64,000 nucleotides of DNA from Caldilineales bacterium (lineage in GTDB: Bacteria > Chloroflexota > Anaerolineae > J102): assembly GCA_024102915.1 (NCBI GenBank), contig JAGFJG010000053.1:1-64000 (forward strand), given 5' to 3'. A model generated the notes under the pieces. It had not been told where the DNA came from. It did no database searches and worked only from the letters and a program-made list of their open reading frames with translations. Position numbers and translations under genes: made by a program. Below are positions 1-64,000 of this stretch, piece after piece. Each line of letters starts with the position of its first letter. Positions within the stretch are counted from its first letter, which is position 1.

Positions 1-946
1 GCCGGGCCTGTTCGACCACCTCGTCGTCATAGGCCAGGGGCTTGCGATAATGCGAGCCCAAAACCAGGATGCGGAAGGTGTCGGCGTCGTGGTCGGCCAG
101 GAATTGATTGATCGAGACCATGTTGCCCAGCGACTTCGACATCTTTTCCCCGCGCAATTGCAGCATGCCGTTGTGCAGCCAGTAGGTCGCCAGCGGCGCG
201 GCGTTGCAACTCTCGCTCTGGGCGATCTCGTTCTCATGATGCGGGAAAATCAGGTCATTGCCGCCGCCGTGGATGTCGATGGTGGGGCCGAGAAAGCGGC
301 GAGCCATGGCCGAGCATTCGATATGCCAGCCGGGGCGACCCATTCCCCAAGGGCTGGGCCAGGCCGGTTCGTCCGGGGCTTTCCGTCCCTTCCACAGGGC
401 GAAATCGGCGGCGTCTTCCTTCAGCTCGTCGCCAAAGCGCTCGCGTTCGCTGCTGATGGCATGTTCCAGCGAGCGGCGGCTGAGCTTGCCATAATCGTCA
501 TCATTCCGCACCCGGAAATAGACGTCGCGTTCCGACTCGTAGGCATAGCCCTGGTCGATCAGCGTCTGAACCATATCGACGATCTCATCGATCGTCTCGG
601 ACACACGCGGCAACATCGTCGGCGTCAACACGTGCAACTGCGCCATATGCTCGACGAACGCATCGACATAGCCCTGGGCCAATTCGTTTGCCGCCCGCCC
701 GCTCTCCCGCGCCCGATTGATGATCTTGTCGTCCACGTCGGTGAAGTTCATCACGTGGCGCACATCGTAGCCTTTGAATTCGAGATAACGGCGAATGACA
801 TCGAAGACAATCGCCGACATGGCGTGGCCGATGTGGGCGTCATCGTAAACGGTCGGCCCGCAGACGTACATGCGCACCACGCCCTCATCCAGGGTGACGA
901 AGGTTTCTTTCTGGCGGGTCAGTGTGTTGTAAACGCGAAGGGTCAT
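1..946 (-). CDS. cysS: Cysteinyl-tRNA synthetase (partial, C-terminus outside window)
   Basis: Charges tRNA-Cys with cysteine in the cytoplasm. About 315 residues are visible; the gene runs off the left edge. The class I signature HIGH lies at residues 38-41, just after the zinc-ligand Cys29 in the [10 protein letters not shown] block, and KMSKS lies near residue 268. A zinc/cysteine-site block ending in HIECSAM and the HHENEIAQS block lie between them, all as in the family. The start is the ATG at 946; no clear ribosome binding site is visible. It follows the YacL-like gene on the same strand by about 100 bases, an arrangement also known in Firmicutes, so the two are probably co-transcribed. 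Confidence 0.97.
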
Positions 947-1046
947 GCTGGTAAGTGAAGATCGATGACTGAAGATTAATTACAAAACTAAGCTTTTGCC
1001 TGCTCGGTTTCTCCGTGATCTCTGCGCTTTCTGTGGTAAAAATAGC

Positions 1047-2105
1047 TTAATTCGGGACGGCGAAGATCATGCGACCGGCGCTGGTCTGCAAGACTTTGGT
1101 CACGGTCAGGTCGGCTTTGTGGCCGATGTAACGGCTGCCGCCTTCCACGACAACCATGGTGCCGTCGTCGAGATAACCCACTCCCTGGTCCAATTCCTTG
1201 CCTTCCTGGATGACCAGGAGGGAAAGACTTTCGCCGGGCAGCAGGATCGATTTCATGGCGTTGGCCAGGTCGTTGAGGTTGAGCACGGTGATGCCCTGCA
1301 ACATGGCCACGCGATTCAGATTGTAATCGTTGGTAACGATGGCATAACCGTGGCGGCGAGCCAGAGCCATGAGCTTTTCATCGACCTCGCGCACGCCTGG
1401 GACATCCATGTCGCTGATTTCCAGACTGGGCGATTCCAGACCCTGCAAATCATCCAATACTTCCAACCCGCGCCTGCCGCGCACGCGGCGCAACTGGTCG
1501 GGAGAGTCGGCGATGTACTGCAATTCGGCCAGCACGAAACGCGTGACGATCAGCGGGCCGACGAGAAAACCGGTGCGAGCGACATCGGCGATGCGGCCAT
1601 CGATAATCACGCTGGTATCGAGAAGGACTGGCCGGATCCCTGATTGCGGCTCTTCCTGTGTGCGGTCGCCTCCCCGCCGCACACGCCCAAGCAACCGCAC
1701 CATATCTTCCCCGCGCAGCACCGCAATCATCGCACCCAGGTACCCGAAGATGATGCTGCCGACAAAGGGAAGAATGGAACCGAATGGGTCGGGCAACTGC
1801 GAAAGCGGAATAGCCAATAGGGCCGCAATGAGCAGCCCCAGCGCCAGACCGATGGCAGCCGAAACGACTTCTTCAATAGGTATATTACGAACCAACCGGA
1901 TTGCGAACATCGCCGGTCGGGTCGTGATGTACGGTGCAATGAACCAGCCAATCACTGCGCCGAGGAGCGTCAGCGGTATGACATATCGCAGGGACCTGAG
2001 ATCAGTGAGGGGGTTGGGTGTTTGGGTAATAAGAATGCCAATTTGCCACCCAATAATTCCGAAGAGAATGAGGCCGATGACACGAAAAATGCGATCGAGG
2101 GCCAC
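1047..2105 (-). CDS. YacL-type membrane-anchored PIN/TRAM domain protein
   Basis: 352 residues. Four hydrophobic segments fill roughly residues 1-140, followed by a PIN ribonuclease-fold domain (about 160-290) with acidic residues in LLDTSVIIDGR, LAELQ and TNDYNLNRVA, then a C-terminal TRAM-like domain (about 295-350, VGYLDDGTMVVVEGG) that is expected to bind RNA. This matches the YacL family, whose nuclease substrate is not well established. The start is GTG at 2105, preceded by a perfect Shine-Dalgarno (AAGGAGGTGAT) about 12 bases upstream. It is first in a unit with cysS, behind the promoter at 2229-2257. Confidence 0.9.
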   Translation of the reverse strand: MALDRIFRVIGLILFGIIGWQIGILITQTPNPLTDLRSLRYVIPLTLLGAVIGWFIAPYITTRPAMFAIRLVRNIPIEEVVSAAIGLALGLLIAALLAIPLSQLPDPFGSILPFVGSIIFGYLGAMIAVLRGEDMVRLLGRVRRGGDRTQEEPQSGIRPVLLDTSVIIDGRIADVARTGFLVGPLIVTRFVLAELQYIADSPDQLRRVRGRRGLEVLDDLQGLESPSLEISDMDVPGVREVDEKLMALARRHGYAIVTNDYNLNRVAMLQGITVLNLNDLANAMKSILLPGESLSLLVIQEGKELDQGVGYLDDGTMVVVEGGSRYIGHKADLTVTKVLQTSAGRMIFAVPN

Positions 2106-2228
2106 GATTGCGTATCACCTCCTTCCACATGTATTTGGTTGTCAATGGAATGGTGCGAATAAATGTGGAAACGTAAACCGGAATAAATGAAAATAAATGC
2201 TTTGAACGCTGAATTCAGCGACGATTAA

Positions 2229-2257
2229 ATCGTAGCATAGGATGAGAATTCTGACAA
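2229..2257 (-). promoter_or_regulatory. Sigma-70-type promoter for the yacL-like/cysS unit
   Basis: On the minus strand TTGTCA (2252-2257) and TACGAT (2229-2234) are separated by 17 bases. The -10 is preceded by TG one base away (extended -10). It lies about 125 bases upstream of the GTG start at 2105. The call rests on sequence match only. Confidence 0.55.
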
Positions 2258-2315
2258 TCAATCACGATGTAACCATGCTATAACGCGGCGATGAAATGGC
2301 AAGCCGTCACGTCGC

Positions 2316-3071
2316 TCATGCATCGAGAAACATTCGCGCTGCCGAAAAGACGACAACGATCAGGAGCAAGCGGTAAATCCATACCTGCGCCCCCGGTTTG
2401 ATCGCCAGATGCACCGCCGCCCACGCTCCAATCACATTACCGATCGCCAGGATGAACCCCAACAGCCAATCGACCTGCCCATTCCAAACAAAGATGGCGA
2501 AGGCGAAGATGTTCATAGCCAGGGTCAACACCGATTTGATGGCATTGCCCCCGACCAGATCGAAGCCGATGCCCATGACCAGCCCTACCAACAAAAAAAT
2601 GCCAACGCCAGCCTGAATGAATCCGCCATAGAGGCCGATGAGAAAGAAGATAATCATGTCCCGCCAATCGACCGGCCGGTCGCCCTCGACGCGCGGTTGC
2701 AGCCAGCGTTGCGGGCGCAGGATCAGCAGGAAAAAGGTCAGCACCAGCATCCCGCCGATCGCCCAGCGCATCTTTTGTTCGTCCATATCGACGGCGATGG
2801 ACGCTCCCACGATAGCGCCCACAATCGACGGCGCCAACAAGGCAATCGTGCTGCGCCAGGGGATCACACCGGCGCGATGAAAGGAAATCGTGCTTACCCC
2901 GGTCTGAAACAATACCCCGATGCGGTTGGTGCCATTTGCCACCGATGCGGGCAGCCCCATGAATACCAGTAACGGCAAGGTGATGGCGGAGCCGCTCCCG
3001 GCCAGTGTGTTGATGAACCCGGCTGCTGCGCCGGCTGCGATCACGGCCAAATAGAGGAGGGCATCGTCCAT
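2316..3071 (-). CDS. TSUP (TauE/SafE) family membrane transporter
   Basis: 251 residues with about eight hydrophobic helices. The N-terminal glycine-rich motif (AAGAAAGFINTLAGSGSAIT) and its second-half counterpart (GLYGGFIQAGVGIFLLVG) are typical of the TauE/SafE/YfcA fold, whose members are thought to export sulfite or organosulfur anions. The substrate here is unknown. The ATG overlaps the stop codon of the upstream LOG gene by one base (ATGA arrangement), suggesting translational coupling. It is third in the unit with the predicted selenoprotein and LOG genes; a sulfur/selenium connection is only inference. Confidence 0.88.
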   Translation of the reverse strand: MDDALLYLAVIAAGAAAGFINTLAGSGSAITLPLLVFMGLPASVANGTNRIGVLFQTGVSTISFHRAGVIPWRSTIALLAPSIVGAIVGASIAVDMDEQKMRWAIGGMLVLTFFLLILRPQRWLQPRVEGDRPVDWRDMIIFFLIGLYGGFIQAGVGIFLLVGLVMGIGFDLVGGNAIKSVLTLAMNIFAFAIFVWNGQVDWLLGFILAIGNVIGAWAAVHLAIKPGAQVWIYRLLLIVVVFSAARMFLDA

Positions 3072-3685
3072 CAGCCTGGCCCTTCAATTTCAGTCCATTT
3101 GGAAGCGACGGGGTGGCGAAAGCCGTTGAGCGCAGGCAGCATTTCTTGCGGGCGGATGGCCACAGCAAATATAGCGCGATGTGCAGACCTGACAAAGCCC
3201 TGCTCGATCATGTGGTCGACCATGTCGAGCAGCGGATCATAATAGCCATCCAGGTTGAGTATGCCGATTGGTTTCGGCTGATACCCAAGCTGACTCCAGG
3301 TGAGGACCTCGAACAATTCTTCCAGAGTGCCCATACCGCCGGGGAGAGCGATGAAGGCATCAGCCAGTTCAGCCATCCTCGCTTTGCGTGCATGCATGTT
3401 CGGTACGATCTGCAATTCATTGAGCCCCTCGTGCGCGACGCCGGGGATCTGCATGGCGCTGGGCAGGACCCCGATCACTCTCCCGCCCTGACGGAGTGCG
3501 CCATTGGCGACTGCGCCCATAATCCCGGTGGCGCCGCCGCCATACACCAGTTGAATTCCGGAGCGCGCCAGCAGGCCGCCCAACTCATCCGCGGCCTCGG
3601 CGTACCTGCCATTGATACCGGGGTTCGAGCCGCAGAACACACAGACGCTTTTTAGCTGCGATGATTCGTCTACAAGACTATCCAT
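3071..3685 (-). CDS. LOG family protein (nucleoside 5'-monophosphate phosphoribohydrolase-like)
   Basis: 204 residues. It has the LOG/lysine-decarboxylase-like Rossmann fold with the diagnostic PGGMGTLEELFE motif (about residue 100) and the N-terminal VCVFCGSNPG and VYGGGATGIMG blocks. Family members cleave N6-modified AMP (cytokinin nucleotides) or related nucleotides to base and ribose-5-phosphate; some annotations still call them lysine decarboxylases. The ATG at 3685 overlaps the 3' end of the DsbA-like gene by 8 bases, and a GTG nine bases upstream (3694) is an alternative start. The stop overlaps the start of the TSUP gene, so the three genes form one tight transcriptional unit. Confidence 0.92.
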   Translation of the reverse strand: MDSLVDESSQLKSVCVFCGSNPGINGRYAEAADELGGLLARSGIQLVYGGGATGIMGAVANGALRQGGRVIGVLPSAMQIPGVAHEGLNELQIVPNMHARKARMAELADAFIALPGGMGTLEELFEVLTWSQLGYQPKPIGILNLDGYYDPLLDMVDHMIEQGFVRSAHRAIFAVAIRPQEMLPALNGFRHPVASKWTEIEGPG

Positions 3686-4526
3686 TGAGCACACCGTCGA
3701 GCAGTTCCCGCCATTGATCCAGCGGTGGCGAACCCTGGATGCGCTGGCCGTTCACGTCAAAGGATGGGCGGATGCGGACGCCTGCGGCTTTGACCTGATT
3801 GTCGATTTCACGGGCTCTTTGCTGTTTCTTGCCCGTTTCCATACACAGGCGAAAAGCCTCGGCGTCAAGCCCCAGATTCGTTGCCAACACCACATGCGTT
3901 TGCACGTCGCCGCCCCAAAGGTCGTTCTGATTTTCAAACAGGGCGTCGTGCATCCGCCAGAAAGCCCCCTGTTCACCCGCGCATTCCGCCGCCGCCGAAG
4001 CCTGAACTGAGGTATCGGCATGGTCGAGGATATGCCAGAACTGCAGACGGGCGATGCCGTTGCGAACGTATTCGTCGATCAAGGCTGGCTCTGTGCCCAA
4101 CACGTGGGCGCGGCAAGAGCTTCACAAAAAGTCGGAGTAGTCGAGGATGAGGATGGTCGCTTGAGGATCGCCGCGTACGTAGAAGCCGTCCGGGGTGCGG
4201 GACTCGGTCTGGCTCCAATCCACCGGGACGGCTTCAGGCGTGGGTTCGGGCAATGGCGATTCGGCCTGGGGCGGAGGCGCAGGGGCCGGGTCGTCGGCGG
4301 GAGCGACAGGCGTAGGACTGGCCGGTTCAACGGTCGGGATCGGCGTGTCGGTCGCAGCGGGAACGTCGGTCGGTGCGGGAAGGTCTGTGGGCGCCGTCGT
4401 GTTGGCGGCCCTGGGAACAGGCGTCTGTGTGGGCGGAGGCAGCGTAGGTTCGATGTCCCGGTTGCCGCAAGCCGCCAAAACCAACAGGCCTGCAAATAAA
4501 ATTGGCAGTAAAGATCGTTTCATCAT
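3678..4526 (-). CDS. DsbA-like thiol-disulfide oxidoreductase lipoprotein; predicted selenoprotein with in-frame TGA
   Basis: Read through the TGA at 4122-4124, the frame gives 282 residues. It has a lipoprotein signal peptide with lipobox LAAC (Cys about residue 21), a Pro/Thr/Ala-rich spacer to about residue 110, then a DsbA/Thioredoxin_4 domain. The domain opens with GDPQATILILDYSDFL, then TGA (residue 135), Ser, Ser, Cys (138) and RAHVLG; further on come AAECAGEQGAFWRMHDALFENQ and a cis-Pro region (RIRPSFDVNG), all typical. The TGA replaces the first Cys of the CxxC active site, giving UxxC, and a SECIS-like hairpin follows. Two overlapping ATGs (4526, 4523) begin the lipoprotein signal. 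A simple nonsense mutation or a base error (TGT/TGC to TGA) cannot be excluded. Expected location: outer face of the cytoplasmic membrane. Confidence 0.8.
4088..4124 (-). promoter_or_regulatory. Candidate bacterial SECIS element directly after the UGA
   Basis: On the minus strand, 4120-4116 (GCUCU) pairs perfectly with 4092-4088 (AGAGC), and 4109-4105 (GCCCA) pairs perfectly with 4099-4095 (UGGGC). The apical loop CGUGU (4104-4100) has G in its second position, the 19th base after the UGA. Known bacterial SECIS elements lie immediately 3' of the UGA inside the reading frame, with a G among the first two loop bases at about 16-37 bases from the UGA; this fits. The internal loop is asymmetric (6/2), and an alternative UGCC/GGCA pairing competes. 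Confidence 0.6.
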
Positions 4527-4665
4527 TATTCCAGTGGATCGCTGGGGTTGAGTTTGGCCGATTGCAGTCAAATTGGCAAAGGTTCGATGAGGTCGCGAAC
4601 AACCCTGCCCGTTGCCTGGAGTCTTCAGCCCCGGCGAATCTTACGGCAGTTTCATACTATCCCAG

Positions 4666-5172
4666 TCAGTTTTCCGGTCGGTACACAGCGGCATTCATCG
4701 ATCCCACGAACTGCGGCAGGTCGGGATGCCCCAACATCTGTCGCACAGCATGAGCTTCGCCTGTATGAAACCAATAGTGATAAATGACCCGCTGCAACAG
4801 GGTTCCCACGCTTTCGGGCGCCGGGCCGCCCCGCCATTGGAAATAGGTTTGCAGGAGCTCTGGCGTCAGGGTTTCCAGAAAAGGATCAGCGGCTGCGACC
4901 ACGGTTCGCCAGGTATCGACCATGTCGGCCAGATGTGGCTGCGAGGCCGGTTTGCCGAACCCGACCTGTTCGTTGAGTCCCGGCGCGGCGTTCTGACTCT
5001 GGGCGATGATCACCCAATAATAATTCTCCTGGTTGGCGAGATGTCCGACCATCCAACTGACGCAGTTCATGGGCGACAGTCTCTGACGGGCATCGTCGTC
5101 GCTAATGCCATCGATGCAGCGGAAGAATTCGGAGCGGGCGAAGCGGAGTTGAACGACGAGCGGATGGATCAT
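4666..5172 (-). CDS. DinB/YfiT-like four-helix bundle protein
   Basis: 168 residues. The DinB superfamily pattern is clear: an N-terminal helix with VQLRFARSEFFRCIDGIS, an early metal-ligand histidine in VGHLANQENYYW, and two later histidines in YHYWFHTGEAHAVRQMLGH. These three histidines usually form a Zn/Ni site; members are often small-thiol S-transferases or have no known function. The ATG at 5172 follows a GGAGA ribosome binding site by 6 bases. It is a single gene separated by about 140 bases from the DsbA-like gene. Confidence 0.85.
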   Translation of the reverse strand: MIHPLVVQLRFARSEFFRCIDGISDDDARQRLSPMNCVSWMVGHLANQENYYWVIIAQSQNAAPGLNEQVGFGKPASQPHLADMVDTWRTVVAAADPFLETLTPELLQTYFQWRGGPAPESVGTLLQRVIYHYWFHTGEAHAVRQMLGHPDLPQFVGSMNAAVYRPEN

Positions 5173-5203
5173 GGTCTTTCTCCTGGCGCACTGTGGCGTA
5201 GAT

Positions 5204-5273
5204 GAGTCAACAGTTTTCAGTGAGCAGTTTCAGTGGCAGAACTCAACTGCTCACTGTTTACCGATTACTGCCC
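5204..5273. repeat. Dispersed repeat family R2, copy 1
   Basis: A 70-base intergenic sequence beginning GAGTCAACAG and ending CCGATTACTGCC. It reappears, inverted, at 38904-38959; the two share GTCAACAGT, CAGTGA-CAGTTTTCAGTGGCA, AACTCAA and CCGATTACTGCC. This copy has about 13 extra bases that duplicate an inner CTCACTG and make a small palindrome with CAGTGAGCAG. It lies between the start of the DinB gene and the end of the C25 gene. Confidence 0.65.
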
Positions 5274-5280
5274 AACTGCA

Positions 5281-8088
5281 TTAGCGACTGTAAAGCGGCA
5301 TGTAAAAGGCGTTCTGGCGCGGCAGGTCGGGAAGCTGCGAGGCCGGGTCGCCGAAAAGCGTAAAGAGTTGCACCAGAAATTCCGAATACGAATAGGTATT
5401 GGTGTAGAGGTTGAGCTTGCCGTAAAGCATCGCCTCGCCCATGCAGTGCGCCAAATCGAACGACATTGCGTTCAGAAAACCTTCGTTGACGAGTGCATTG
5501 CCAGCGGAAAGCCCATAGCCCGTGCTGGCCACATAGCCAGCGACGCCGCGACCGTCGGGCAGCAACAGCATATCTTCCTGCATGGATTGAATATTGGGGT
5601 TATAGAATACGCCGGTGAGGCTGGCCATGGCCAATAGGATGCCGGGCCGGTCCAGGTTTTGCAGGCCGGGCAGATGCGAACGATTGAGGATATTCTCGCC
5701 CGCCCAGGCGTCAGGCTGGCCATGACCGACGTAGTTGATGATCGGCGGGCCGAGACCCCAGGCATTCAGCATGTCGGGACGCATGGCGTCGGCTGTGCTG
5801 TGCGTGCGTCCCAGATAGAATTTGTCCGGCGTCAATCGGGATCTGATGAGCTGGGCGGCGGCGTCAGCCAGGGCATGAAAATCACCGGCTGTGTCCGGAT
5901 TGTCGGCCACAACTAATGTATGGGAAAGCCAGGCGTCCTCGCTCGATAGCTGGTCGAAACGTATGAGTTTGTCGACGAGCCTTTCGGCATCGCCCGGAGT
6001 TTGTACTGGCAACCGGCCCATCATGATGTCGGCGACCGCATCATCGCCGATGACGGCTGCAAAATAATTTTCGTCGGCGACCTCCCTCAGCCAGGGATCG
6101 ACATCTCTCAGGGCGACGGGAACGCGGATGGGCGTTACAGTCTGATAGTGCCGGGGATCGTAATGCCCATCGCCAAACAGGAGCAGATAGGCGGGAGCCG
6201 GCGTTTGCCAGTTCGTCAGCGTATAGTTGATGAAAGCGCGGATCGCCTCCGGGTCGGCGTTCCCGGCGTTGAACGTATCGAAGATTTCTGGCAGAGGGAT
6301 GACGATCGAACGTAAGCCCTGGGAATTGCGATGCGCTGCCAGCCTTTTGGCCGCCCCCAGCAATTCGTCCGGCGCAATGATAATGTGGTCTGCCTGCATG
6401 TTTGTATCAAGCAATGACGATGAGGACGAAACGACTTCCAGGTCTGGCCTGAGCATGGCCGTTGTCGTCGCCGCTTCGTAAATGGGCAGATCGGCGCTGT
6501 CGCTGGTAAACCCATACCGGTTTACACCCTGATCCGAGATTTCGTTTTGTACACTTTCGATCATGACCGGTTGAGTAGGATCGCTGACATCCCAAACGAC
6601 CGGCATCTCATCGAAGCCGTCCAACAAAGTGCGCCACACTCCGGGCCAATTCATCTTGAAGTGAAGCCGGTTGCCAGACGCTGCCAGTTGGCGTACGTAT
6701 CCCACTTCTATCCAATCCAGGACGACGGTGTTCGTCTGGGAACCGACCCGTTCCACAGTGATAACGCCCTCATTCGGGCCATTGTTCAGCATGAAGTGAG
6801 GAAACTTCACCTCGCGCAAGACATACTGCTGGTCGGTCACCCGGAAACTGTCCGCTTCATAGCCGTTGATGCTGACCCGTACATCTGTGACGCCCGGCTC
6901 GTAACCCATGAGGCGCAGGCGCAGCGTGGCATCGACCGGCCCCCAGTTTACCGGCAATAGGTCGAACTGAATCGATTTGGAGCCGCTACCGTTGCGCTGC
7001 GGGCGGATGGTCGCCCAAAACCAATGGTCGCCATTGCCGTTGGAACGTTCGGAATAATAGATATTCTGCTCTTCCAGATGCAAAACGCCGTTGTAACCGG
7101 GCAAAAGCGCGCCACCTGGCGGGGTCGAGCGTGACGACACCCGTTTTCCGGGCGTTTCCCCTTGCATCAACCAGTAAACATAACTCCCGTCGTACGTTGG
7201 TTTCGCCGCGGCTGCGTAAAACAGGATGTCATCTCCAGGGTCGAAACGCCCATCCTCTTCGCCGCTGACCTGGATCGCCACAGGTTGCACGCCTTCGTAC
7301 AGTTGCAGAAGAGTTGGCGCGATCGCTCCGCCGTCGATACCCGCCGCCGCCAGATCATCATAGGAAATTCGATGCAACCCCTGTTGATCGACCCTGACCC
7401 GTAGTTGCCAGTTCCCGGTTGCCGGCGCCGGGCCTTCGAGTTGGTCGAAGGATGCGGGTGTTCGTTTGCGCCAGTACAGCCCATCGTCGTAATTGAGAAC
7501 AGATTGACGGTAAATTGGCTCCCAAACTGGATCGGATGCAGGGGGATCCAGCTTCTGCCACTGCCCGGTCAGGTCAAGGCGCACGGCGATGTGCGGCATT
7601 ATCGTCAGTTTTTTGGGTGTAACTTCGAATCGGGTCGGCCATACCCGCAGACGCACCATCCACTGATTGCGAAACCAGAATGGAGTGAAAACCTGGGCGG
7701 CAGGGCCGAGCACATCAGGGGCCGCCGCTTCAAACTGCCAGGTAATCGGTATAACAATCGTCTCGCCGGAAACAGCCCCTATCGTAGCGCCGACGCCGGG
7801 CGGCAGCGCCAGCAACATCGAATAGCCACTGAGCGTGCGGTCATCGAGCGTAAAATTTGGATCCAGGTTTTGCAGTTCTTCCAGACTCAGTTCTTCGCCA
7901 TCAAGGAAAAACTGCGTGTCAATTTGCACGGTGATGCTATTGTCTGCAAATTGAGCGTTCGCATGCGAACGAGTTGTGAGAACCGGTGGCGCTCCCTGCG
8001 CCTGCACCACTCGCGGCGACGCCAATATGAATTGCGCCGTCAAAACTAGCAGCGAGCAGAGGTGGAGAAGGCGAGTGGTTTTCTGCAT
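5281..8088 (-). CDS. Secreted C25 (gingipain-like) family protein, catalytic Cys replaced by Ser
   Basis: 935 residues with a signal peptide (about 1-30, ending VVQAQG). An N-terminal beta-rich region precedes the caspase/gingipain-fold domain (about residues 560-930): LLLFGDGHYDP, the catalytic-His motif NYVGHGQPDAW (His789) and ILLAMASLTGVFYNP. In active C25 peptidases the last motif is normally xTCxxGxF; here the nucleophile position is Ser823 (codon AGC at 5620-5622). The fold is clear, but peptidase activity is doubtful, and a structural or sorting role is possible. The remainder (GVAGYVASTGYGLS, then FLVQLFTLFGDPASQL) is family-typical. Proteins of this type in type IX secretion organisms are surface enzymes; no secretion genes are seen here. 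Confidence 0.82.
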   Translation of the reverse strand: MQKTTRLLHLCSLLVLTAQFILASPRVVQAQGAPPVLTTRSHANAQFADNSITVQIDTQFFLDGEELSLEELQNLDPNFTLDDRTLSGYSMLLALPPGVGATIGAVSGETIVIPITWQFEAAAPDVLGPAAQVFTPFWFRNQWMVRLRVWPTRFEVTPKKLTIMPHIAVRLDLTGQWQKLDPPASDPVWEPIYRQSVLNYDDGLYWRKRTPASFDQLEGPAPATGNWQLRVRVDQQGLHRISYDDLAAAGIDGGAIAPTLLQLYEGVQPVAIQVSGEEDGRFDPGDDILFYAAAAKPTYDGSYVYWLMQGETPGKRVSSRSTPPGGALLPGYNGVLHLEEQNIYYSERSNGNGDHWFWATIRPQRNGSGSKSIQFDLLPVNWGPVDATLRLRLMGYEPGVTDVRVSINGYEADSFRVTDQQYVLREVKFPHFMLNNGPNEGVITVERVGSQTNTVVLDWIEVGYVRQLAASGNRLHFKMNWPGVWRTLLDGFDEMPVVWDVSDPTQPVMIESVQNEISDQGVNRYGFTSDSADLPIYEAATTTAMLRPDLEVVSSSSSLLDTNMQADHIIIAPDELLGAAKRLAAHRNSQGLRSIVIPLPEIFDTFNAGNADPEAIRAFINYTLTNWQTPAPAYLLLFGDGHYDPRHYQTVTPIRVPVALRDVDPWLREVADENYFAAVIGDDAVADIMMGRLPVQTPGDAERLVDKLIRFDQLSSEDAWLSHTLVVADNPDTAGDFHALADAAAQLIRSRLTPDKFYLGRTHSTADAMRPDMLNAWGLGPPIINYVGHGQPDAWAGENILNRSHLPGLQNLDRPGILLAMASLTGVFYNPNIQSMQEDMLLLPDGRGVAGYVASTGYGLSAGNALVNEGFLNAMSFDLAHCMGEAMLYGKLNLYTNTYSYSEFLVQLFTLFGDPASQLPDLPRQNAFYMPLYSR

Positions 8089-8149
8089 ACCAGGACCGGT
8101 AATGCGTTTTCAACGACCGGCGGAATGGAGTTGGCAAGACGTCCGCATC

Positions 8150-8187
8150 CAAAAGAAAAGGCTGGTGAAAACAAAGTCGCACCAGCC
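8150..8187 (-). terminator. Rho-independent terminator of the S1-domain gene
   Basis: On the minus strand GGCTGGTG, a 12-base loop and CACCAGCC (8160-8187, perfect 8-bp stem) are followed by TTTTCTTTT. It begins about 30 bases after the stop codon at 8217. Confidence 0.75.
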
Positions 8188-8216
8188 CTAGCTATCCAGG
8201 TTTGATTGGAGAGGAA

Positions 8217-8993
8217 TTACTCGTCAGCGAAGCTGAGTGTGCGATCAATCAGATCGTCCTCTTCGTCGTCCTCATACCATTGCTTCTTGCGGCGCTTGTT
8301 GTCTTTGCGATTACGCTTGTTCTGAGCCTGTTGAAGCGCGAACTCGAATGAAGTTGGAAGCTCCTCCTCTTCCTCCACCATCTCGTCCAGGTCTTCCTCA
8401 TCCGGCGCAGATGTCTCAGCGGCCTGTTCCTCGACAACTGGTTCGGGCATGACTGCACGCATCGAGAGGTCAATCTGACCCCGGCGTCGCCTCACGCCCT
8501 GCACCTCGGCGGTCACCTCTTCGCCGACCTTCACCATCTCGCTTGGGTGCGCCAGGTATCCATGTGACATCTCTTTGACATGAACCATCGCATCCTGGCC
8601 AATGCCGATATCCACGAAAATGCCGTAGCTTTCGATGCGAGTGACCTTACCGGTCACTACCTCGCCCGCTTGCAGGTCGCGAATAGTGGGTGTGCCTGGC
8701 GGGATCATGGTGAGGCTGATGCGATTCCTCTCTTTGTCCAACTCTTTGATCCAGGCCGTAACCTGATCGCCGATTGCCAACACATCGCTTGGTTTGTTAA
8801 TTCGTTGTTGCGCTATTTCAGAAACATGAACCAACCCATCAGTGCCAACGCCGATATCTATGAAAGCACCGAAATCGGCCAACCGCCTTACGCGGCCCTC
8901 CACTTCCTGGCCCACCGACAGCTTTCGCACGATTTTTTTGGGCGGTATCACCTTGATTGATTGTTTTTGAGCGCCTTTTTTGGCGTCCGACAC
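8217..8993 (-). CDS. Protein with two S1 RNA-binding domains
   Basis: 258 residues. Two S1 (OB-fold) domains occupy about residues 30-105 (GQEVEGRVRRLADFGAFIDI) and 110-185 (GEVVTGKVTRIESYGIFVDI), followed by an acidic stretch (about 195-220) and a basic/acidic C-terminal tail (NKRNRKDNKRRKKQ then DDEEDD). It resembles short S1-type proteins associated with ribosomes or RNA metabolism; the two domains are too few for full-length ribosomal protein S1. The GTG at 8993 is chosen because AAGGAG sits 7 bases upstream; the TTG at 8999 would be only one base from it. A terminator follows the gene. Confidence 0.88.
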   Translation of the reverse strand: MSDAKKGAQKQSIKVIPPKKIVRKLSVGQEVEGRVRRLADFGAFIDIGVGTDGLVHVSEIAQQRINKPSDVLAIGDQVTAWIKELDKERNRISLTMIPPGTPTIRDLQAGEVVTGKVTRIESYGIFVDIGIGQDAMVHVKEMSHGYLAHPSEMVKVGEEVTAEVQGVRRRRGQIDLSMRAVMPEPVVEEQAAETSAPDEEDLDEMVEEEEELPTSFEFALQQAQNKRNRKDNKRRKKQWYEDDEEDDLIDRTLSFADE

Positions 8994-9061
8994 GGTCAAA
9001 CTCCTTGTTCCTGTGAATCTTACAATCGTTAATCTTATATTTGTTATCGTGGACTGTCAAA

Positions 9062-9091
9062 CCCTGGCAGGCCTATTAATTGCGGCCAGGG
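9062..9091 (-). terminator. Possible terminator after pyrG
   Basis: CCCTGGC (minus strand, 9091-9085) pairs with GCCAGGG (9068-9062) and is followed by TTTGACAG. The 7-bp stem lies 12 bases beyond the pyrG stop; its T-tract is short. Confidence 0.45.
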
Positions 9092-9102
9092 TCTGGTCGA
9101 CG

Positions 9103-10755
9103 TCAGGCCTGGTTTTCCGGAACAGCCGGGATGGGTCTGGCGTCGCTATCGAGTTGCTGAGTGCGGGCGATCACCGCCTCCAGGAAACGCACGAAGAGGG
9201 GGTGAGGCTCATCAGGCCGGGACTTGAACTCGGGGTGGAACTGGCTGCCCAGCATGAAGGGATGATCGGCCAGTTCGGCGATCTCAACCAGGTGACCATC
9301 GGGGCTGATGCCGCTGAAGATCATCCCGGCTTCGCCCAGGCGGTCGCGATAGGCGTTGTTGAACTCCCAGCGATGCCGGTGTCTTTCCTGCACAAGGTCG
9401 GTTCCATAGGCGACTTGCGCCTGGGTGTCGGGCAATAAGCGGCAAGGGTACAATCCCAGACGCATGGTTCCGCCCATGTCCACAATATCGCGCTGGTCGG
9501 CCATGAGGTCGATCACGGGGAAACGGGTGGTGGGATTGAACTCTGTGCTGTTGGGTTCATCGCTGGCAAGCAAATGCCGGGTGAACTCGATGCACATCAC
9601 CTGCATGCCCAAACACAATCCCAGGTAGGGTGTCTTATTTTCGCGGGCATAACGGGCGGCCACGATCTTGCCCTCGACGCCGCGATAGCCGAATCCGCCC
9701 GGCACGACGATGCCATCGACCGACGCCAATTTATCCAGATTACGTCCCCGTTCCAACTCCTCCGAATTGATCCATTCGATATCGATATCATAGCCTAAGG
9801 CCACGCCGGCATGGAACAACGATTCGCGAACGCTCATGTACGCGTCCTGCAGCGCCACATACTTGCCAACGATGCCAACACGCAGGGCTGGCTTGGGCGT
9901 GTGGATGCGTTCCACCAGTTCTTGCCAGCGCTCAAGATGCGGCGGTTGGGCGCGCAATTGCAGGCGCTCGATCAGATAATCGCCCAGCCCGGCTTCTTCT
10001 AGAGTCAGGGGTACGTCGTAGATGCTTTCGGCGGTGACCAGCGGGATCACGGCTCGCGGCTCCACATCGCAAAACAGGGCGATCTTCTCGCGCACCTCGT
10101 CCTCCACTTCGACATCCGAACGACAACAAATCACATCCGGCTGGATGCCAATGCCGCGCAATTCGCGCACGCTGTGCTGGGTGGGCTTGGTCTTCAGTTC
10201 GCCCGTTGCGCCCAGGTGGGGCAGGAGCGTGAGGTGGATGTAAACTGTGTTCTCACGGCCCACATCTTTGCGCATCTGGCGAATGGCCTCCAGAAAAGGC
10301 AGTCCTTCGATGTCGCCGACGGTGCCGCCGACTTCGACCATGACCACTTCCGCCCCCGTCTCGCGTACGACCATGCCGATGCGTCGCTTGATCTCGTTGG
10401 TGACATGGGGGATGACCTGAATCGTCCCGCCCAGATAATCGCCGCGGCGCTCTTTGCCGATGACTTCCGCATAAATCTGACCGCTGGTGACATTGCTCGA
10501 GCGGGTGACGTTGACGCCAGTGAATCGTTCGTAATGGCCCAGATCGAGATCGGTTTCAGCGCCGTCGTCGGTAACAAAGACCTCACCGTGCTGATAGGGG
10601 CTCATCGTGCCGGGATCGACGTTGAGATAAGGATCCAACTTCTGCCCGGCCACGCTGATGCCACGACTGCGCAGAATACGGCCAATGGCGGCAGCGGTCA
10701 CTCCTTTGCCCAGGCCACTGACAACGCCGCCGGTGACGAAAATGTATTTGGTCAT
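9103..10755 (-). CDS. pyrG: CTP synthase
   Basis: 550 residues. It converts UTP, ATP and glutamine to CTP. The N-terminal synthetase domain begins [18 protein letters not shown] and includes [20 protein letters not shown]; the C-terminal class I glutamine amidotransferase domain has the nucleophile Cys in LGLCLGMQ and the His-x-Glu in [11 protein letters not shown]. The reading frame extends about 100 codons further upstream, but that part is not protein-like for the family, and the ATG at 10755 is preceded by GGAG 9 bases away. Upstream is a terminator-like leader hairpin. Confidence 0.98.
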
Positions 10756-10766
10756 GGTGTTGCGCT

Positions 10767-10806
10767 CCAAACAAAAGAAGAGACACGGAGATGGCTCTCC
10801 GTGTCT
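10767..10806 (-). promoter_or_regulatory. pyrG leader hairpin, candidate transcription attenuator
   Basis: A perfect 11-bp inverted repeat (AGACACGGAGA / TCTCCGTGTCT, 10781-10791 and 10796-10806) with a 4-base loop is followed on the minus strand by TCTTTTGTTT and then the pyrG ribosome binding site. No gene reads into it from upstream, since the neighbour is divergent, so it sits in the pyrG leader. Terminator hairpins in pyrG leaders control expression by CTP level in Firmicutes; that this one does is inference. Confidence 0.5.
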
Positions 10807-11024
10807 GGGATAGCTTGATGATGTAAATGTGGCGAGGTGGGCCGGGTCAGGATGGTGTGTGGGTGCACCGGTTCGTCTCGGTCTAAAAAAGCTGGGTGAT
10901 AATAGCACGGGGTTTGTGTGGGTGTCAATGGCGGATTTTGCGACGCGTGCGGTAAAAAGTCTTGCATGCGGCGAATGTGTGGAGCCTCCCGCAATCACAA
11001 CAGCGACGAAAGTGGACAAAAAAT

Positions 11025-11076
11025 GTCGATAGGACGAAGCGGAAATCGTCTGCCTTCGTCTCATCGTCCTATCGTC
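11025..11076. repeat. Inverted repeat resembling the core of the TIR element family
   Basis: GTCGATAGGACGA (11025-11037) and TCGTCCTATCGTC (11064-11076) form a 13-bp inverted repeat with one mismatch. The GACGAT/ATCGTC-rich content resembles the interior of the elements at 12575, 20858, 23146 and 53320, but no terminal repeats are present here. It could be a decayed copy. Confidence 0.4.
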
Positions 11077-11136
11077 TTGACATCATCGAACCTTTTGCGG
11101 GTATTGATGAAAAAGCCTGAACCACGCCCCGACACA

Positions 11137-11166
11137 TTGCTCCTCCCCGACTTCCTCCTCTATACT
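11137..11166 (+). promoter_or_regulatory. Candidate promoter of the RsmF-like gene
   Basis: TTGCTC (11137-11142) and TATACT (11161-11166) are 18 bases apart. A transcript would begin near 11173, which favours the start codons at 11189 or 11195 over the upstream ATG at 11171. Confidence 0.4.
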
Positions 11167-11170
11167 CTCA

Positions 11171-12577
11171 ATGCCCCTGCCCCCCTTGATGCACATGTTG
11201 CCTGAACGTTTCGAGATTCGCATGCGCACTTTGCTCGGTGACGAGGCCGACGCCTTTTTCGCCGCCCTGGCTGAATCGCCGCGCGTTGGTTTGCGCGTGA
11301 ATTTATTGAAGGTTCGGGCTGAGGATTTTGCGGGATTGACAGGATGGCCGTTTGAGCCGGTTCCCTGGTGCGACGAGGGGTACGTCATCCCCGGCGCGGA
11401 CGAAGCCCGACCTGGCCGCCACCCCTACCATGCCGCTGGTCTCTATTATCTCCAGGACCCCAGCGCCATGGCCGCCGCCGTTTTGCTCGATCCCCAGCCG
11501 GGCGAATTGGCGCTCGATCTGGCCGCAGCGCCCGGCGGCAAAGCCACGCACATCGCCAGCCGCATGCGCGGACGAGGATTGCTGGTCGCCAACGATGTTG
11601 TGCGCAACCGCACCGCCGCTTTGGTCGAAAACTTCGAGCGCAGCGGCATTGCCAATGCTCTGGTGATGAGCAGTCAACCAGCCGATCTGGCGGCGCAGTG
11701 GCCGGGGCAGTTCGACCGGGTATTGGTGGATGCGCCCTGTTCGGGCGAGGGCATGTTTCGCAAAGCGGAAGCAGCCCGTCAGGAATGGAACGAAGCGCAT
11801 GTGCAGGGATGCGCCACTCGCCAGAGCGCTATCCTGGACGACGCTGCGGTTTTGGTGCGACCGGGCGGGCGGATGGTTTATGCTACCTGCACCTTTGCGC
11901 CGGAAGAGAATGAAGCGGTGATCGCCGCCTTTCTGCGTCAACACCCCGATTTCGCGCTACGCCAGCCGCCCTCATTCCCCGGCTTTGATCCTGGCCGGCC
12001 CGACTGGATCAGTCCCGATCTGGCGCGTGGTCTGCCCCTGGAACGATGCGTACGCATCTGGCCGCACCGCAGTGTGGGCGAGGGACACTTCTTCGCTGTG
12101 CTCGATCGCCAGGGTGATCAGGAAGCGCCGGATCCCGATGTTGGCCGGGGAAGGTTGCCCAGGGATGCGACCGCTCTGTTTGAGACATTCTGGCATGAGA
12201 CGCTGGCCCTGGATTTGCCGGAATATGGCTGGCAACAATACGGCGAGTGGTTGCACTGGCTGCCGGTGGACCCGGAATGGTGGGGGACTCAGCGACCGCT
12301 GCGGGCCGGGCTGCGCGTGGGGAAGCTGGCGAAAGGCCGGTTCGAGCCGCACCATGCCCTGGCGCTGTGGCTGCAACCCGACAAGGTTCTGCAGTGGCTC
12401 GACCTGCGCTCCGATTCGGCGGAGCTGGCCGCCTATCTGCGCGGCGAGACGTTGCTGTCGTCCGGGCCGGACGGCTGGACGCTGACGACGGTCGATGGAT
12501 TCTCGTTGGGGTGGGGCAAGCGGGTGCAGGGCGTGGTAAAGAATCATTACCCGCGAGGATTGCGACAACATCGCTAA
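11171..12577 (+). CDS. RsmF/NOL1-NOP2-Sun family RNA m5C methyltransferase
   Basis: Up to 468 residues. It transfers a methyl group from SAM to cytosine C5, most likely in 16S rRNA. The SAM site is LDLAAAPGGKATHIA; the catalytic motifs are DAPCSGEGMFRK (proline-cysteine motif IV) and VYATCTFAPEENE (the nucleophilic TC motif VI). The C-terminal PUA-like extension (about 330-460) matches the RsmF/YebU subgroup. The start is uncertain: ATGs at 11171, 11189 and 11195 are in frame, and the predicted promoter favours the later ones. The TAA stop (12575-12577) lies inside the left end of a TIR element, so the last codons may have been changed by its insertion. Confidence 0.92.
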   Translation: MPLPPLMHMLPERFEIRMRTLLGDEADAFFAALAESPRVGLRVNLLKVRAEDFAGLTGWPFEPVPWCDEGYVIPGADEARPGRHPYHAAGLYYLQDPSAMAAAVLLDPQPGELALDLAAAPGGKATHIASRMRGRGLLVANDVVRNRTAALVENFERSGIANALVMSSQPADLAAQWPGQFDRVLVDAPCSGEGMFRKAEAARQEWNEAHVQGCATRQSAILDDAAVLVRPGGRMVYATCTFAPEENEAVIAAFLRQHPDFALRQPPSFPGFDPGRPDWISPDLARGLPLERCVRIWPHRSVGEGHFFAVLDRQGDQEAPDPDVGRGRLPRDATALFETFWHETLALDLPEYGWQQYGEWLHWLPVDPEWWGTQRPLRAGLRVGKLAKGRFEPHHALALWLQPDKVLQWLDLRSDSAELAAYLRGETLLSSGPDGWTLTTVDGFSLGWGKRVQGVVKNHYPRGLRQHR

Positions 12578-12736
12578 ACTGACGTCAGTTTGAGATCGCT
12601 ACTTTTGACCAACCGTTGACGATAGACCATTGACGATGGACGATAGCGGAAGCATTAACACAAGGTGTTCAATCGTCTATTGTCTGTCGTCCATCGTCGA
12701 GTAAAAAACGACTGTTCTCGTTGTGACCTCAGGTTA
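12575..12736 (+). mobile_element. MITE-like element with terminal inverted repeats, copy A
   Basis: A 162-bp intergenic element. The left end TAAACTGACGTCAG and the right end (reverse complement TAACCTGAGGTCAC) are imperfect terminal inverted repeats that both begin with TA. The interior is rich in GACGATGG on the left and CCATCGTC on the right, so the whole folds into a long hairpin. It shares the ends and the CCATCGTCGAGT / TTCTCGTTGTGAC blocks with copies at 20858, 23146 and 53320. No coding capacity is seen. Its left TA is part of the stop codon of the preceding gene. Confidence 0.7.
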
Positions 12737-12745
12737 GTCGGAGGA

Positions 12746-12782
12746 AAACACAACGCCCGACGATTCGCCGGGCGTTGTGTTT
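12746..12782 (-). terminator. Terminator of the PspC gene
   Basis: A perfect 14-bp stem (AAACACAACGCCCG / CGGGCGTTGTGTTT) with a 9-base loop, 20 bases after the PspC-gene stop. On the minus strand the right arm runs into TTTTCC. It could also work on the plus strand. Confidence 0.75.
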
Positions 12783-12801
12783 GAGTTGAGAGAGGAACGT
12801 A

Positions 12802-13605
12802 TTAGCTGATTGGGTCGAGGACCTCGGCGTCGACGACTTCCACCGCCGTCGCCATCTCCTCTTCCGGCATGATCAGGGCCATGATGACGTAGAGGATGAC
12901 GCCAGTTCCCATGCTGCCGATGCTGAACAGGGCGTAGAGGATGCGAACGATGGCCGGATCGATCTTCAGCCAGCGAGCGATGCCGCCACAAACGCCGAGC
13001 AACATGCGGTCATCACGGCTGCGCTTCAGCGGTACGCGCTGGCGGGCGTCGTTCAGACCCTGCTTGACCGACTCGCCATCCGGTACACGCTCTTTGACGT
13101 CTTTCCCGAAGGAGAGATTGCCGCGCACGCTGCGCAGGATGAACAGGCCGGCGACGATGAGGACGGCGGGCCAGAAGAGCACGCTAAACGCGGTGCCGAA
13201 AACATCCATCAGTCCGCCCAGGATGCCGGTGTTGGCCAGCAGCCACAGCACGCCCAGACCGATCAGCACCCAGGCCAGCAATGCGACGCTGTTGTTGCTG
13301 AGCTTGATGGCGGGCGCTTCCGTCTCGCCCTGTTGCTGCGTCCCTTCCGGCAACAGAATCCACAGGATCCCGTAGCCCAGGATGGCGATGCCGCCCGTGA
13401 AGATGGTGAGCAAGACCATGGCCAGGCGCAGCAAAACCGGATCGATGTTGAAGTATTCACCCAGGCCGCCGCACACGCCGCCCAGCCGTTTATCGGCCGG
13501 ATGCCGATAGAGCTTGCGATAGCTGCTTGCCGTCGACTGGCCGTTGCCTGGGGATTGCGTTTCCATAATAGATTCGTTGGGATTGACTCGTTGTTCAGTA
13601 GCCAT
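12802..13605 (-). CDS. Membrane protein with two PspC domains
   Basis: 267 residues. An N-terminal PspC domain (KRLGGVCGGLGEYFNIDP, about residues 40-95) and a C-terminal one (RMLLGVCGGIARWLKIDP, about 205-255) flank a hydrophobic middle with two or three further membrane segments (LLAWVLIGLGVLWLLA, FWPAVLIVAGLFILR). PspC proteins sense or respond to membrane stress; the duplicated layout is seen in Gram-positive and Chloroflexota proteins. The ATG at 13605 is chosen because GGAGGT is 6 bases upstream; an ATG at 13620 would precede that site. It is monocistronic and followed by a strong terminator. Confidence 0.88.
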   Translation of the reverse strand: MATEQRVNPNESIMETQSPGNGQSTASSYRKLYRHPADKRLGGVCGGLGEYFNIDPVLLRLAMVLLTIFTGGIAILGYGILWILLPEGTQQQGETEAPAIKLSNNSVALLAWVLIGLGVLWLLANTGILGGLMDVFGTAFSVLFWPAVLIVAGLFILRSVRGNLSFGKDVKERVPDGESVKQGLNDARQRVPLKRSRDDRMLLGVCGGIARWLKIDPAIVRILYALFSIGSMGTGVILYVIMALIMPEEEMATAVEVVDAEVLDPIS

Positions 13606-13703
13606 TGGACCTCCTTCCACGGCGAAAATGAATTGCCGAGAATCAACTTGGTTAATTGAAACTCTGTACGTCGAGGAGGTGGTTCGGGTCGCGGGGTGAG
13701 CAA

Positions 13704-14879
13704 TCAGCCCACGATGCTGTATTCATATTGCCCGCGCACGGGCTGGCCCAGGGCGAAACGGTCGAGCCGGAACATGGCCGGGTCGAAGGTCGGATGGTCG
13801 GGTTTGGTAATCAGATCGGCCATCATCAGGCCCACCGCCGGGCCAAGTTTGAAGCCATGACCGCTGAACCCGGAGCATTGGTAGAATCCGCTGCCCGTCG
13901 GGGCTTGATCGACAATAGGGTGCCAGTCTGGGGTAATCGCATACAGGGAAGCGTAACCGCCCGTGCTCTGCGCCTGTTCCATCGCCGGATACCGGCCCAC
14001 CAATCGCTCGCCCGTGTCCAGGATGAAGGCCGGGTCCGCCTGTTCGTTGAAGGCGTCGGGATCCACCACGGCGTCGGCTTCGGATGGGTCGATCAATCCG
14101 GCCAGAGTAAGGCCGCCGGTTTCGGGCCGGAAGTAGATGGCGTGGATAAAATCGCCCACCACCGGGTGGGGTTTTTCGTGACCGGGCGGGCGACGAAAGA
14201 AAGCCACCTGCACCCGGCACGATGCGATTGGCGCTTCAACCCCTGCCAAGCGCGCCACCTGCGCCCCCCAAGCCCCCGTGGCGTTGACGACGACAGGCGC
14301 ATCGAAGGCCCCCGCGGCTGAATCCACCCCGATTACTTTGCCGCTTTGGAAGCGAAGACCGGTTACCGCCGTATTCAGGAAGAAAGTCGCCCCGGCCTGT
14401 CGTGCCGCTGCTGCATAGGCTGTCACGGTCAGATAGGGATCAGCATAGCCGCTGTCGGGTTCGTATGCCGCCGCCACCAGATCGGCGGTCGCCATTTGCG
14501 GCACTATTTCACGCAGCGCTTCCGCCGACAGCATTTCGGTGCGGATGCCCAACCGTTGCTGCATGGCGATATTGGCTTCCAGACCCGCCCGATCCTTGGC
14601 GGCGACCAGGACGAGAAATCCGGTCTTGGTGAAGCCGCACTCATCGCCCACCCGCTCGGCGAAATTCTGAAAGACGCCCAGGCTGTACAGGGCCATGCGT
14701 GCCGTCAGTTCATTCGAATAGTGCTGGCGAATGATGGCCGACGACTTCCCGGTTCCGCCTGAGCCGACCTGGCCTTTCTCCAACACGACGACGTGCAGCC
14801 CGCGCCGCGAAAGTTCCAGCGCAGTGGCGCAGCCCATGATGCCGGCGCCGATGATGATGGCATCGAAGTTTCGTGACAT
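13704..14879 (-). CDS. FAD-dependent amino acid oxidase-type oxidoreductase (DAO family)
   Basis: 391 residues. The N-terminal dinucleotide fold IIIGAGIMGCATALELSRRG binds the FAD ADP moiety. The DAO fold continues with GGTGKSSAIIRQHYSNE (typical of sarcosine-oxidase beta-subunit/glycine-oxidase relatives), VVNATGAWGAQVARLAG and the C-terminal CSGFSGHGFKLGPAVG flavin-contact motif. The substrate is probably a secondary or N-methylated amine such as sarcosine or dimethylglycine, but this cannot be fixed from sequence. The ATG at 14879 has GAGGA 9 bases upstream. No pathway neighbours are seen. Confidence 0.88.
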   Translation of the reverse strand: MSRNFDAIIIGAGIMGCATALELSRRGLHVVVLEKGQVGSGGTGKSSAIIRQHYSNELTARMALYSLGVFQNFAERVGDECGFTKTGFLVLVAAKDRAGLEANIAMQQRLGIRTEMLSAEALREIVPQMATADLVAAAYEPDSGYADPYLTVTAYAAAARQAGATFFLNTAVTGLRFQSGKVIGVDSAAGAFDAPVVVNATGAWGAQVARLAGVEAPIASCRVQVAFFRRPPGHEKPHPVVGDFIHAIYFRPETGGLTLAGLIDPSEADAVVDPDAFNEQADPAFILDTGERLVGRYPAMEQAQSTGGYASLYAITPDWHPIVDQAPTGSGFYQCSGFSGHGFKLGPAVGLMMADLITKPDHPTFDPAMFRLDRFALGQPVRGQYEYSIVG

Positions 14880-15086
14880 GGCGATTTTCCTCTGCTGCAG
14901 TGGTATTGAATAGGCCGAAAATGCCCCGCCATTTTACAGCGATATGTGCACCAGCGCCATGTATCAGACTTGCCCAAATTTATCACAATTCCTCTGTGCC
15001 ATGACGACTGGGGCGAGATGTGCTAGACTCTGAGCGTAGTCTCGATGACCCGTTAATGGGACTGGCTTTTGAAGGAGCAGACCATC

Positions 15087-15542
15087 ATGTCGATTTTACA
15101 CGGCGTTGTTCAGCGCCGATTCGCCCTGGTTTTTAGCGCACTGCTGTTGGCGCTGATTTCTCTGGCGGCATGCAATCCCGACAACCCTCTGGCCGATACG
15201 AATTGGCGCGCCACGTACATCCTGAACGCGCAAGATGAATTGGTCCCCGTTGTCAGTGGCGGCAATGATGTGACCTTGAATTTCGACCGGCGTCGAGTCG
15301 GCGGGCTGGATGGCTCTTCCGGCTGCAATACCTACTTTTCGGATTACACGGTGAAGGGGGCAGCTTTCGACGCCGGGGCGATTGCCGTGACCGAAATGGC
15401 ATGCACGGATGACGCCGTAATGGCGTTGGAGAGAGATTATCTGAGCAGGCTGGACGCGGCGAATTCGTACCAGTTGAAAGGCGAAGGCGAACTAATCCTT
15501 CTGGTCGATGGGGCGACGGCGCTCGTCTTTGCGCCGCGCTGA
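15087..15542 (+). CDS. META-domain lipoprotein
   Basis: 151 residues. The lipoprotein signal peptide ends in LISLAAC (Cys about residue 29). A META/HslJ-like domain follows: LADTNWRATY, VTLNFDRRRVGGLDGSSGCNTYFSDY, and the typical IAVTEMACTDDAVMALERDYL. META domains occur in HslJ and in secreted protease inhibitors; the exact role is unknown. AAGGAG lies 9 bases before the ATG at 15087, which is preferred over the in-frame TTG at 15069. It is a single gene, diverging from the FAD oxidoreductase. Confidence 0.85.
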   Translation: MSILHGVVQRRFALVFSALLLALISLAACNPDNPLADTNWRATYILNAQDELVPVVSGGNDVTLNFDRRRVGGLDGSSGCNTYFSDYTVKGAAFDAGAIAVTEMACTDDAVMALERDYLSRLDAANSYQLKGEGELILLVDGATALVFAPR

Positions 15543-15555
15543 TCACCGCCTCATA

Positions 15556-16830
15556 TTAGAAACTTCGCCCGACCTCAGGCGAACGTACAGGCATCTCTGA
15601 AACGGCGCGATGTTCCGCGGCGTCTGGTTGTTGAGTCTGATGTTTGGCGATGAAGTCGCCGTAGAAACGCGCAGCAGGCGACGCCGAGATGCCGTGCAAA
15701 AAGATGCTGAACAGGATCGTGACCATGGCGACATCGAAGATGAGGTTCACCCCATGCAGTTCCTCGGTTTCGATCACCGTAAAAATGTAGAGGATGGATG
15801 CCAGGCCGCGCGGGCCAAACCAGCCAATAAACAGAGTTGTGATCGGGTGTACTTTGGCGCCGATCAAACTGATGGCGACCGGGAGTATGCGGATCAGAGT
15901 GAGACTAAGGATAGCGTACAGGATCACTTTGCCGTTCATCCCATCGGCGACATTCGGGAGCAGGATAGCGCCATATAAGACAAAAGTGAGCAGGGTGAGC
16001 AACGAGACCTCCACTTCGACGTGTTCGTTCACATCTTCCTCGGCGTCTCGCATCATATCGCCCATGACCATGCCCACCACAAAAGCCGCTATGAATCCAT
16101 TGCCGCCGACCAGCTCAGCGACAGCATAGGTCAGCAATATGATGGCGATGCCGCCCAGTTTGCGAAAACCTTGTAGCATCCAGCCGCTCCGAAGTCCCCA
16201 AAGCAGGAAGCGGCTGCCCAGCCAGCCCATGACAATGCCGACCAGGACGGCTATACCGATATCGATCAGCGCCCCGACGACAAATAAGTTCACACTCTGG
16301 TTTTCTTCAGCGCCGACGGCCAGCGAAAGCGCCAGAATCAGGAAGGGCATGGCGATGCCATCGTTGAGGCCGCTTTCGATATTGAGAGTCTGGCGGATGC
16401 GCACGGGCACGCGGGGGTTTGTAACAACAGGCTGTCCCAGACCGGCATCGGTGGGGGCGAGCAAGATGGCCAGGACTACTGCACCCCAAAGACCGAGTTC
16501 GCCGAATATAACGTAGGCAAGCAATGTCCCTAGCAACATCGTCAACGGCAGGCCAATGCCGAGAAGACGTTGGGGCAGAGTATGGTCTCGTATGAGCATG
16601 CGGACGTTGATGCGAGCGGCGTCGGAGGCCAGGAGGAGGACCAGGGTCAGTTCGGTGATGATGCGAATGATTTCGCTGTTCAAATCCATGGTGACAAAAC
16701 CCAATCCCCATTCGCCGATCAGCAAGCCTAAAACTGTATAGACCATCGCCAGGGAAATAATGGTACCCTGAATGCGGCGCGATACAGCCCCAGCCACCAG
16801 GATGCTCAAGAGGATTGAGATAAAGCCCAT
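15556..16830 (-). CDS. CPA1-type Na+/H+ (cation/proton) antiporter
   Basis: 424 residues with about 11-12 hydrophobic helices. Typical motifs of the sodium/hydrogen exchanger fold are LAPTDAGLGQPVV (unwound helix), NIESGLNDGIAMPF (the ion-binding Asp of the ND-type site) and IGWFGPRGLASILY. The start is the ATG at 16830, with GAGG 5 bases upstream; an earlier in-frame ATG (16848) lies before that site. It sits 67 bases downstream of the AI-2E-family gene on the same strand and is likely co-transcribed. Role: pH or sodium homeostasis. Confidence 0.92.
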   Translation of the reverse strand: MGFISILLSILVAGAVSRRIQGTIISLAMVYTVLGLLIGEWGLGFVTMDLNSEIIRIITELTLVLLLASDAARINVRMLIRDHTLPQRLLGIGLPLTMLLGTLLAYVIFGELGLWGAVVLAILLAPTDAGLGQPVVTNPRVPVRIRQTLNIESGLNDGIAMPFLILALSLAVGAEENQSVNLFVVGALIDIGIAVLVGIVMGWLGSRFLLWGLRSGWMLQGFRKLGGIAIILLTYAVAELVGGNGFIAAFVVGMVMGDMMRDAEEDVNEHVEVEVSLLTLLTFVLYGAILLPNVADGMNGKVILYAILSLTLIRILPVAISLIGAKVHPITTLFIGWFGPRGLASILYIFTVIETEELHGVNLIFDVAMVTILFSIFLHGISASPAARFYGDFIAKHQTQQPDAAEHRAVSEMPVRSPEVGRSF

Positions 16831-16896
16831 GTTGACCTCGCCTTTCAATTGTCACTACCGATTTTCAGGTTGAAGCATGAAACGAGCCGGTTTAAG

Positions 16897-18006
16897 TCAG
16901 CGCCCCTCTTCAGCGCGATTGGCGAATACGTTGACGCGTCCCCACAAACTCCGAAGTCGTTCGCGCGCCTCGCGAGTTTCCTTATCTTCATCCTTCGGCC
17001 CCAAACGCAGGAGCGTTACGATCCAGCGCGTGACTTCGAAACTGTCCAGGAAACTGAAGATGAGGAGGGTCAGGGGAACGGCCAGGATAGCGCCGATGCC
17101 GCCAAGCAGCCATCCCCAAACGAACAAAGACACAAAGACGACGACGGGCGAGATGTTCAGCCGGTTGCCCATCATTTTGGGTTGCACAAAATTCTGTACC
17201 GAGCCATTGATGATCACGTAACCGATAAACACGATCAGGGCTGAATTCCATCCATACTGCGCCCAGGCCAAAATGGTGGGCGGGATGAGCGCCAGCCAGA
17301 AGCCGATGGTGGGAATATAGCCGAGGAACCAGGCCAACAATCCCCACAATAGGGCAAAATCAACGCCCATGATCCACAATAACAAGGCGTCGCCCATGCC
17401 GACGAGGAAATTGATCAGGGTCATGATCGAGATATACCGTCGAACATCCTCCGTCAAACCGGATATCTTCGACAATGCCGGTCTATCCGCCGAAAGCCCC
17501 AGGCGGGTGGAGCTAGGCAGCGTGATGGCGGCGCTGAGCATGAAAATGAAAATCAACAAGGTCATGAATACAGTGACGAGCGAACCGCTGATGAATCCCA
17601 GCAGCGTCCCCACGAAATTCGCTATTTCTGCGGAATCAACGGAACCACTGTCAATCTGGGCGAGATTCGATTCAATCCATTGCGCGGTCGAATCCGCACG
17701 AGCGGCGATGTCATTCGCATAACTGGGCAAACTGATGGTCAGCTTGGAGATGCCCAAAAAGAACAACGCAATCACCAGGGCCAGCGCCCCAACGACCGCG
17801 ACGACGGTGACGGCCAGCGCCAACCAGCCCGGCAGACCCCGTTTTTGCAATATCCCTGGCAATGGCAGGACCGTGATGGTGATGACCATCGCCAGCAGGA
17901 TGGGATTGAGGATAACCGCCGTCGCCTTGATGCCGAACATAATGACAAAGACAGCGGCGACGGCCAGTAAAATCAAAACAAAACGCGTGAACTGATTATC
18001 CGCCAT
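16897..18006 (-). CDS. AI-2E family transporter
   Basis: 369 residues, with about eight membrane helices in the 2 + 1 + 5 pattern of the family and the characteristic C-terminal block SPVVVFVSLFVWGWLLGGIGAILAVPL (VFVSLFVWGWLLGG is the core). Some members export autoinducer-2 and others act as Na+/H+ antiporters; the adjacent CPA1 antiporter makes an ion-related role plausible, but this is inference. GAGGTG lies 7 bases before the ATG. Confidence 0.9.
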   Translation of the reverse strand: MADNQFTRFVLILLAVAAVFVIMFGIKATAVILNPILLAMVITITVLPLPGILQKRGLPGWLALAVTVVAVVGALALVIALFFLGISKLTISLPSYANDIAARADSTAQWIESNLAQIDSGSVDSAEIANFVGTLLGFISGSLVTVFMTLLIFIFMLSAAITLPSSTRLGLSADRPALSKISGLTEDVRRYISIMTLINFLVGMGDALLLWIMGVDFALLWGLLAWFLGYIPTIGFWLALIPPTILAWAQYGWNSALIVFIGYVIINGSVQNFVQPKMMGNRLNISPVVVFVSLFVWGWLLGGIGAILAVPLTLLIFSFLDSFEVTRWIVTLLRLGPKDEDKETREARERLRSLWGRVNVFANRAEEGR

Positions 18007-18098
18007 TAGAACACCTCAAGCGCATCCAACACTGGAAATATGGGTTGATTGGATGAAAAGGACGAGCGGCGTCCTCATCATTGTGGCTGCATAGAACA

Positions 18099-18150
18099 AG
18101 CTGCCGCCGAATCAGATTGTCGACAATCGACAATTAATCCGGCGGCAGCT
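18099..18150. terminator. Hairpin after the 128-residue membrane-protein gene
   Basis: AGCTGCCGCCG (18099-18109) pairs with CGGCGGCAGCT (18140-18150), a perfect 11-bp stem. Its 30-base loop contains the palindrome GATTGTCGACAATC. It starts about 40 bases beyond the stop at 18190; the T-tract is weak on either strand. Confidence 0.5.
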
Positions 18151-18189
18151 TTAACGTCAGAGAGACTGTTTTCGGGAAAATGTCCCGAT

Positions 18190-18576
18190 TTACTTCTGGC
18201 CGAATGCCTTGCGTGTGCCGGGCAGAACGGCGTAGATCAGGATCAGGGCGTTGATGACGGTGGATGCAGCGAGCAGTTCAGGCGGTACACCGTTGAGGAA
18301 CGAGACGAAGTTCAGGGTCAGGTTGAAGATGGTGATGACCATCATAAACATCCAGGCTGCCGGATCGACCTGCAGAAGCATTTGGGTCAGCCAGACATAG
18401 ACCCAGACCAGCAGGGCGTAGATGAAGAAGTTCCAGATATTAGGCGTGACGATGTTGGGGGGTGCGCTGCTCATCCAGCCCAAGAATCCCAACCATTGCA
18501 GGGAGGCGATGAGCGCCAGTAGAGCCAGCACGCCGGAGAATACGGCCAGAATTGTGACGCCAATGGGACGTTGCAT
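18190..18576 (-). CDS. Small four-helix membrane protein, unknown function
   Basis: 128 residues, with four hydrophobic segments: about 6-28, 48-68, 72-92 and 100-118. I do not recognise a catalytic or binding motif; it resembles the many short DUF-type integral membrane proteins of Chloroflexota and Actinobacteria. AGGAG lies 8 bases before the ATG at 18576. It is upstream of the AI-2E and antiporter genes on the same strand, but a strong hairpin lies between, so it is probably separately terminated. Confidence 0.7.
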   Translation of the reverse strand: MQRPIGVTILAVFSGVLALLALIASLQWLGFLGWMSSAPPNIVTPNIWNFFIYALLVWVYVWLTQMLLQVDPAAWMFMMVITIFNLTLNFVSFLNGVPPELLAASTVINALILIYAVLPGTRKAFGQK

Positions 18577-18739
18577 TTTGAAATGCTCCTAAATGATGAG
18601 TGATGAATGTGAAAGAATTCAGATCGGTGGACAGATAGCGAGTGTTAGATTTCTTGGTTCAGAATCCTTATTGAATCACCTCCTTACGATGACGACATTT
18701 CGGCGGTCGGCCAGAACCCGGCCAGAGGCGAAAATGTCT

Positions 18740-20830
18740 CTACGAAGCTGTGCTCTGCTGTAATTGCTGGAGCCAGTTCTTGCCAAGATGATAAATGCTG
18801 GCGGCGCCAACCAGATCGCCTTCGACCTTGAGTTCGGTCGGGTGCAGGATGAAGGGTTGGTTTTGGGTGCCGCCCATGCCGCCGTGGAACCCGATCAATT
18901 CCTCAAAGGCGCAGCCCTCATTGTTCTTGGGATCATAAAAACTGTTGACCAGAATATCCGGGCAATTCGAAAAGCTGTCGGTACGGCGCAGGTGTGCGGG
19001 GGCGTTGGGGCTGAACAAAGCCAGGGGGTTTTCGCCCTCGAAGCGGTCTTCAGCCAGGTAATACACGCCCTTGCCGCCGATCGCCAATGGCCCATGCTTT
19101 TCAGAACGCACCATGACGAAACCCACGCCCTCGTGCTCGACCAGGCCGGGGATGACGGCGGGAAACGCAGCTTCGATTTCCTCCAGCGTCATACGATTCG
19201 GCCATTTGGTGAATGAGATCACGCCAAGGTTGCCGGAGGCCACGGCAATGACGTCGGGCTGCGGCTGTTCTTGTTCCCCAGTTGAAGTCTGGCGAACGAT
19301 ATCGGCGCGGCTGTGTTCGTCCAGAACCAGATCGCCTTCCACGGTCTGGCCTTTGAAGGCGCGGGCCATCATTTTGGACGTGGCCGAAGATTCGTTCTGA
19401 ATCGTATCCGAAAGGTAGAAGTTCAGAACGCTCATCCCCTCGCCAGTTTCGCTAACCCCGCCAACCGTGGCTTTCTCTTCCATGAGCTGCTGGGTCAGTT
19501 CTTCCAGCGAATACCCATAGCGCTGTTTGAAGGTGGCGCCGCCAGTCTGGCCGTGATCCGAGAGCACGACAAAATGATAGGGGCGCGGCGCTTCTTTGGC
19601 GGCGCTGATCAGGCGTGCGAATTGGGCGTCCAGTTTGCGGAGGACATCGAAAGCGCCAGGGTCGAGGATGCCGGAATGATGGGCGATTTCATCGTAGCCG
19701 ACGAAGGTGGCATAGGCCACGGGTCGTCCGGCAAAGAGGTCGCCGAGCAGGGTGTTGATATTCAACTCACGCATCAGAACCGTCATTGCCGCCCGGATGA
19801 AGGGATAGGGGAACCCGCGATGATGTCTGTCCAGGATCGGCTGTACGTTGTGTTTGCGCGCCCAACGGAATTGCCGCATCTCCAGAATCACGTCCCAAAC
19901 GAAGAGGATGAGCGTGCGAGCGGCGTTGTAGGGGCTGGCGAAAAACGCCTGAAAGTCGGAGGTGTGAAATTTGGTCTTGTCGCGGATGGCGCTGGCCGTC
20001 GCCATGACGAAGGTGGCGTCTCCAGAGAAAAGATTGCCGCGACTGGCGCCCTGATCCGCCAGAAGTCCGTCGCCATCCGAACGATCGGATTCGATGATGG
20101 GCAGGATTTTGGCGTTGCTGGAAGCGACGAGCTGTCCGCTGGCCTTGTCGAACCAGCGAAACGCTGGGATGTCACGATTGTTGCCGTGCAGGATGCCGGC
20201 CTGGCTGGCCGAGGTTTGCGAAGAGGTGTCGGTTTCCCAACCGCTGAGGGTGTGGCTGCCGCTATCAATCCATTGTTTCAACGTAGGGGCGTTGCCCTCA
20301 GCCATCGCTTTCTCTAAAATCGGTTTGGCCAGGCCATCGATCTCCAGGAATATGATGCCGGGCACATCGGTCGGCTCTGGCTTGGCCGTGCGCTGCATTT
20401 TGCGTTTCACCGAATTGCGATACCAGGCGCTGTCATCGTCGATGGTCAGCAGCGAGCTGAAGATGATGTTGATGGCGGTTAGCCCGATAGAGAGCCAGAA
20501 CGCCGCCCAGAAACCGTCGATTATAAATCCCGTAAATCCGGTCTCTTTCAGTAAGTAGGCTGCCAGGTAGACGATGAATCCGTTTAATAATAGTGCCGCC
20601 AATCCCAGCGTGAGCACGGCGAACGGAAGCAGAACATAGCTGAGTAAGGGCCAGAGCAGGGCATTGAGGATGCCGATGACAGCCGCAGCCAGTAATGCCG
20701 CCTCTATGCTGGTGACAGTCACCGAGGACATCAATGCCGCCATGATCAAAAGGGCCACGGTCTGAATGACCCAAATGACAAGGATGCGGATTACGGGGCG
20801 TTTGAGGAGAGGATCAGTTCTTGGTTTCAT
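18740..20830 (-). CDS. Fusion of a four-helix (phage-holin-4_2-like) membrane domain and an alkaline-phosphatase-superfamily phosphodiesterase
   Basis: 696 residues. Residues about 10-135 form four membrane helices of the YvlD/phage_holin_4_2 type. From about 155 a type I phosphodiesterase/nucleotide pyrophosphatase-like domain follows: metal ligand Asp in FLEIDGLAKP, nucleophile Thr/Ser region in TSSQTSASQAGILHG, FVGYDEIAHHSG (Asp and His ligands) and VVLSDHGQTGG (Asp-His ligands). The enzyme domain should face a membrane surface, but which one and which substrate (nucleotide, lipid head group or polyprenyl phosphate) are unknown. The ATG at 20830 is chosen because the upstream extension reads into a repeat element. 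Confidence 0.85.
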   Translation of the reverse strand: MKPRTDPLLKRPVIRILVIWVIQTVALLIMAALMSSVTVTSIEAALLAAAVIGILNALLWPLLSYVLLPFAVLTLGLAALLLNGFIVYLAAYLLKETGFTGFIIDGFWAAFWLSIGLTAINIIFSSLLTIDDDSAWYRNSVKRKMQRTAKPEPTDVPGIIFLEIDGLAKPILEKAMAEGNAPTLKQWIDSGSHTLSGWETDTSSQTSASQAGILHGNNRDIPAFRWFDKASGQLVASSNAKILPIIESDRSDGDGLLADQGASRGNLFSGDATFVMATASAIRDKTKFHTSDFQAFFASPYNAARTLILFVWDVILEMRQFRWARKHNVQPILDRHHRGFPYPFIRAAMTVLMRELNINTLLGDLFAGRPVAYATFVGYDEIAHHSGILDPGAFDVLRKLDAQFARLISAAKEAPRPYHFVVLSDHGQTGGATFKQRYGYSLEELTQQLMEEKATVGGVSETGEGMSVLNFYLSDTIQNESSATSKMMARAFKGQTVEGDLVLDEHSRADIVRQTSTGEQEQPQPDVIAVASGNLGVISFTKWPNRMTLEEIEAAFPAVIPGLVEHEGVGFVMVRSEKHGPLAIGGKGVYYLAEDRFEGENPLALFSPNAPAHLRRTDSFSNCPDILVNSFYDPKNNEGCAFEELIGFHGGMGGTQNQPFILHPTELKVEGDLVGAASIYHLGKNWLQQLQQSTAS

Positions 20831-20857
20831 GGAGACGGGTCTGGAAATCGATGGATG

Positions 20858-20964
20858 CGGAACGATGGGCGATGGCGAATACACTGGCAGAAACATCCAA
20901 TCGTCTATCGCCCATCGTGCATCGTCGAGTCAAAAACTACTGTTCTCGTTGCGACTTCAGTTTA
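20858..20964 (+). mobile_element. MITE-like element, copy B (left end lost)
   Basis: Shares GATGGGCGATGGCGAAT, CAATCGTCTATCG, CATCGTCGAGT and CTGTTCTCGTTGCGACTTCAG with the other copies. It ends TTTA, whose reverse complement TAAACTGAAGTCGC matches the left end of copies A and C. The left terminal repeat is not recognisable; the copy sits just upstream of the phosphodiesterase-fusion gene. Confidence 0.6.
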
Positions 20965-21063
20965 GATTCAATTGTTATGGGACGCGCCAACTATTGCCTA
21001 TAGTTTAGCAAAGGTTTTGCGGCTTGAGAAGACTATGGGCTGACGCACGCTACGAGAGCCGCA

Positions 21064-21624
21064 TTAGTGTCTGCCATGCGCCATCTGGTCGATGCAGACG
21101 GCCACTGCCAGAATCACGATATCATCCTGGCCGGGCTCGATCTCGACGCCGTAGCTGTCGCGGATGCGGAACCACTTTTTGGAGACTTCGGCTATCTTAT
21201 CGCGGCCCTCGCCGATGGTGTACTCATGATCAAGGATGTTGCCCTTCACATCCAGATCGGGACCGTTCTTAATCTTGACGACGAATCGATCCCGGATGGG
21301 TGAGATAAGCGCCTTTTTCACCATCGCTATTTGTTCGCCGTTAGCATCCTCGACCTCCATGCTGTCCTTGATCCGCATCATACGTTCCTGAATCTTGCAC
21401 AATAAATTGCCTTGCGCATCTTCGAAATTGAGCGTTTCGCGTATGCGCAAGGCTTTTCCATCGACCTTGTAGACGCGCTGGCCCTGTTCATTTTCGATCC
21501 AAAAATCGTCGCCGATGGCGATCATCTTCTGGCGCATCTGGTAGCGGTTGGCGCTGCCTCTGCGGCCAAAGGTCTGGCGGTCTTCCCGCCGTTCTTCTCT
21601 TCGTTCTTGTCGTCTGCCTGGCAT
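21064..21624 (-). CDS. LURP-one-related (Tubby-like fold) protein
   Basis: 186 residues. An Arg/Glu-rich N-terminus (about 1-25) is followed by the twelve-strand LURP-one/DUF567 domain: YQMRQKMIAIGDDFWIEN, VYKVDGKALRIRETLNF, the repeating strand pairs IQERMMRIKDSMEV and MVKKALISPIRDRF, and VEIEPGQDDIVILAVAVCIDQM near the end. The fold is related to Tubby and phospholipid scramblases; its bacterial function is unknown. AGGAG lies 7 bases before the ATG at 21624, which argues against the longer upstream extension. Confidence 0.85.
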   Translation of the reverse strand: MPGRRQERREERREDRQTFGRRGSANRYQMRQKMIAIGDDFWIENEQGQRVYKVDGKALRIRETLNFEDAQGNLLCKIQERMMRIKDSMEVEDANGEQIAMVKKALISPIRDRFVVKIKNGPDLDVKGNILDHEYTIGEGRDKIAEVSKKWFRIRDSYGVEIEPGQDDIVILAVAVCIDQMAHGRH

Positions 21625-21804
21625 TGTAAGACTCCTTTGAGGGTGAGAGTTTGTGGGGATTGTGTTGAGAGATACCCGCTCGGCGACCACCCCGTGCGGC
21701 GGGATGGCGACGATGAGCATCTCTTGTCACGATGTCCAGTATGTGTTCCTTTCGCCAATAGTATCAGAGTTCGACGGAATCATCTGGCATCGATGTGTGA
21801 TTGC

Positions 21805-22506
21805 TTACCTGTTCGATGCTCTCAATATCAACAGGAACAGGTTGATATAGTCAAGATACAGCTTTAATGCCCCGATGACGACCAGCCCTCCGCTGGCAGG
21901 GGTATGGTCAACCTGCTGGCCAATCTTCTTCAACTGCTGATGATCCCAGGCAGTAAGGCCCACGAATAGAGCAATGCCAATGTAGTTGATAGCCCAATTA
22001 AGATTGGTCATCGGCCCAAAAAATAGGCTGAATAACCAGCTTGCCAGCCAGGCCAGAATCCAGCCGGTCAGTAGCATAAAAAGAAAATATCCAGCGCCGG
22101 ACATATCCTTTTTTATCACCAACCCTACCAGGCCGGAAACCAGAAAAGTGGCCGAGGTAATAAAGAACACGGAGTAGATCTGGTCCTGAGAATAGAGCAG
22201 AAAAATCGACGAAAGAGTCAATCCCGTCAGAGCCGCATAAAATAAGAACAGCAGGGCGGCGCCCCCGCTTGGCATCGTCATGACTCTGGCGCTCAAGACT
22301 ACCACGACAAGGATCTGGATAATAAACAGACCAAACCCCAGCCAGGGGCTGGAAATCAGTCTAAACTGAAATTGCAAATTGGTGCTGACCCAATATGAAA
22401 CGAAACCGGTAATGGCCAGGCCGACAAACATGAGCAAATAGACTTTGGCCAAAAAGGTATTCATCCTGACCCCGGCTGCTGGGGCCACTGCCGCTGCGCG
22501 TGACAT
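21805..22506 (-). CDS. Bax inhibitor-1/YccA family membrane protein
   Basis: 233 residues with seven hydrophobic helices. The family's hallmarks are present: FLAKVYLLMFVGLAITG near the start, AALTGLTLSSIF in the middle and FVGLTAWDHQQLKKIG (the aspartate-containing pH-sensor region) near the end. Bacterial homologues act as calcium leak channels or bind membrane proteases such as FtsH. AGGAGA is 7 bases before the ATG. It is followed by the LURP-one gene on the same strand about 180 bases away. Confidence 0.9.
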   Translation of the reverse strand: MSRAAAVAPAAGVRMNTFLAKVYLLMFVGLAITGFVSYWVSTNLQFQFRLISSPWLGFGLFIIQILVVVVLSARVMTMPSGGAALLFLFYAALTGLTLSSIFLLYSQDQIYSVFFITSATFLVSGLVGLVIKKDMSGAGYFLFMLLTGWILAWLASWLFSLFFGPMTNLNWAINYIGIALFVGLTAWDHQQLKKIGQQVDHTPASGGLVVIGALKLYLDYINLFLLILRASNR

Positions 22507-22862
22507 AATCTGTCTCCTTGCTGGTGAAATGTAATCAGACCGTGATGAGCGATTGCTAAGAAAATCTCCAGTTCATATAGTATCGCTGGCGAATAGAGGG
22601 AGCAAATTAGCGGGGAGTAGCGGTTCCGGCGATTTTGGGCAAGCGCTCGTACCGATAAGCATAAACCGCCTATCGTTAGCGCCGAACCAAAATTGCCGAC
22701 ATGAGAGGGTGAATTGCGCTTGACCATCGCCACACCGTCCATGATTGACGCAACAGGGTGCTTCAGGTAGTATTCGACATAGTTCAGCTTGATTGGTCAG
22801 TGTAATCAGATCGGACTACGGGTCCCTATCTACAACTCCAGATTTATAAACAGGAGGACATC
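22507..22862. other. Intergenic region without recognisable gene
   Basis: Between the divergent Bax-inhibitor-1 gene and the 95-residue membrane-protein gene. I see no gene-like reading frame, long palindrome or repeat copy; it presumably holds the two promoters. Confidence 0.5.
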
Positions 22863-23150
22863 ATGTGCTGTTTCTTTACCACCCTTGTACTTTTTGGCCC
22901 CCGCCTAGCTATTCTAGTCTGGTGGCTGCTTGACTCAATACGCTGGCAGGCGACCTTTCAAACATGGATATGGCCTCTTCTGGGCTTTCTCTTCCTTCCT
23001 TGGACGACATTGATGTATGTTCTGGTTTGGTCGCCAATCAATGGGATTGTCGGCTTTGATTGGATCTGGCTGGGCCTGGCCCTCCTCATCGATGTCGGTT
23101 CCTACGCGGGCGGCGGCTATGGTAATCGTAACCGCCTAGGCTACAGCTAA
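22863..23150 (+). CDS. Small Trp-rich membrane protein
   Basis: 95 residues with three hydrophobic segments (about 5-22, 34-55 and 62-80) and a Gly/Asn/Arg-rich tail (YAGGGYGNRNRLG). It has many Trp residues (nine) and the pattern seen in short unannotated membrane proteins. A strong ribosome binding site (AGGAGG) is 5 bases before the ATG. The TAA stop (23148-23150) is the start of the left terminal repeat of TIR element copy C. Confidence 0.75.
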   Translation: MCCFFTTLVLFGPRLAILVWWLLDSIRWQATFQTWIWPLLGFLFLPWTTLMYVLVWSPINGIVGFDWIWLGLALLIDVGSYAGGGYGNRNRLGYS

Positions 23151-23288
23151 ACTGGCGCCACTTTGAGACCGCAACTTTTGTCTATCGGTTGACGATGGAT
23201 GATGGCGGAGACGCTGGTAAAACGCGTTCAACCGTTTGTCGTCCATCGTCGAGTATAAAACAGCGGGTTTCGTCGTGACTTCAGGTTA
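23146..23288 (+). mobile_element. MITE-like element, copy C
   Basis: 143 bp. The left end GCTAAACTGGCGCCAC and the right end GTGACTTCAGGTTA are imperfect terminal inverted repeats. The inner arms GACGATGGATGATGGCGG and CCGTTTGTCGTCCATCGTC pair with each other. It is in the same orientation as copies A, B and D. Its left TAA is the stop codon of the preceding gene. Confidence 0.7.
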
Positions 23289-23327
23289 AGATACTTCGCG
23301 CACATCCATCACAACACAGGCGATTTT

Positions 23328-23993
23328 ATGTCTGAGCTTGAAGCAGACAAATCATTCCTCTCTCAGGGCCAGGGTGATCGCTTCGACCGTTGGGTCGAGT
23401 TTGCCTCGGCTATCGTGCTGGCCCTGGCGACGGCGCTGACCGCCTGGTGCGGCTATCAGGCGGCGCAATGGGATGGCGAGCAGGCGAAATCCTATACGGA
23501 AGCGGTTCAGGCCCAGGTGGAGGCCGCCAGATTGGACGGCCTCGCCGCAACTCATGGCAGCGTACAGGTAGGTCTGTTCTCCCAATGGGTTGACGCAACC
23601 GCGGCTGAAAACCAGGATCTGGCCGATTTCTATTATGAGCGATTCCCGCCTGCATTGGCCGTCGCCACCGCCGCCTGGCTGGAAACCAAGCCGTTAACCA
23701 ACCCGGACGCCCCAAGCTCACCTTTTGTGATGCCCGAATATCAGTTGCCAGAGCAGCAGGCAGCACAGCAGAAACGGGAAGAAGCCAAAGCGAAATTCGT
23801 CCAGGCGAATGATTACAATGATATCTCGGATCGCTTTGTCTTATTGACGGTGTTGTTCGCCACAGTCCTCTTTTTTGCCGGGATCAGCGGTAAGTTTCAG
23901 TGGCGGGCGCTGGATTTGGCGATGCTGGTTATCGGAGTCGTCGTAATGGCGGTTGGGCTTCTTCTCATCATTTTATCGCCGATGATCCTGTAG
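23328..23993 (+). CDS. Membrane protein with a long extramembrane region (DUF4337-like layout)
   Basis: 221 residues. An N-terminal helix (about 25-45, FASAIVLALATALTAW) is followed by about 120 mostly polar, Ala/Glu/Gln-rich residues likely to form helices (QVEAARLDG, EQQAAQQKREEAKAKF), then two C-terminal membrane helices (about 167-188 and 195-218). The arrangement resembles DUF4337-type proteins of unknown function; I am not certain of the family. No obvious ribosome binding site precedes the ATG. Confidence 0.7.
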   Translation: MSELEADKSFLSQGQGDRFDRWVEFASAIVLALATALTAWCGYQAAQWDGEQAKSYTEAVQAQVEAARLDGLAATHGSVQVGLFSQWVDATAAENQDLADFYYERFPPALAVATAAWLETKPLTNPDAPSSPFVMPEYQLPEQQAAQQKREEAKAKFVQANDYNDISDRFVLLTVLFATVLFFAGISGKFQWRALDLAMLVIGVVVMAVGLLLIILSPMIL

Positions 23994-24030
23994 AATCTGC
24001 GCTGGAAGGAGTGAATACTCGCCTCAATGA

Positions 24031-24627
24031 TTGGAGCATGAAACCTGCACCAGGGAGCTACACACGCAAATCGTGGATGTCATTGGTCATCAACCACACC
24101 TGATCGATCCTTCCGTGTTTATCGCCCCCAACGCGACAATCGTTGGTCATGTCATCATCGCCGCCGAGGCCAGCGTCTGGTTTGGGGCGGTCCTGCGCGG
24201 CGATGTCGAACGGATTGAGATCGGCAGGGGCAGCAACATACAGGACAATGTCGTTATTCATGCGGATCCGGGGTATCCTACCCTGATCGGCGAAAACGTG
24301 ACGGTGGGGCATGGCGCGGTTGTGCACGGCTGCGTCATCGAAGATGGGGCGCTGATCGGGATGAACGCCACTATCCTCAATGGCGCTCATATTGGGGCGG
24401 AAGCCGTGATCGGGGCGGGGGCCGTGGTGCCGCCGGGAGCGCATATCCCACCCGCTTCGCTGGCTGTGGGCATTCCCGCCCGTACGGTTCGCACCCTGGA
24501 CGAAGAAGAACGAAGCGCTGGCGCCAGAGGCGCTGCTATTTATCAGGCCCGATCCCGCCAGTATCGCCAATACTATCAATCTCGATCCGAAACTAAGGCG
24601 ACTGATTCAACCCAGACCGAGGGCTAG
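24031..24627 (+). CDS. Gamma-class carbonic anhydrase-like hexapeptide-repeat protein
   Basis: 184-198 residues. The left-handed beta-helix repeats run from about IDPSVFIAPNATIVG to IGAGAVVPPGAHIP, followed by a C-terminal helix. The three histidine metal ligands are visible in NVVIHADPG and TVGHGAVVHGC. These proteins hydrate CO2 or are inactive structural homologues (YrdA/PaaY type). The start is uncertain: TTG at 24031 lies 20 bases after AAGGAG, while GTG at 24073 (MDVIGHQPHLIDP) gives the length and N-terminus most common in the family. Confidence 0.85.
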   Translation: MEHETCTRELHTQIVDVIGHQPHLIDPSVFIAPNATIVGHVIIAAEASVWFGAVLRGDVERIEIGRGSNIQDNVVIHADPGYPTLIGENVTVGHGAVVHGCVIEDGALIGMNATILNGAHIGAEAVIGAGAVVPPGAHIPPASLAVGIPARTVRTLDEEERSAGARGAAIYQARSRQYRQYYQSRSETKATDSTQTEG

Positions 24628-24696
24628 CAACCCGGCTGTGTTGGCAGTTGTTGAACCGGCCAGCCAAAGTGAGGCTTTGGGTCGTGGGGTTTCGAT

Positions 24697-24822
24697 TCAA
24701 GAAATGGTGTTTAAGTTATCCGACTTGCGCATTTTCTCATAATAGTGAGAATTAGTTTCGCGAAATGCTGTCAGCGTGGCGAGGTCGATACCTTCGGATT
24801 TGGGCTGTAGATACGCCTTTTC
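24697..24822 (-). pseudogene. Possible C-terminal remnant of a lost gene
   Basis: On the minus strand an open stretch of about 40 codons (ending SDNLNTIS then TGA) contains the protein-like run GIDLATLTAFRETNSHYY and is closed upstream by a stop. I do not recognise the family. The rest of the 324-base gap (24628-24952) shows no gene or clear signal. Confidence 0.25.
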
Positions 24823-24952
24823 TTGCTATGGCTGAAGTTTCCCTTCCAGCGCCGTGTGGTCGAATGACATCCTCTGTCAACAGCGCTTCCACCGACATGT
24901 CAATGCGGTTTTTCTAGCCGACTACAACCCCAGGTTTTCTTATCATCTCAGC

Positions 24953-26509
24953 ATGGCGATTGATTACAAGATAGCGGAAGGGACAAGCCAAGTGGATTTT
25001 GAGACCTGGCTGGCAGACAACTACGAGTTTGTAGTCGAAGCGCCCGGCGTTGATGCATGGCGCATATTCGATACCTTCGACTGGCTTCTTTTCAATCGCG
25101 CCATGATGCTGCGCCGCACAGGCAGTGAGTTCGCACTGGTCGCGCTGAATGGCGGAACCATCCGCAACTGCGAAATCCGCGGCGGTGATCCTGTGTTCGC
25201 CAGAGATTTCCCGGAAGGCGTACTACGCTCTGATCTGGCGCGCATCATCAACGAACGCGCTCTGTTCCCGCTGGCCGAAGTCTATGTGGAAGAAACCAGT
25301 TATCGCATTCTGGATGACGAGCAGAAAACGGTAGCAAGACTGATTCGTACCCAGGTTCGTGGCGAAGGTGATGAGTTTGGTGGAGCAGACTCGGCCAGCT
25401 TTTTAGGAGTGCGGACCTTGCGCGGCTATGAAAAGCATGCCCGCCGGTTGGCGAAGGAATTGGCGGCCTGGGGTGAGGGACTGAATTCGATGGACGAGGC
25501 GATCTTACTCAGCGCTTTGCGGATGGCAGGACAAACGCCCAATAGCTATTCCAGCCGCCTGGATGTGCGGTTGAAGCCCGAAATGCGGGCGGATGCGGCG
25601 GCTCGGGCCATCATGCAGCGGTTGTTGGAGACGATACGCGCCAATGAAGAGGGCATCAAAGCCGACACCGACATCGAGTTTCTCCACGATTATCGCATCG
25701 CCGTCCGCCGCACCCGTTCGGCGCTCAGCCTGATCAAGGGCGTCTTCTCGCCGGAAATGACCGACCATTTCAAGCAGGAATTTCGGACATTGGGCAAGTT
25801 CACCAACGATCTGCGTGACCTCGATGTGTATCTCCTGGCGGAGGAGGGCTATCGCGCTCAGTTGCCCGGCGCCATGAAAAACGACATCGCTCCGTTATTC
25901 GATTACCTGCGCGCCCATCGTGTCGTGGCGCTTGACGCCGTGACAGAAACCCTGGAATCGGAAGCCTATGCGCGTACGCTGGACGAATGGGCGGCCTTTC
26001 TGAACGAATCCACCGCGGTCGATAGTGCCGTGAATGCCTCGCAGCCTATCATCAGCCTGGCGCGCAAGCGCATTCGCAAGCAGTATCAAAGGATTGTGCA
26101 GGACGGGAGCTTCATCCTCAGCCACACGGAGGATGAACTCCTGCACGCACTGCGCATCGAGTGCAAGAAACTGCGTTATCTGCTCGAGTTTTTCGAAAGC
26201 CTGTTTCCGCCGCGAAAAATGGGCCAGTTGATCAAGCAACTGAAACGTTTGCAAGACAATTTGGGCGAGTTTAGCGATCTGACCGTGCAGCAGAATTACC
26301 TGCTGGCGGTGGCGGAGGCGTTGGACATCGACGAAGTGCTGGCGAGACGGGCACTGGTCTCGACCGGCTTTCTGGTGGAGACGATGGCGCGCCGCCAGCA
26401 GGAAGTGAAATCCGAGTTCGCCGGTACATTCACGAAATTCGCTTCGCCAGCACATCAACGACAGTTTCACCGTCTTTTTGGCAGCGGCAAAGGAAGGCGC
26501 AAAATATGA
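24953..26509 (+). CDS. CHAD-domain protein
   Basis: 518 residues. The C-terminal CHAD domain (about 215-510) has the conserved basic helices EFLHDYRIAVRRTRSAL and LHALRIECKKLRYLLEFFESLF, which bind polyphosphate in known members. The N-terminal 200 residues resemble a diverged CYTH/triphosphate-tunnel region, but the typical ExExK start is missing (MAIDYKIAEG). The ATG at 24953 is preferred because upstream codons are not protein-like. Its stop overlaps the ATG of the ParA-type gene (ATGA, 4 bases), so both are translated together. A link to polyphosphate or granule positioning is inference. Confidence 0.88.
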   Translation: MAIDYKIAEGTSQVDFETWLADNYEFVVEAPGVDAWRIFDTFDWLLFNRAMMLRRTGSEFALVALNGGTIRNCEIRGGDPVFARDFPEGVLRSDLARIINERALFPLAEVYVEETSYRILDDEQKTVARLIRTQVRGEGDEFGGADSASFLGVRTLRGYEKHARRLAKELAAWGEGLNSMDEAILLSALRMAGQTPNSYSSRLDVRLKPEMRADAAARAIMQRLLETIRANEEGIKADTDIEFLHDYRIAVRRTRSALSLIKGVFSPEMTDHFKQEFRTLGKFTNDLRDLDVYLLAEEGYRAQLPGAMKNDIAPLFDYLRAHRVVALDAVTETLESEAYARTLDEWAAFLNESTAVDSAVNASQPIISLARKRIRKQYQRIVQDGSFILSHTEDELLHALRIECKKLRYLLEFFESLFPPRKMGQLIKQLKRLQDNLGEFSDLTVQQNYLLAVAEALDIDEVLARRALVSTGFLVETMARRQQEVKSEFAGTFTKFASPAHQRQFHRLFGSGKGRRKI

Positions 26510-27255
26510 CGACGCTGGCGCTTTACAGCAACAAGGGCGGCGTGGGCAAGACGACTGCTGCGGTCAATCTCGCCTATCTGGCAGCGCAGAGCGGCTATAC
26601 TACGCTCCTCTGCGATCTTGACCCTCAGGCGGCTGCGACCTTTTATTTTCGCGTCAAACCCAAATTGAAGGCGGATGCCCGCGGGCTGGTCGGGGTCAGG
26701 AAAGAGCTTGAGCGCAGCATCAAGGCTTCTGATTACACCGGGCTGGATATCTTGCCAGCCGACTTCAGCCACCGCAACCTCGATATCACTTTCGACAGAA
26801 GTAAACGCAGCCGCCAGCGCCTGGGAAGCGCCCTGAAACGATTGCGACGGGAGTATGACCTCATCGTCCTCGATTGCCCGCCCACCATCAACATCCTGGC
26901 CGAGAACATCTTCAACGCCAGTGATCATTTGCTCGTACCCGTCATCCCCACTACGCTATCGGTACGCACCTTCGAACAACTCTTGTCCTTTCTGGCTGAG
27001 AATAAGCATGACTTGAAACAGGTTTCCGCCTTTTTCTCGATGGTCGATCGGCGCAAAAACCTGCATAAGCAAGTGATGTCTGAAATGTACGAACAGTTTT
27101 CCAATGTCATGCAAAACCCGATCCCCACGCTCTCACAAATCGAATTAATGGGGGTCTACCGCGAACCTGTTTCGGCATTTTCGCCCAGATCGGCGGCGGC
27201 GCGAGCTTACAAAGCGCTGTGGTCAGAATTGAAAGAAAAGAAGATGTTTTCCTAA
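26506..27255 (+). CDS. ParA/MinD-family P-loop ATPase
   Basis: 249 residues. The deviant Walker A motif KGGVGKTTAAVNLAYL (two lysines) sits at the N-terminus; Walker A' is LLCDLDPQAAAT and Walker B is LIVLDCPPTIN. Such ATPases form nucleoid- or membrane-bound dimers that position plasmids, chromosomes or cargo. No ParB gene follows; instead the gene is coupled to a CHAD protein by a 4-base overlap, suggesting an orphan, cargo-positioning type. About 190 bases separate it from the CpXC gene. Confidence 0.93.
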   Translation: MTTLALYSNKGGVGKTTAAVNLAYLAAQSGYTTLLCDLDPQAAATFYFRVKPKLKADARGLVGVRKELERSIKASDYTGLDILPADFSHRNLDITFDRSKRSRQRLGSALKRLRREYDLIVLDCPPTINILAENIFNASDHLLVPVIPTTLSVRTFEQLLSFLAENKHDLKQVSAFFSMVDRRKNLHKQVMSEMYEQFSNVMQNPIPTLSQIELMGVYREPVSAFSPRSAAARAYKALWSELKEKKMFS

Positions 27256-27448
27256 AATGACCATAGAGGACGCAGCGATCACGGAGGCTATCGAGAAAAT
27301 GAGCAAGCCGAGCCGTGATTTGTGAGTTGGATCGCTTCAAATTCTCTGTGCGCACAGCGCCGCTCACAGTGTCCACTGTGATAAATTACTTGATAACAAA
27401 ACCTGGCTCAATCGCCAGTCAAGACACAAATTCAAAGGCTATAGAACA

Positions 27449-28786
27449 ATGATTGCACCACAAACCATTTCGATCACCTGCCCGCATTGCCGGAACAGAT
27501 ACAACATGCCCGTATTCAGCGTCATCGACGTGGGCCAGACACCCGAACTTAAGCAGGTCGTGCTCGCCGGACAACTCAATGCCAGCCAGTGCCCAAACTG
27601 CCGCAATGTGAACTATATTGCCGCGCCCCTGCTTTATCATGATCCCGAACATGAATTCCTGGGCATCTTCCTGCCGACACAACTCAACATGTCCGAGTCT
27701 CAGCGTCAGAAGGCGATTGGCGACCTCACAAAAGCGTTGATGGATTCACTGCCCGCAGAAAAACGCCGCGGCTATATGCTCAACCCGCAACAGTTCCTCA
27801 CGCTCGACAGCCTGGTCGAGAAATTGCTGGGCTTTGAAGGCATCACCCCTGCGATGATCGAGGCCAGCCGCAAGAAGGTGGGGCTGGTCGATGAGTTGAT
27901 GCGGGTGAAGGATGACGGCATCTCCTTCAACCTCACCGTGAAGGAAAACGAAGCCCTGCTCGATGAGGAATTCTTCCGCCTGCTCAGCAATTTCATTCTG
28001 TCAGCCCAGGCCCAGGGTGACGAGCAATCCGCGCAGCAATTGGCTGACTTGCGCGAGAAGCTGCTGCCCATCACCACGACTGGACAGAAGATACTGAAGC
28101 AACGGCGCGCCGTGCAGAATTTGGGCAAAGAGCCAACCCGTGAGTCGGTGCTGGAAGCGATCATCAATGCCGATCTGGACGAGGTCGAGGCGATCGCCGT
28201 CGTTGTCGCCCCGGCGTTGGATTATCAGTTTTTCCAGAATCTGACCGACCGCATCGAAGCGGCCCCGGCGGAAGAGCGGCCGACATTGGAAGAAAAGCGT
28301 AAGCGCATTCTTGAGATCGTGGAGTCGATGCGTGCCGCCGATCAGCAGGCGGCGCAGCAGTCCAGCCAGATTATCCAGGAATTGCTTGGCGCTGAGGACA
28401 TGGCCGCCGCCGTCGATGAGATGTTGCCATACATCGACCAGACCGTCATGTCCCTGCTGTTGGCGAATATTCGGGATGCCGAGAAACGCGGCGCCCAGGC
28501 GGCAGTGCAACGTCTGACCGAGCTTTGGAGCCTGATTGTCGCCGCCACCGAAGAGGCGATGCCGCCGGAATTGCGGCTTCTCTACCAGATCACCGATGCC
28601 GAATATCCCGAAGGCACGCGTGCCGTGCTCAAGGAGCACAAGGCAGAGATTACGCCTGAATTCCTGGAGTTTCTCAAATCGAGCATCGACACCATTGAAC
28701 AACAGGACGACGGCGATCCGACGGAGCGCGCTGCCGTCGCTCGGCATCTGCGCAACGTGTTGACTCAGGCCCAGCTCGGGGTATGA
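27449..28786 (+). CDS. CpXC-domain protein
   Basis: 445 residues. The N-terminal CpXC domain (about 1-130) has the zinc-ribbon pairs CPHC (about residue 11) and CPNC (about 50). The rest is predicted helical and rich in Glu/Gln/Ala, with likely coiled coils (EEKRKRILEIVESMRAADQQ; LAGAED-type segments). Function is unknown; the family is frequent in Chloroflexota. AAAGG lies 9 bases before the ATG. It is in the same direction as the CHAD/ParA pair and the glycosyltransferase gene. Confidence 0.85.
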   Translation: MIAPQTISITCPHCRNRYNMPVFSVIDVGQTPELKQVVLAGQLNASQCPNCRNVNYIAAPLLYHDPEHEFLGIFLPTQLNMSESQRQKAIGDLTKALMDSLPAEKRRGYMLNPQQFLTLDSLVEKLLGFEGITPAMIEASRKKVGLVDELMRVKDDGISFNLTVKENEALLDEEFFRLLSNFILSAQAQGDEQSAQQLADLREKLLPITTTGQKILKQRRAVQNLGKEPTRESVLEAIINADLDEVEAIAVVVAPALDYQFFQNLTDRIEAAPAEERPTLEEKRKRILEIVESMRAADQQAAQQSSQIIQELLGAEDMAAAVDEMLPYIDQTVMSLLLANIRDAEKRGAQAAVQRLTELWSLIVAATEEAMPPELRLLYQITDAEYPEGTRAVLKEHKAEITPEFLEFLKSSIDTIEQQDDGDPTERAAVARHLRNVLTQAQLGV

Positions 28787-28826
28787 GTCCGCTCGTGCTC
28801 ATTTCCATGCCTGGGGACTAAGCCGC

Positions 28827-29966
28827 ATGCGCGTCGGCATGTTCAGCAACGCATACAAGCCGATCATCAATGGCGTCGTGCGTTCGATCAGTCTATACCG
28901 CCAGGGCTTGATAAAGGACGGGCACTTCGTGAGCATCTTTGCGCCGGACGATCGTTCGCACGACGATGTCGAGCCGTTTGTATTTCGCTATCCCAGCGTG
29001 CCGCTGCGCTTCGATTACGCTTTCCCCGTGACGCTGGCGCCGCACATTTCCTGGCTGTTGCCCAGGCTGAAGCTGAACATTCTGCACGCGCATCACCCAT
29101 TCGCCCTGGGAAAAGAAGCGTCCCGTTTCAGCCAATCGTTGGGCATACCCCTTGTGTTCACTTTTCATACGCTGTACCACGAATACGCTCACTACATGGG
29201 CGTCGAGACCGACATCGTCAAACAATTGTTGAAGCGAGTGGTGCGCGACTTTATCGAAGATGTGGATTGCATCATCGCCCCATCGCCCAGGGTGAGCGAA
29301 CTTTTCCCCAGCTATGGGATAGACCGGGCGGTCGAAGTGTTGCCCACGCCGGTCGACCTCACCCTGTTTCCTCCTCGCGCCAGACCCCCGCTCTCGAACC
29401 AGGATCGTTTTCAGGTTATCTATGTGGGCCGGGCGGCCAAAGAGAAAAATCTGCCCTTTCTCCTGCGCGCCTTCGCCTGGGCGGTGGCGGCTGAGCCCCG
29501 CTTCCATTTGCGCATCGTTGGCGGCGGGCCTGAGCGAGAACACCTGATGGAAGAGGCGAAACAGATGGGATTGGCGCGCCAGGTCGAGTTTGTCGGAGCG
29601 ATTCCGTTTGATCGAGTGCCTGACGAACTCAGCCGGGCCGACATGTTCGTGTTCGCCTCGACCACCGAAACCCAGGGGCTGGTCGTATTGGAGGCGATGG
29701 CGGCCGGCCTGCCCATGGTTTTGGCCGATAGCCCGGCGTTGTTGGATTGCGCTCGCCCCGGCGTCGATTGCCAGATATCCCGGCTGGACGAGGTCAAATT
29801 CGCCGAAGCGATGCTCCGTCTGGCCCATGACCCAGGCCGCGGCCAAGAGATGGGCCGTTCCGCCCGCGCCCAGGCGGAGCATTATAGCGTCGATTCGCTC
29901 ACACAGCGCCTTCTGGCGATCTATCAAAATACCATGGACGCTTACCACCGAGGGGTGCGTGTTTGA
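28827..29966 (+). CDS. Family 4 glycosyltransferase
   Basis: 379 residues with the GT-B fold. The N-terminal acceptor domain begins MRVGMFSNAYKPIINGVVRS and includes LNILHAHHPFALGKEA; the C-terminal donor domain has VIYVGRAAKEKNLPFLLRAF and the EX7E-type region ASTTETQGLVVLEAMAAGLP. It resembles the mannosyl/glucosyltransferases that build glycolipids (for example diacylglycerol glucosyltransferase or PimB-like enzymes). The acceptor is not determinable. The stop overlaps the TTG start of the CinA-like gene by four bases. Confidence 0.92.
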   Translation: MRVGMFSNAYKPIINGVVRSISLYRQGLIKDGHFVSIFAPDDRSHDDVEPFVFRYPSVPLRFDYAFPVTLAPHISWLLPRLKLNILHAHHPFALGKEASRFSQSLGIPLVFTFHTLYHEYAHYMGVETDIVKQLLKRVVRDFIEDVDCIIAPSPRVSELFPSYGIDRAVEVLPTPVDLTLFPPRARPPLSNQDRFQVIYVGRAAKEKNLPFLLRAFAWAVAAEPRFHLRIVGGGPEREHLMEEAKQMGLARQVEFVGAIPFDRVPDELSRADMFVFASTTETQGLVVLEAMAAGLPMVLADSPALLDCARPGVDCQISRLDEVKFAEAMLRLAHDPGRGQEMGRSARAQAEHYSVDSLTQRLLAIYQNTMDAYHRGVRV

Positions 29967-31189
29967 AAGCTGAGATTATCACCACCGGCACCGAGATTCT
30001 GCTCGGCGAAATCGTCGACACCAACGCCGCGTACATTGCCCGCCAGCTACGCGACGCCGGCGTCAATCTGTATTACAAGACCACAGTGGGGGATAACCGC
30101 GAGCGACTGGCCCAGGTTTTGCGGATGGGCCTGTCCCGGTCGGATGTGCTCGTCGTCACCGGCGGCCTGGGCCCGACCGTCGATGACATCACCCGCGAGG
30201 CGGCGGCGGACGCCGTTGGCCGCAAGTTGGAGCAGCGCCCTGAACTCGTCGAGCGTTTGCGGGAGCAGTTCGCCAGTTGGGGCCGCGAGTTGGGCGAAAA
30301 CAATTTGCGCCAGAGCTATTTGCCCACGGGGGCGCAGGTGTTATTCAATCCTATCGGCACAGCGCCCGGTTTTCTGGTCGAGGAGGGCGACACAGCGATC
30401 CTGTGTTTGCCCGGCGTTCCCCGCGAGATGAAACGCATGATGGCCGATCATGTCATCCCCTATTTGCAGAGGCGATTGGGCGAGGAGGGCGCGGTGATCG
30501 TCACTCGCACCCTGCACACGGCGGGCATGGGCGAAAGCGCCATCGATGAGAAAATCGCCGATCTGATGGTGGGCGGCAATCCCACGGTGGGGTTGTCGGC
30601 GCACCTGGGGCGAGTCGATATCAGGATTGCGGCGCGGGCGTCCACTCTGGCCGAGGCGGAATCGCTGTTGGAGCCTGTGGAACTCGATTTGTCGCAACGT
30701 CTTGGTCGCATGATATTCGGTAAGGATGACGACACCCTGAGCGGTGTTGTGGCCTCACGACTGCGAACGTCAGGCGTCACACTGGCGGTGGTGGAAACCA
30801 ACACAGCCGGGACGCTGGCTGCCAGCTTCGAGGGGGATGATCGTGACCTGCTGCGGGCGAGTTATGTTGCGCCAACCCTGACCGCGCTGGCGGCGCAGTT
30901 GGGGCTGGATCAAGAATTGGGGTGCGATGCCGCGAGCGCTGCCCTGGCCGCCAGAACCGTTCAAAACCTCGAAGGCGTTGATATCGCCCTGACTATTGTG
31001 GGGACCACAGACCCCGACCAGGGCTTTTGGTCGGCCAACCGGGGCGAGACCTGGCTGGCTCTCGCCGGTCCGAACGGCGAATTGACGCAACGATTTTCCG
31101 TGGGCGGTTCCGATGAATTCACCCGCAACTGGCTGTCCGTGTACGCCCTGAATTTCATCCGTCTCAACCTTGATCGCATTCATGTCTGA
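29963..31189 (+). CDS. CinA-like protein with a degenerate C-terminal amidase domain
   Basis: 408 residues. The N-terminal MoCF/pyrophosphatase-like domain is well conserved (TTGTEILLGEIVDTNA, VTGGLGPTVDDITREA, CLPGVPREM) and in family members hydrolyses ADP-ribose or NAD-type pyrophosphates. The C-terminal PncC domain normally carries ESCTGG, where Ser acts in deamidating NMN; here it reads VETNTAGT, and the later GPGG-type motif is absent, so amidase activity is unlikely. The start is a TTG within the glycosyltransferase stop, with GAGGGG 7 bases upstream. Confidence 0.88.
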   Translation: MKAEIITTGTEILLGEIVDTNAAYIARQLRDAGVNLYYKTTVGDNRERLAQVLRMGLSRSDVLVVTGGLGPTVDDITREAAADAVGRKLEQRPELVERLREQFASWGRELGENNLRQSYLPTGAQVLFNPIGTAPGFLVEEGDTAILCLPGVPREMKRMMADHVIPYLQRRLGEEGAVIVTRTLHTAGMGESAIDEKIADLMVGGNPTVGLSAHLGRVDIRIAARASTLAEAESLLEPVELDLSQRLGRMIFGKDDDTLSGVVASRLRTSGVTLAVVETNTAGTLAASFEGDDRDLLRASYVAPTLTALAAQLGLDQELGCDAASAALAARTVQNLEGVDIALTIVGTTDPDQGFWSANRGETWLALAGPNGELTQRFSVGGSDEFTRNWLSVYALNFIRLNLDRIHV

Positions 31190-31307
31190 GTTCAACATCC
31201 CAAGTTCCGGGTTTCGACTTCCCCATTTTTAGATACCGGCAGTAAAGGTCCGTGGGGATCCAACCTTGAACCTGGAACTTTCGACTCCAATCTTTCTTCC
31301 TAATCCC

Positions 31308-32225
31308 ATGTTCCTCTTTATCTTCCTCGACGGCATCGGCGTTGGCCCCGACCAGGAGACGAATCCCCTGGCAAACGGCCACTTTCCCGCCCTGAATCGA
31401 TTATGCGGCGGGCCGATGGTTAGCGGTCGCGAAATCCATCATGACAACCACCTGTTCAGGCCGATAGACGCCAGTCTGGGAATCGAGGGGTTGCCGCAAA
31501 GCGCCACCGGCCAGACCACGCTTTTTACCGGCGTCAACGGGCCAGAGCTCGAAGGAATGCATATCAGCGCTTTTCCTACGCAGGCATTGCGTGATACGAT
31601 TGCTGAACACAGCATTTTGAAGCAGGCCCATGAAGCAGGCTACCGGGTTGCATTCGCCAATGCCTACAGCCCCCACTATTGGGAGCAAGCGGCCAGACGC
31701 CGCAACAGGCACTCGGCGACTACCTGGACCAATATCGCCGCGGGCCTGCCTTTTCGCGATTTCGATGATCTGGCAAACGGCCAGGCGGTCTATTGGGATA
31801 TCACCCATGAGATCGCGGGCAGCACTTATGCGCCTGAACTGGCCTATGTCGATCCCGTTACCGCCGGACGACGTCTGGCGAACCTGACCAGCTCTCACGA
31901 CCTCGTACTCTGGGAGACTTTTCTCCCCGATTTGAGCGGTCATCGCCGCATCGACTGGACGCCCATCGAGACGCTTCAGCGCATCGACCAGATGTTGCAA
32001 GGTCTGCTCGACTCACTGCCGCCGAAGGCTACGTTACTCATCACTTCTGACCATGGCAATCTCGAAGACCCGCAAACCAAAGGCCACACCTACAATCCCG
32101 TTCCCCTCATCGTTTGGGGGCCTGGGGCCAGCGCTTTTTCTGAGGTGACAGACCTCAGCGGCGTGACCCCGACCATTCTAGCCTATCTTGCCCAACAGGC
32201 CGGCGCTTCGGCTCCGCATCAATGA
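31308..32225 (+). CDS. Metalloenzyme of the phosphoglycerate mutase/alkaline phosphatase superfamily
   Basis: 305 residues. It starts with FIFLDGIGVG (first metal Asp); the nucleophile region is SATGQTTLFTGVNG, and the C-terminal metal site is LLITSDHGNLED followed by KGHTYNPVP. This matches the metalloenzyme domain shared by cofactor-independent phosphoglycerate mutase and phosphopentomutase, but it is too short for iPGM (about 510 residues) and lacks its inserted domain. The substrate is unknown. The ATG at 31308 fits the family start; no ribosome binding site is evident. Confidence 0.85.
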   Translation: MFLFIFLDGIGVGPDQETNPLANGHFPALNRLCGGPMVSGREIHHDNHLFRPIDASLGIEGLPQSATGQTTLFTGVNGPELEGMHISAFPTQALRDTIAEHSILKQAHEAGYRVAFANAYSPHYWEQAARRRNRHSATTWTNIAAGLPFRDFDDLANGQAVYWDITHEIAGSTYAPELAYVDPVTAGRRLANLTSSHDLVLWETFLPDLSGHRRIDWTPIETLQRIDQMLQGLLDSLPPKATLLITSDHGNLEDPQTKGHTYNPVPLIVWGPGASAFSEVTDLSGVTPTILAYLAQQAGASAPHQ

Positions 32226-32259
32226 CTGTTCCGATTCCCCCACCAATTATCCGGACAAA

Positions 32260-33663
32260 ATGATGAAGAAACAGAGCATCCCCATGCCGCGCTTGCGTGT
32301 AATCATCCTCCTCATCGCACTGTTTATGCTGGCGGCCTGCGCAGACGGCCAGGGCGGTCTCACGCTGTTTTCACCCGAAGTGTCGGTCACGCCCGCTTCA
32401 GCGCCGATCGCAATTCCCGGCGTCACGCCGGTCATCCCCACCGATGGCCCCGCGGCCACCCTGATTGCCGAGGCTGCGGCGGAGCTGGCTCCGACAGCCG
32501 TGGAAACGCCGACGAATACGCCGACGCCCGAACGAACGCCTGTTCGCCTGAAAGCGCCGGCCTCCCCGCCGGAACGACCGACTGACACCGCCACACCTTC
32601 GGTCAGTCCAACAGTTACAGATACGCCGACCGCCACCCCCACCGCCGTCCCGACGGAGACATTGACTCCGACGGATACGGCAGCGCCAACCGAAACAGCC
32701 ACCTCCTCGCCTGCGCCAACCAACACGCCAGTCGTGGTCACTGCCACTGCCACCACCGCCCCGGAAGTCTCGCCCGCAGAGCCGACTCCGGAGCCGACAG
32801 TCGTCGCTATCGACCGACCGCTTGGCCTCGACCACACTTTGAATATCCTGATCGTCGGATCGGATGAGCGGGTGGAGGGACAACCCTGGCGTTCGGATGT
32901 GATCATGTTGGCGGCGGTCGATTTCGCCAATCGTGAAGTCGGCGTCATCTCCTTCCCCCGCGACCTGTGGGTGAGCATCCCCACCGTGGGCGAGAATCGA
33001 ATCAATACCGCCACCTTCTTTGGCGACGCCTATAATTACAAAAACGGCGGCGGCATCGGCCTTCTTTCCGATACGTTGGCCCAGAATTTTGGAGTGCGCG
33101 TCGACCATTTTGTCAAGATTGATTTCAAAAGCTATAAAGATGTCGTCGATGCATTGGGCGGCATCGACGTGGTTGTCGATTGCCCGATGTATGGGCGATT
33201 CCCCCGTGAGCCGGGCAGCACGGAACTGATCTACCAGACATTGCAGCCGGGCGAATATCACATGGACGGTCTTTTCGCCCTGCGCTATGCCCGTGAGCGC
33301 AAGAGCACCAGTGATGTGGATCGGGCGAGACGCCAACAGCGCGTGCTGATCGCCATCCGTAATCGTGCTCGCGAGATCAACATCATCCCGCGCCTGCCCG
33401 CCCTATACGACGCGCTGCGCGGCACCATTGAGACCGATCTCGGTTTCACCGACATCATCGCCCTGGCGCGCCTGGGTATTCAGATTGACCCCAAAGACGC
33501 CCACGGGTTTATCATTGATTTCCGCCATACCGATAGCTGGACCACGCCGGAAGGGGCGGCCGTGCTCCTGCCGCGCATGCAGCTTATCCAGGACGGCATC
33601 CTCCATTTATTTGAACAGAACTCTATTCTCGAATCACCCAGCAAGCCTCGATCTTGCCAATAG
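32260..33663 (+). CDS. LytR-CpsA-Psr (LCP) family lipoprotein, first of a tandem pair
   Basis: 467 residues. A lipoprotein signal (LFMLAAC, Cys about residue 27) is followed by a Thr/Pro/Ala-rich spacer (about 45-185) and the LCP domain: NILIVGSDER, WRSDVIMLAAVDFANREVGVISFPRDLWV, FVKIDFKSYKDVVDALGGIDVVVDCP and YARERKSTSDVDRARRQQ. LCP enzymes attach wall polymers or glycans from a polyprenyl-phosphate carrier to peptidoglycan or proteins on the outer face of the membrane. The start is ATG at 32260 (another at 32263). The second LCP gene follows 7 bases after the stop. Confidence 0.92.
   Translation: MMKKQSIPMPRLRVIILLIALFMLAACADGQGGLTLFSPEVSVTPASAPIAIPGVTPVIPTDGPAATLIAEAAAELAPTAVETPTNTPTPERTPVRLKAPASPPERPTDTATPSVSPTVTDTPTATPTAVPTETLTPTDTAAPTETATSSPAPTNTPVVVTATATTAPEVSPAEPTPEPTVVAIDRPLGLDHTLNILIVGSDERVEGQPWRSDVIMLAAVDFANREVGVISFPRDLWVSIPTVGENRINTATFFGDAYNYKNGGGIGLLSDTLAQNFGVRVDHFVKIDFKSYKDVVDALGGIDVVVDCPMYGRFPREPGSTELIYQTLQPGEYHMDGLFALRYARERKSTSDVDRARRQQRVLIAIRNRAREINIIPRLPALYDALRGTIETDLGFTDIIALARLGIQIDPKDAHGFIIDFRHTDSWTTPEGAAVLLPRMQLIQDGILHLFEQNSILESPSKPRSCQ
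32480..32810 (+). repeat. Thr/Pro-rich low-complexity linker sequence
   Basis: Codes for the spacer between membrane anchor and LCP domain. Short ACN/CCN codon repeats (TPT-, TAT- and TPAPTNTP-type) alternate; it is presumably a wall-spanning, possibly glycosylated linker. Confidence 0.6.
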
Positions 33664-33670
33664 GACCTCT

Positions 33671-34966
33671 ATGTCGTGTGCTAGAATTCTAACTATCATC
33701 GTTGCCGTCGCCATTCTGAGTGGTTGCGCCGCTTCAACGCCAGCGACGCCGCCACCAGACTCCACGGCAGTCGCCGAAGCCACAACCACGCCGTTCCCGA
33801 CTGAAGCTCCGACCGATACGCCCTCCCCCACGGCCTCCCCGACAGCGTCACCGACGCCGACCCGCACGCCAGTTCCAACCGATACAGCGACGGCGACATC
33901 GACGCCCCTGCCTTCGCCCACTCCCAGGCCGACGGCGACGCCTATCATCCAATCCAGTTCCGCCATCACCGATACGTCGGTCGCCTGCCAGCCCTTCGTA
34001 GATTGCATCCCTACGCCGGCGCCGCCTTCGCTCGCCCTGGAAAACACGGAGAATATCCTGCTGTTGGGCAGTGATTTGCGGGCAGGCGAGGGGCAGTGGC
34101 GCACCGATACGATGTTGCTCGTCGCCATCGATTGGGACAACAACAGGATCGGTGTATTGTCTTTTCCTCGCGACTATTGGCTCTACGTCCCCGGCCACCC
34201 CGAAGGACGCATTTACGATCGCATCAACCGCCCTGATTTCATGGGCGACTATTACAAGTATCCGGGCGGCGGCTTTGCTCTGTTGCAGGAAGTTTTCAGC
34301 TATAACTTCGGCATCCGCCTCGATCGCTTCGCCCGGCTCCACCGCCAGGGGTTTGTCGATATCGTCAACACGCTGGGCGGCGTGGATGTCGAGATGGACT
34401 GTGAGCTTTGGGATTATGCACCCCAGCCCGATTCCACCGGCATTTCGGATGTCCTCCACCTTTCAACTGGACCCAACCACCTGGATGGCGAGACCGCTCT
34501 CAAATTCGCCACCTATCGTTACGGCTCTAATGATTATGATCGGGCGCGGCGGCAACAAGTCCTGTTGCTCGCCCTGCGAGACCAGTCGGTACGCGCGGGC
34601 ACGATCACCCAGGTGCCGCGTCTGTGGGGCATCTTCCAGGATTACTTCAAGACCAATTTGGGACTGGTTGACCTGTTGAGATTGGCGACGCTGATCGGCG
34701 ATATCAATGTGGATAGCGTTTCCGCCAGGGTGATCAGCAGCCCTGAGCTCGAACCTCTGCATCTGGCCAGTGGCGCCGCCGTCGTCTCCTCGCGCGGCAG
34801 CGCCGTCCATGATGCTATCGAAAGCGTTTTCGGCTCCCCTTCCATCTTCCGCCAGGCGCATCGCGACACGGGATGTCTGCCCACCCCGAATTGGGCGTTC
34901 CGGTTCGCCACCGCCACTCCCCCGCCGCCAACCGAACCCGCACCGGCCGATACGCCGGTTCCATAG
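33671..34966 (+). CDS. LytR-CpsA-Psr (LCP) family lipoprotein, second of a tandem pair
   Basis: 431 residues. The lipobox is AILSGC (Cys about residue 17). A Thr/Pro spacer runs to about residue 95; a Cys pair in VACQPFVDCIPTP precedes the LCP domain: NILLLGSDLRAGEGQWRTDTMLLVAIDWDNNRIGVL (core LLGSDLR and MLLVAIDWDNN), SFPRDYWLYVPGH, FARLHRQGFVDIVNTLGGVDV and YDRARRQQVLLLALR. The tail is again Pro/Thr-rich (ATPPPPTEPAPADTP). The gene lies 7 bases after the first LCP gene and is likely co-transcribed. Two different LCP proteins suggest separate acceptor or glycan substrates. Confidence 0.92.
   Translation: MSCARILTIIVAVAILSGCAASTPATPPPDSTAVAEATTTPFPTEAPTDTPSPTASPTASPTPTRTPVPTDTATATSTPLPSPTPRPTATPIIQSSSAITDTSVACQPFVDCIPTPAPPSLALENTENILLLGSDLRAGEGQWRTDTMLLVAIDWDNNRIGVLSFPRDYWLYVPGHPEGRIYDRINRPDFMGDYYKYPGGGFALLQEVFSYNFGIRLDRFARLHRQGFVDIVNTLGGVDVEMDCELWDYAPQPDSTGISDVLHLSTGPNHLDGETALKFATYRYGSNDYDRARRQQVLLLALRDQSVRAGTITQVPRLWGIFQDYFKTNLGLVDLLRLATLIGDINVDSVSARVISSPELEPLHLASGAAVVSSRGSAVHDAIESVFGSPSIFRQAHRDTGCLPTPNWAFRFATATPPPPTEPAPADTPVP
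33735..33955 (+). repeat. Thr/Pro-rich low-complexity linker sequence
   Basis: Codes for the spacer of the second LCP lipoprotein (TPTRTPVPTDT-type units). It is similar in composition to the linker of the first LCP gene, but the order of residues differs, so it is not a simple copy. Confidence 0.55.
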
Positions 34967-35081
34967 CCGCTTGCATTAGAAAACGCGATTCGCTTGCTGA
35001 TCCATGTACCCGCAAGTATAATTGGAATGCAAAAAACACTTTTCCTAATAATGAAATGAGCCGAGTTTGGAGGCTTCGAGT

Positions 35082-36659
35082 TTGATTCAACGTAAAACGC
35101 AAGATCTCGCTTATTGGCGGGATGAATATCAAATCAGCGAAGAAGATCATGAGTTCATCTACGAACGACTGGCCGAGGCTGATGAACCGCAGCATGTGAC
35201 AGGCGTCGCGCAGGCGCTGATTGCGCGGCGAGGTCAGGTCGAAGAAAGCCGTATTCGTAACGAGCTCAGCCGGGGATTGGTATATGATCCCAAGGAAGCC
35301 TACGCGGCTGGCGATGAGGTCGTATTTCCTGCTTATGATTTTCGATTGGCTGAAGTAATCGATGTGCGCAGGGGCGACAATCCGGAGATCGGAGAGTTCG
35401 GTGTCATTCAGGTTCGTTTTCTGGATAACGCCGATGAGCGCATGTTCGCCGCCGAGTTGCCGGTGCCGCATACGTTGAATCGAAATGGCGACGCCGCCCT
35501 ATTCGCCAATGATGATTTGCTGACGCCTGAGGAGATATACGCCTCAGTTCAACATGATCTCGTGCCGAGGGTGCAGAAACATCTGGAAGAGAATTCGGAC
35601 TTATTCGTCAGCGCCGGGTCCTTGTGGTTTACGACGGATCAGATGGTACAGGTCGGGTTAGGGCATCTCAATATCGCTGAAGCCGCCATCGAAATGTCGG
35701 GTGCGAGCGTCAGTACGGCCAGGCTGCTCGAAAGCATTGATTTCGACGGCGACGTGCCGGAAACCGTGCGCATTTTCTCATTGGAGACGGCGCTTTATCA
35801 CGATGAGCGGTTTGTTCAGGTTGGCTCTGGCGAGAAAGTGTCGTGGTTCCTGCGCCGTATGATGCCGCCCGAAGCGATAGCGATCCCGGACGTCTTGCGC
35901 TATGAGCCAGTTAACTATGACCGCTCTTTGCTGGATGTAGAACTCCTGCAAATGGAATGGGAGCTGGGCGACGAAATGACCGATGGCGGCCTGGCCGAAG
36001 AAGCGCCCCCGGTCGTACCCGCCGCGTCCACCGTATTGATCTATCCCCATCTGGCGTCGGGAACGCTGCCCCTCACCTCTGCGATTCAGCATATTTTCCC
36101 AGAAGGTGATGAGGGCATCACCGGCATCACGCTGATCGACGGCCGCTGGGGTTCACGATCCCCCGGTTGGGTGGTGCACCAGGGCCGATTCGTTGCCGGG
36201 CTGAGCGATTGGTTCAAGCAACACAAACTGACAGTCGGCGCTCGCATTTCCGTGGAACGCACGAAGAATCCAATGGAGTTTGTGGTTGATTTCAAACCCC
36301 AGCGCACCAAACGTGAATGGGTGCGCACAGCGATCGTGGGCGATGATGGCCTCACCTTCGATATGCAACGCCATCAGCTTTCGTTCGATTATGACGACAA
36401 TATCTTGATTTTGGTCCCTGACCCGGACGCCATCGCTATGTATGGCGCTACATTGCGGGCTAACAAGGCGGGGATTGCGCAACTGGCCCGCCAGATCATG
36501 CCGGAATTGACCAAACTGAGCCCACAAGGGACGGCTCATGCGAAGACGCTGTGCAGCGCCATCAATCTCGTCCGCCGAATGCCGCCTGGCCCGGTCTTTG
36601 CTGCCTTAGCGCAGCTTTCGGGCGCTGTCGACACTGGCAGCGGCTATTGGAGTATGTGA
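35082..36659 (+). CDS. Unrecognised 525-residue protein with winged-helix-like segments
   Basis: The start TTG at 35082 has GGAGG 8 bases upstream. I do not recognise the family. Three helical stretches look like helix-turn-helix or HARE-type modules (HEFIYERLAEADEPQHVTGVAQ; DLFVSAGSLWFTTDQM), and a later block (GWVVHQGRFVAGLSDWFKQH, VGARISVERTKNPMEFVV) resembles the small barrel of DNA-binding or restriction-associated proteins. No catalytic motif and no membrane segment are visible. The next gene follows after 11 bases, so they probably act together; a DNA-related role is only a guess. Confidence 0.65.
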   Translation: MIQRKTQDLAYWRDEYQISEEDHEFIYERLAEADEPQHVTGVAQALIARRGQVEESRIRNELSRGLVYDPKEAYAAGDEVVFPAYDFRLAEVIDVRRGDNPEIGEFGVIQVRFLDNADERMFAAELPVPHTLNRNGDAALFANDDLLTPEEIYASVQHDLVPRVQKHLEENSDLFVSAGSLWFTTDQMVQVGLGHLNIAEAAIEMSGASVSTARLLESIDFDGDVPETVRIFSLETALYHDERFVQVGSGEKVSWFLRRMMPPEAIAIPDVLRYEPVNYDRSLLDVELLQMEWELGDEMTDGGLAEEAPPVVPAASTVLIYPHLASGTLPLTSAIQHIFPEGDEGITGITLIDGRWGSRSPGWVVHQGRFVAGLSDWFKQHKLTVGARISVERTKNPMEFVVDFKPQRTKREWVRTAIVGDDGLTFDMQRHQLSFDYDDNILILVPDPDAIAMYGATLRANKAGIAQLARQIMPELTKLSPQGTAHAKTLCSAINLVRRMPPGPVFAALAQLSGAVDTGSGYWSM

Positions 36660-36670
36660 GGGAACAGGCT

Positions 36671-37084
36671 ATGGCATGGAAAAGACCGACTGTTGACACA
36701 CCCTTTCACATCGACTGGGATTGGTGGGCGGCCAATGATCGCAACTATCGCGTGTATCTTTACGAGCAGTTATGCGAAGAGTGTCGCAATCGTTTCCAGA
36801 ATTTGTTGGACACGGAAGAAGTCGATTGGGTGGACCCTGAGACTGCTGAGGTGATCCGGGCGGATGCGCTGATCATGTGCCTGCGCACCCGATGCCTGGA
36901 AGACCCGGAATATATCAACGAATCATTGCCGGTGGCGGCTGCGGCATTTCGTGTCTTTATTATGAATGGGAATCAGCCGCTTTCCCCCACGCAACTGCAC
37001 GAACGCCTGCCCTGGCGAACGGCTGATACGATCCTGCGCGTGATCGGCGGCCGCGCCGTCCATTACGGCATGCGCGTGGTCTGA
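36671..37084 (+). CDS. Unrecognised 137-residue protein paired with the preceding gene
   Basis: Acidic, Trp-rich N-terminus (HIDWDWWAANDRNY), then LYEQLCEECRNRF and MCLRTRCLEDP, four cysteines that could bind a metal. The C-terminal third (PLSPTQLHERLPWRTADTILRVIGGR) looks like a winged helix. The ATG at 36671 is 11 bases after the upstream stop, with GAGGGA nearby. It is conserved-looking but not assignable. It ends one base before the convergent tlyA gene. Confidence 0.65.
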   Translation: MAWKRPTVDTPFHIDWDWWAANDRNYRVYLYEQLCEECRNRFQNLLDTEEVDWVDPETAEVIRADALIMCLRTRCLEDPEYINESLPVAAAAFRVFIMNGNQPLSPTQLHERLPWRTADTILRVIGGRAVHYGMRVV

Positions 37085-37861
37085 TTACGCGGACGCGAGC
37101 GCCTGTTCCAGCAGGTCGTTCAGGTTTTGGGGCGGGTGTTGCGGCCACAACCAGAGCAGGAATTCACGATTCCCTTTGGGGCCTAAAAGGGGTGAGGGGA
37201 TGAGGCCCTGAGCGGAGTAGCCTTCTGCTTTCGTCCACACCAACATTTCCGCAAGTATCTGGCGGTGAATTTTTGCATCGCGCACGACGCCGCCCTTTCC
37301 CACCTGCGCGCGTCCGGCCTCGAACTGCGGCTTGATCAGGGCGATGATCTGGCCGTCGGGCTGCAAAAGGCGGCGGGCGGCGGGCAAAATCAGGCGCAGC
37401 GAGATGAAGGAAGCGTCGATCACGATCAGATCGACCGGTTCTGGCAATGAATCCAGGTAACGAGCATTGATGCGCTCCATGACGACGACCCGATCATCTT
37501 GCCGCAATCGCCAATGCAGTTGTCCGTACCCGACATCGATTGCGTAGACCCTGGCCGCGCCGGCCTGCAGCAACACATCCGTAAAACCGCCGGTCGACGC
37601 CCCGATGTCGGCGCACACCCAACTGGTCGGTCTCACCCCGAACGCCGCCAGCGCCGCCGCCAGTTTCTCGCCGCCCCGGCTGACATACGGCAATGTTTCC
37701 CTCAGGCGGATTTCAGCCTGATCATCCACCTTCATGCCCGGCTTACCGGCGGGCCGATCATCGACCAGCACCGCCCCGCTCATGATCAGGCGCTGGGCCT
37801 GCTAACGGCTTTCGCAAAGCTGGCGGCTGACGAGGAGTTGATCGAGGCGGGTTTTGGACAT
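37085..37861 (-). CDS. tlyA: TlyA family rRNA methyltransferase, S4 domain interrupted by in-frame TAG
   Basis: The catalytic part (from ATG at 37783, 232 residues) is intact: [21 protein letters not shown] (SAM site), [25 protein letters not shown] and [11 protein letters not shown]. In front, the same frame continues with a typical S4 start ([16 protein letters not shown] at 37861) but has TAG at 37802-37804 where the family has a charged residue after CESR. Either the gene is a nonsense mutant, perhaps with internal restart at 37783, or the base is an error. TlyA 2'-O-methylates 16S/23S rRNA and needs the S4 domain for RNA binding. Confidence 0.85.
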
Positions 37862-37966
37862 GATGCAAAACGTGGGATAACGGGTGCGGTAAGCTGAGAT
37901 GAAACATCGCCGCGAAAAGGTGCGATGATTTGACCTCCTGCCGTGGCCGGGCTAAGATGCTGCGCT

Positions 37967-38911
37967 ATGTCAACTTTGCAGCAAGGCCAGGGAGACGCCA
38001 AGGTGGACGATACGAGGCCAACGTTGGGATTCCAGGCGAAAGAGTTGTTTCGGGCGATGCGTCCCCGGCAATGGTCGAAGAACGTCGTGGTTTTCGCGGC
38101 GCTGATCTTCGACGGCAAATTCCTGGAACCCGGGCCATTGCTGCGCACGGTCGCCGCCTTCGTCATATTCTGTCTGGTATCGAGCGCCGTTTATCTGCTG
38201 AACGACCTTGCGGATATCGAGAAGGATCGGGCGCATCCCACCAAGCGATTCCGTCCGCTGCCGGCCGGGACATTGAAGCCGGGCACAGCCATCGTCGCGA
38301 TGGCGGCCTTGCTGCTCCTCACGATTCCAGCATCGTTTTTCATCGATTGGGCGCTTGGCGTCATTGTCATTACCTATTTTCTGATCAACGTCGCCTATTC
38401 CTTCTATCTGAAGCACGTTGTAATCATCGATGCGATGGCGGTGGCTGCCGGTTTCGTGTTGCGGGTCGGTGCGGGTGCGGTGGTGGTCGAGGTGGAACGA
38501 TTTTCGCCCTGGCTGTATGTGTGTGTGACCATGATCGCATTGCTCATCGCTTTGGGCAAACGGCGGGCGGAATTGGTGGAGTTGGAGATGGATGCCAGCA
38601 ATCATCGGGCGATCTTGGACGAATACACCCTGCCCTTCCTTGACCAACTCATCGCCATTCTCACTGCCGCCACGGTTGTTTCTTATTCGTTCTACACCTT
38701 TTCCGCTACGAATTTACCGGACAACCATTTGATGATGTTGACCATTCCTTTTGTGGTCTATTTCCTGTTCCGGTATCTCTATCTGATCCATGTGCGCAAG
38801 CTGGGCGGAGCGCCGGACGAATTGCTGTTCAAGGACCGGCATCTCTTTTTTACGGCAGTGGCCTGGGGACTATTTGCGATGGCGGTGCTATATCTTTCCA
38901 ATTGGCAGTAA
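37967..38911 (+). CDS. UbiA-family prenyltransferase, similar to decaprenyl-phosphate phosphoribosyltransferase
   Basis: 314 residues with about eight or nine membrane helices. The aspartate-rich motif NDLADIEKDRAHPTKRFRPL and the N-terminal RPRQWSKNVVVFAAL are the DPPR-synthase (Rv3806c-like) signatures; that enzyme moves phosphoribose onto decaprenyl phosphate for arabinan synthesis. The second Asp-containing motif occurs around YSFYLKHVVIIDAMAVAAG. The product here is likely a polyprenyl-phosphate sugar for wall glycans, in line with the LCP genes nearby. The ATG at 37967 is preferred over an upstream GTG. The stop lies in repeat R2. Confidence 0.85.
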   Translation: MSTLQQGQGDAKVDDTRPTLGFQAKELFRAMRPRQWSKNVVVFAALIFDGKFLEPGPLLRTVAAFVIFCLVSSAVYLLNDLADIEKDRAHPTKRFRPLPAGTLKPGTAIVAMAALLLLTIPASFFIDWALGVIVITYFLINVAYSFYLKHVVIIDAMAVAAGFVLRVGAGAVVVEVERFSPWLYVCVTMIALLIALGKRRAELVELEMDASNHRAILDEYTLPFLDQLIAILTAATVVSYSFYTFSATNLPDNHLMMLTIPFVVYFLFRYLYLIHVRKLGGAPDELLFKDRHLFFTAVAWGLFAMAVLYLSNWQ

Positions 38912-38959
38912 TCGGTTGAGTTTTGCCACTGAAAACTGATCACTGTTTACTGTTGACTT
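38904..38959. repeat. Dispersed repeat family R2, copy 2 (inverted)
   Basis: 56 bases, the reverse complement of the sequence at 5204-5273 apart from a deletion of about 13 bases. It contains the stop codon of the prenyltransferase gene and separates it from the convergent lon gene. It has weak internal symmetry only. Confidence 0.65.
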
Positions 38960-38961
38960 GT

Positions 38962-41496
38962 TTATGCCACAGTAGACTGGTCCTCGGATTGATCTTGCAT
39001 CTGCGCGGGCAGACCGGGTGGCGGCAGGGGGCCGATTTCGGGGCTGAGGGCGGCGCTCCAAACGTCTTCCACGCGCTTCGTGAAGATGAAATTCATCTGC
39101 TCGCGCACTTTGTCCGGGACATCCTCCAGGTCGACACGGTTGTGTTCGGGCAGGATGACGGTCGTCATGCCAAGACGATGTGCAGCCAACACTTTCTCGC
39201 GTACCCCGCCAATTCTTGTCACCCGGCCGCGCAGGGTGATCTCGCCCGTCATGGCTACGCCCTCGCGGGCGCAGCGCCCGGTGACAAGTGAGAGAATGGC
39301 AGTGGCGATGGCTACACCGGCTGAGGGGCCGTCCTTGGGCTGTGCGCCCGCCGGGACATGAATATGCAGGTCGTGTTCCTCGAACCAACCAATTGGCACG
39401 GCGTGCTCGGTAGCGACGCTGCGCACATAGCTCAATGCCGCCATCGCCGATTCCTTCATCACCTCGCCCAATTGGCCGGTGAGTTGCAATCGGCCTTTGC
39501 CCGGCATGGCGGTCGCCTCGATGTGCAGCACTTGCCCGCCCACCGGCGTCCAGGCCAGGCCGACGGCCACGCCGGGAACGGTCACCCAGTCATGCGTCTC
39601 GTCGAAAAATCTGGCTTTGCCCAATAAATCAGCCAGCCCATCGGGGGTGACTGTCACCTGACCATTGTCGGCAGCTAATTCTCCGGCGGCGATCCGGGTT
39701 GCCACCTTGCGGCAGGCAGCGCCGATCTGTCGTTCCAATCCGCGGACGCCGGCTTCGCGCGTGTACTCGCGCACGATATGGTACAGGGCGTCGGCGGAAA
39801 AACTGATCTCATCCGGGCGCAGGCCGTTCTCACGAATCTGTCTGGGGATCAGATGGCGTTGGGCGATCTGAATCTTTTCTTCATCGGTGTAGCTGGGGAT
39901 ATGGATGATCTCCATACGGTCGCGCAAGGGGCCGGGGATGGGGTCCAGCCAGTTGGCCGTTGTGATGAAAAACGTCTGGGAGAGATCAAAGGTCACATCC
40001 AGGTAATGGTCTCGGAATTCGCTGTTCTGTTCGGGATCGAGCACTTCCAGCAGGGCGCTGGATGGATCGCCGCGAAAGTCCCGGCCCAGCTTGTCCACTT
40101 CATCCAGCATGAAGACCGGATTCCGCGACTCCACCCGGCGCAATGACTGGATGACCCGGCCGGGCATGGAGCCGATATAGGTGCGGCGGAACCCCCGGAT
40201 TTCAGCCTCGTCCCGGATGCCGCCCAAGGCCAGCCGGATGAACTTGCGCCCCATGGCGTGGGCGATACTCAGACCGAGGCTGGTTTTGCCCACGCCGGGC
40301 GGCCCCACAAAGCAGAGAATGACGCCCTCGCGTTCTTTGCGGATCTGGTCGCCGGGCTGTGCGGCTGCATCTCTCTCCTCACGCCTGTCCTCACGCAGTT
40401 TGCGCACGGCAAGAAACTCGATGATACGGTCTTTGACTTCGTCCAGGCCGTAATGATCTTCGTCCAATACCAGACGGGCATGTCGTACATCCAGATTGTC
40501 CGACGTGGCGCTCTGCCAGGGCAGGCTGAGTAACCAGTCCAAATAGGTCTTGATTACGGAGTATTCGGCGGCCTGGATAGGCATGCGGCGCATGCGGTCG
40601 AGTTCGCGTTGCGCCTCTTTTGTCGCCTCTTCTGACATGGCAGCTTCGGCGATGCGGCGCTCGTAGTCAGCAATCTCGGCGCTCTGGCCGTCCTCCTGTC
40701 CCAGTTCACGCTGAATGGCTTCCATCTGCTTGCGCAACAGGTAATCGCGTTGCGCCTTCTGCATCTCGCCCTGCGCCTCTTGCTGGATATGCTGAGCGAT
40801 TTCGCGCGCTTCCACCTCGGAAGTCAGCAGGAAATTCAGCCGCTTGAGTTTCTCGGACAACGGATCGAGTTCGAGCAACGCCTGTTTTTCTTCCAATGGC
40901 AGGGGTACGCTGGAAGCGATCAGATAGACCAGTTGCCGATAGTCGCGGGCGTTGCGGGCGGCCGACTCCAACTCGTCCGGCAATTGCGGAACGACGGCGA
41001 TCAGTTGTGCAAACAAATCCTGACTGGCGCGGGCCAGCGCTTCCTCGCTGACATCCCCTACCACTTTGTCGGGATTGGGCGACGCCTTGACCTGCAGGTA
41101 AGGTTCGGACGCGATGAACTCATCGATCACAATGCGTTCCAGGCCGTGGATGATCAGGCGCATGGTGCCATCCGGCGAACGAACCAGGCGCTGGATGCGG
41201 GCGACCACGCCGATGCGATGAATGTCCTGCTCCGTCGGTTCTTCAAGGCTGGGGTCGCGGCTGGCGGCCAGGGCGAGCAACCGCTGTTTCTGATTTGTCA
41301 GGTCTTCGATCAGCCGCAAAGAGCGGGCCTGACCAATGGTGAGGGGCAGGTAGATAGTCGGGTACAGCACCACGCCCCGCAGCGGCAACAACGGCAGCGT
41401 CTCGGGCAGTTGATGGACTTCGTTCTCATTGCCGATTTTGGCGGTCGCGCCGGATTGTTGTTCGCCGGGAAGACTGGGGTTTTCCATATTGTTCAT
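38962..41496 (-). CDS. lon: ATP-dependent protease Lon
   Basis: 844 residues. It degrades misfolded and regulatory proteins in the cytoplasm. The N-terminal LON substrate-binding domain ([21 protein letters not shown]) is followed by a coiled region, the AAA+ module (Walker [12 protein letters not shown], Walker [12 protein letters not shown]) and a C-terminal protease domain with the Ser-Lys dyad in [14 protein letters not shown] (Ser) and [12 protein letters not shown] (Lys). The length is typical (about 780-850). A start at 41487 is also possible. It is convergent with the UbiA-type gene. Confidence 0.98.
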
Positions 41497-41680
41497 TGTC
41501 TGGATCGCAATGTTTCGATGTGAAATGCGTTTATTATTCGTATCTTAGCATGGAAGGTTACCAGACGAGAACGAAGCGCGGACGCTGTTGAGGGTTTGCC
41601 GCGAGCAGCCGCGACTGGATAGAATGCAGCGAGCTATTCCTGTGCTGATGACCTAATTCTCTCGACCCGTACTCTTACCC

Positions 41681-42142
41681 ATGGACCCGAATTCCCCAAG
41701 CCTGAACCAAACGCAACCCCGCAGCGAACTGACCACCTTCGAAAGTACGATCGGTTATATCCTGGCTTTCTCCTATCCCATCCTGGCTCTTTCCACCGGT
41801 GTACGCTCACTCTACCAGCTTTTCCTTAAAGAGGGCGTCACCTATTATCTGCCGGCAGTCCTCAGCGGCGTGGCCGCGCTCTGTTATCTGACGGCGACAG
41901 TGGGGTTCATCGTGCGGAAGCGGTGGGCCTGGTGGCTGTCGGTCAGCGTGCTGGCTTTCGAGTCCTCGATGACCCTGATCGTGGGCGTCCTCAGTTTCGT
42001 CCAGCCCGACCTGATCGGCAGCACGGTTTGGCGACACTTCGGCGCTGACTATGGGTTTTTCCCGTTCGTGCAGCCTATCCTCGGCCTGATCTGGCTGACC
42101 CGACCGGCGATTATGCGAGCGTACGGGGTGCGGGACGCCTAA
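41681..42142 (+). CDS. Four-helix integral membrane protein, unknown function
   Basis: 153 residues with four hydrophobic segments (about 25-45, 57-80, 85-108 and 125-142) and a polar N-terminus ([10 protein letters not shown]). It resembles the short DoxX-like/integral membrane protein families common in Actinobacteria and Chloroflexota; no catalytic motif is visible. The gene ends with a 4-base overlap of the convergent VOC-family gene. Confidence 0.75.
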
Positions 42143-43014
42143 TCCTTTGGAGCGACGGCAAGACGAATGCCAGTACCCGCTGGGTCCTTTAAATGCAGAC
42201 CATTCTCAGTTTCGTGGTTGAAACGGACGCCAGCCTCAGCTAGCCTGCGTTCGACGGTCAGGAGCGCGTCGGCATCGGGCACGAGAATGTCGTAATAACG
42301 TAAACCGGAGCTGTTTTCAGGCGGCGGTGGCGCCCCGACGCCAGCCCAGGTATTGAGCCCGATATGATGATGATAGCCGCCGGCGGAGACGAAGAGGGCG
42401 CTGGGGCCATAGCGGGTGACGAGATCGAAACCCAGCACATCGCAATAAAACCGGCGGGCTGATTCGATTTGATCGACATGCAGATGGATGTGCCCGATGA
42501 TCGTCCCTTCCGGCAAGGCGGCGTCATTCGTGCCGGGAGTCTCCAGTTCCGCCATCAAGCCCTGCGCGTCGAGAGGCTCGGTCGCCATCTGGATCGTGTC
42601 GCCGAGTCGCGGCCATTGGTCGCGTGGGCGGTCGGTGTAAATCTCGATGCCATTCCCTTCCGGGTCCGCCAGATAGATCGCCTCGCTGACCAGATGGTCG
42701 GAAGCGCCTTGCAGCGGGTAGTGGATTTCCAGCAAATGTCGCAGGGCAACGGCCAGCGAGCGCCGGTCGGGGAAGAGAATGGCGAAATGATAGAGCCCGG
42801 TCGTGCGCGGGGGCTTGCGGATGGCATTCGGCGCTGCGTGCAATACGAGAAGCGGCGTCTGTCCATCCGCGCCGAGCACAGCGATGCCCGCTGCATCGGA
42901 CACCAGCTCGCGAAAGCCCAGGGCGTCGATATAGAACGCCTTCAATTTGCTCAGGTCCGCCGCCGTCAGATGGACGGAGCCGATGTGGGTGGAGTCAGGA
43001 AGGGTGGGATTCAA
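42139..43014 (-). CDS. VOC-family protein with two glyoxalase-fold modules (CatE-like)
   Basis: 291 residues, made of two vicinal-oxygen-chelate modules: one from [25 protein letters not shown] (about 10-130) and one from [25 protein letters not shown] (about 165-285). The segment [12 protein letters not shown] and the terminal [13 protein letters not shown] follow the catechol-2,3-dioxygenase-like (YfiE/CatE) pattern with His/Glu metal ligands. The substrate is unknown; many members are extradiol dioxygenases. The start overlaps the stop of the M23-type gene by four bases, indicating co-transcription. Confidence 0.87.
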
Positions 43015-43796
43015 GGTTCGGGGTTCTCCTGTGATGATGTTTGGGCGCAGACCAGGAAGCCATCGGGGCCGGTTTCGATGCCCAGAAAGGGGCCGGGGTC
43101 AAAGGTGTTCTCGATGATGGTCTCATTGGCATACCCGCTGCCGGTGGATTTTACAACGGAAAAATGCAAATGCACACCGGTCGGCGCGTTGGCGACGCCC
43201 GACCAGTTTCCCTGATATCCTAGCAGCGTGCCCGCCTTGACGAAGACTTCGTGTGTGCCGGACGGGAATTCGGGCGCGATGAATGAGGTTTCGCCGTCGG
43301 CGGATGCCATATGCGTGTAATACGTCCACAGTACGTCGCCTGGCCGCGGGAAGTTGGGGTGACGGATGATCACGGCGCTGCGCCAGGTTGATTCGCGCGT
43401 GAGATAGCCGTCGCGTGCCGCCACGATCGGCGTGATATTGTTCGCTCGCTCTGGCGTGAAAATGTCGTAGCCGGAGTGATTGTGCCCCGGACGAAAGCTG
43501 TCACCCCAACCGACGCCGATATAGCCCGAAGTTGGCATGATCATGGCAGCGTCACCACAGCGCTCGCCTGCGTTCACCAGCCATTCGGGATGGGCTGACG
43601 GATCGCCAAACCAGGCGCGCAGGCGCATCAGGCGGCTGGCGCTTTCGCCCAGCTCCGTTCTCGCTTCCGCGCAGGCAGACGCAAGCAGCGCTAGAGCGAT
43701 CAACACGGCAAGCAGCAAGAATTTGCGCCGGTTGGTCGGACGAGAGGCGGACGGCAGCCTGTTGTCTCGCGTGGAGAATTTGCTCTCAGACATCAT
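43011..43796 (-). CDS. M23 (LytM-like) metallopeptidase lipoprotein
   Basis: 261 residues. A lipoprotein or Sec signal (LLASAC, Cys about residue 42) precedes the M23 domain (about 95-250). The zinc site is present: HSGYD (HxxxD) and GVHLHFS (HxH), plus the supporting His in YYTHMA. It is expected to cut peptidoglycan cross-links on the outer face of the membrane, or to be a regulator of other hydrolases. Start at 43796 or the next ATG, 43793. The 4-base overlap with the VOC gene looks operonic, but the two have no obvious common role. Confidence 0.87.
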   Translation of the reverse strand: MMSESKFSTRDNRLPSASRPTNRRKFLLLAVLIALALLASACAEARTELGESASRLMRLRAWFGDPSAHPEWLVNAGERCGDAAMIMPTSGYIGVGWGDSFRPGHNHSGYDIFTPERANNITPIVAARDGYLTRESTWRSAVIIRHPNFPRPGDVLWTYYTHMASADGETSFIAPEFPSGTHEVFVKAGTLLGYQGNWSGVANAPTGVHLHFSVVKSTGSGYANETIIENTFDPGPFLGIETGPDGFLVCAQTSSQENPEP

Positions 43797-43837
43797 GTAA
43801 CATGCGGCAGGGTTGTGGGTCGGTCAACGCTTTATGC

Positions 43838-43843
43838 TATACT
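43838..43843 (+). promoter_or_regulatory. Extended -10 promoter candidate for the epimerase gene
   Basis: TGCTATACT: the -10 hexamer TATACT (43838-43843) carries the TG of an extended -10. The best -35 (TTGTGG at 43813) is 19 bases away and weak. A transcript would start near 43850, about 55 bases before the ATG. Confidence 0.4.
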
Positions 43844-43905
43844 CATCGCCTGGTTCGAAATATGAACAAATCAAATTCTTGAGCGAGTATGGCGTACAAA
43901 CGGTT

Positions 43906-44871
43906 ATGAAATATTTGATAACAGGCGGGGCCGGATTCATAGGTTGTCATCTGGCGAACCGTTTATTGCGAGAAGGGCATCACGTGCGTGTGATCGATGA
44001 TCTCAGCGCTGGCGATCCTGCACAATTGGATGAGCGGGTTCATTTCACACGCGGTGATGTGCAGGATTCGCCCAAGCTTTGGACGCTCTTGCATGGCATT
44101 GATTGCGTTTATCATCTGGCGGCCAAGGTGTCGTTGCCGCAGTCGGTGTTATACCCGCGCGACTATAATCAAGTCAATGTGGGCGGCACGGTGACGTTGA
44201 TGGAGGCGATGCGGGCGGTCGGGGTCAGTCGCATCGTCCTGGCCTCCTCGGCTACCATCTATGGCGACCAGAAACGCCAGCCGGTCGATGAGACCGTCGT
44301 TCCCCAATTGCTGACTCCCTATGCCGTCAGCAAATTCGCCGCCGAGCACTATATTTTCACTTTGGGAATCCATTACGGCATCGAGACGGTGGCGCTGCGG
44401 ATTTTCAATGCCTATGGTCCCGGACAAAAATTACCCCCGGCCTATCCGCCCGTCGTGCCGCAGATTGTCGAACAGGTTCTCAACGGCGGCACCGTTGTCT
44501 TGTTTGGCAACGGACGTCAAACGCGAGATTATGTGTACATCGATGATGTCGTCGATGCCCTGGTGAGGGCGGGCGAGCAAGGGGGGATCGACCGTGAGGT
44601 GATCAATATCGGTTCGGGCGTGGAAACAAGCGTCGAAGAGTTGGTCAGGCAAGTCGAAGCGGCGACGGACCGCCCCGCACACGTGATTCGCAACGAGCAA
44701 CAGAGCGGGGGCGTCGCCCGTCTTTTGGCCGATCTGGAGAAAGCCCAACGCTTGCTCGATTACTCGCCTAAGGTCTCTCTGAGCGCGGGCCTGCGCATGA
44801 TGCTGGCCCAGGATGAGCGATATCTGCGCCGCCGCAAGGGGGCAAGAGCGCAGCCGCCATTATCGGAGTAG
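43906..44871 (+). CDS. NAD-dependent sugar epimerase/dehydratase (SDR family)
   Basis: 321 residues. It has an N-terminal Rossmann motif TGGAGFIGCHLANRL, the SSATIYGD and catalytic TPYAVSKFAAEHY (YxxxK) motifs, and the C-terminal substrate cap with RIFNAYGPGQ. It resembles UDP-glucose 4-epimerase-type enzymes that feed glycan synthesis; the exact nucleotide sugar is unclear. The ATG at 43906 matches the family start, without an obvious ribosome binding site. It is a single gene. Confidence 0.92.
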   Translation: MKYLITGGAGFIGCHLANRLLREGHHVRVIDDLSAGDPAQLDERVHFTRGDVQDSPKLWTLLHGIDCVYHLAAKVSLPQSVLYPRDYNQVNVGGTVTLMEAMRAVGVSRIVLASSATIYGDQKRQPVDETVVPQLLTPYAVSKFAAEHYIFTLGIHYGIETVALRIFNAYGPGQKLPPAYPPVVPQIVEQVLNGGTVVLFGNGRQTRDYVYIDDVVDALVRAGEQGGIDREVINIGSGVETSVEELVRQVEAATDRPAHVIRNEQQSGGVARLLADLEKAQRLLDYSPKVSLSAGLRMMLAQDERYLRRRKGARAQPPLSE

Positions 44872-44934
44872 TTCACGGCGCAGACGTAATCTCCGCTGCG
44901 CAGCGCATCTCGTCTGCGATGACGGCGGGGTGAC

Positions 44935-44973
44935 AAAAAAGGTTGAGGCCAGCAGCGTGCTGACCCCAACCTT
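44935..44973 (-). terminator. Rho-independent terminator of the L,D-transpeptidase gene
   Basis: On the minus strand AAGGTTGGGGTCAGCA, a 3-base loop and TGCTGGCCTCAACCTT form a long stem with two mismatches, followed by TTTTTT. It starts about 20 bases after the stop codon at 44996. Confidence 0.85.
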
Positions 44974-44995
44974 GTGAGCGGGTGAGTGGTCGTGT

Positions 44996-45649
44996 CTAGC
45001 GATGGACGACGACAGGTGTTCCGTAATTCGCCCAATTGTAGAGGAACCGAGCATCGCGATTGGTCAAGTTGACGCATCCGTGGCTCATGGGATGCCCGAA
45101 ATTATTGTGCCAGTAGGTTCCGTGTAAGGCGTAGTCGCCGATGAAATACATGACCCATTGCACGTTGGGCAGCCTATAGCCCGGGCCGGACATCGTCTGG
45201 CTGCGGACTTTGGTGCGAACGCTGTAACGCCCGACCGGTGTAGGCGTGCGCGGCAACCCCGAACTGATGCGGGTATTCATCAAGACTGAATTGCCCTGGT
45301 GAGCGATAAGACGCTGACTCGATAGATCGATCTCGATCCATTTCGCACCTACGGCATTTGCCGGGGCCTGCACTGGCTGGGCCGGAGCCGGCGCATTGCC
45401 TGAGCGGCCCGGTATCCGTAACCGCTGGCCGACAAAGATGCGGTTGCGATTGCGGATGTTGTTCGCGCGGGCCAGGGCATTGACCGATACGCCATAGCGA
45501 ACGGCGATCGCCGACAGCGTCTCGCCACGTTTGACGACATGCGTGCCTCCTGCGGTCTCATCGGACGCAGCGAACGCTCGACCGGGCGACCAGAGCGCAG
45601 CGAATGCTACTACGAACAGAAGAATGATAAGAGCACGAATAACCTTCAT
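44996..45649 (-). CDS. LysM-L,D-transpeptidase (YkuD) exported protein
   Basis: 217 residues. A signal peptide (about 1-27, ending GRAFAA) is followed by one LysM domain ([28 protein letters not shown]..., about 35-80) and an L,D-transpeptidase domain whose active site is [13 protein letters not shown] (nucleophile Cys in SHGC) with LHGTYWHNN upstream. It cross-links peptidoglycan through 3-3 bonds or attaches proteins. AGGAG is 6 bases before the ATG at 45649, so the longer upstream frame is not used. A T-run terminator follows. Confidence 0.92.
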
Positions 45650-45855
45650 TGCAATCTCCTGATTGAATGAGCGGTGACGCACGATGTGCGTCGGTGGGGG
45701 AAAGGCTCGCTCTGGTCGATTTGCCGCGATCAATGAAGGGATCGGCTTCTTCCAGAGCCTTCTGATAATGATGACGCCAGTGTAGCAAAAAAGACGCGTT
45801 TCGATTGTACCAGAAATTACGCCGTCGCAAAATTTATATTTGAACGACGATTGTA

Positions 45856-46395
45856 TCAGCCGAGATCACCTTCTAGTTCGGGGGCCAGACCTGGCAGCAA
45901 TTTGACAACCATGATCCCCCGGCCCAGGTCTACCTCCTGCACCACCTCGGATGTTGCCGGCACAAGGATTTCACCATAGTCTCCATCCACCACATAGACT
46001 TCGTTGGCAGCCGTCCATAATACCTCGACGAGGTTTCCCAGGGGTCGCCCGTCCATTGTGATCACGGCCAGCCCCTCGATTTCGTCGCTGTAATATTCGC
46101 CCGCAGGTAGGGGTGTCGCCTCATGGCGGGGTAACAGAAGATGCCGATCTCGGAGCAACTCCGCCTGCGTGCGATTGTCGATTCCGGCCAACCGCAACAA
46201 GAGCGCCTCTTTGTGCGGTCTCGATTGAATCACCGCGCGCGACCGCGATTCTCCTTCGACCAGCAGGTTGCTGCCGACGGCGAAACGAGCCGGGAAATCG
46301 GTCATGCTCTCGACTTTGATCTCGCCCCGCACCCCATGTGGGGCGAGAATTCGGCCGATTGCGATATAAGTTTCAGATGATGCGTCCGGCGCCAT
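45856..46395 (-). CDS. rimM: 16S rRNA processing protein RimM
   Basis: 179 residues. The N-terminal RimM domain ([24 protein letters not shown]) and the C-terminal PRC-barrel-like domain ([22 protein letters not shown]) are clear. It assists maturation of the 30S head and binds ribosomal protein S19. Position: last in the ffh-rpsP-khpA-rimM unit, the order known from Firmicutes, where trmD and rplS usually follow; they do not follow here. The gap to khpA is 14 bases. Confidence 0.95.
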
Positions 46396-46409
46396 CGACG
46401 AATCAGACC

Positions 46410-46637
46410 CTAGTCGATATCGATGACCACGCGCAAGCCCTGCCGGGCTGCCGCCACCCGGGCCACAGTCCGAATCGCCTGAGCGGTGCGACCGTGGCGG
46501 CCGATCAATCGGCCAACATCTTCCTGCGCCGCTGTGACATCCATATAAAGGTTGGAGCCGGATTTCCGGGTTGTCACCTGAACTTCTTCAGGATGATCGA
46601 CGAGCTCGGATGCGATGTACTCGACCAATGCCTTCAT
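46410..46637 (-). CDS. khpA: KH-domain RNA-binding protein KhpA (YlqC)
   Basis: 75 residues. It is a single KH domain with the GxxG loop in LIGRHGRTAQAIRTVARVAA. It binds RNA together with KhpB in bacteria and affects cell length and cell-wall regulation. The ATG at 46637 has AAGGA about 10 bases upstream; the reading frame extends 13 codons further but through the intercistronic hairpin. Gene order rpsP-khpA-rimM supports the call. Confidence 0.93.
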   Translation of the reverse strand: MKALVEYIASELVDHPEEVQVTTRKSGSNLYMDVTAAQEDVGRLIGRHGRTAQAIRTVARVAAARQGLRVVIDID

Positions 46638-46664
46638 AGAGCGGTTGTCCTTGGAGTTAATGCA

Positions 46665-46690
46665 GCACCGCCCCAATTTCGGGGCGGTGC
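46665..46690 (-). promoter_or_regulatory. Intercistronic hairpin between rpsP and khpA
   Basis: A perfect 10-bp GC-rich stem (GCACCGCCCC / GGGGCGGTGC) with the 6-base loop GAAATT, lying between the rpsP stop and khpA start. No T-run follows, so it is more likely an RNA-stabilising, processing or partial-termination signal that lowers khpA-rimM expression relative to rpsP. Confidence 0.6.
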
Positions 46691-46721
46691 GTCAAATTGC
46701 ATAAGGCGTCGCCTGACTTGA

Positions 46722-46982
46722 TCAGGCGGTTTCGGTGGCGGTTGCGGATAAATCGACATTCCGCAACATTTGGGCGACTGCCTCGCTGGGTTGCGCGCCT
46801 TTCTCCAACCAGTAGGAGACGCGCTCCTGGTCGACTTCGAAGGTGGGGGGATTGGTGCGCGGGTTGTAATAGCCCAGATTTTCGATAAACCGGCCATCAC
46901 GCGGGGAGCGCTGATCGGCTACGATGACCCGATACGAGGCCTGTTTCTTGGAACCGGTGCGGCGAAGACGAATACGTACCAT
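46722..46982 (-). CDS. rpsP: 30S ribosomal protein S16
   Basis: 86 residues. It begins MVRIRLRRTGSKKQASYRVIV, with DQRSPRDGRFIENLGYYNPR, the invariant S16 signature. It is a component of the small subunit, needed for 30S assembly. AGGAG lies 9 bases before the ATG. It is second in the ffh-rpsP-khpA-rimM unit, following ffh by about 65 bases. Confidence 0.98.
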   Translation of the reverse strand: MVRIRLRRTGSKKQASYRVIVADQRSPRDGRFIENLGYYNPRTNPPTFEVDQERVSYWLEKGAQPSEAVAQMLRNVDLSATATETA

Positions 46983-47048
46983 AAAAATGTGACTCCTGGA
47001 TGTTGGCCCAATGCCGGGCCAGCGATTGATTTGTTACGAATGGGTTGA

Positions 47049-48374
47049 TTAGAGGCCAAGCAACCCGGCAAGACCGCCGCGACGGCCTGATTGCAACTGC
47101 TTCATCATGCGCTGCATTTGCCGGAACTGGCCCAAAAGTTCATTGATTTCCTGTACGGTCGATCCCGACCCGTTTGCCACGCGCCGTTTGCGGCTGCCGT
47201 TCAGTAGGCCGGGATTGCGGCGTTCCTGGGGCGTCATCGAACTGATGATCGCTTCGATACGCCGCAACTGTTTTTCCGCTTCCTGGCCGTCGATCTCCTT
47301 GGCGACCCGACTCATGCCGGGGACCATCTCCAGTAGACCGGTGAGCGGCCCCATTTTTTTGATCTGGCCCATTTGCTTGAGGAAATCTTCCAGATCGAAA
47401 GATGCGTTGCGGAGCTTTTTCTCCATCCGCTTGGCATCTTCCACGTCCATGGTGGCTTCAGCCTTCTCGATCATGGTGAGCATGTCGCCCATGCCCAAGA
47501 TACGAGAGGCCATGCGGTCGGGGTGGAAGACCTCGATGCCATCCACCTTTTCGCTGGTGCCCAGGAATTTGATCGGCACGCCGGTCACAGAGCGGATGGA
47601 GATAGCTGCGCCGCCGCGGGCATCGCCGTCGATCTTGGTCAGAACGAGGCCGGTGATCCCCACCTGTTCGTGGAAATCCTGGGCGACGCGCACCGCTTCC
47701 TGACCGGTCATGGAATCGACAACAAGCAGCACTTCGCTGGGTTTGGACAACGTTTTGATCCGCACCAGCTCGTCCATCATCTGTGCGTCGATGTTGAGAC
47801 GACCAGCCGTGTCGATGATGACGACCGTGCGGGCTTCTTCCCGTGCTTTTCGCAACGCCCGGTTGGCGATGTCGGGCGGAGGCGGGGCGATGCCTTCGCT
47901 GTGCACAGGTATCTCGATCTGGCGACCTAGCACCTCAAGCTGGGTGACAGCGGCAGGACGGTAAGTGTCGGCAGCCACCAGCAGGGGTCTTTGTCCCTGA
48001 GAGCGCAGGCGATTGGCCAGCTTGGCCGCCATCGTGGTTTTACCAGAGCCTTGCAGACCCACTAGCATAACCACGTGCGGCGGCTGACCCGAGAGATTGA
48101 GGGGCGAAGACTCTCCCAGAGTGGCCATCAACTCTTCGTGTACGATTTTGATAACTTGTTGGGCCGGGGTCAGGCTGCGCAGCACATCGGCGCCAACCGC
48201 CCGTTCGCGCACGCGCGCTACAAAGTCTTTGACGACCTTGTAGTTGACGTCCGCCTCGAGCAGGGCGAGGCGAACCTGACGCAAGGCGGCATCGACGTCG
48301 GCCTCCGTGAGGCGACCGCGCCGGCCTAAGCCATCAAAGACTTCCTGTAATTTGTCGGAAAGGTTATCGAACAC
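47049..48374 (-). CDS. ffh: Signal recognition particle GTPase Ffh
   Basis: 441 residues. It delivers ribosomes making membrane or secreted proteins to the SecYEG translocon via FtsY. It has an N domain (FDNLSDKLQEVFDGLGRRG), a G domain with GLQGSGKTTMAAKLA, DTAGRL and TKIDGDARGG, and a Met-rich M domain near the C-terminus (LLGQFRQMQRMMKQLQSGRRG). The GTG at 48374 begins exactly where family members start (VFDNLSDKLQ); an in-frame ATG at 48425 would add 17 residues, but it lies at or before the predicted transcription start. Confidence 0.97.
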   Translation of the reverse strand: MFDNLSDKLQEVFDGLGRRGRLTEADVDAALRQVRLALLEADVNYKVVKDFVARVRERAVGADVLRSLTPAQQVIKIVHEELMATLGESSPLNLSGQPPHVVMLVGLQGSGKTTMAAKLANRLRSQGQRPLLVAADTYRPAAVTQLEVLGRQIEIPVHSEGIAPPPPDIANRALRKAREEARTVVIIDTAGRLNIDAQMMDELVRIKTLSKPSEVLLVVDSMTGQEAVRVAQDFHEQVGITGLVLTKIDGDARGGAAISIRSVTGVPIKFLGTSEKVDGIEVFHPDRMASRILGMGDMLTMIEKAEATMDVEDAKRMEKKLRNASFDLEDFLKQMGQIKKMGPLTGLLEMVPGMSRVAKEIDGQEAEKQLRRIEAIISSMTPQERRNPGLLNGSRKRRVANGSGSTVQEINELLGQFRQMQRMMKQLQSGRRGGLAGLLGL

Positions 48375-48426
48375 AGAATTGCGTAAATGATCAACCAAAG
48401 ATAGTCGCGCTGGCGCGCAACTCATT

Positions 48427-48456
48427 ATTTTAATCGTAACCTCGGAAAATGGTCAA
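48427..48456 (-). promoter_or_regulatory. Sigma-70-type promoter of the ffh-rpsP-khpA-rimM unit
   Basis: TTGACC (48451-48456) and TAAAAT (48427-48432) on the minus strand, 18 bases apart. A start near 48420 would exclude the ATG at 48425 and supports the GTG start of ffh at 48374. Confidence 0.5.
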
Positions 48457-48545
48457 ATATACCCGGAGGGCGAATGCTGCCAGATTCCCCTGGCCTTTCG
48501 GTTTTTCCCCAACATTGGGACGATGGACGGCTGAATAAGACCTCG

Positions 48546-50696
48546 TCAGAATCCTATGGTCTCACCCTCTGGCGTTGGCTGTGGCGGTTGCGGAGTGGGA
48601 GTCGGCGGCACAGGTGTGGCGGTTGGCGGGCGCGGTGTATTTGTCGGCGGACGCGGCGTCGGCGTTGGTGGAACCGGTGTGTCCGTCGGCGGGTTAGGCG
48701 TTGGTGTGGGCGGAAGGGGTGTGGGAGTTGGCGGAGCCGGGGTCGGTGTTGGTGGGATCGGAGTTGGCGTATTCGGTTCTGCCGTCGGTGTCGGGGGAAG
48801 CGGTGTCGGCGTATCGTCGGCGGGCGTTGGCGGAATGGATGTCGGCGTCTCTGAATCCGGTGTCGGCGTCCGAACGGACGGCGTAGGCGTGGGGGTTCCT
48901 ACAGGCGGCACGGTGGCGGTTGGCGTGGCAACCCGTCCGGTTGGCGTGGCGCTAACCGCAGGCGTGGGCGTGGCTGTAACGCTGACTCCAGGCGTCGGCG
49001 TCGGTGTAGGGGAGAGACCCGCCGTCGGCGTTGCGGTAGTCGTCACCGATGCAACTGGCGTTTCCGCAGGCGTGGGGGTCGTCGTAGCCGTGCCTGAGAC
49101 AATCGGAATCGGCGTATCGGCGGGCGGGTTGGTCACGATGACGAAGGCGCTGGCCAGCACAAGGCCGTCATTTCTTTGCCGTCCTGACCCGCTGGCGTAA
49201 GCCCCGACTTTCGGCGTCCCCCGAACGGTGGCGTCACTGATATCTACCCTTGTGACGCCCACGAGGATGCGGTTGCCTGAGATCGAGACGATCCTGCCCT
49301 CGAATGCAACAGTCGGCAATTGTTCGACATAAATGCTGTCAGCATAAAGTGCGCCGTTGGCGCGGTGGCCGATGACGGTGGCGCTCACCCCAACAGCCGG
49401 GCGGCCGCTGATCCTCGTCGAACCGGTGATTCGGTAAGTCCTGCCCTTCAATACGATGCGATTGCTGTTATATCGGCGCACGTTGCCGTAGCTGCTCACG
49501 ATATTCGGGGCGACGGTCGCCGGAGTGGTGGCGATTGCTGTCGCCGATACCGGCGTCGTTGCCGTCACATCTATCTCCGAGGTGGCGGTGACAGTTACCG
49601 AAACCGGCGTGGATACATCGGGTGGGATCGTTCCAGTGTCCGGGGTAGCCGTCGGCGTATCGGTCGGAGGCTGTACAGCGGGTTTCTTGGTCGCTGGCGG
49701 CTTTATTGCGGGGGCGGGGCGGCGGGTGGGAACCTTGGTCGCAGGTTTGATTACGGGCTTCGGTTTGGGAGCTTTGGTTGGCGGTGTGGTGGGGACGAAC
49801 GCTGGCGTGTCGGTGGGTGTGGATGCGATTCCCGAGAGCGGTTCTTTTGCTGATTCGTCTGAATTTGAAAAAGTGTCAGCAATCGAACTGACGATCTGAG
49901 ATAAGGCTGATGTTTCTTGCACGGGTTCGGGAGTTGGAACAATTTTGAAAGTTCCGTCAGTAAGGACGTCTTCTTCAGTACTCGTTGTGGCGTTGACTTT
50001 CACCATCGTTCCAGTCGGTAGTTGAGCCAATAGCTCTTCATCCGATACGATTTCGACTAGAAGGTCACCGACCTGCCAACGGCCATCTTGCCTCCCCTTT
50101 ACCTGACCTTCGAAGGCGACCCTAACAATCCGCTTCTTTACTTGCACCTTTTCGATTTCATCAAGACGCTCTTGATTATGCTCATCCAACACTTGTTGTT
50201 TCGCTTCCGGATCCAGTGTGACGATCTCCTGCACTTTCTCGCCCGCCAGTTTGACCGGGTACATGAGGTCGCCTGGCAGAGCTTCGGCAGAGACGCGTAC
50301 ACCGCCGCCTATCGTCACCATGAGGATCAGCACAGCCAGCACAGCGACCGTAGCCCATCGAACGGGCGAGGGCTGTCCCAGTCCGGCTACAATATCCTGC
50401 CACCAGGCCGCTAATCCTTTGGCGGAAGGTGCAGCGGGAACGGGCGCTGCCTTCAGGCTGGCCTGAGCCAATGCAGCCTGGCGCACTCGCGCTCCGGCCC
50501 TGGCAATAAACTCTCCGCTATTTGCGGGCAGTTCCGGGACGTTTTGATGAATGCTGGCAGCAAAATCGAACTGCGCTTTCACATCTTCCGGCGCATTTTC
50601 GAACCGCGCGCTAACATCCTGGAGACTCTCGTCCTGTTCCAGGGCTTCCAACATCGATTGGAAGATGTCGTAACGGTCGTGTTCCGAATAGCTCAT
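48546..50696 (-). CDS. DUF5667/DUF5666 membrane protein with long Pro/Thr tail, probable partner of the ECF sigma factor
   Basis: 716 residues. Residues 1-115 are cytoplasmic; one membrane helix (about 116-138) is followed by the DUF5667 signature [24 protein letters not shown]5666-type small barrels come next ([37 protein letters not shown] region; [19 protein letters not shown]), then about 180 residues of TPTP/PPTP-type repeats. The start overlaps the sigma-factor stop by four bases. By position and topology it may be an anti-sigma-like or envelope-sensing protein; this is inference, and no known anti-sigma zinc domain is visible. Confidence 0.8.
48549..49135 (-). repeat. Pro/Thr-rich low-complexity repeat region
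   Basis: Encodes the C-terminal tail of the DUF5667 protein, with tandem units of the PPTPTP, PTATP and PTDTP types. Codons vary between units, so the repeats are maintained at protein level. Assembly errors are possible here. Confidence 0.65.
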
Positions 50697-51268
50697 GTCG
50701 GTGTCGAAGTCATGATGCGCCGAAGACTGGAAACTGCCCGATATTGAAGGGCTTTAATCGACCCTTCACTCTTGTCCATAATCTCAGCGACTTCGGTAAT
50801 ACTGTAGCTTTCCAGAAAGCGCAGGGTAATTACTTGGGCTTGCTCCTCCGTCAGCATATTGATGGCGCGCAAAAGTTCATCGCTGTCCAGAAGCGCCGCA
50901 GTGGTTTGGAACGGGTCTCCGCGGCGGGCAGGGATGTTCGGGGTTTCGTCAATATTAGCGAACTCGGCACGGCTTCGTTTGCGATAATGATCGACAACCA
51001 GGTTATGCGCAATACGATAAATCCAGCCCGAAAACGAGGTACGCCACCCCTTATCACTATCAATCGCCTCCACCATGCGCAGGAAGACCTGCGCTGTAAG
51101 ATCTTCCGCTACATTCGGATCGCTGAGGCGATGATAAATGTAGTTGAAAATCTTAGGCGCGTATAAATCGTAGAGGGATGCGATGGCATCCGGGTCGCAA
51201 ATTGCGGCCCGTTCTACCAATAGTGCCTCGTCTGGGGGATTTGCAGACACTGGGGGTATTAAAGTCAA
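50693..51268 (-). CDS. ECF-type RNA polymerase sigma-70 factor
   Basis: 191 residues. Region 2 ([53 protein letters not shown]) and region 4 ([45 protein letters not shown]) are typical. The start appears to be TTG at 51268; a GTG at 51250 is possible, and neither has a clear ribosome binding site. It is translationally coupled to the DUF5667 gene (ATGA), suggesting that the membrane protein senses the envelope and controls this factor. Confidence 0.93.
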
Positions 51269-51619
51269 GACGAGGGAATGGGGAAAAAGTTACGGGGGTT
51301 ACACTATAAATAACAAAATTGACGAAACTAGGCAAGTATGAGTTGGGGGTTCGCTGCCATTTTGAACCGTCAACGGCTCCAATATTCGTATCTGTTCAAC
51401 TTTTATGTCAGATCTCATGCAAAGACCTTAAGCTAGAACGCATTTGTTGCTCCTCTTGGCGTCTTTGCGTGAGCTCATTTTTCGACAAGGCGAATTGTTA
51501 CTGCGGACTTCGCTGATATAAATCAGGTTGTAACTATGCTGCCAGCAATTGTGGCGTGTTTGCTCTCGTCGATGTGGAAATTGCCTGAAATCGTGAACAG
51601 TTACAGTCGTGGAAAAACA
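51269..51619. other. Intergenic region without recognisable gene
   Basis: Between the ECF sigma-factor gene and the CDP-alcohol phosphatidyltransferase gene, both on the minus strand. I see short open frames without protein-like character, no repeat copies and no strong hairpin. It presumably contains the sigma-factor promoter. Confidence 0.5.
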
Positions 51620-52201
51620 TTACGCGGGTCGGGTCAGTCGCCAAACTTCCCAAATACGTTGAATGACTGTGATGCTGGCGAGAACTGTGATGATAGCCAG
51701 GCCAACGACCGGGTAGCCGATAATCATGCTGATGGCCAGGATTAGGAATCGCTCGATCCGGGTTCCTATCCCCACCTTGCAATCCAGGCCCAGACCTTCG
51801 GCCCTGGCACGGGTATAGCTCACTGAGTAGCTGGCGATCAGCGCCAGGAAGGAAATAACGACGCCGATCATATCCCCTTGCAGTGCAGACCACACGCCCA
51901 CACTGCTCAAGACCAGGGATTCCCCGAATCTATCAAGCGTGCTGTCCCAAAAAGCGCCGAATTTGTTGCGGATGCCCAGTTGCCGCGCCAGTGTGCCGTC
52001 AATCGCATCGGCCAATCCTGAGATAAGATAGAGGACGCCCGCCCAACGCACCAGCCCGGTCGCCATGAGACCGCTGACGATGATGCAGAGAATGAGACCG
52101 ATGACGGTAACGCCATTCGGCCCGATGTGCAATTTGGCGAACAGAGCGGCTGCTGGTTCCAGGAACCATTTAAAAGTCCGACGCGCCCAATCGGTTATCA
52201 T
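51620..52201 (-). CDS. CDP-alcohol phosphatidyltransferase
   Basis: 193 residues with about six membrane helices. The full active-site signature D-x2-DG-x2-AR-x8-G-x3-D-x3-D is present (GLADAIDGTLARQLGIRNKFGAFWDSTLDR; core DAIDGTLAR). It joins a CDP-activated lipid (usually CDP-diacylglycerol) with an alcohol such as glycerol-3-phosphate or inositol phosphate to make phospholipids. The acceptor alcohol cannot be read from sequence. The gene is alone. Confidence 0.93.
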   Translation of the reverse strand: MITDWARRTFKWFLEPAAALFAKLHIGPNGVTVIGLILCIIVSGLMATGLVRWAGVLYLISGLADAIDGTLARQLGIRNKFGAFWDSTLDRFGESLVLSSVGVWSALQGDMIGVVISFLALIASYSVSYTRARAEGLGLDCKVGIGTRIERFLILAISMIIGYPVVGLAIITVLASITVIQRIWEVWRLTRPA

Positions 52202-52387
52202 AAAGATGCTTCCTTTGATGCACTGGTGCAGTGAGAGGCAAAGTCACTTTGCACAGGGGAGAGACAGGCAATCGTAAGAACGTTCATGATTAAACTCTAT
52301 TCGCCTAACGTCTGACGACAATCGCAATCGATCGGTTTCATCATTGTAACTGCATCGTGAAATTTCATTTTCAGAAGGTTTCCCCTC

Positions 52388-52415
52388 TGGACGATTGCGT
52401 AAACTAGTGTACAAT
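52388..52415 (+). promoter_or_regulatory. Candidate promoter for the SIR2 gene
   Basis: TGGACG (52388-52393) and TACAAT (52410-52415) with a 16-base spacer, about 75 bases before the GTG start. Confidence 0.35.
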
Positions 52416-52489
52416 GGCTCAAGATTGGGTGTCAAAGCCCTTCCATGCCGTTACACATCAATACTGAGTATGAGGCAAGAATTTAGTCA

Positions 52490-53212
52490 GTGTTTCGACG
52501 ATCGAAGGTTGATCGATTAGGCCTGCAAACGGCTGCTCGCATAATGAGCACGACCGAGCGCGTGGTGGCCCTGACCGGGGCCGGGATTTCGACGCCTTCG
52601 GGCATTCCGGATTTTCGGTCGGCCAATACGGGGCTATGGAATTTTGTCGATCCGATGGAGACTGCATCGTTGTGGTCGTTTCATGCCCAGCCGCAACGTT
52701 TCTACCAGTGGTTGCAGCCGCTAGCGCGCAGCCTCGTCGACGCCAAACCCAATCCCGCACACAACGCTTTGCTGCAACTCGAACGAATGGGCAGGCTCGA
52801 CGCAGTGATCACGCAAAACATCGATGGGCTTCATCAGGCGGCCGGGTCTACGCAGGTGGTGGAGTTACACGGGCACGTGCGCAGCCTGACTTGCCTGAAT
52901 TGCGGTTATGGCGACAGCGCCGAAAGCTATTTGCGGGCATTTCTGGCAAAGGGTGAATTGCCACGTTGCCCATTTTGCACATCCGTTCTCAAGCCGGATG
53001 CCATTCTCTTCGGCGAACCATTGCCAGAGTGGGAAATCGTCAGGGCGCAGGAATTGGCGCTGCGGTGTGATCTGATGATTGTAGCAGGTTCATCGCTGAA
53101 GGTTATGCCCGCTGCCGACTTGCCGGCGCTGGCGAAGCGCCGGGGCGCCAGGCTCATCATCGTCAACATGGCCGGTACAGCGTACGATCATTTGGCCGAT
53201 GTGCATCTGTAA
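52490..53212 (+). CDS. SIR2-family NAD-dependent protein deacylase, C-terminus cut by in-frame TAA
   Basis: 240 residues. NAD site TGAGISTPSGIPDFRS, catalytic TQNIDGLHQAAG and ELHGHVRSLTC, zinc pairs CLNC and CPFC, then GSSLKVMPAADLP and IIVNM. After DHLADVHL comes TAA, but the frame continues with GDVAEVLPQLVSAVTVLLEKE and about ten more residues to a TGA at 53306. That helix is the normal C-terminus of sirtuins, so the reading frame has lost its last 31 residues. The core enzyme could still fold but may be impaired. The start is GTG at 52490; an ATG at 52544 is also possible. Confidence 0.9.
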   Translation: MFRRSKVDRLGLQTAARIMSTTERVVALTGAGISTPSGIPDFRSANTGLWNFVDPMETASLWSFHAQPQRFYQWLQPLARSLVDAKPNPAHNALLQLERMGRLDAVITQNIDGLHQAAGSTQVVELHGHVRSLTCLNCGYGDSAESYLRAFLAKGELPRCPFCTSVLKPDAILFGEPLPEWEIVRAQELALRCDLMIVAGSSLKVMPAADLPALAKRRGARLIIVNMAGTAYDHLADVHL

Positions 53213-53275
53213 GGGGATGTGGCGGAAGTGCTGCCGCAACTGGTGAGCGCGGTGACGGTTCTTCTGGAAAAAGAA

Positions 53276-53306
53276 AGACAGCACCCTGGCGACCAGGATG
53301 CTGTCT
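53276..53306 (+). terminator. Terminator-like hairpin after the SIR2 reading frame
   Basis: AGACAGCACCCTGG and CCAGGATGCTGTCT form a 14-bp stem with one mismatch and a 3-base loop. It overlaps the ancestral end of the SIR2 frame. There is no T-run. Confidence 0.5.
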
Positions 53307-53319
53307 GAGAACGAACGTA

Positions 53320-53452
53320 GCTAAACCGCCGTCACTTTGAGATCGACATCATTGTCTTACAGTTGACGATGGGCGATGGCGAATCATTGGCTTGACACGC
53401 TCAATCGTCCATCGTCGAGTGAAACGACCGGTCTCGGTGTGACTTCAGGTTA
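53320..53452 (+). mobile_element. MITE-like element, copy D
   Basis: 133 bp. The left end GCTAAACCGCCGTCAC and the right end GTGACTTCAGGTTA are terminal inverted repeats, with the inner arms GACGATGGGCGATGG and CCATCGTCGAG. It is oriented like the other copies and lies directly after the hairpin of the SIR2 gene. Confidence 0.7.
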
Positions 53453-53480
53453 CAGGTTAAGAGAAGGCGAGTTACAGCCC

Positions 53481-55799
53481 TCACCTGCGCAGCAGCGGCA
53501 GCCAGGGGCCGCCATTGTTGATCTCGACCCGGGTATCGACGCCCTGCCAACGGCTGGGCGTGCCCGGCCCGCCATCGATGATGATGGTAATGCGGGTCTC
53601 CCCGATCGGCGCTTTCGCCATATCGAGCGAAACCTGCACCTCGTTGGGCGTGAAGCCGTTTTGCGGCGTCAATTTCACCCATTCTAGCGTGTTCAAGCTG
53701 AAGACGTCGCCGTCGGCGCTGTTGAACGTGAAACCGTCAGCAGTTCTGGCGGCGGCATAGTCCTTATCAGCCAGCTTTTGCTGCGTATTCCACCAGTCGC
53801 CTGACAGCACGGCATAGGCATAGAAATGAATGGCATTCTCGCCCGTCACTGCCTGATCAACGTTGACGATGCCAATCGGCGATGGGCCAACCTTGTTGGC
53901 AAGCAAAACCATCTCAGTGGGCGTGACGATCATCCCGGTCGCCTCGATATTCAGCGTCACGGGCACATCGACGGGGCTGCCCTCGATGCTGCCGGCATTG
54001 ACGCGAATGTTTCCGGTGTATTCGCCGGGAGCCAATCCTTGCGGCGCTATCGAGACTTTGACCACGCTATTCGTTTGTCCGCTGGTTTTATCGGTTTTCA
54101 GCCAGGGGACGTTGTTGTTGGTGGTGATGTCGAGTGTGAAGCTCCTGGCGCCGCCGTCGCCGATGTTGCGGATGTTCAAATCCTGCGCCGTTGGGAGCAC
54201 GCCGCCAAAGTTGTATTCAAAGGCCATACTCGATGGGGTGACCTCCAGAATTGGCCCTGTGGGAACGACCGTCAGCGTAACCCGTACTTTTTTCGGGCTT
54301 CCGGCAATGCCGCCGGAGACGGCTGCCACCGTGATGTCCGCCTGATACGTGCCTGGCGCCAAGCCCTGTCCCTGAATGCTGACCGTGTGCGTCTGCGGCG
54401 TCGAGCCTTCGTTGGGGGTGACGCTCATCCAGCCTTCAAGTTCGGTCACAGTATATTGAATGCCGCCGCCGCCGCCCGTATTGAGGACTTCGAAAGTCTG
54501 GTTGGGCGGATTGGCTTCCCCGCGCAACATGCTGAAATTGAGCGACGTGGTGCTGACCGCCAGTTGTGCGGGTTGCAGACCGCTGCCGTCGAAATTGCCG
54601 GTGACGAGCACGACAGGGGCGCGGAACGCCGCCGGGATTGAGGGCCCAAGAGTCGCGTTGACGTCGGGCGTCATAAAGATGGCGTAGCTGTTCGAATTGG
54701 CGATGATCACCTCTGCTTTGCCATCGCCATCGATATCGCCGGTCGCCACCGCCTTCAGATCACGACCCAGGGCCAGACCCGGATTATCCCAGATGGAGGG
54801 GATGGCGTCGCTGCCCCAGTTCATGCCGATCATGGAAATGCCGCTGGGGGTGCCTTCGGGGTCACGGATGAAGAAAGCCTCTTCATCGCCGCTGGCGTTC
54901 ACATCACCCAGGGCGATATCGAAGAAAGGCGGAAAGGCCGTGCGCTGGCCGTTGGGAGCATCGGCAATCGGGTTGGGCGGGGCATACCAGAAGACGAGAA
55001 TCGATGGGAATGTGCCAAGCACATCATCGCGCGTCGTGACCAACTCTGCCATATCACCGCCGTTATTTGGATTGACATTGCCGACAGCGAGGTCAATCCA
55101 CGGGAAGGTGTATGACTTGTCGGCGACCGTTCCCCAATTCAGGTTATCAGGAGTGCGACTGATGATCTTGATGCGATAGTCCAACTGGCTGGGAGGTGTG
55201 CCGTTTCGTACCATGACAAGTTCATCGCCGGCCAGATCGTTGTATGGGCCTGTGCCCAGCCTTAGCCAGGGCACGCCGTAGAGTTCATCATAGACCAGGG
55301 TCCAGACTGTGCCCGCGTCATTGCCATCATAAATCTGGACGCTGTACGCACTGTTGCTGCGATTGTCGGTGCGTTGCAGCACGATCTCGTCTCGTCCGCC
55401 ATCGCCGGGAATAATGTCGCCGGCAGTGGCCAGGGTATAGACGAAACCGCTGGGGATGGTCTGCAGGAAGGAGGGAGCCGTCGCTCCGCCCGGCGCCGTC
55501 GGATTCCACAACCGGGCGGTGTTCCCGCCAATCGACACTATCTCATCGATGCCATCGGCGTTGACATCGGTCACGATCATGCTTGTCCAGCCGCCAACGG
55601 AACTCGTCCAGGTGAATGGCTGCTGGCCCGCTGGGGGCGAAGGGTCTCGCACCTGAATGAAACTGCTGATGTCGATATAGGCGATTTCGTCGTCGGGGAT
55701 TCCACTCTGCGCCTGGGAATCAGGGCTTGTCATCCCCGGCATTGCCAATACGGCCGCCAGGATGAGTGTGATAATCAGAAAAACATTTGTTGCACGCAT
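53481..55799 (-). CDS. Secreted protein with FG-GAP-type and BACON-type repeats
   Basis: 772 residues with a signal peptide (about 1-30, ending SQAQ). The first half contains FG-GAP/VCBS-like repeats with Asp-rich calcium loops (DVNADGIDEIV, GDGGRDEIVL, DVNASGDEEAFFI, DIDGDGKAEVIIAN), expected to form a beta propeller. The second half holds three Ig-like BACON modules, each with LAPGTY/LAPGEY and PEVTP-type signatures (GQGLAPGTYQADITV; PQGLAPGEYTGNIRVN). Such proteins bind carbohydrates or mucins on the cell surface. AAGGAG lies 12 bases before the ATG. Confidence 0.82.
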   Translation of the reverse strand: MRATNVFLIITLILAAVLAMPGMTSPDSQAQSGIPDDEIAYIDISSFIQVRDPSPPAGQQPFTWTSSVGGWTSMIVTDVNADGIDEIVSIGGNTARLWNPTAPGGATAPSFLQTIPSGFVYTLATAGDIIPGDGGRDEIVLQRTDNRSNSAYSVQIYDGNDAGTVWTLVYDELYGVPWLRLGTGPYNDLAGDELVMVRNGTPPSQLDYRIKIISRTPDNLNWGTVADKSYTFPWIDLAVGNVNPNNGGDMAELVTTRDDVLGTFPSILVFWYAPPNPIADAPNGQRTAFPPFFDIALGDVNASGDEEAFFIRDPEGTPSGISMIGMNWGSDAIPSIWDNPGLALGRDLKAVATGDIDGDGKAEVIIANSNSYAIFMTPDVNATLGPSIPAAFRAPVVLVTGNFDGSGLQPAQLAVSTTSLNFSMLRGEANPPNQTFEVLNTGGGGGIQYTVTELEGWMSVTPNEGSTPQTHTVSIQGQGLAPGTYQADITVAAVSGGIAGSPKKVRVTLTVVPTGPILEVTPSSMAFEYNFGGVLPTAQDLNIRNIGDGGARSFTLDITTNNNVPWLKTDKTSGQTNSVVKVSIAPQGLAPGEYTGNIRVNAGSIEGSPVDVPVTLNIEATGMIVTPTEMVLLANKVGPSPIGIVNVDQAVTGENAIHFYAYAVLSGDWWNTQQKLADKDYAAARTADGFTFNSADGDVFSLNTLEWVKLTPQNGFTPNEVQVSLDMAKAPIGETRITIIIDGGPGTPSRWQGVDTRVEINNGGPWLPLLRR

Positions 55800-55919
55800 G
55801 GCGTTTGTTTGCTCCTTACGAAAAGAGTAGCTGAAACTCGATGGGAATGGATTGCCTGTGATGCGCTCTGCCTTCCGGTGCGCTCGCCCATGACTCTCCT
55901 GAGATTCGGCAAGCGAGAA

Positions 55920-56909
55920 TTATAGCATCTGGGGTTGGAGAGGAGAAGGTTTGTTGGGTTCGAGCAGCACCTTGATCACGCCAGATTGGGCGGCGGATTC
56001 TAGCGCTGCGACCGCCTGATTGAGAGGGAATCGGCTTGAGATCAGCGGTTTGGGATCGATCTTGCCAGCAGCAAGCGCCACAATCGCCTCGGCGAATGGG
56101 CCGCATCTGGAACCGATCAGCCGCAGTTCGTTCACGACGATGATTGAGGCGTCAATTTGGGTTCGTTCTATGCCGGTGCTCTTGAGGATGATGGTCGCCC
56201 GCGGCGCTGCCATGTCGATGACTTCGGGCAGAATGTGGGGAAGGCCGGTGGCCTCGATCAATACATCGAAACGCCGGGCGGCTTCGACGTGCGTCGTCGT
56301 TTGGATGCCTGCCGCATTGGCGATATCAAGCTTGTTTTGATGACGTCCGATCAGCAGTGGATCGTACCCCTCCGCCCGTAAAACGAGGGCAATCAATAAA
56401 CCCAACCGACCGTCTCCGAGAATGGCGATGCGGTCGCCGGACGATTTCGGCATTTCACGCAGCACAGCGTAGGCGGCGGCAAGCGGTTCCGTGAACACTG
56501 CCTCTGCATCGGAAATTTCATCCGGGAGCCGGTGCAGGTTGGCGACGGGACTGAGGAAATACTCGGCGAACACGCCGTCCCAATCGCGAATGCCCAACAC
56601 GCGACGGGTCTGGCAGTGCGTGACATGTCCGGCGCGACAGCTATCGCAAACGCCGCAGGTTGTATTGATCTCGCCCACCACTCTGCACCCCACCCATTCC
56701 GGATAACCGGGCGCTGCCACCACTTCCGCCACATATTCATGGCCCAACACGCCGCGATAACCGCCTTTGTAGCCGGCAACCAGGGCCAAGTCTGTGCCGC
56801 AAATGCCGACGAGGCGCGGCGCCAGCAGCGCTTCGCCGGGGCCGGGAATCGGCGTGGGTAGATTGTCGATCAGCTCTGGGCCGTGGTCTGTCAGCACGAG
56901 GGCTTGCAT
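55920..56909 (-). CDS. Zinc-dependent medium-chain alcohol dehydrogenase
   Basis: 329 residues. Catalytic zinc ligands are in VGICGTDLALV (Cys) and LGHEYV (His-Glu); the structural zinc loop is TTCGVCDSCRAGHVTHC (four Cys). The Rossmann motif is ILGDGRLGLLIALV. The domain order is typical of polyol/threonine-dehydrogenase relatives; the substrate is unknown. The ATG at 56909 is chosen because the longer frame runs back across the hairpin and into secF; a second ATG is at 56915. It follows secF at a distance of about 60 bases, separated by a hairpin. Confidence 0.88.
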   Translation of the reverse strand: MQALVLTDHGPELIDNLPTPIPGPGEALLAPRLVGICGTDLALVAGYKGGYRGVLGHEYVAEVVAAPGYPEWVGCRVVGEINTTCGVCDSCRAGHVTHCQTRRVLGIRDWDGVFAEYFLSPVANLHRLPDEISDAEAVFTEPLAAAYAVLREMPKSSGDRIAILGDGRLGLLIALVLRAEGYDPLLIGRHQNKLDIANAAGIQTTTHVEAARRFDVLIEATGLPHILPEVIDMAAPRATIILKSTGIERTQIDASIIVVNELRLIGSRCGPFAEAIVALAAGKIDPKPLISSRFPLNQAVAALESAAQSGVIKVLLEPNKPSPLQPQML

Positions 56910-56929
56910 ACGCATTCTTATGGCGCGCA

Positions 56930-56952
56930 GAACCGGGCGCGAGGCCCGGTTC
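56930..56952 (-). terminator. Hairpin between secF and the alcohol dehydrogenase gene
   Basis: A perfect 9-bp stem (GAACCGGGC / GCCCGGTTC) with a 5-base loop, 19 bases after the secF stop. There is no T-run; it may act as a terminator or an RNA-stabilising end. Confidence 0.5.
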
Positions 56953-56970
56953 CAATGAAGAGTGGTCTGA

Positions 56971-57921
56971 TTAAGCGGATGCGGTTGATGTTTTGCGTCC
57001 GGTGCGAGGAGCCAGCCAGCGGAAGAAGCCCTCGCGGTACTCCCACGAAACCAGGATCGGGGAGGCAATAAAGATCGACGAGTACGTACCGCTGAGCAGG
57101 CCGACTAGCATGGTGGCGATAAAGGGTTTGATGGTGACGCCGCCAAACAGAAGCAGAGCGATCATGACGAACATGGCGTTGATCTGGGTGGCGATCGACC
57201 GTTGCATGGTTTCCAGCAGGGAGCGGTTGACGATCACTTCGTAAGTCTCGCCACGATGGCGGCGGCTGTTCTCACGGATGCGGTCGAAGACGACGATGGT
57301 GTCCTGCACGGAGAAGCCGATGATGGTGAGCAACGCAGTCAGGAACAACGCATCCACTTCCCAGCCTGCGATCCAACCCATGATGGAATAGACGCCAATC
57401 GTCAAGAGGACGTCATGGATCATGGCGAGGATAGCGGCGGTTCCATAGCGCACCGGATGCGGCACGTTCCGAAAAGCCCAGGTGATAAAGGCGAGGATCA
57501 CCAACGAAGTCAGGGCGACGGCAATCACCGCCGTGCGGGTGACTTCAGCGCCGATGGTGGGGCCAACCGAGCGGAAAAGCAGTTCTTCAGGCGCCTCGCC
57601 AAAGGCTGTCGTCATGGCTGTGATCAGGGCCACTTTCTGATCCGGGGTGATCTCGTCAGTGCGAATGGCCAGCGTGTTGGCATCGCCGATCGTGTTCACA
57701 TTGGCGCTGGAACCATTTTCGTTGAAGATACGCACGATTTCGCCGGGAGGGACTTCCTGGGCGAATTGCACTTCCCACAAAGTGCCGCCGGTGAAGTCGA
57801 TCGAGAAACGCAGGGGCGCGCCGGTAGTCACCCACGTCATGATGATGGAGATCAAGCCCGGTATGATGATCAGGCTTGAGAAGAGATAGTACCAGCGACG
57901 GTTTTGAATGAGTTTTAGCAT
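56971..57921 (-). CDS. secF: Protein translocase subunit SecF
   Basis: 316 residues, six membrane helices. It has the periplasmic-side signature IDFTGGTLWEVQF and the TM motifs ALLTIIGFSVQDTIVVFDRIREN and SLLETMQRSIATQINAMF. It works with SecD to pull exported proteins through SecYEG using the proton or sodium gradient. It starts 39 bases downstream of secD's stop in the same operon. GGAAT precedes the ATG. Confidence 0.97.
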   Translation of the reverse strand: MLKLIQNRRWYYLFSSLIIIPGLISIIMTWVTTGAPLRFSIDFTGGTLWEVQFAQEVPPGEIVRIFNENGSSANVNTIGDANTLAIRTDEITPDQKVALITAMTTAFGEAPEELLFRSVGPTIGAEVTRTAVIAVALTSLVILAFITWAFRNVPHPVRYGTAAILAMIHDVLLTIGVYSIMGWIAGWEVDALFLTALLTIIGFSVQDTIVVFDRIRENSRRHRGETYEVIVNRSLLETMQRSIATQINAMFVMIALLLFGGVTIKPFIATMLVGLLSGTYSSIFIASPILVSWEYREGFFRWLAPRTGRKTSTASA

Positions 57922-57960
57922 AGGATTCCAGCCAATCGAAGACGTATAGATTTGCGCGGT

Positions 57961-59307
57961 TTATGCGCCGAAAAGGCCAAGGTGGCGGCTGAGACGTTCG
58001 CCGAAGAGTGCAACCACGAGGTGAAGGAAGGTGCGCGTGACGATCATGGCCGTGAACATCGAAACCAGGACGCCGATGCCCAGTGTGATGGCAAAGCCCT
58101 GGACGATGGATGCGCCAAAGTTGGAGCCGAAGTAGTAGAGGATCACGCAGGCGATCAGGGTGGAGAGGTTGGAGTCCAGAATCGACGTCCACGCCCGCGA
58201 GAAGCCCGCATCCACTGCATTCGGCAACGATCGACCGCCGCGCAATTCTTCTTTCATGCGCTCGAATACCAGGATGTTGGCATCGACTGCCATGCCGGTG
58301 GAGAGCAGGAAACCGGCGATGCCGGGGAGGGTGAGCACGACAGGCAGGAGTTTGTAGATTGCTATGTTGTAGACCGCATAGCATAGCAGCGCCAGATCGG
58401 CCAACAGCCCGGACAATCGATAATAGACCAGCATGAAAAGCAGCACGATCGACAGACCGATGATACCGGCCACCAGACTCGACCGCACAGAATCCTCACC
58501 CAGGCTGGGGCCAACCGTGCGCACATCGACCACTTTTAACGGCACAGGCAGGGCGCCATAGCGCATCTGAATCGCCAGATTCTGCGCTTCGTCCAGCGTA
58601 AACTGGCCTTCGATAATGCCGCTGCCGGGGATGGCGGAGTTGATGCGAGGCGCTGACAAGACCGTTTTGTCCAGGACGATGCCCAGGAAGTCGCCAATGT
58701 GTGCGCTTGTGTATTGCTCGAAGATGTCCGCACCCGAAGGTTTGAATTCGAAGGCAATGTAGATAGCCTGCGTGTTAGAATCACGAGTCACATCCACGGT
58801 ATCAAGGGTATCGCCGGTGAGCACGGTTTTGTAAACGATTGTGTCAGTTGTCACGCCCGTGGTATCAAGGTCTGTCACGATCGTCGTACCGGCGGGCACA
58901 GGATTCTGCCCCATTTCGACGAATTCCAACTGGCCGGTCCCTCGCAACGCCTGGATAGCAGCATCGGGGTCCTCCACACCGGGCAGGGCCACGATGATAC
59001 GATCTCCGCTGGTTTGCACCAACGGTTCGGCCACGCCCAGACCATTAACACGGCGCTCGATGATCACCCTGGCTGTGTCGATGTCATCGGCAGTGGCGCT
59101 GCGCTCGGCGGGCAGGTCCGCTTCCAGCACCACCTGCGTCCCGCCCTGCAGATCCAGGCCCAAACGCAAGGTCAGGGCATTGATGGCATCCTGATGCCGG
59201 GCCACCAGACTGGTGTACCAGGTGGGGTGGACAATGGGCAGCGCTACCGAAATGGCGAAAGCGGTGAGCAGGAGTATGAGAATAAAGGCAATGATATCTC
59301 TGCGCAT
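57961..59307 (-). CDS. secD: Protein translocase subunit SecD
   Basis: 448 residues. An N-terminal helix (RRDIIAFILILLLTAFAIS) is followed by the LGLDLQGGTQVVLEADLP signature, an extracytoplasmic P1-type region and the C-terminal five-helix block with GFLLSTGMAVDANILVFERMKEELR and DSNLSTLIACVILYYFG. The ATG at 59307 fits the family start; the longer upstream frame is not hydrophobic. It is first of the secD-secF pair. Confidence 0.97.
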   Translation of the reverse strand: MRRDIIAFILILLLTAFAISVALPIVHPTWYTSLVARHQDAINALTLRLGLDLQGGTQVVLEADLPAERSATADDIDTARVIIERRVNGLGVAEPLVQTSGDRIIVALPGVEDPDAAIQALRGTGQLEFVEMGQNPVPAGTTIVTDLDTTGVTTDTIVYKTVLTGDTLDTVDVTRDSNTQAIYIAFEFKPSGADIFEQYTSAHIGDFLGIVLDKTVLSAPRINSAIPGSGIIEGQFTLDEAQNLAIQMRYGALPVPLKVVDVRTVGPSLGEDSVRSSLVAGIIGLSIVLLFMLVYYRLSGLLADLALLCYAVYNIAIYKLLPVVLTLPGIAGFLLSTGMAVDANILVFERMKEELRGGRSLPNAVDAGFSRAWTSILDSNLSTLIACVILYYFGSNFGASIVQGFAITLGIGVLVSMFTAMIVTRTFLHLVVALFGERLSRHLGLFGA

Positions 59308-59507
59308 AAAGATTTCCGGGTTTATTGGGAAGAAGTTGTCATGCGAAATGGATCGGGTCGCATGGTCGCAAACCTGACGATTATAGGGGGGGCGAGAAAG
59401 GCATGTCAAATCCCTTTGCAGTTTTACACGGCGTGCACTTTTGGTAGCAACCGGGGCGGCGGGTACAATGACATCCATTCATCCCCCAGGATTTGGGAGT
59501 CGTTTTT

Positions 59508-61208
59508 ATGCTCGATTGGTTTGGCTTGCTCACAGGCGCTTTGTGGATAAGTGGTTTGTCTTTGTTGTTGGCGATATTCAGCTTCGCCATGTACCGCGCT
59601 CGCGTAAGTCAGGTAAGACTGCGAGATGTGCTGGGAGCGCCCAACATGCTGGCTCTAGCGCTGACGGGGCTGGCGCTCTTTTCGTTTGGGCAGGCGTTGA
59701 GCACACTCTCACGATGGTGGGAAGCGGCGCTGTGGTTATTGTTGGCCCTGATGTTCACCTATCAGGCCTGGGAACAGAGAAAGCGCGTATTTGGTGAGGA
59801 AGTCGCTTCGCGCGGCAAGTCCCCGATCAGTCAGGATTTGCCTCTGATCGTCGGCCTCTTCGCCCTGGCGTTAGTGCTGGCGACACTGTACGGGCTGGTG
59901 ATTCGTCCCTGGATGCAACCGGACGAGCCCCGTCATTATGAGGTCGCCATGCATGTGGCGAGATTGGGTAAACCGATCACGACCGGCGCCGATCGTGTCC
60001 CCGACTGGGAGCGCGAGATCATTGCATCGATGGAGGCCGAGAGTTTCTGGTGGTATGGATTCTCGCTTGTGGGCTGGGACCCGGCCAATCTGCCACAATC
60101 CTTTGGCGAAGTGTGGGGGCCGATGTATTCGACCGCTTTTTTCCAACCGCCGCTTTACTACACCCTGGCCGGGGCATTGTTATCCCAATTCCCCGATACG
60201 ATGCCCTTGGCTGCGAGTGTGACGTGGTTGCGCCTTGTGGGAATTGTGCTGCTCCTGTTCAGCCTGGCGGGGATTTATATGTGCGCTCTCGAACTGTTTC
60301 CGAATACGTCGCGACTGGCACTAGGCGTTTTGGCCCTGGCGGCTCTATGGCCTTCGCATCTGGCTGCCAGCGCTGCCGTCAACAACGACGCCCTGGTGGA
60401 AGTATTCACCGTTTGGGCTTTGTACTTTGGCATTCGCATCCTCCGCCGCGGCCCTGACCTCACAACGATTTCGGGGATGATTGCCGTCACTTTGTTGGCG
60501 ATCACCAGTAAGAGAACCGGCTTGATTGCGCTGGCGATCGTCGCCCTATCCTTGGGCCTATGGGGTTTTGGCTATCTGCGCAGCCGGCCGCGCGGTCGCT
60601 CCCGTTGGGTGGGCGTTCTGATCCTGATTGCAGCGATCGTTCTGGTCGCACTGCTGGGCTATGTGGCTGTTCGTTCTGGTCGCTTAGGCTTGCCAAAGAC
60701 GATGCTCGATGACCTGAGCACGGGCGTCTATTGGCAGAGTCTGGCTCACGCGCCTTACGGCGGCTTCGCCGCTGCCATCCTAAAAACTGCCATTGGCTGG
60801 TTCGGCTGGATGAAAGTCGGCACGCCCATCGCCTTCGTCTGGGTGGGCGGTATCCTGCTGGCTCTGAGCCTCCTGGGGATGGTGCTGGGGCCGCATCGCA
60901 GCATCATGCGTAATCTGGCGCCGTGGCAAAAGCGAGCGCTGGTTTTATTCCTGTTCCTTTTCCTGGCCCAGCTTTTCCTGATCGCAGGCAAAGAATTGAT
61001 CTACGGCACATGGCGGGACGGATCATTACCGCAGGCCAGATATCTCTATCCCATTTTCCCGGCGCTGGCCATACCGATTGTGTTGGGATTACGGTGTTGG
61101 ATACCCGACCGTTTCCGGGCGGTGGCGCTGCCTGCTGGAATCCTGTTGCTGCTTGGCTACAATGTCTACATCCTGGCTTTCGTGCTCTACCCCTTCTTCT
61201 GGCTTTAG
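59508..61208 (+). CDS. Polytopic membrane protein, probable GT-C-fold glycosyltransferase (DUF2142-like)
   Basis: 566 residues with about 12-13 membrane helices. The first large extracytoplasmic loop starts WMQPDEPRHYEVA, with the acidic DEPRH motif that GT-C enzymes use to bind a metal or lipid-phosphate sugar; the loop continues to QPPLYYTLAGALL. A second conserved signature is RLVGIVLLL...SHLAASAAVNNDALVEVFTVW. It probably transfers a sugar from a polyprenyl-phosphate donor outside the cell. GGGAG lies 8 bases before the ATG at 59508. First gene of a plus-strand surface-glycan cluster. Confidence 0.82.
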   Translation: MLDWFGLLTGALWISGLSLLLAIFSFAMYRARVSQVRLRDVLGAPNMLALALTGLALFSFGQALSTLSRWWEAALWLLLALMFTYQAWEQRKRVFGEEVASRGKSPISQDLPLIVGLFALALVLATLYGLVIRPWMQPDEPRHYEVAMHVARLGKPITTGADRVPDWEREIIASMEAESFWWYGFSLVGWDPANLPQSFGEVWGPMYSTAFFQPPLYYTLAGALLSQFPDTMPLAASVTWLRLVGIVLLLFSLAGIYMCALELFPNTSRLALGVLALAALWPSHLAASAAVNNDALVEVFTVWALYFGIRILRRGPDLTTISGMIAVTLLAITSKRTGLIALAIVALSLGLWGFGYLRSRPRGRSRWVGVLILIAAIVLVALLGYVAVRSGRLGLPKTMLDDLSTGVYWQSLAHAPYGGFAAAILKTAIGWFGWMKVGTPIAFVWVGGILLALSLLGMVLGPHRSIMRNLAPWQKRALVLFLFLFLAQLFLIAGKELIYGTWRDGSLPQARYLYPIFPALAIPIVLGLRCWIPDRFRAVALPAGILLLLGYNVYILAFVLYPFFWL

Positions 61209-61223
61209 GGCGAGGATGCTGCC

Positions 61224-62591
61224 TTGGGTTTCTCCCCTGCCCGCCTCCTGACGTTGCTCATACTCCCGATCTCCCTCCTGGCGATGCTGCTGCTTCTGGT
61301 TTGGGACGAATCTGGGGAGGGGGTCGGCGATTTCGGCAAGCCGGTGTTTCAGTCTGAACCGGGAGATTTGGACGCCAACAATATCGGCGTTTATCTTTAT
61401 CCTGAAGATGACATCATCAGCCCCGCCGCATCCATCATGGGACGGGCGGGCGCAAAATGGACGAGAACCTGGATCAATTGGCACCTGATCGAACCGCAAC
61501 TCACCGATCCGCCGACCTACGATTGGGAAGCGACCGACAGAATGCTGCTCTCCGCTCGCCAGGCCGGGCTCGATCCGATATTTTTGTTGGGCGGCAATGC
61601 CGGATGGGCTTCGGATAGCTTTTGCGGCCCGATCTTCCCGGAATATGAGGACGAGTTTCAGCGATTCCTGCGCGATGCCGTGGCCCGATACAGCGCCCCT
61701 CCCTATAACGTGCGGTTGTGGGAAATCTACAACGAGCCGGATAGCGTGTTCGGTCCGCAAGGGTATTGTTTTGGCACGAGAGGCGAACTTTATCCGCAAA
61801 GCCTAAAACTCGCCTACGAGGCGATCAAGCGGGCGGACCCGGCGGTTATCGTCCTGTTCGGCGGCATTTCATACGACTTTTTTACCAACGAAGGCGGGCG
61901 ATTTGACCCGGATTTCCTGGACGCTGCCCTGGCGAATGGCGCTGGCCCCTTTTTCGACGTTCTTGCTTTCCATTACTATCCGGCATTCGAGGAGCGGTGG
62001 AATGCATTCGGGCCGGGCGTGGCGGGCAAAGCTGAATATTTGAGGCAGGAGTTGGCGCGGTATAGGCTGGAAAAGCCACTGGCTTTGACGGAGATCGGGC
62101 GACCCACGCGCGGGCCGGATTCGGATGGGCTGGTTTATGACGAGATCAGTACGGCCCGGTTTGTTGCGCCAGCCCTCTCGCTCGCCCGCATGGCGAAAAT
62201 CTCACCGATCATCTGGTTCACCTCCGTCGATAAGCCTGCCGAGCCGTATGATTACGGATTGCTCGACTCCGACTATCAGCCGGAGCCTTCCTATTTTGCG
62301 TTCCGGTCGGTAAATCAGGCTTTGCAGGGCGGGCGATACATGGGTCAAATCCCCGTTGCGGGCGAGGGGTTCGCTCTAGGTTTCGATCACGGCGATCGTG
62401 TCGCCTATGTCGCCTGGGCTGATGCCAGTGAAACAGAGCTGGAACTCGCCGCCGAACGACTTCGGCTCGTCAAGATCGATGGCCAGCAGCGCCTGGTGCT
62501 GGATGGCGACTCGGACGATCTGGATGGAACGGCGAATGGGCGAATACGTTTGCGCCTCACCATCGATCCAGTTATTCTGTGGCTATCTTGA
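61224..62591 (+). CDS. Glycoside hydrolase-like protein, clan GH-A
   Basis: 455 residues. An N-terminal hydrophobic anchor (about 8-30) is followed by a TIM-barrel: WTRTWINWHLIEPQ, FLLGGNAGWASD, LWEIYNEPD (acid/base Glu) and ALTEIGRPTRGPD (nucleophile Glu). The layout resembles GH39/GH5-type enzymes; the natural glycan is unknown. The start is TTG with GAGGA 7 bases upstream, 15 bases after the stop of the previous gene. A second, related gene starts at 63731. Confidence 0.82.
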   Translation: MGFSPARLLTLLILPISLLAMLLLLVWDESGEGVGDFGKPVFQSEPGDLDANNIGVYLYPEDDIISPAASIMGRAGAKWTRTWINWHLIEPQLTDPPTYDWEATDRMLLSARQAGLDPIFLLGGNAGWASDSFCGPIFPEYEDEFQRFLRDAVARYSAPPYNVRLWEIYNEPDSVFGPQGYCFGTRGELYPQSLKLAYEAIKRADPAVIVLFGGISYDFFTNEGGRFDPDFLDAALANGAGPFFDVLAFHYYPAFEERWNAFGPGVAGKAEYLRQELARYRLEKPLALTEIGRPTRGPDSDGLVYDEISTARFVAPALSLARMAKISPIIWFTSVDKPAEPYDYGLLDSDYQPEPSYFAFRSVNQALQGGRYMGQIPVAGEGFALGFDHGDRVAYVAWADASETELELAAERLRLVKIDGQQRLVLDGDSDDLDGTANGRIRLRLTIDPVILWLS

Positions 62592-63565
62592 GCAAGCTCA
62601 TCCCATTGCCGCAGCGCCCGCAGTTTCGCTTGATTCTCCGCATCGTTTTGGGGAGTGTGTTGGCGATCGTGGCGATCTATTTCATTTCGCGTCAGGTCGA
62701 TTGGGAGACTGCGCTCGATTACATTCGTGATGTATCACTGCAATGGCTGGCGCTGGCCGTGATCACGGTCTTTTTTAACAATATCGCCAAATCCTTTCGG
62801 TGGCGGCTGCTGTTCCCGCCCGACCAGCCTCTGCCCAGGCAGCGAGATATCTTCGGCGTATTGATGTCGGGGCAACTCATCAACTTACTCCTGCCCTTGC
62901 GGTCAGGCGACATCACCCGGGCCTATTTTATGGGCCGGCGCAGGGGTGAGAGCACAGTGGCCGCAGCCGGAACCATCGGCGCCGAGAAAATGATCGATCT
63001 AATGATCCTCGGTTTTCTATTTGCGCTGGTGCTGCCCTATGTCGTCCTTCCCGTGGAATGGGGATCGCCAGGGCGGAGCATCTTCGCGGGAGCGCTGGTG
63101 GGGCTGATCGCCTGGGTGACGATCCTGCTGGGGCTGCCATACTTTCAGCGTATTCTGGCGTTCGTTGGCGAGCGTATTCCGGCATTGGCCTCCCTCAGCA
63201 CCCTTGTCTCCCGGCTGCTCGACGGCCTGAAAGCATTGCGGAATCTCCGTCGTTTGCCGGCGCTGCTATTCTGGTCGGCGCTGGTCTGGATGGCGGCTGT
63301 GGTCACCAACTTGTTTTTGATGAAAGCGTTAGCCATCCCGCCCACGCTGCTCAGCGCCCTCCTTGTCGTCCTCATCATCCAGAGCGGCGTCAGCATTCCC
63401 CTCGCGCCCGGCAATCTCGGCGTATTCGAGGCGCTGGCTGTGCTCGCCCTCTCTCTCACGGGCGTGCCATTCGAGCAAGCGCTTGCCTTTGGCATTCTCC
63501 TGCACATCATCGTCATCAGCGTCCCCCTGGCATTCGGTTTGCCCTGGCTCTGGCGTCATGCCTGA
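62579..63565 (+). CDS. LPG synthase-type/UPF0104 flippase-like membrane protein
   Basis: 328 residues with about eight membrane helices and the AglD/YbhN/MprF-N-terminal family motifs: FNNIAKSFRWRLLFP, INLLLPLRSGDITRAYFM and IPLAPGNLGVFEALAVLAL. Family members are thought to move or modify glycolipids. The start is GTG at 62579 (MAILSKLIP), overlapping the preceding gene by 13 bases; TTG at 62588 is an alternative with a 4-base overlap. It belongs to the glycan cluster. Confidence 0.87.
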   Translation: MAILSKLIPLPQRPQFRLILRIVLGSVLAIVAIYFISRQVDWETALDYIRDVSLQWLALAVITVFFNNIAKSFRWRLLFPPDQPLPRQRDIFGVLMSGQLINLLLPLRSGDITRAYFMGRRRGESTVAAAGTIGAEKMIDLMILGFLFALVLPYVVLPVEWGSPGRSIFAGALVGLIAWVTILLGLPYFQRILAFVGERIPALASLSTLVSRLLDGLKALRNLRRLPALLFWSALVWMAAVVTNLFLMKALAIPPTLLSALLVVLIIQSGVSIPLAPGNLGVFEALAVLALSLTGVPFEQALAFGILLHIIVISVPLAFGLPWLWRHA

Positions 63566-63730
63566 AACCTGGTTCGGCTGACAGACCGCAGAGTTTCTGG
63601 TCGACTTGGCGCCCATCCAATACTTTTTGCGGGCGTATTGGATGAGCAACAAGCCACGTCAAATCGCATAGCTCTGTACAAGGCACTCTCGCGCCAGTCA
63701 TTTTCATCCTCACTCGACCCTTCCGTAGTT

Positions 63731-64000
63731 ATGAAAAAACTCATTCGATTATCCGCCCCGATTTTCCTGATTCTCCTATTCGTTTCTATTTGGCTTTGGC
63801 AGGCGCAAACAACTCGTGCCGATGACACAACTGATCCAACTGCCTATAACCCGCCCAGCGATCCGTTCGGCGTCTATATTCACGATAGGGTAAATCTCAA
63901 GGGCGCAGGTGAAATGGCAGCCGCGGGCAGCCGTTGGGTAAGCATGAATATTTATTGGCGAGAGGTGGAAGCTCAGAAAGGCGTCTACGATTGGTCGAAG
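63731..64000 (+). CDS. Exported protein resembling the GH-A hydrolase at 61224 (partial, C-terminus outside window)
   Basis: The first 90 residues are visible: a signal peptide (MKKLIRLSAPIFLILLF...RAD, about 1-30) followed by PFGVYIHDRVNLKGAGEMAAAGSRWVSMNIYWREVEAQKG. That segment parallels NIGVYLYPEDD ... GRAGAKWTRTWINWHLIEPQ in the 61224 gene, so both belong to the same kind of TIM-barrel hydrolase family. The gene continues beyond the window. No ribosome binding site is obvious. Confidence 0.75.
   Translation, partial: MKKLIRLSAPIFLILLFVSIWLWQAQTTRADDTTDPTAYNPPSDPFGVYIHDRVNLKGAGEMAAAGSRWVSMNIYWREVEAQKGVYDWSK

Follow-up and report, generated by a model that had tools for sequence, protein, structure and literature searches.

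In many unrelated bacteria, a gene for a CHAD protein lies right before a gene for a ParA-type ATPase, which suggests a dedicated machine that places and shares out polyphosphate granules. We consider it fairly probable that the pair is a two-part system for positioning or partitioning these granules, in which the CHAD protein acts as the cargo adaptor in place of ParB. The pair described here comes from a Caldilineales bacterium, in a window of 64,000 nucleotides (the whole stretch of DNA that was analysed). All three genes sit where the first-pass annotation placed them, including the overlap of four bases between CHAD and ParA in the open reading frame (ORF) list.

24953..26509, + strand: CHAD gene, 518 aa; proposed polyphosphate-binding cargo adaptor (from the ORF list, Pfam and ParA-linked orthologues)
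24953..25546, + strand: N-terminal half of the CHAD protein, residues 1-198; predicted CYTH/triphosphate-tunnel fold without ExExK
25607..26299, + strand: CHAD domain, residues 219-449 (Pfam extent), with contact residues H245, R248, R252, R288, R408 and Y409
26506..26509, + strand: ATGA overlap of the CHAD stop and the ParA start; same overlap size in 34 of 63 adjacent pairs
26506..27255, + strand: ParA-type ATPase gene, 249 aa; deviant Walker A motif KGGVGKT; Soj-like by sequence and fold
27449..28786, + strand: CpXC-domain protein gene; outside the CHAD-ParA unit (gap of 193 nt, neighbour not conserved)

The Pfam matches are PF05235 for the CHAD protein (E 1.1e-59, residues 219-449), AAA_31 for ParA (E 3.4e-37) and PF14353 for the CpXC protein (E 5.7e-23). 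The CHAD gene starts at the ATG at 24953; the ORF list also holds a longer alternative from a GTG at 24854, but relatives align from about the ATG. Translation of CHAD and ParA is likely coupled through the ATGA overlap. A promoter and terminator scan gave counts no higher than those in shuffled sequence.

Conservation of the CHAD-ParA pair

In a sample of 301 genomes from its own phylum, the ParA subfamily is found in nine, and CHAD is adjacent in eight of them; the ParA list ends at 6e-84 under a limit of 1e-40, and the cut-off for CHAD orthologues (E 1e-50) was chosen after the list was seen. Conservation within Chloroflexota, which the first-pass annotation had proposed as a check, is observed, and it extends across phyla. 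CHAD is adjacent in 24 of the 30 ParA loci examined on the Bacteroidota side (59 genomes matched) and in six of eight on the Actinomycetota side. Loci were fetched for 9/9 genomes of the own phylum, 30/59 on the Bacteroidota side, 30/61 on the Pseudomonadota side and 8/8 on the Actinomycetota side. In a wide genome collection, the 80 ParA loci closest to this one among 574 include 61 with CHAD directly upstream, and with this genome and two relatives added the gene is adjacent in 63 of 83. Since the best 80 of the 574 loci are the closest ones, these counts favour near relatives of this ParA, and the phylum samples are the fairer test of linkage.

Most relatives keep both genes adjacent with order and strand unchanged, and thus the adjacency goes beyond chance. 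No CHAD-ParA fusion protein was found among the ORFs of the 83 loci. The two genes also co-occur when they are apart: among 13 genomes whose ParA has no CHAD upstream, despite ample upstream sequence, 12 encode a full-length CHAD orthologue at another locus, at E 1e-163 or better. One Bacteroidota genome has ParA but lacks CHAD. The pairing is not peculiar to this genome; restriction to this genome was the finding that the earlier annotation had named as fatal to its proposal. Conversely, and against the proposal, one CHAD orthologue (locus L005) has no ParA beside it, and another is encoded in a genome that has no ParA (G276).

The Pseudomonadota side differs. ParA is present there in 61 of 249 genomes, a CHAD orthologue at E 1e-60 in only six of the 249, and 10 of the 61 ParA genomes have no CHAD of any kind at E 1e-10. 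The adjacency of an ATPase gene and a cargo-associated gene is conserved in the other samples but not at most Pseudomonadota-side loci, where CHAD is absent from 25 of the 30 examined; 18 of these 25 belong to one clade. Any CHAD occurs in 51/61 ParA genomes versus 75/188 others, a comparison (Fisher test) that ignores kinship and that we do not press. This large Pseudomonadota clade, with ParA and no CHAD nearby, counts against our proposal.

The first-pass annotation had also listed the CpXC gene as following the pair. Because it lies 193 nt downstream, and because the other fetched loci yielded no relative of it, we do not retain it as a third member of the unit.

The CHAD protein as a candidate adaptor

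The fold of the CHAD protein matches the crystallised domain of Chlorobium tepidum (6qv7) with Z 37.4 and an rmsd of 1.6 over 314 residues, and the identity between the two is about 40% over the domain. The C. tepidum domain binds polyphosphate with Kd values of 147 nM and 1.9 uM and has been co-crystallised with it, and the equivalents of six contact residues were tested there by mutation (PMC6537752). All six are present in the CHAD protein of this locus, and they are retained in 58-60 of 60 aligned CHADs, namely this protein, the unlinked L005 and 58 of the other 61 linked CHADs (L108, L119 and L140, which are truncated, were left out). In keeping with the earlier statement that CHAD domains bind polyphosphate, this protein has the fold and contact residues of such a domain, and we predict that it binds the polymer. 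Binding does not by itself say whether the ligand is a granule or soluble polyphosphate.

What the first-pass annotation called an unusual N-terminal half can be accounted for by its fold. Pfam gave no match for this half, CYTH included. Its structure model (pLDDT 94) aligns in VIA-align with tunnel enzymes at Z 13.5-14.2 over about 175 residues, with Z 14.2 to 6yp4 (177 residues) and 14.0 to AtTTM3 (173 residues), at a sequence identity of only 12-13%. The catalytic signature ExExK occurs in none of the 60 aligned CHAD proteins within the first 70 residues. Judged from the model, this half is a degenerate CYTH/tunnel domain that lacks the catalytic signature.

A basic N-terminal peptide is known for ParA partners. 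No conserved peptide of this kind was found on CHAD, the first 20 residues having a mean net charge of 0.05 over the 60 proteins, and this too counts against the proposal. The C-terminal 15 residues are net basic in only 44 of 60, and we therefore rejected a conserved basic activating tail as a rule.

The ATPase and its possible cargo

Residues K10, K15, T16, D37 and D39 are kept in all 54 aligned ParAs (this protein, 51 of the other 62 linked ParAs, L057 and L060). The protein has the KGGVGKT motif, signature lysine and aspartates of the ParA/MinD family, and its ATPase motifs are intact. R183, which we take to correspond to a DNA-binding arginine of Soj, is retained in 44 of the 54.

One alternative is that this ParA serves to localise or assemble its cargo at a fixed site, as BcsQ, FlhG or ParC do for theirs, and gathers CHAD and the polyphosphate enzymes at a pole or another single site without spacing granules. 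Its Foldseek matches do include BcsQ and FleN/FlhG besides Soj, and polar polyphosphate granules are described for some bacteria in the available text of a 2025 review (PMC13052382). However, the closest solved relatives by sequence are Soj/ParA, ahead of BcsQ or MinD, and the protein falls short of both the BcsQ and the MinD family cut-offs. We regard this alternative as unlikely.

The same Soj-like character could mean that DNA is the cargo and that CHAD-bound polyphosphate acts as an on/off switch for ParA, so that chromosome handling or exit from the cell cycle follows phosphate or energy status. In Pseudomonas, polyphosphate has been connected with exit from the cell cycle (PMC9239181, in the portion available), and some ParA copies have no CHAD beside them. 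Against this, a domain scan of CHAD, ParA, CpXC and nine flanking proteins found no ParB domain, in line with the first-pass annotation as far as this neighbourhood goes. In the ParA tree, moreover, the subfamily stands apart from two Soj/ParA outgroups (TtSoj and the 8ray ParA) with 100% support, and DNA as the cargo seems to us more doubtful still. CHAD linkage extends across the whole subfamily, with 14 label changes versus 45.8 when shuffled.

A polyphosphate kinase is present in this genome, and in several lineages one lies beside the pair. Across 60 hand-chosen genomes, among them G053, G038 and some in which the two genes are apart, PPK1 is found in 51 and PPK2 in eight of the remaining nine. 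The co-occurrence with polyphosphate kinase that had been proposed as a check is seen in this sense, but the figure for PPK1 is not a test of enrichment, since its background (7/14) comes from 14 control genomes only. Among 61 CHAD-linked loci, PPK1 occurs in seven, SixA in 16 and CYTH in 12; 196 of 203 neighbour proteins were scanned (101 + 95; seven from L003, L004 and L006 were left out), and the counts are rough because genes around the loci were called by a greedy longest-ORF rule. Such phosphate-metabolism genes come and go around the pair, as they might if CHAD and ParA were merely both made under phosphate stress and had different targets, but this is very improbable given that many phyla share the ATGA overlap and the fixed order and that genomes have both genes even where these are not neighbours.

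Proposed granule partitioning compared with known systems

We favour granule positioning by CHAD and ParA; the first-pass interpretation is supported in part, by the conserved pair, the contact residues and the presence of polyphosphate kinase, with CpXC outside the unit. The CHAD protein would coat or tag polyphosphate by means of the basic pore in the CHAD domain, and ParA would sit on the nucleoid as an ATP-bound dimer. Where tagged granules meet ParA, ATP hydrolysis would be triggered and ParA released locally, so that granules move apart and are divided between daughters, much as in ParA-ParB or McdA-McdB. We infer each element of this scheme, namely contact between CHAD and ParA, ATPase stimulation, ATP use, nucleoid binding and granule positioning.

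Locus L168 has, directly before ParA, a CHAD gene whose product matches the crystallised C. tepidum CHAD (PDB codes: 3e0s, 6qv7, 6qva) with 100% identity across 312 residues, and ppk1 lies two genes upstream. Gene order and protein length are the same as here and the contacts are conserved; only the CHAD half was crystallised, and the main text of that paper has no whole-word match to ParA (PMC6537752). The ppk-parA-CHAD cluster of Acidithiobacillus has the same gene company, and in the literature searched the neighbourhood is noted for this genus only; the available text of the two reports frames it as cAMP/polyphosphate signalling or within a study of copper resistance and does not mention positioning (PMC6416229, PMC10892726). 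ParABS chromosome partition (Soj-Spo0J) has the solved ATPase closest to this ParA by fold and sequence, but here there is no ParB in the neighbourhood and the branch is separate from TtSoj and the 8ray ParA. McdA-McdB, which positions carboxysomes, likewise joins a ParA-type ATPase to non-DNA cargo through a non-ParB adaptor (PMC13052382, PMC12204374, as far as their available text goes). In our system the adaptor is the CHAD protein, the cargo would be polyphosphate, the conserved basic N-terminal peptide was not found, and McdA structures match this ParA more distantly than Soj does. In Pseudomonas, polyphosphate granules need AlgP to be evenly spaced (PMC9239181, available portion); unlike ParA, AlgP is a histone H1-like DNA-binding protein and no ATPase.

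The 2025 review, in the sections available, describes the proteins responsible for granule placement in Caulobacter as unidentified and leaves open whether placing polyphosphate granules costs ATP (PMC13052382). The CHAD-ParA pair offers concrete candidate proteins and test organisms (C. tepidum and Nitrosomonas europaea), and for the adaptor family a crystal structure of the polyphosphate-bound form is already available. More broadly, and here our judgement is evenly balanced, the pair may represent a widespread and ancient ATP-driven positioning system in which a dedicated ParA spaces and passes on CHAD-tagged granules, and the CYTH tunnel domain, having lost its catalytic signature, either contacts ParA or provides a second grip on polyphosphate. 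If this is true, an inorganic polymer would join the list of ParA cargos.

The gene pair and its neighborhood

The genes considered here all lie on the forward strand.

24953-26509, + strand: CHAD gene (518-aa protein; Pfam CHAD, E 1.1e-59)
26506-27255, + strand: ParA-type ATPase gene (249-aa protein; Pfam AAA_31, E 3.4e-37)
27449-28786, + strand: CpXC gene (Pfam CpXC, E 5.7e-23)

The end of the CHAD gene and the start of the ParA gene share ATGA, the four-base overlap described in the first-pass annotation, and the CpXC gene reported after the pair starts 193 nt past the ParA gene. The reported lack of ParB also holds among the nine flanking proteins scanned (LURP-one-related, Bax1-I, hexapeptide, glycosyltransferase, CinA, metalloenzyme, LytR and two without a match). 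Among the NCBIfam rows displayed for ParA none reaches its curated cut-off, the best being "ParA family partition ATPase" (98 bits versus a cut-off of 180). The CpXC protein has 445 residues, of which the C-terminal 300 match no family, and no relative of it is found in any other retrieved locus. A second CHAD of the source genome lies on another contig (G000:C3:29543-30187; loci L002 and L024), and its retrieved flanks hold no ParA of this subfamily.

Conservation of the pair

The first-pass annotation had proposed looking for the pair across Chloroflexota, with adjacency in this genome only as grounds for rejection. A search with the CHAD protein matches 21 of 61 genomes (the source and 60 relatives), mostly through other CHADs. 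Among the relatives, G005 has a CHAD of 58% identity with the same 4-nt overlap and G055 keeps both gene order and overlap; in G038 the CHAD is 39% identical and ParA is absent from the retrieved flanks. In a sample of 301 genomes of the phylum, a ParA profile cut-off of E 1e-40 yields nine. CHAD is directly upstream in eight of these, all of which fall within the nine genomes whose best CHAD match reaches E 1e-50. The exceptions are G053, where that CHAD is not beside ParA, and G276, which has the CHAD without this ParA.

More widely, the best 80 of 574 ParA loci from a scan of a genome collection were kept, and CHAD is directly upstream in 61, so the adjacency is not peculiar to this genome. 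With the source genome and two relatives added, the genes adjoin in 63 of 83 loci, 34 of them by a 4-nt overlap. By record name, loci with CHAD immediately upstream include ones from Chloroflexi, Desulfobacterales, Pseudomonadota (Nitrosomonas, Methylomonas, Sedimenticola), Actinomycetota, Dormiibacterota, Dadabacteria, KSB1, Gemmatimonadetes, Cerasicoccus and Pontiella. In 13 of the 83, CHAD is absent from at least 1500 nt of upstream sequence; 12 of these genomes encode a full-length CHAD orthologue elsewhere (E 1e-163 or better) that ParA does not adjoin, and ten of the 13 are, from record names, presumably Methylococcales. ParA occurs in 59/247 genomes from the phylum of a Chitinophagales genome (CHAD directly upstream in 24/30 retrieved loci), in 8/246 from that of a Solirubrobacter genome (6/8) and in 61/249 from that of N. 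europaea (5/30).

In a ParA tree of 159 rows, including two outgroups, the subfamily stands apart from both with 100% support. CHAD linkage changes 14 times on this tree versus 45.8 when shuffled, which would fit a long-held linkage with several separations.

Probable polyphosphate binding and the two proteins

The closest solved match of the CHAD profile is the C. tepidum CHAD (E 4e-104), for which passages of PMC6537752 report polyphosphate Kd values of 1.9 uM and 147 nM as well as reduced affinity when His253, Arg256, Arg260, Arg296 or Arg418/Tyr419 is mutated. The whole word "ParA" does not occur in the main text of that paper. By alignment these contacts map to H245, R248, R252, R288, R408 and Y409 of the source CHAD, which are kept in 60, 58, 60, 60, 58 and 60 of 60 aligned CHADs. 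One retrieved locus (L168), in which the CHAD gene immediately precedes the ParA gene, encodes a protein identical to the C. tepidum CHAD chain over 312 residues (100%), and the wider stretch (L187) reads ppk1, an ORF, CHAD and parA on a single strand. Thus, the CHAD domain of the polyphosphate co-crystal itself comes from such an arrangement. The intervening ORF (L187:10531-11352, 273 aa) has no Pfam match.

As to co-occurrence with polyphosphate kinase, a check also suggested at first pass, 51 of 60 selected genomes that have this ParA or the CHAD orthologue, the source included, encode PPK1, and eight of the other nine encode PPK2. Among the neighbors of the pair, Pfam recognizes SixA-type phosphatases, CYTH proteins and PPK1, among others. 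By local search, the 61 CHAD-linked loci include 7 with PPK1, 16 with SixA and 12 with CYTH, and by manual count 25 have at least one of the three; none of the three turns up in the remaining 19 of the 80 loci. Where parA has moved off in Methylococcales (L147, L149-L155), CHAD keeps a gene for a SixA-type phosphatase nearby.

The N-terminal half of the CHAD protein was called unusual at first pass. In the model (mean pLDDT 94), residues 1-198 align with CYTH-class tunnel enzymes (HpAC1, Z 14.2; AtTTM3, Z 14.0; rmsd 3.5-3.7) and the remainder with the C. tepidum CHAD (Z 37); full-length YgiF is also among the matches. The ExExK signature is missing in 60/60 aligned CHADs, and D40, R102 and G158 are invariant. 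We read this half as a predicted tunnel domain whose signature catalysis has been lost; it may serve as a ParA contact or an extra phosphate grip. Short separate CYTH genes right after parA (L192:1040-1495, L193:1024-1491) adjoin a CHAD protein that already carries the degenerate tunnel domain.

The closest solved relatives of ParA are ParA 8ray (E 1.6e-37) and Soj proteins, and Soj-type folds come first among matches of its model (pLDDT 92). Its Walker residues are invariant in 54/54 aligned sequences, as are R49, R90, H187 and E213, with R219 in 53/54; from this alignment these five are candidate partner-contact residues.

Solitary ATPases and the proposed positioning of polyphosphate

Two observations count against granule positioning. 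First, a majority of ParA copies in the Pseudomonadota-side sample stand alone, and CHAD is beside none in an 18-row clade of the ParA tree (within L191-L220). A CHAD orthologue at E 1e-60 occurs in only 6/249 of these genomes; CHADs of any kind occur in 51/61 genomes with ParA versus 75/188 others, kinship ignored. These ParA copies may use other CHADs as partner, or may have another cargo. RnfH or pseudouridine synthase genes are close by in the cases checked from the 18-row clade. Second, no conserved activating peptide was found in the CHAD proteins, and in known ParA partners, as described in part of PMC12204374, this peptide is mostly basic and N-terminal.

An Acidithiobacillus folD-ppk-parA-CHAD cluster is already in print, in the context of signaling or a copper-resistance study (PMC6416229, PMC10892726). 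No proposal that ParA positions polyphosphate was found among papers listed from literature covering few subscription journals or bioRxiv preprints, and "polyphosphate" and "CHAD" are absent from the main text of a survey of ParA/MinD cargos (PMC10241942). Passages of a 2025 review regard polyphosphate placement as an open question (PMC13052382).

It is close to certain that CHAD and ParA form a conserved functional pair, and their cargo is likely polyphosphate. As the best reading, we lean towards a pair that positions polyphosphate granules.
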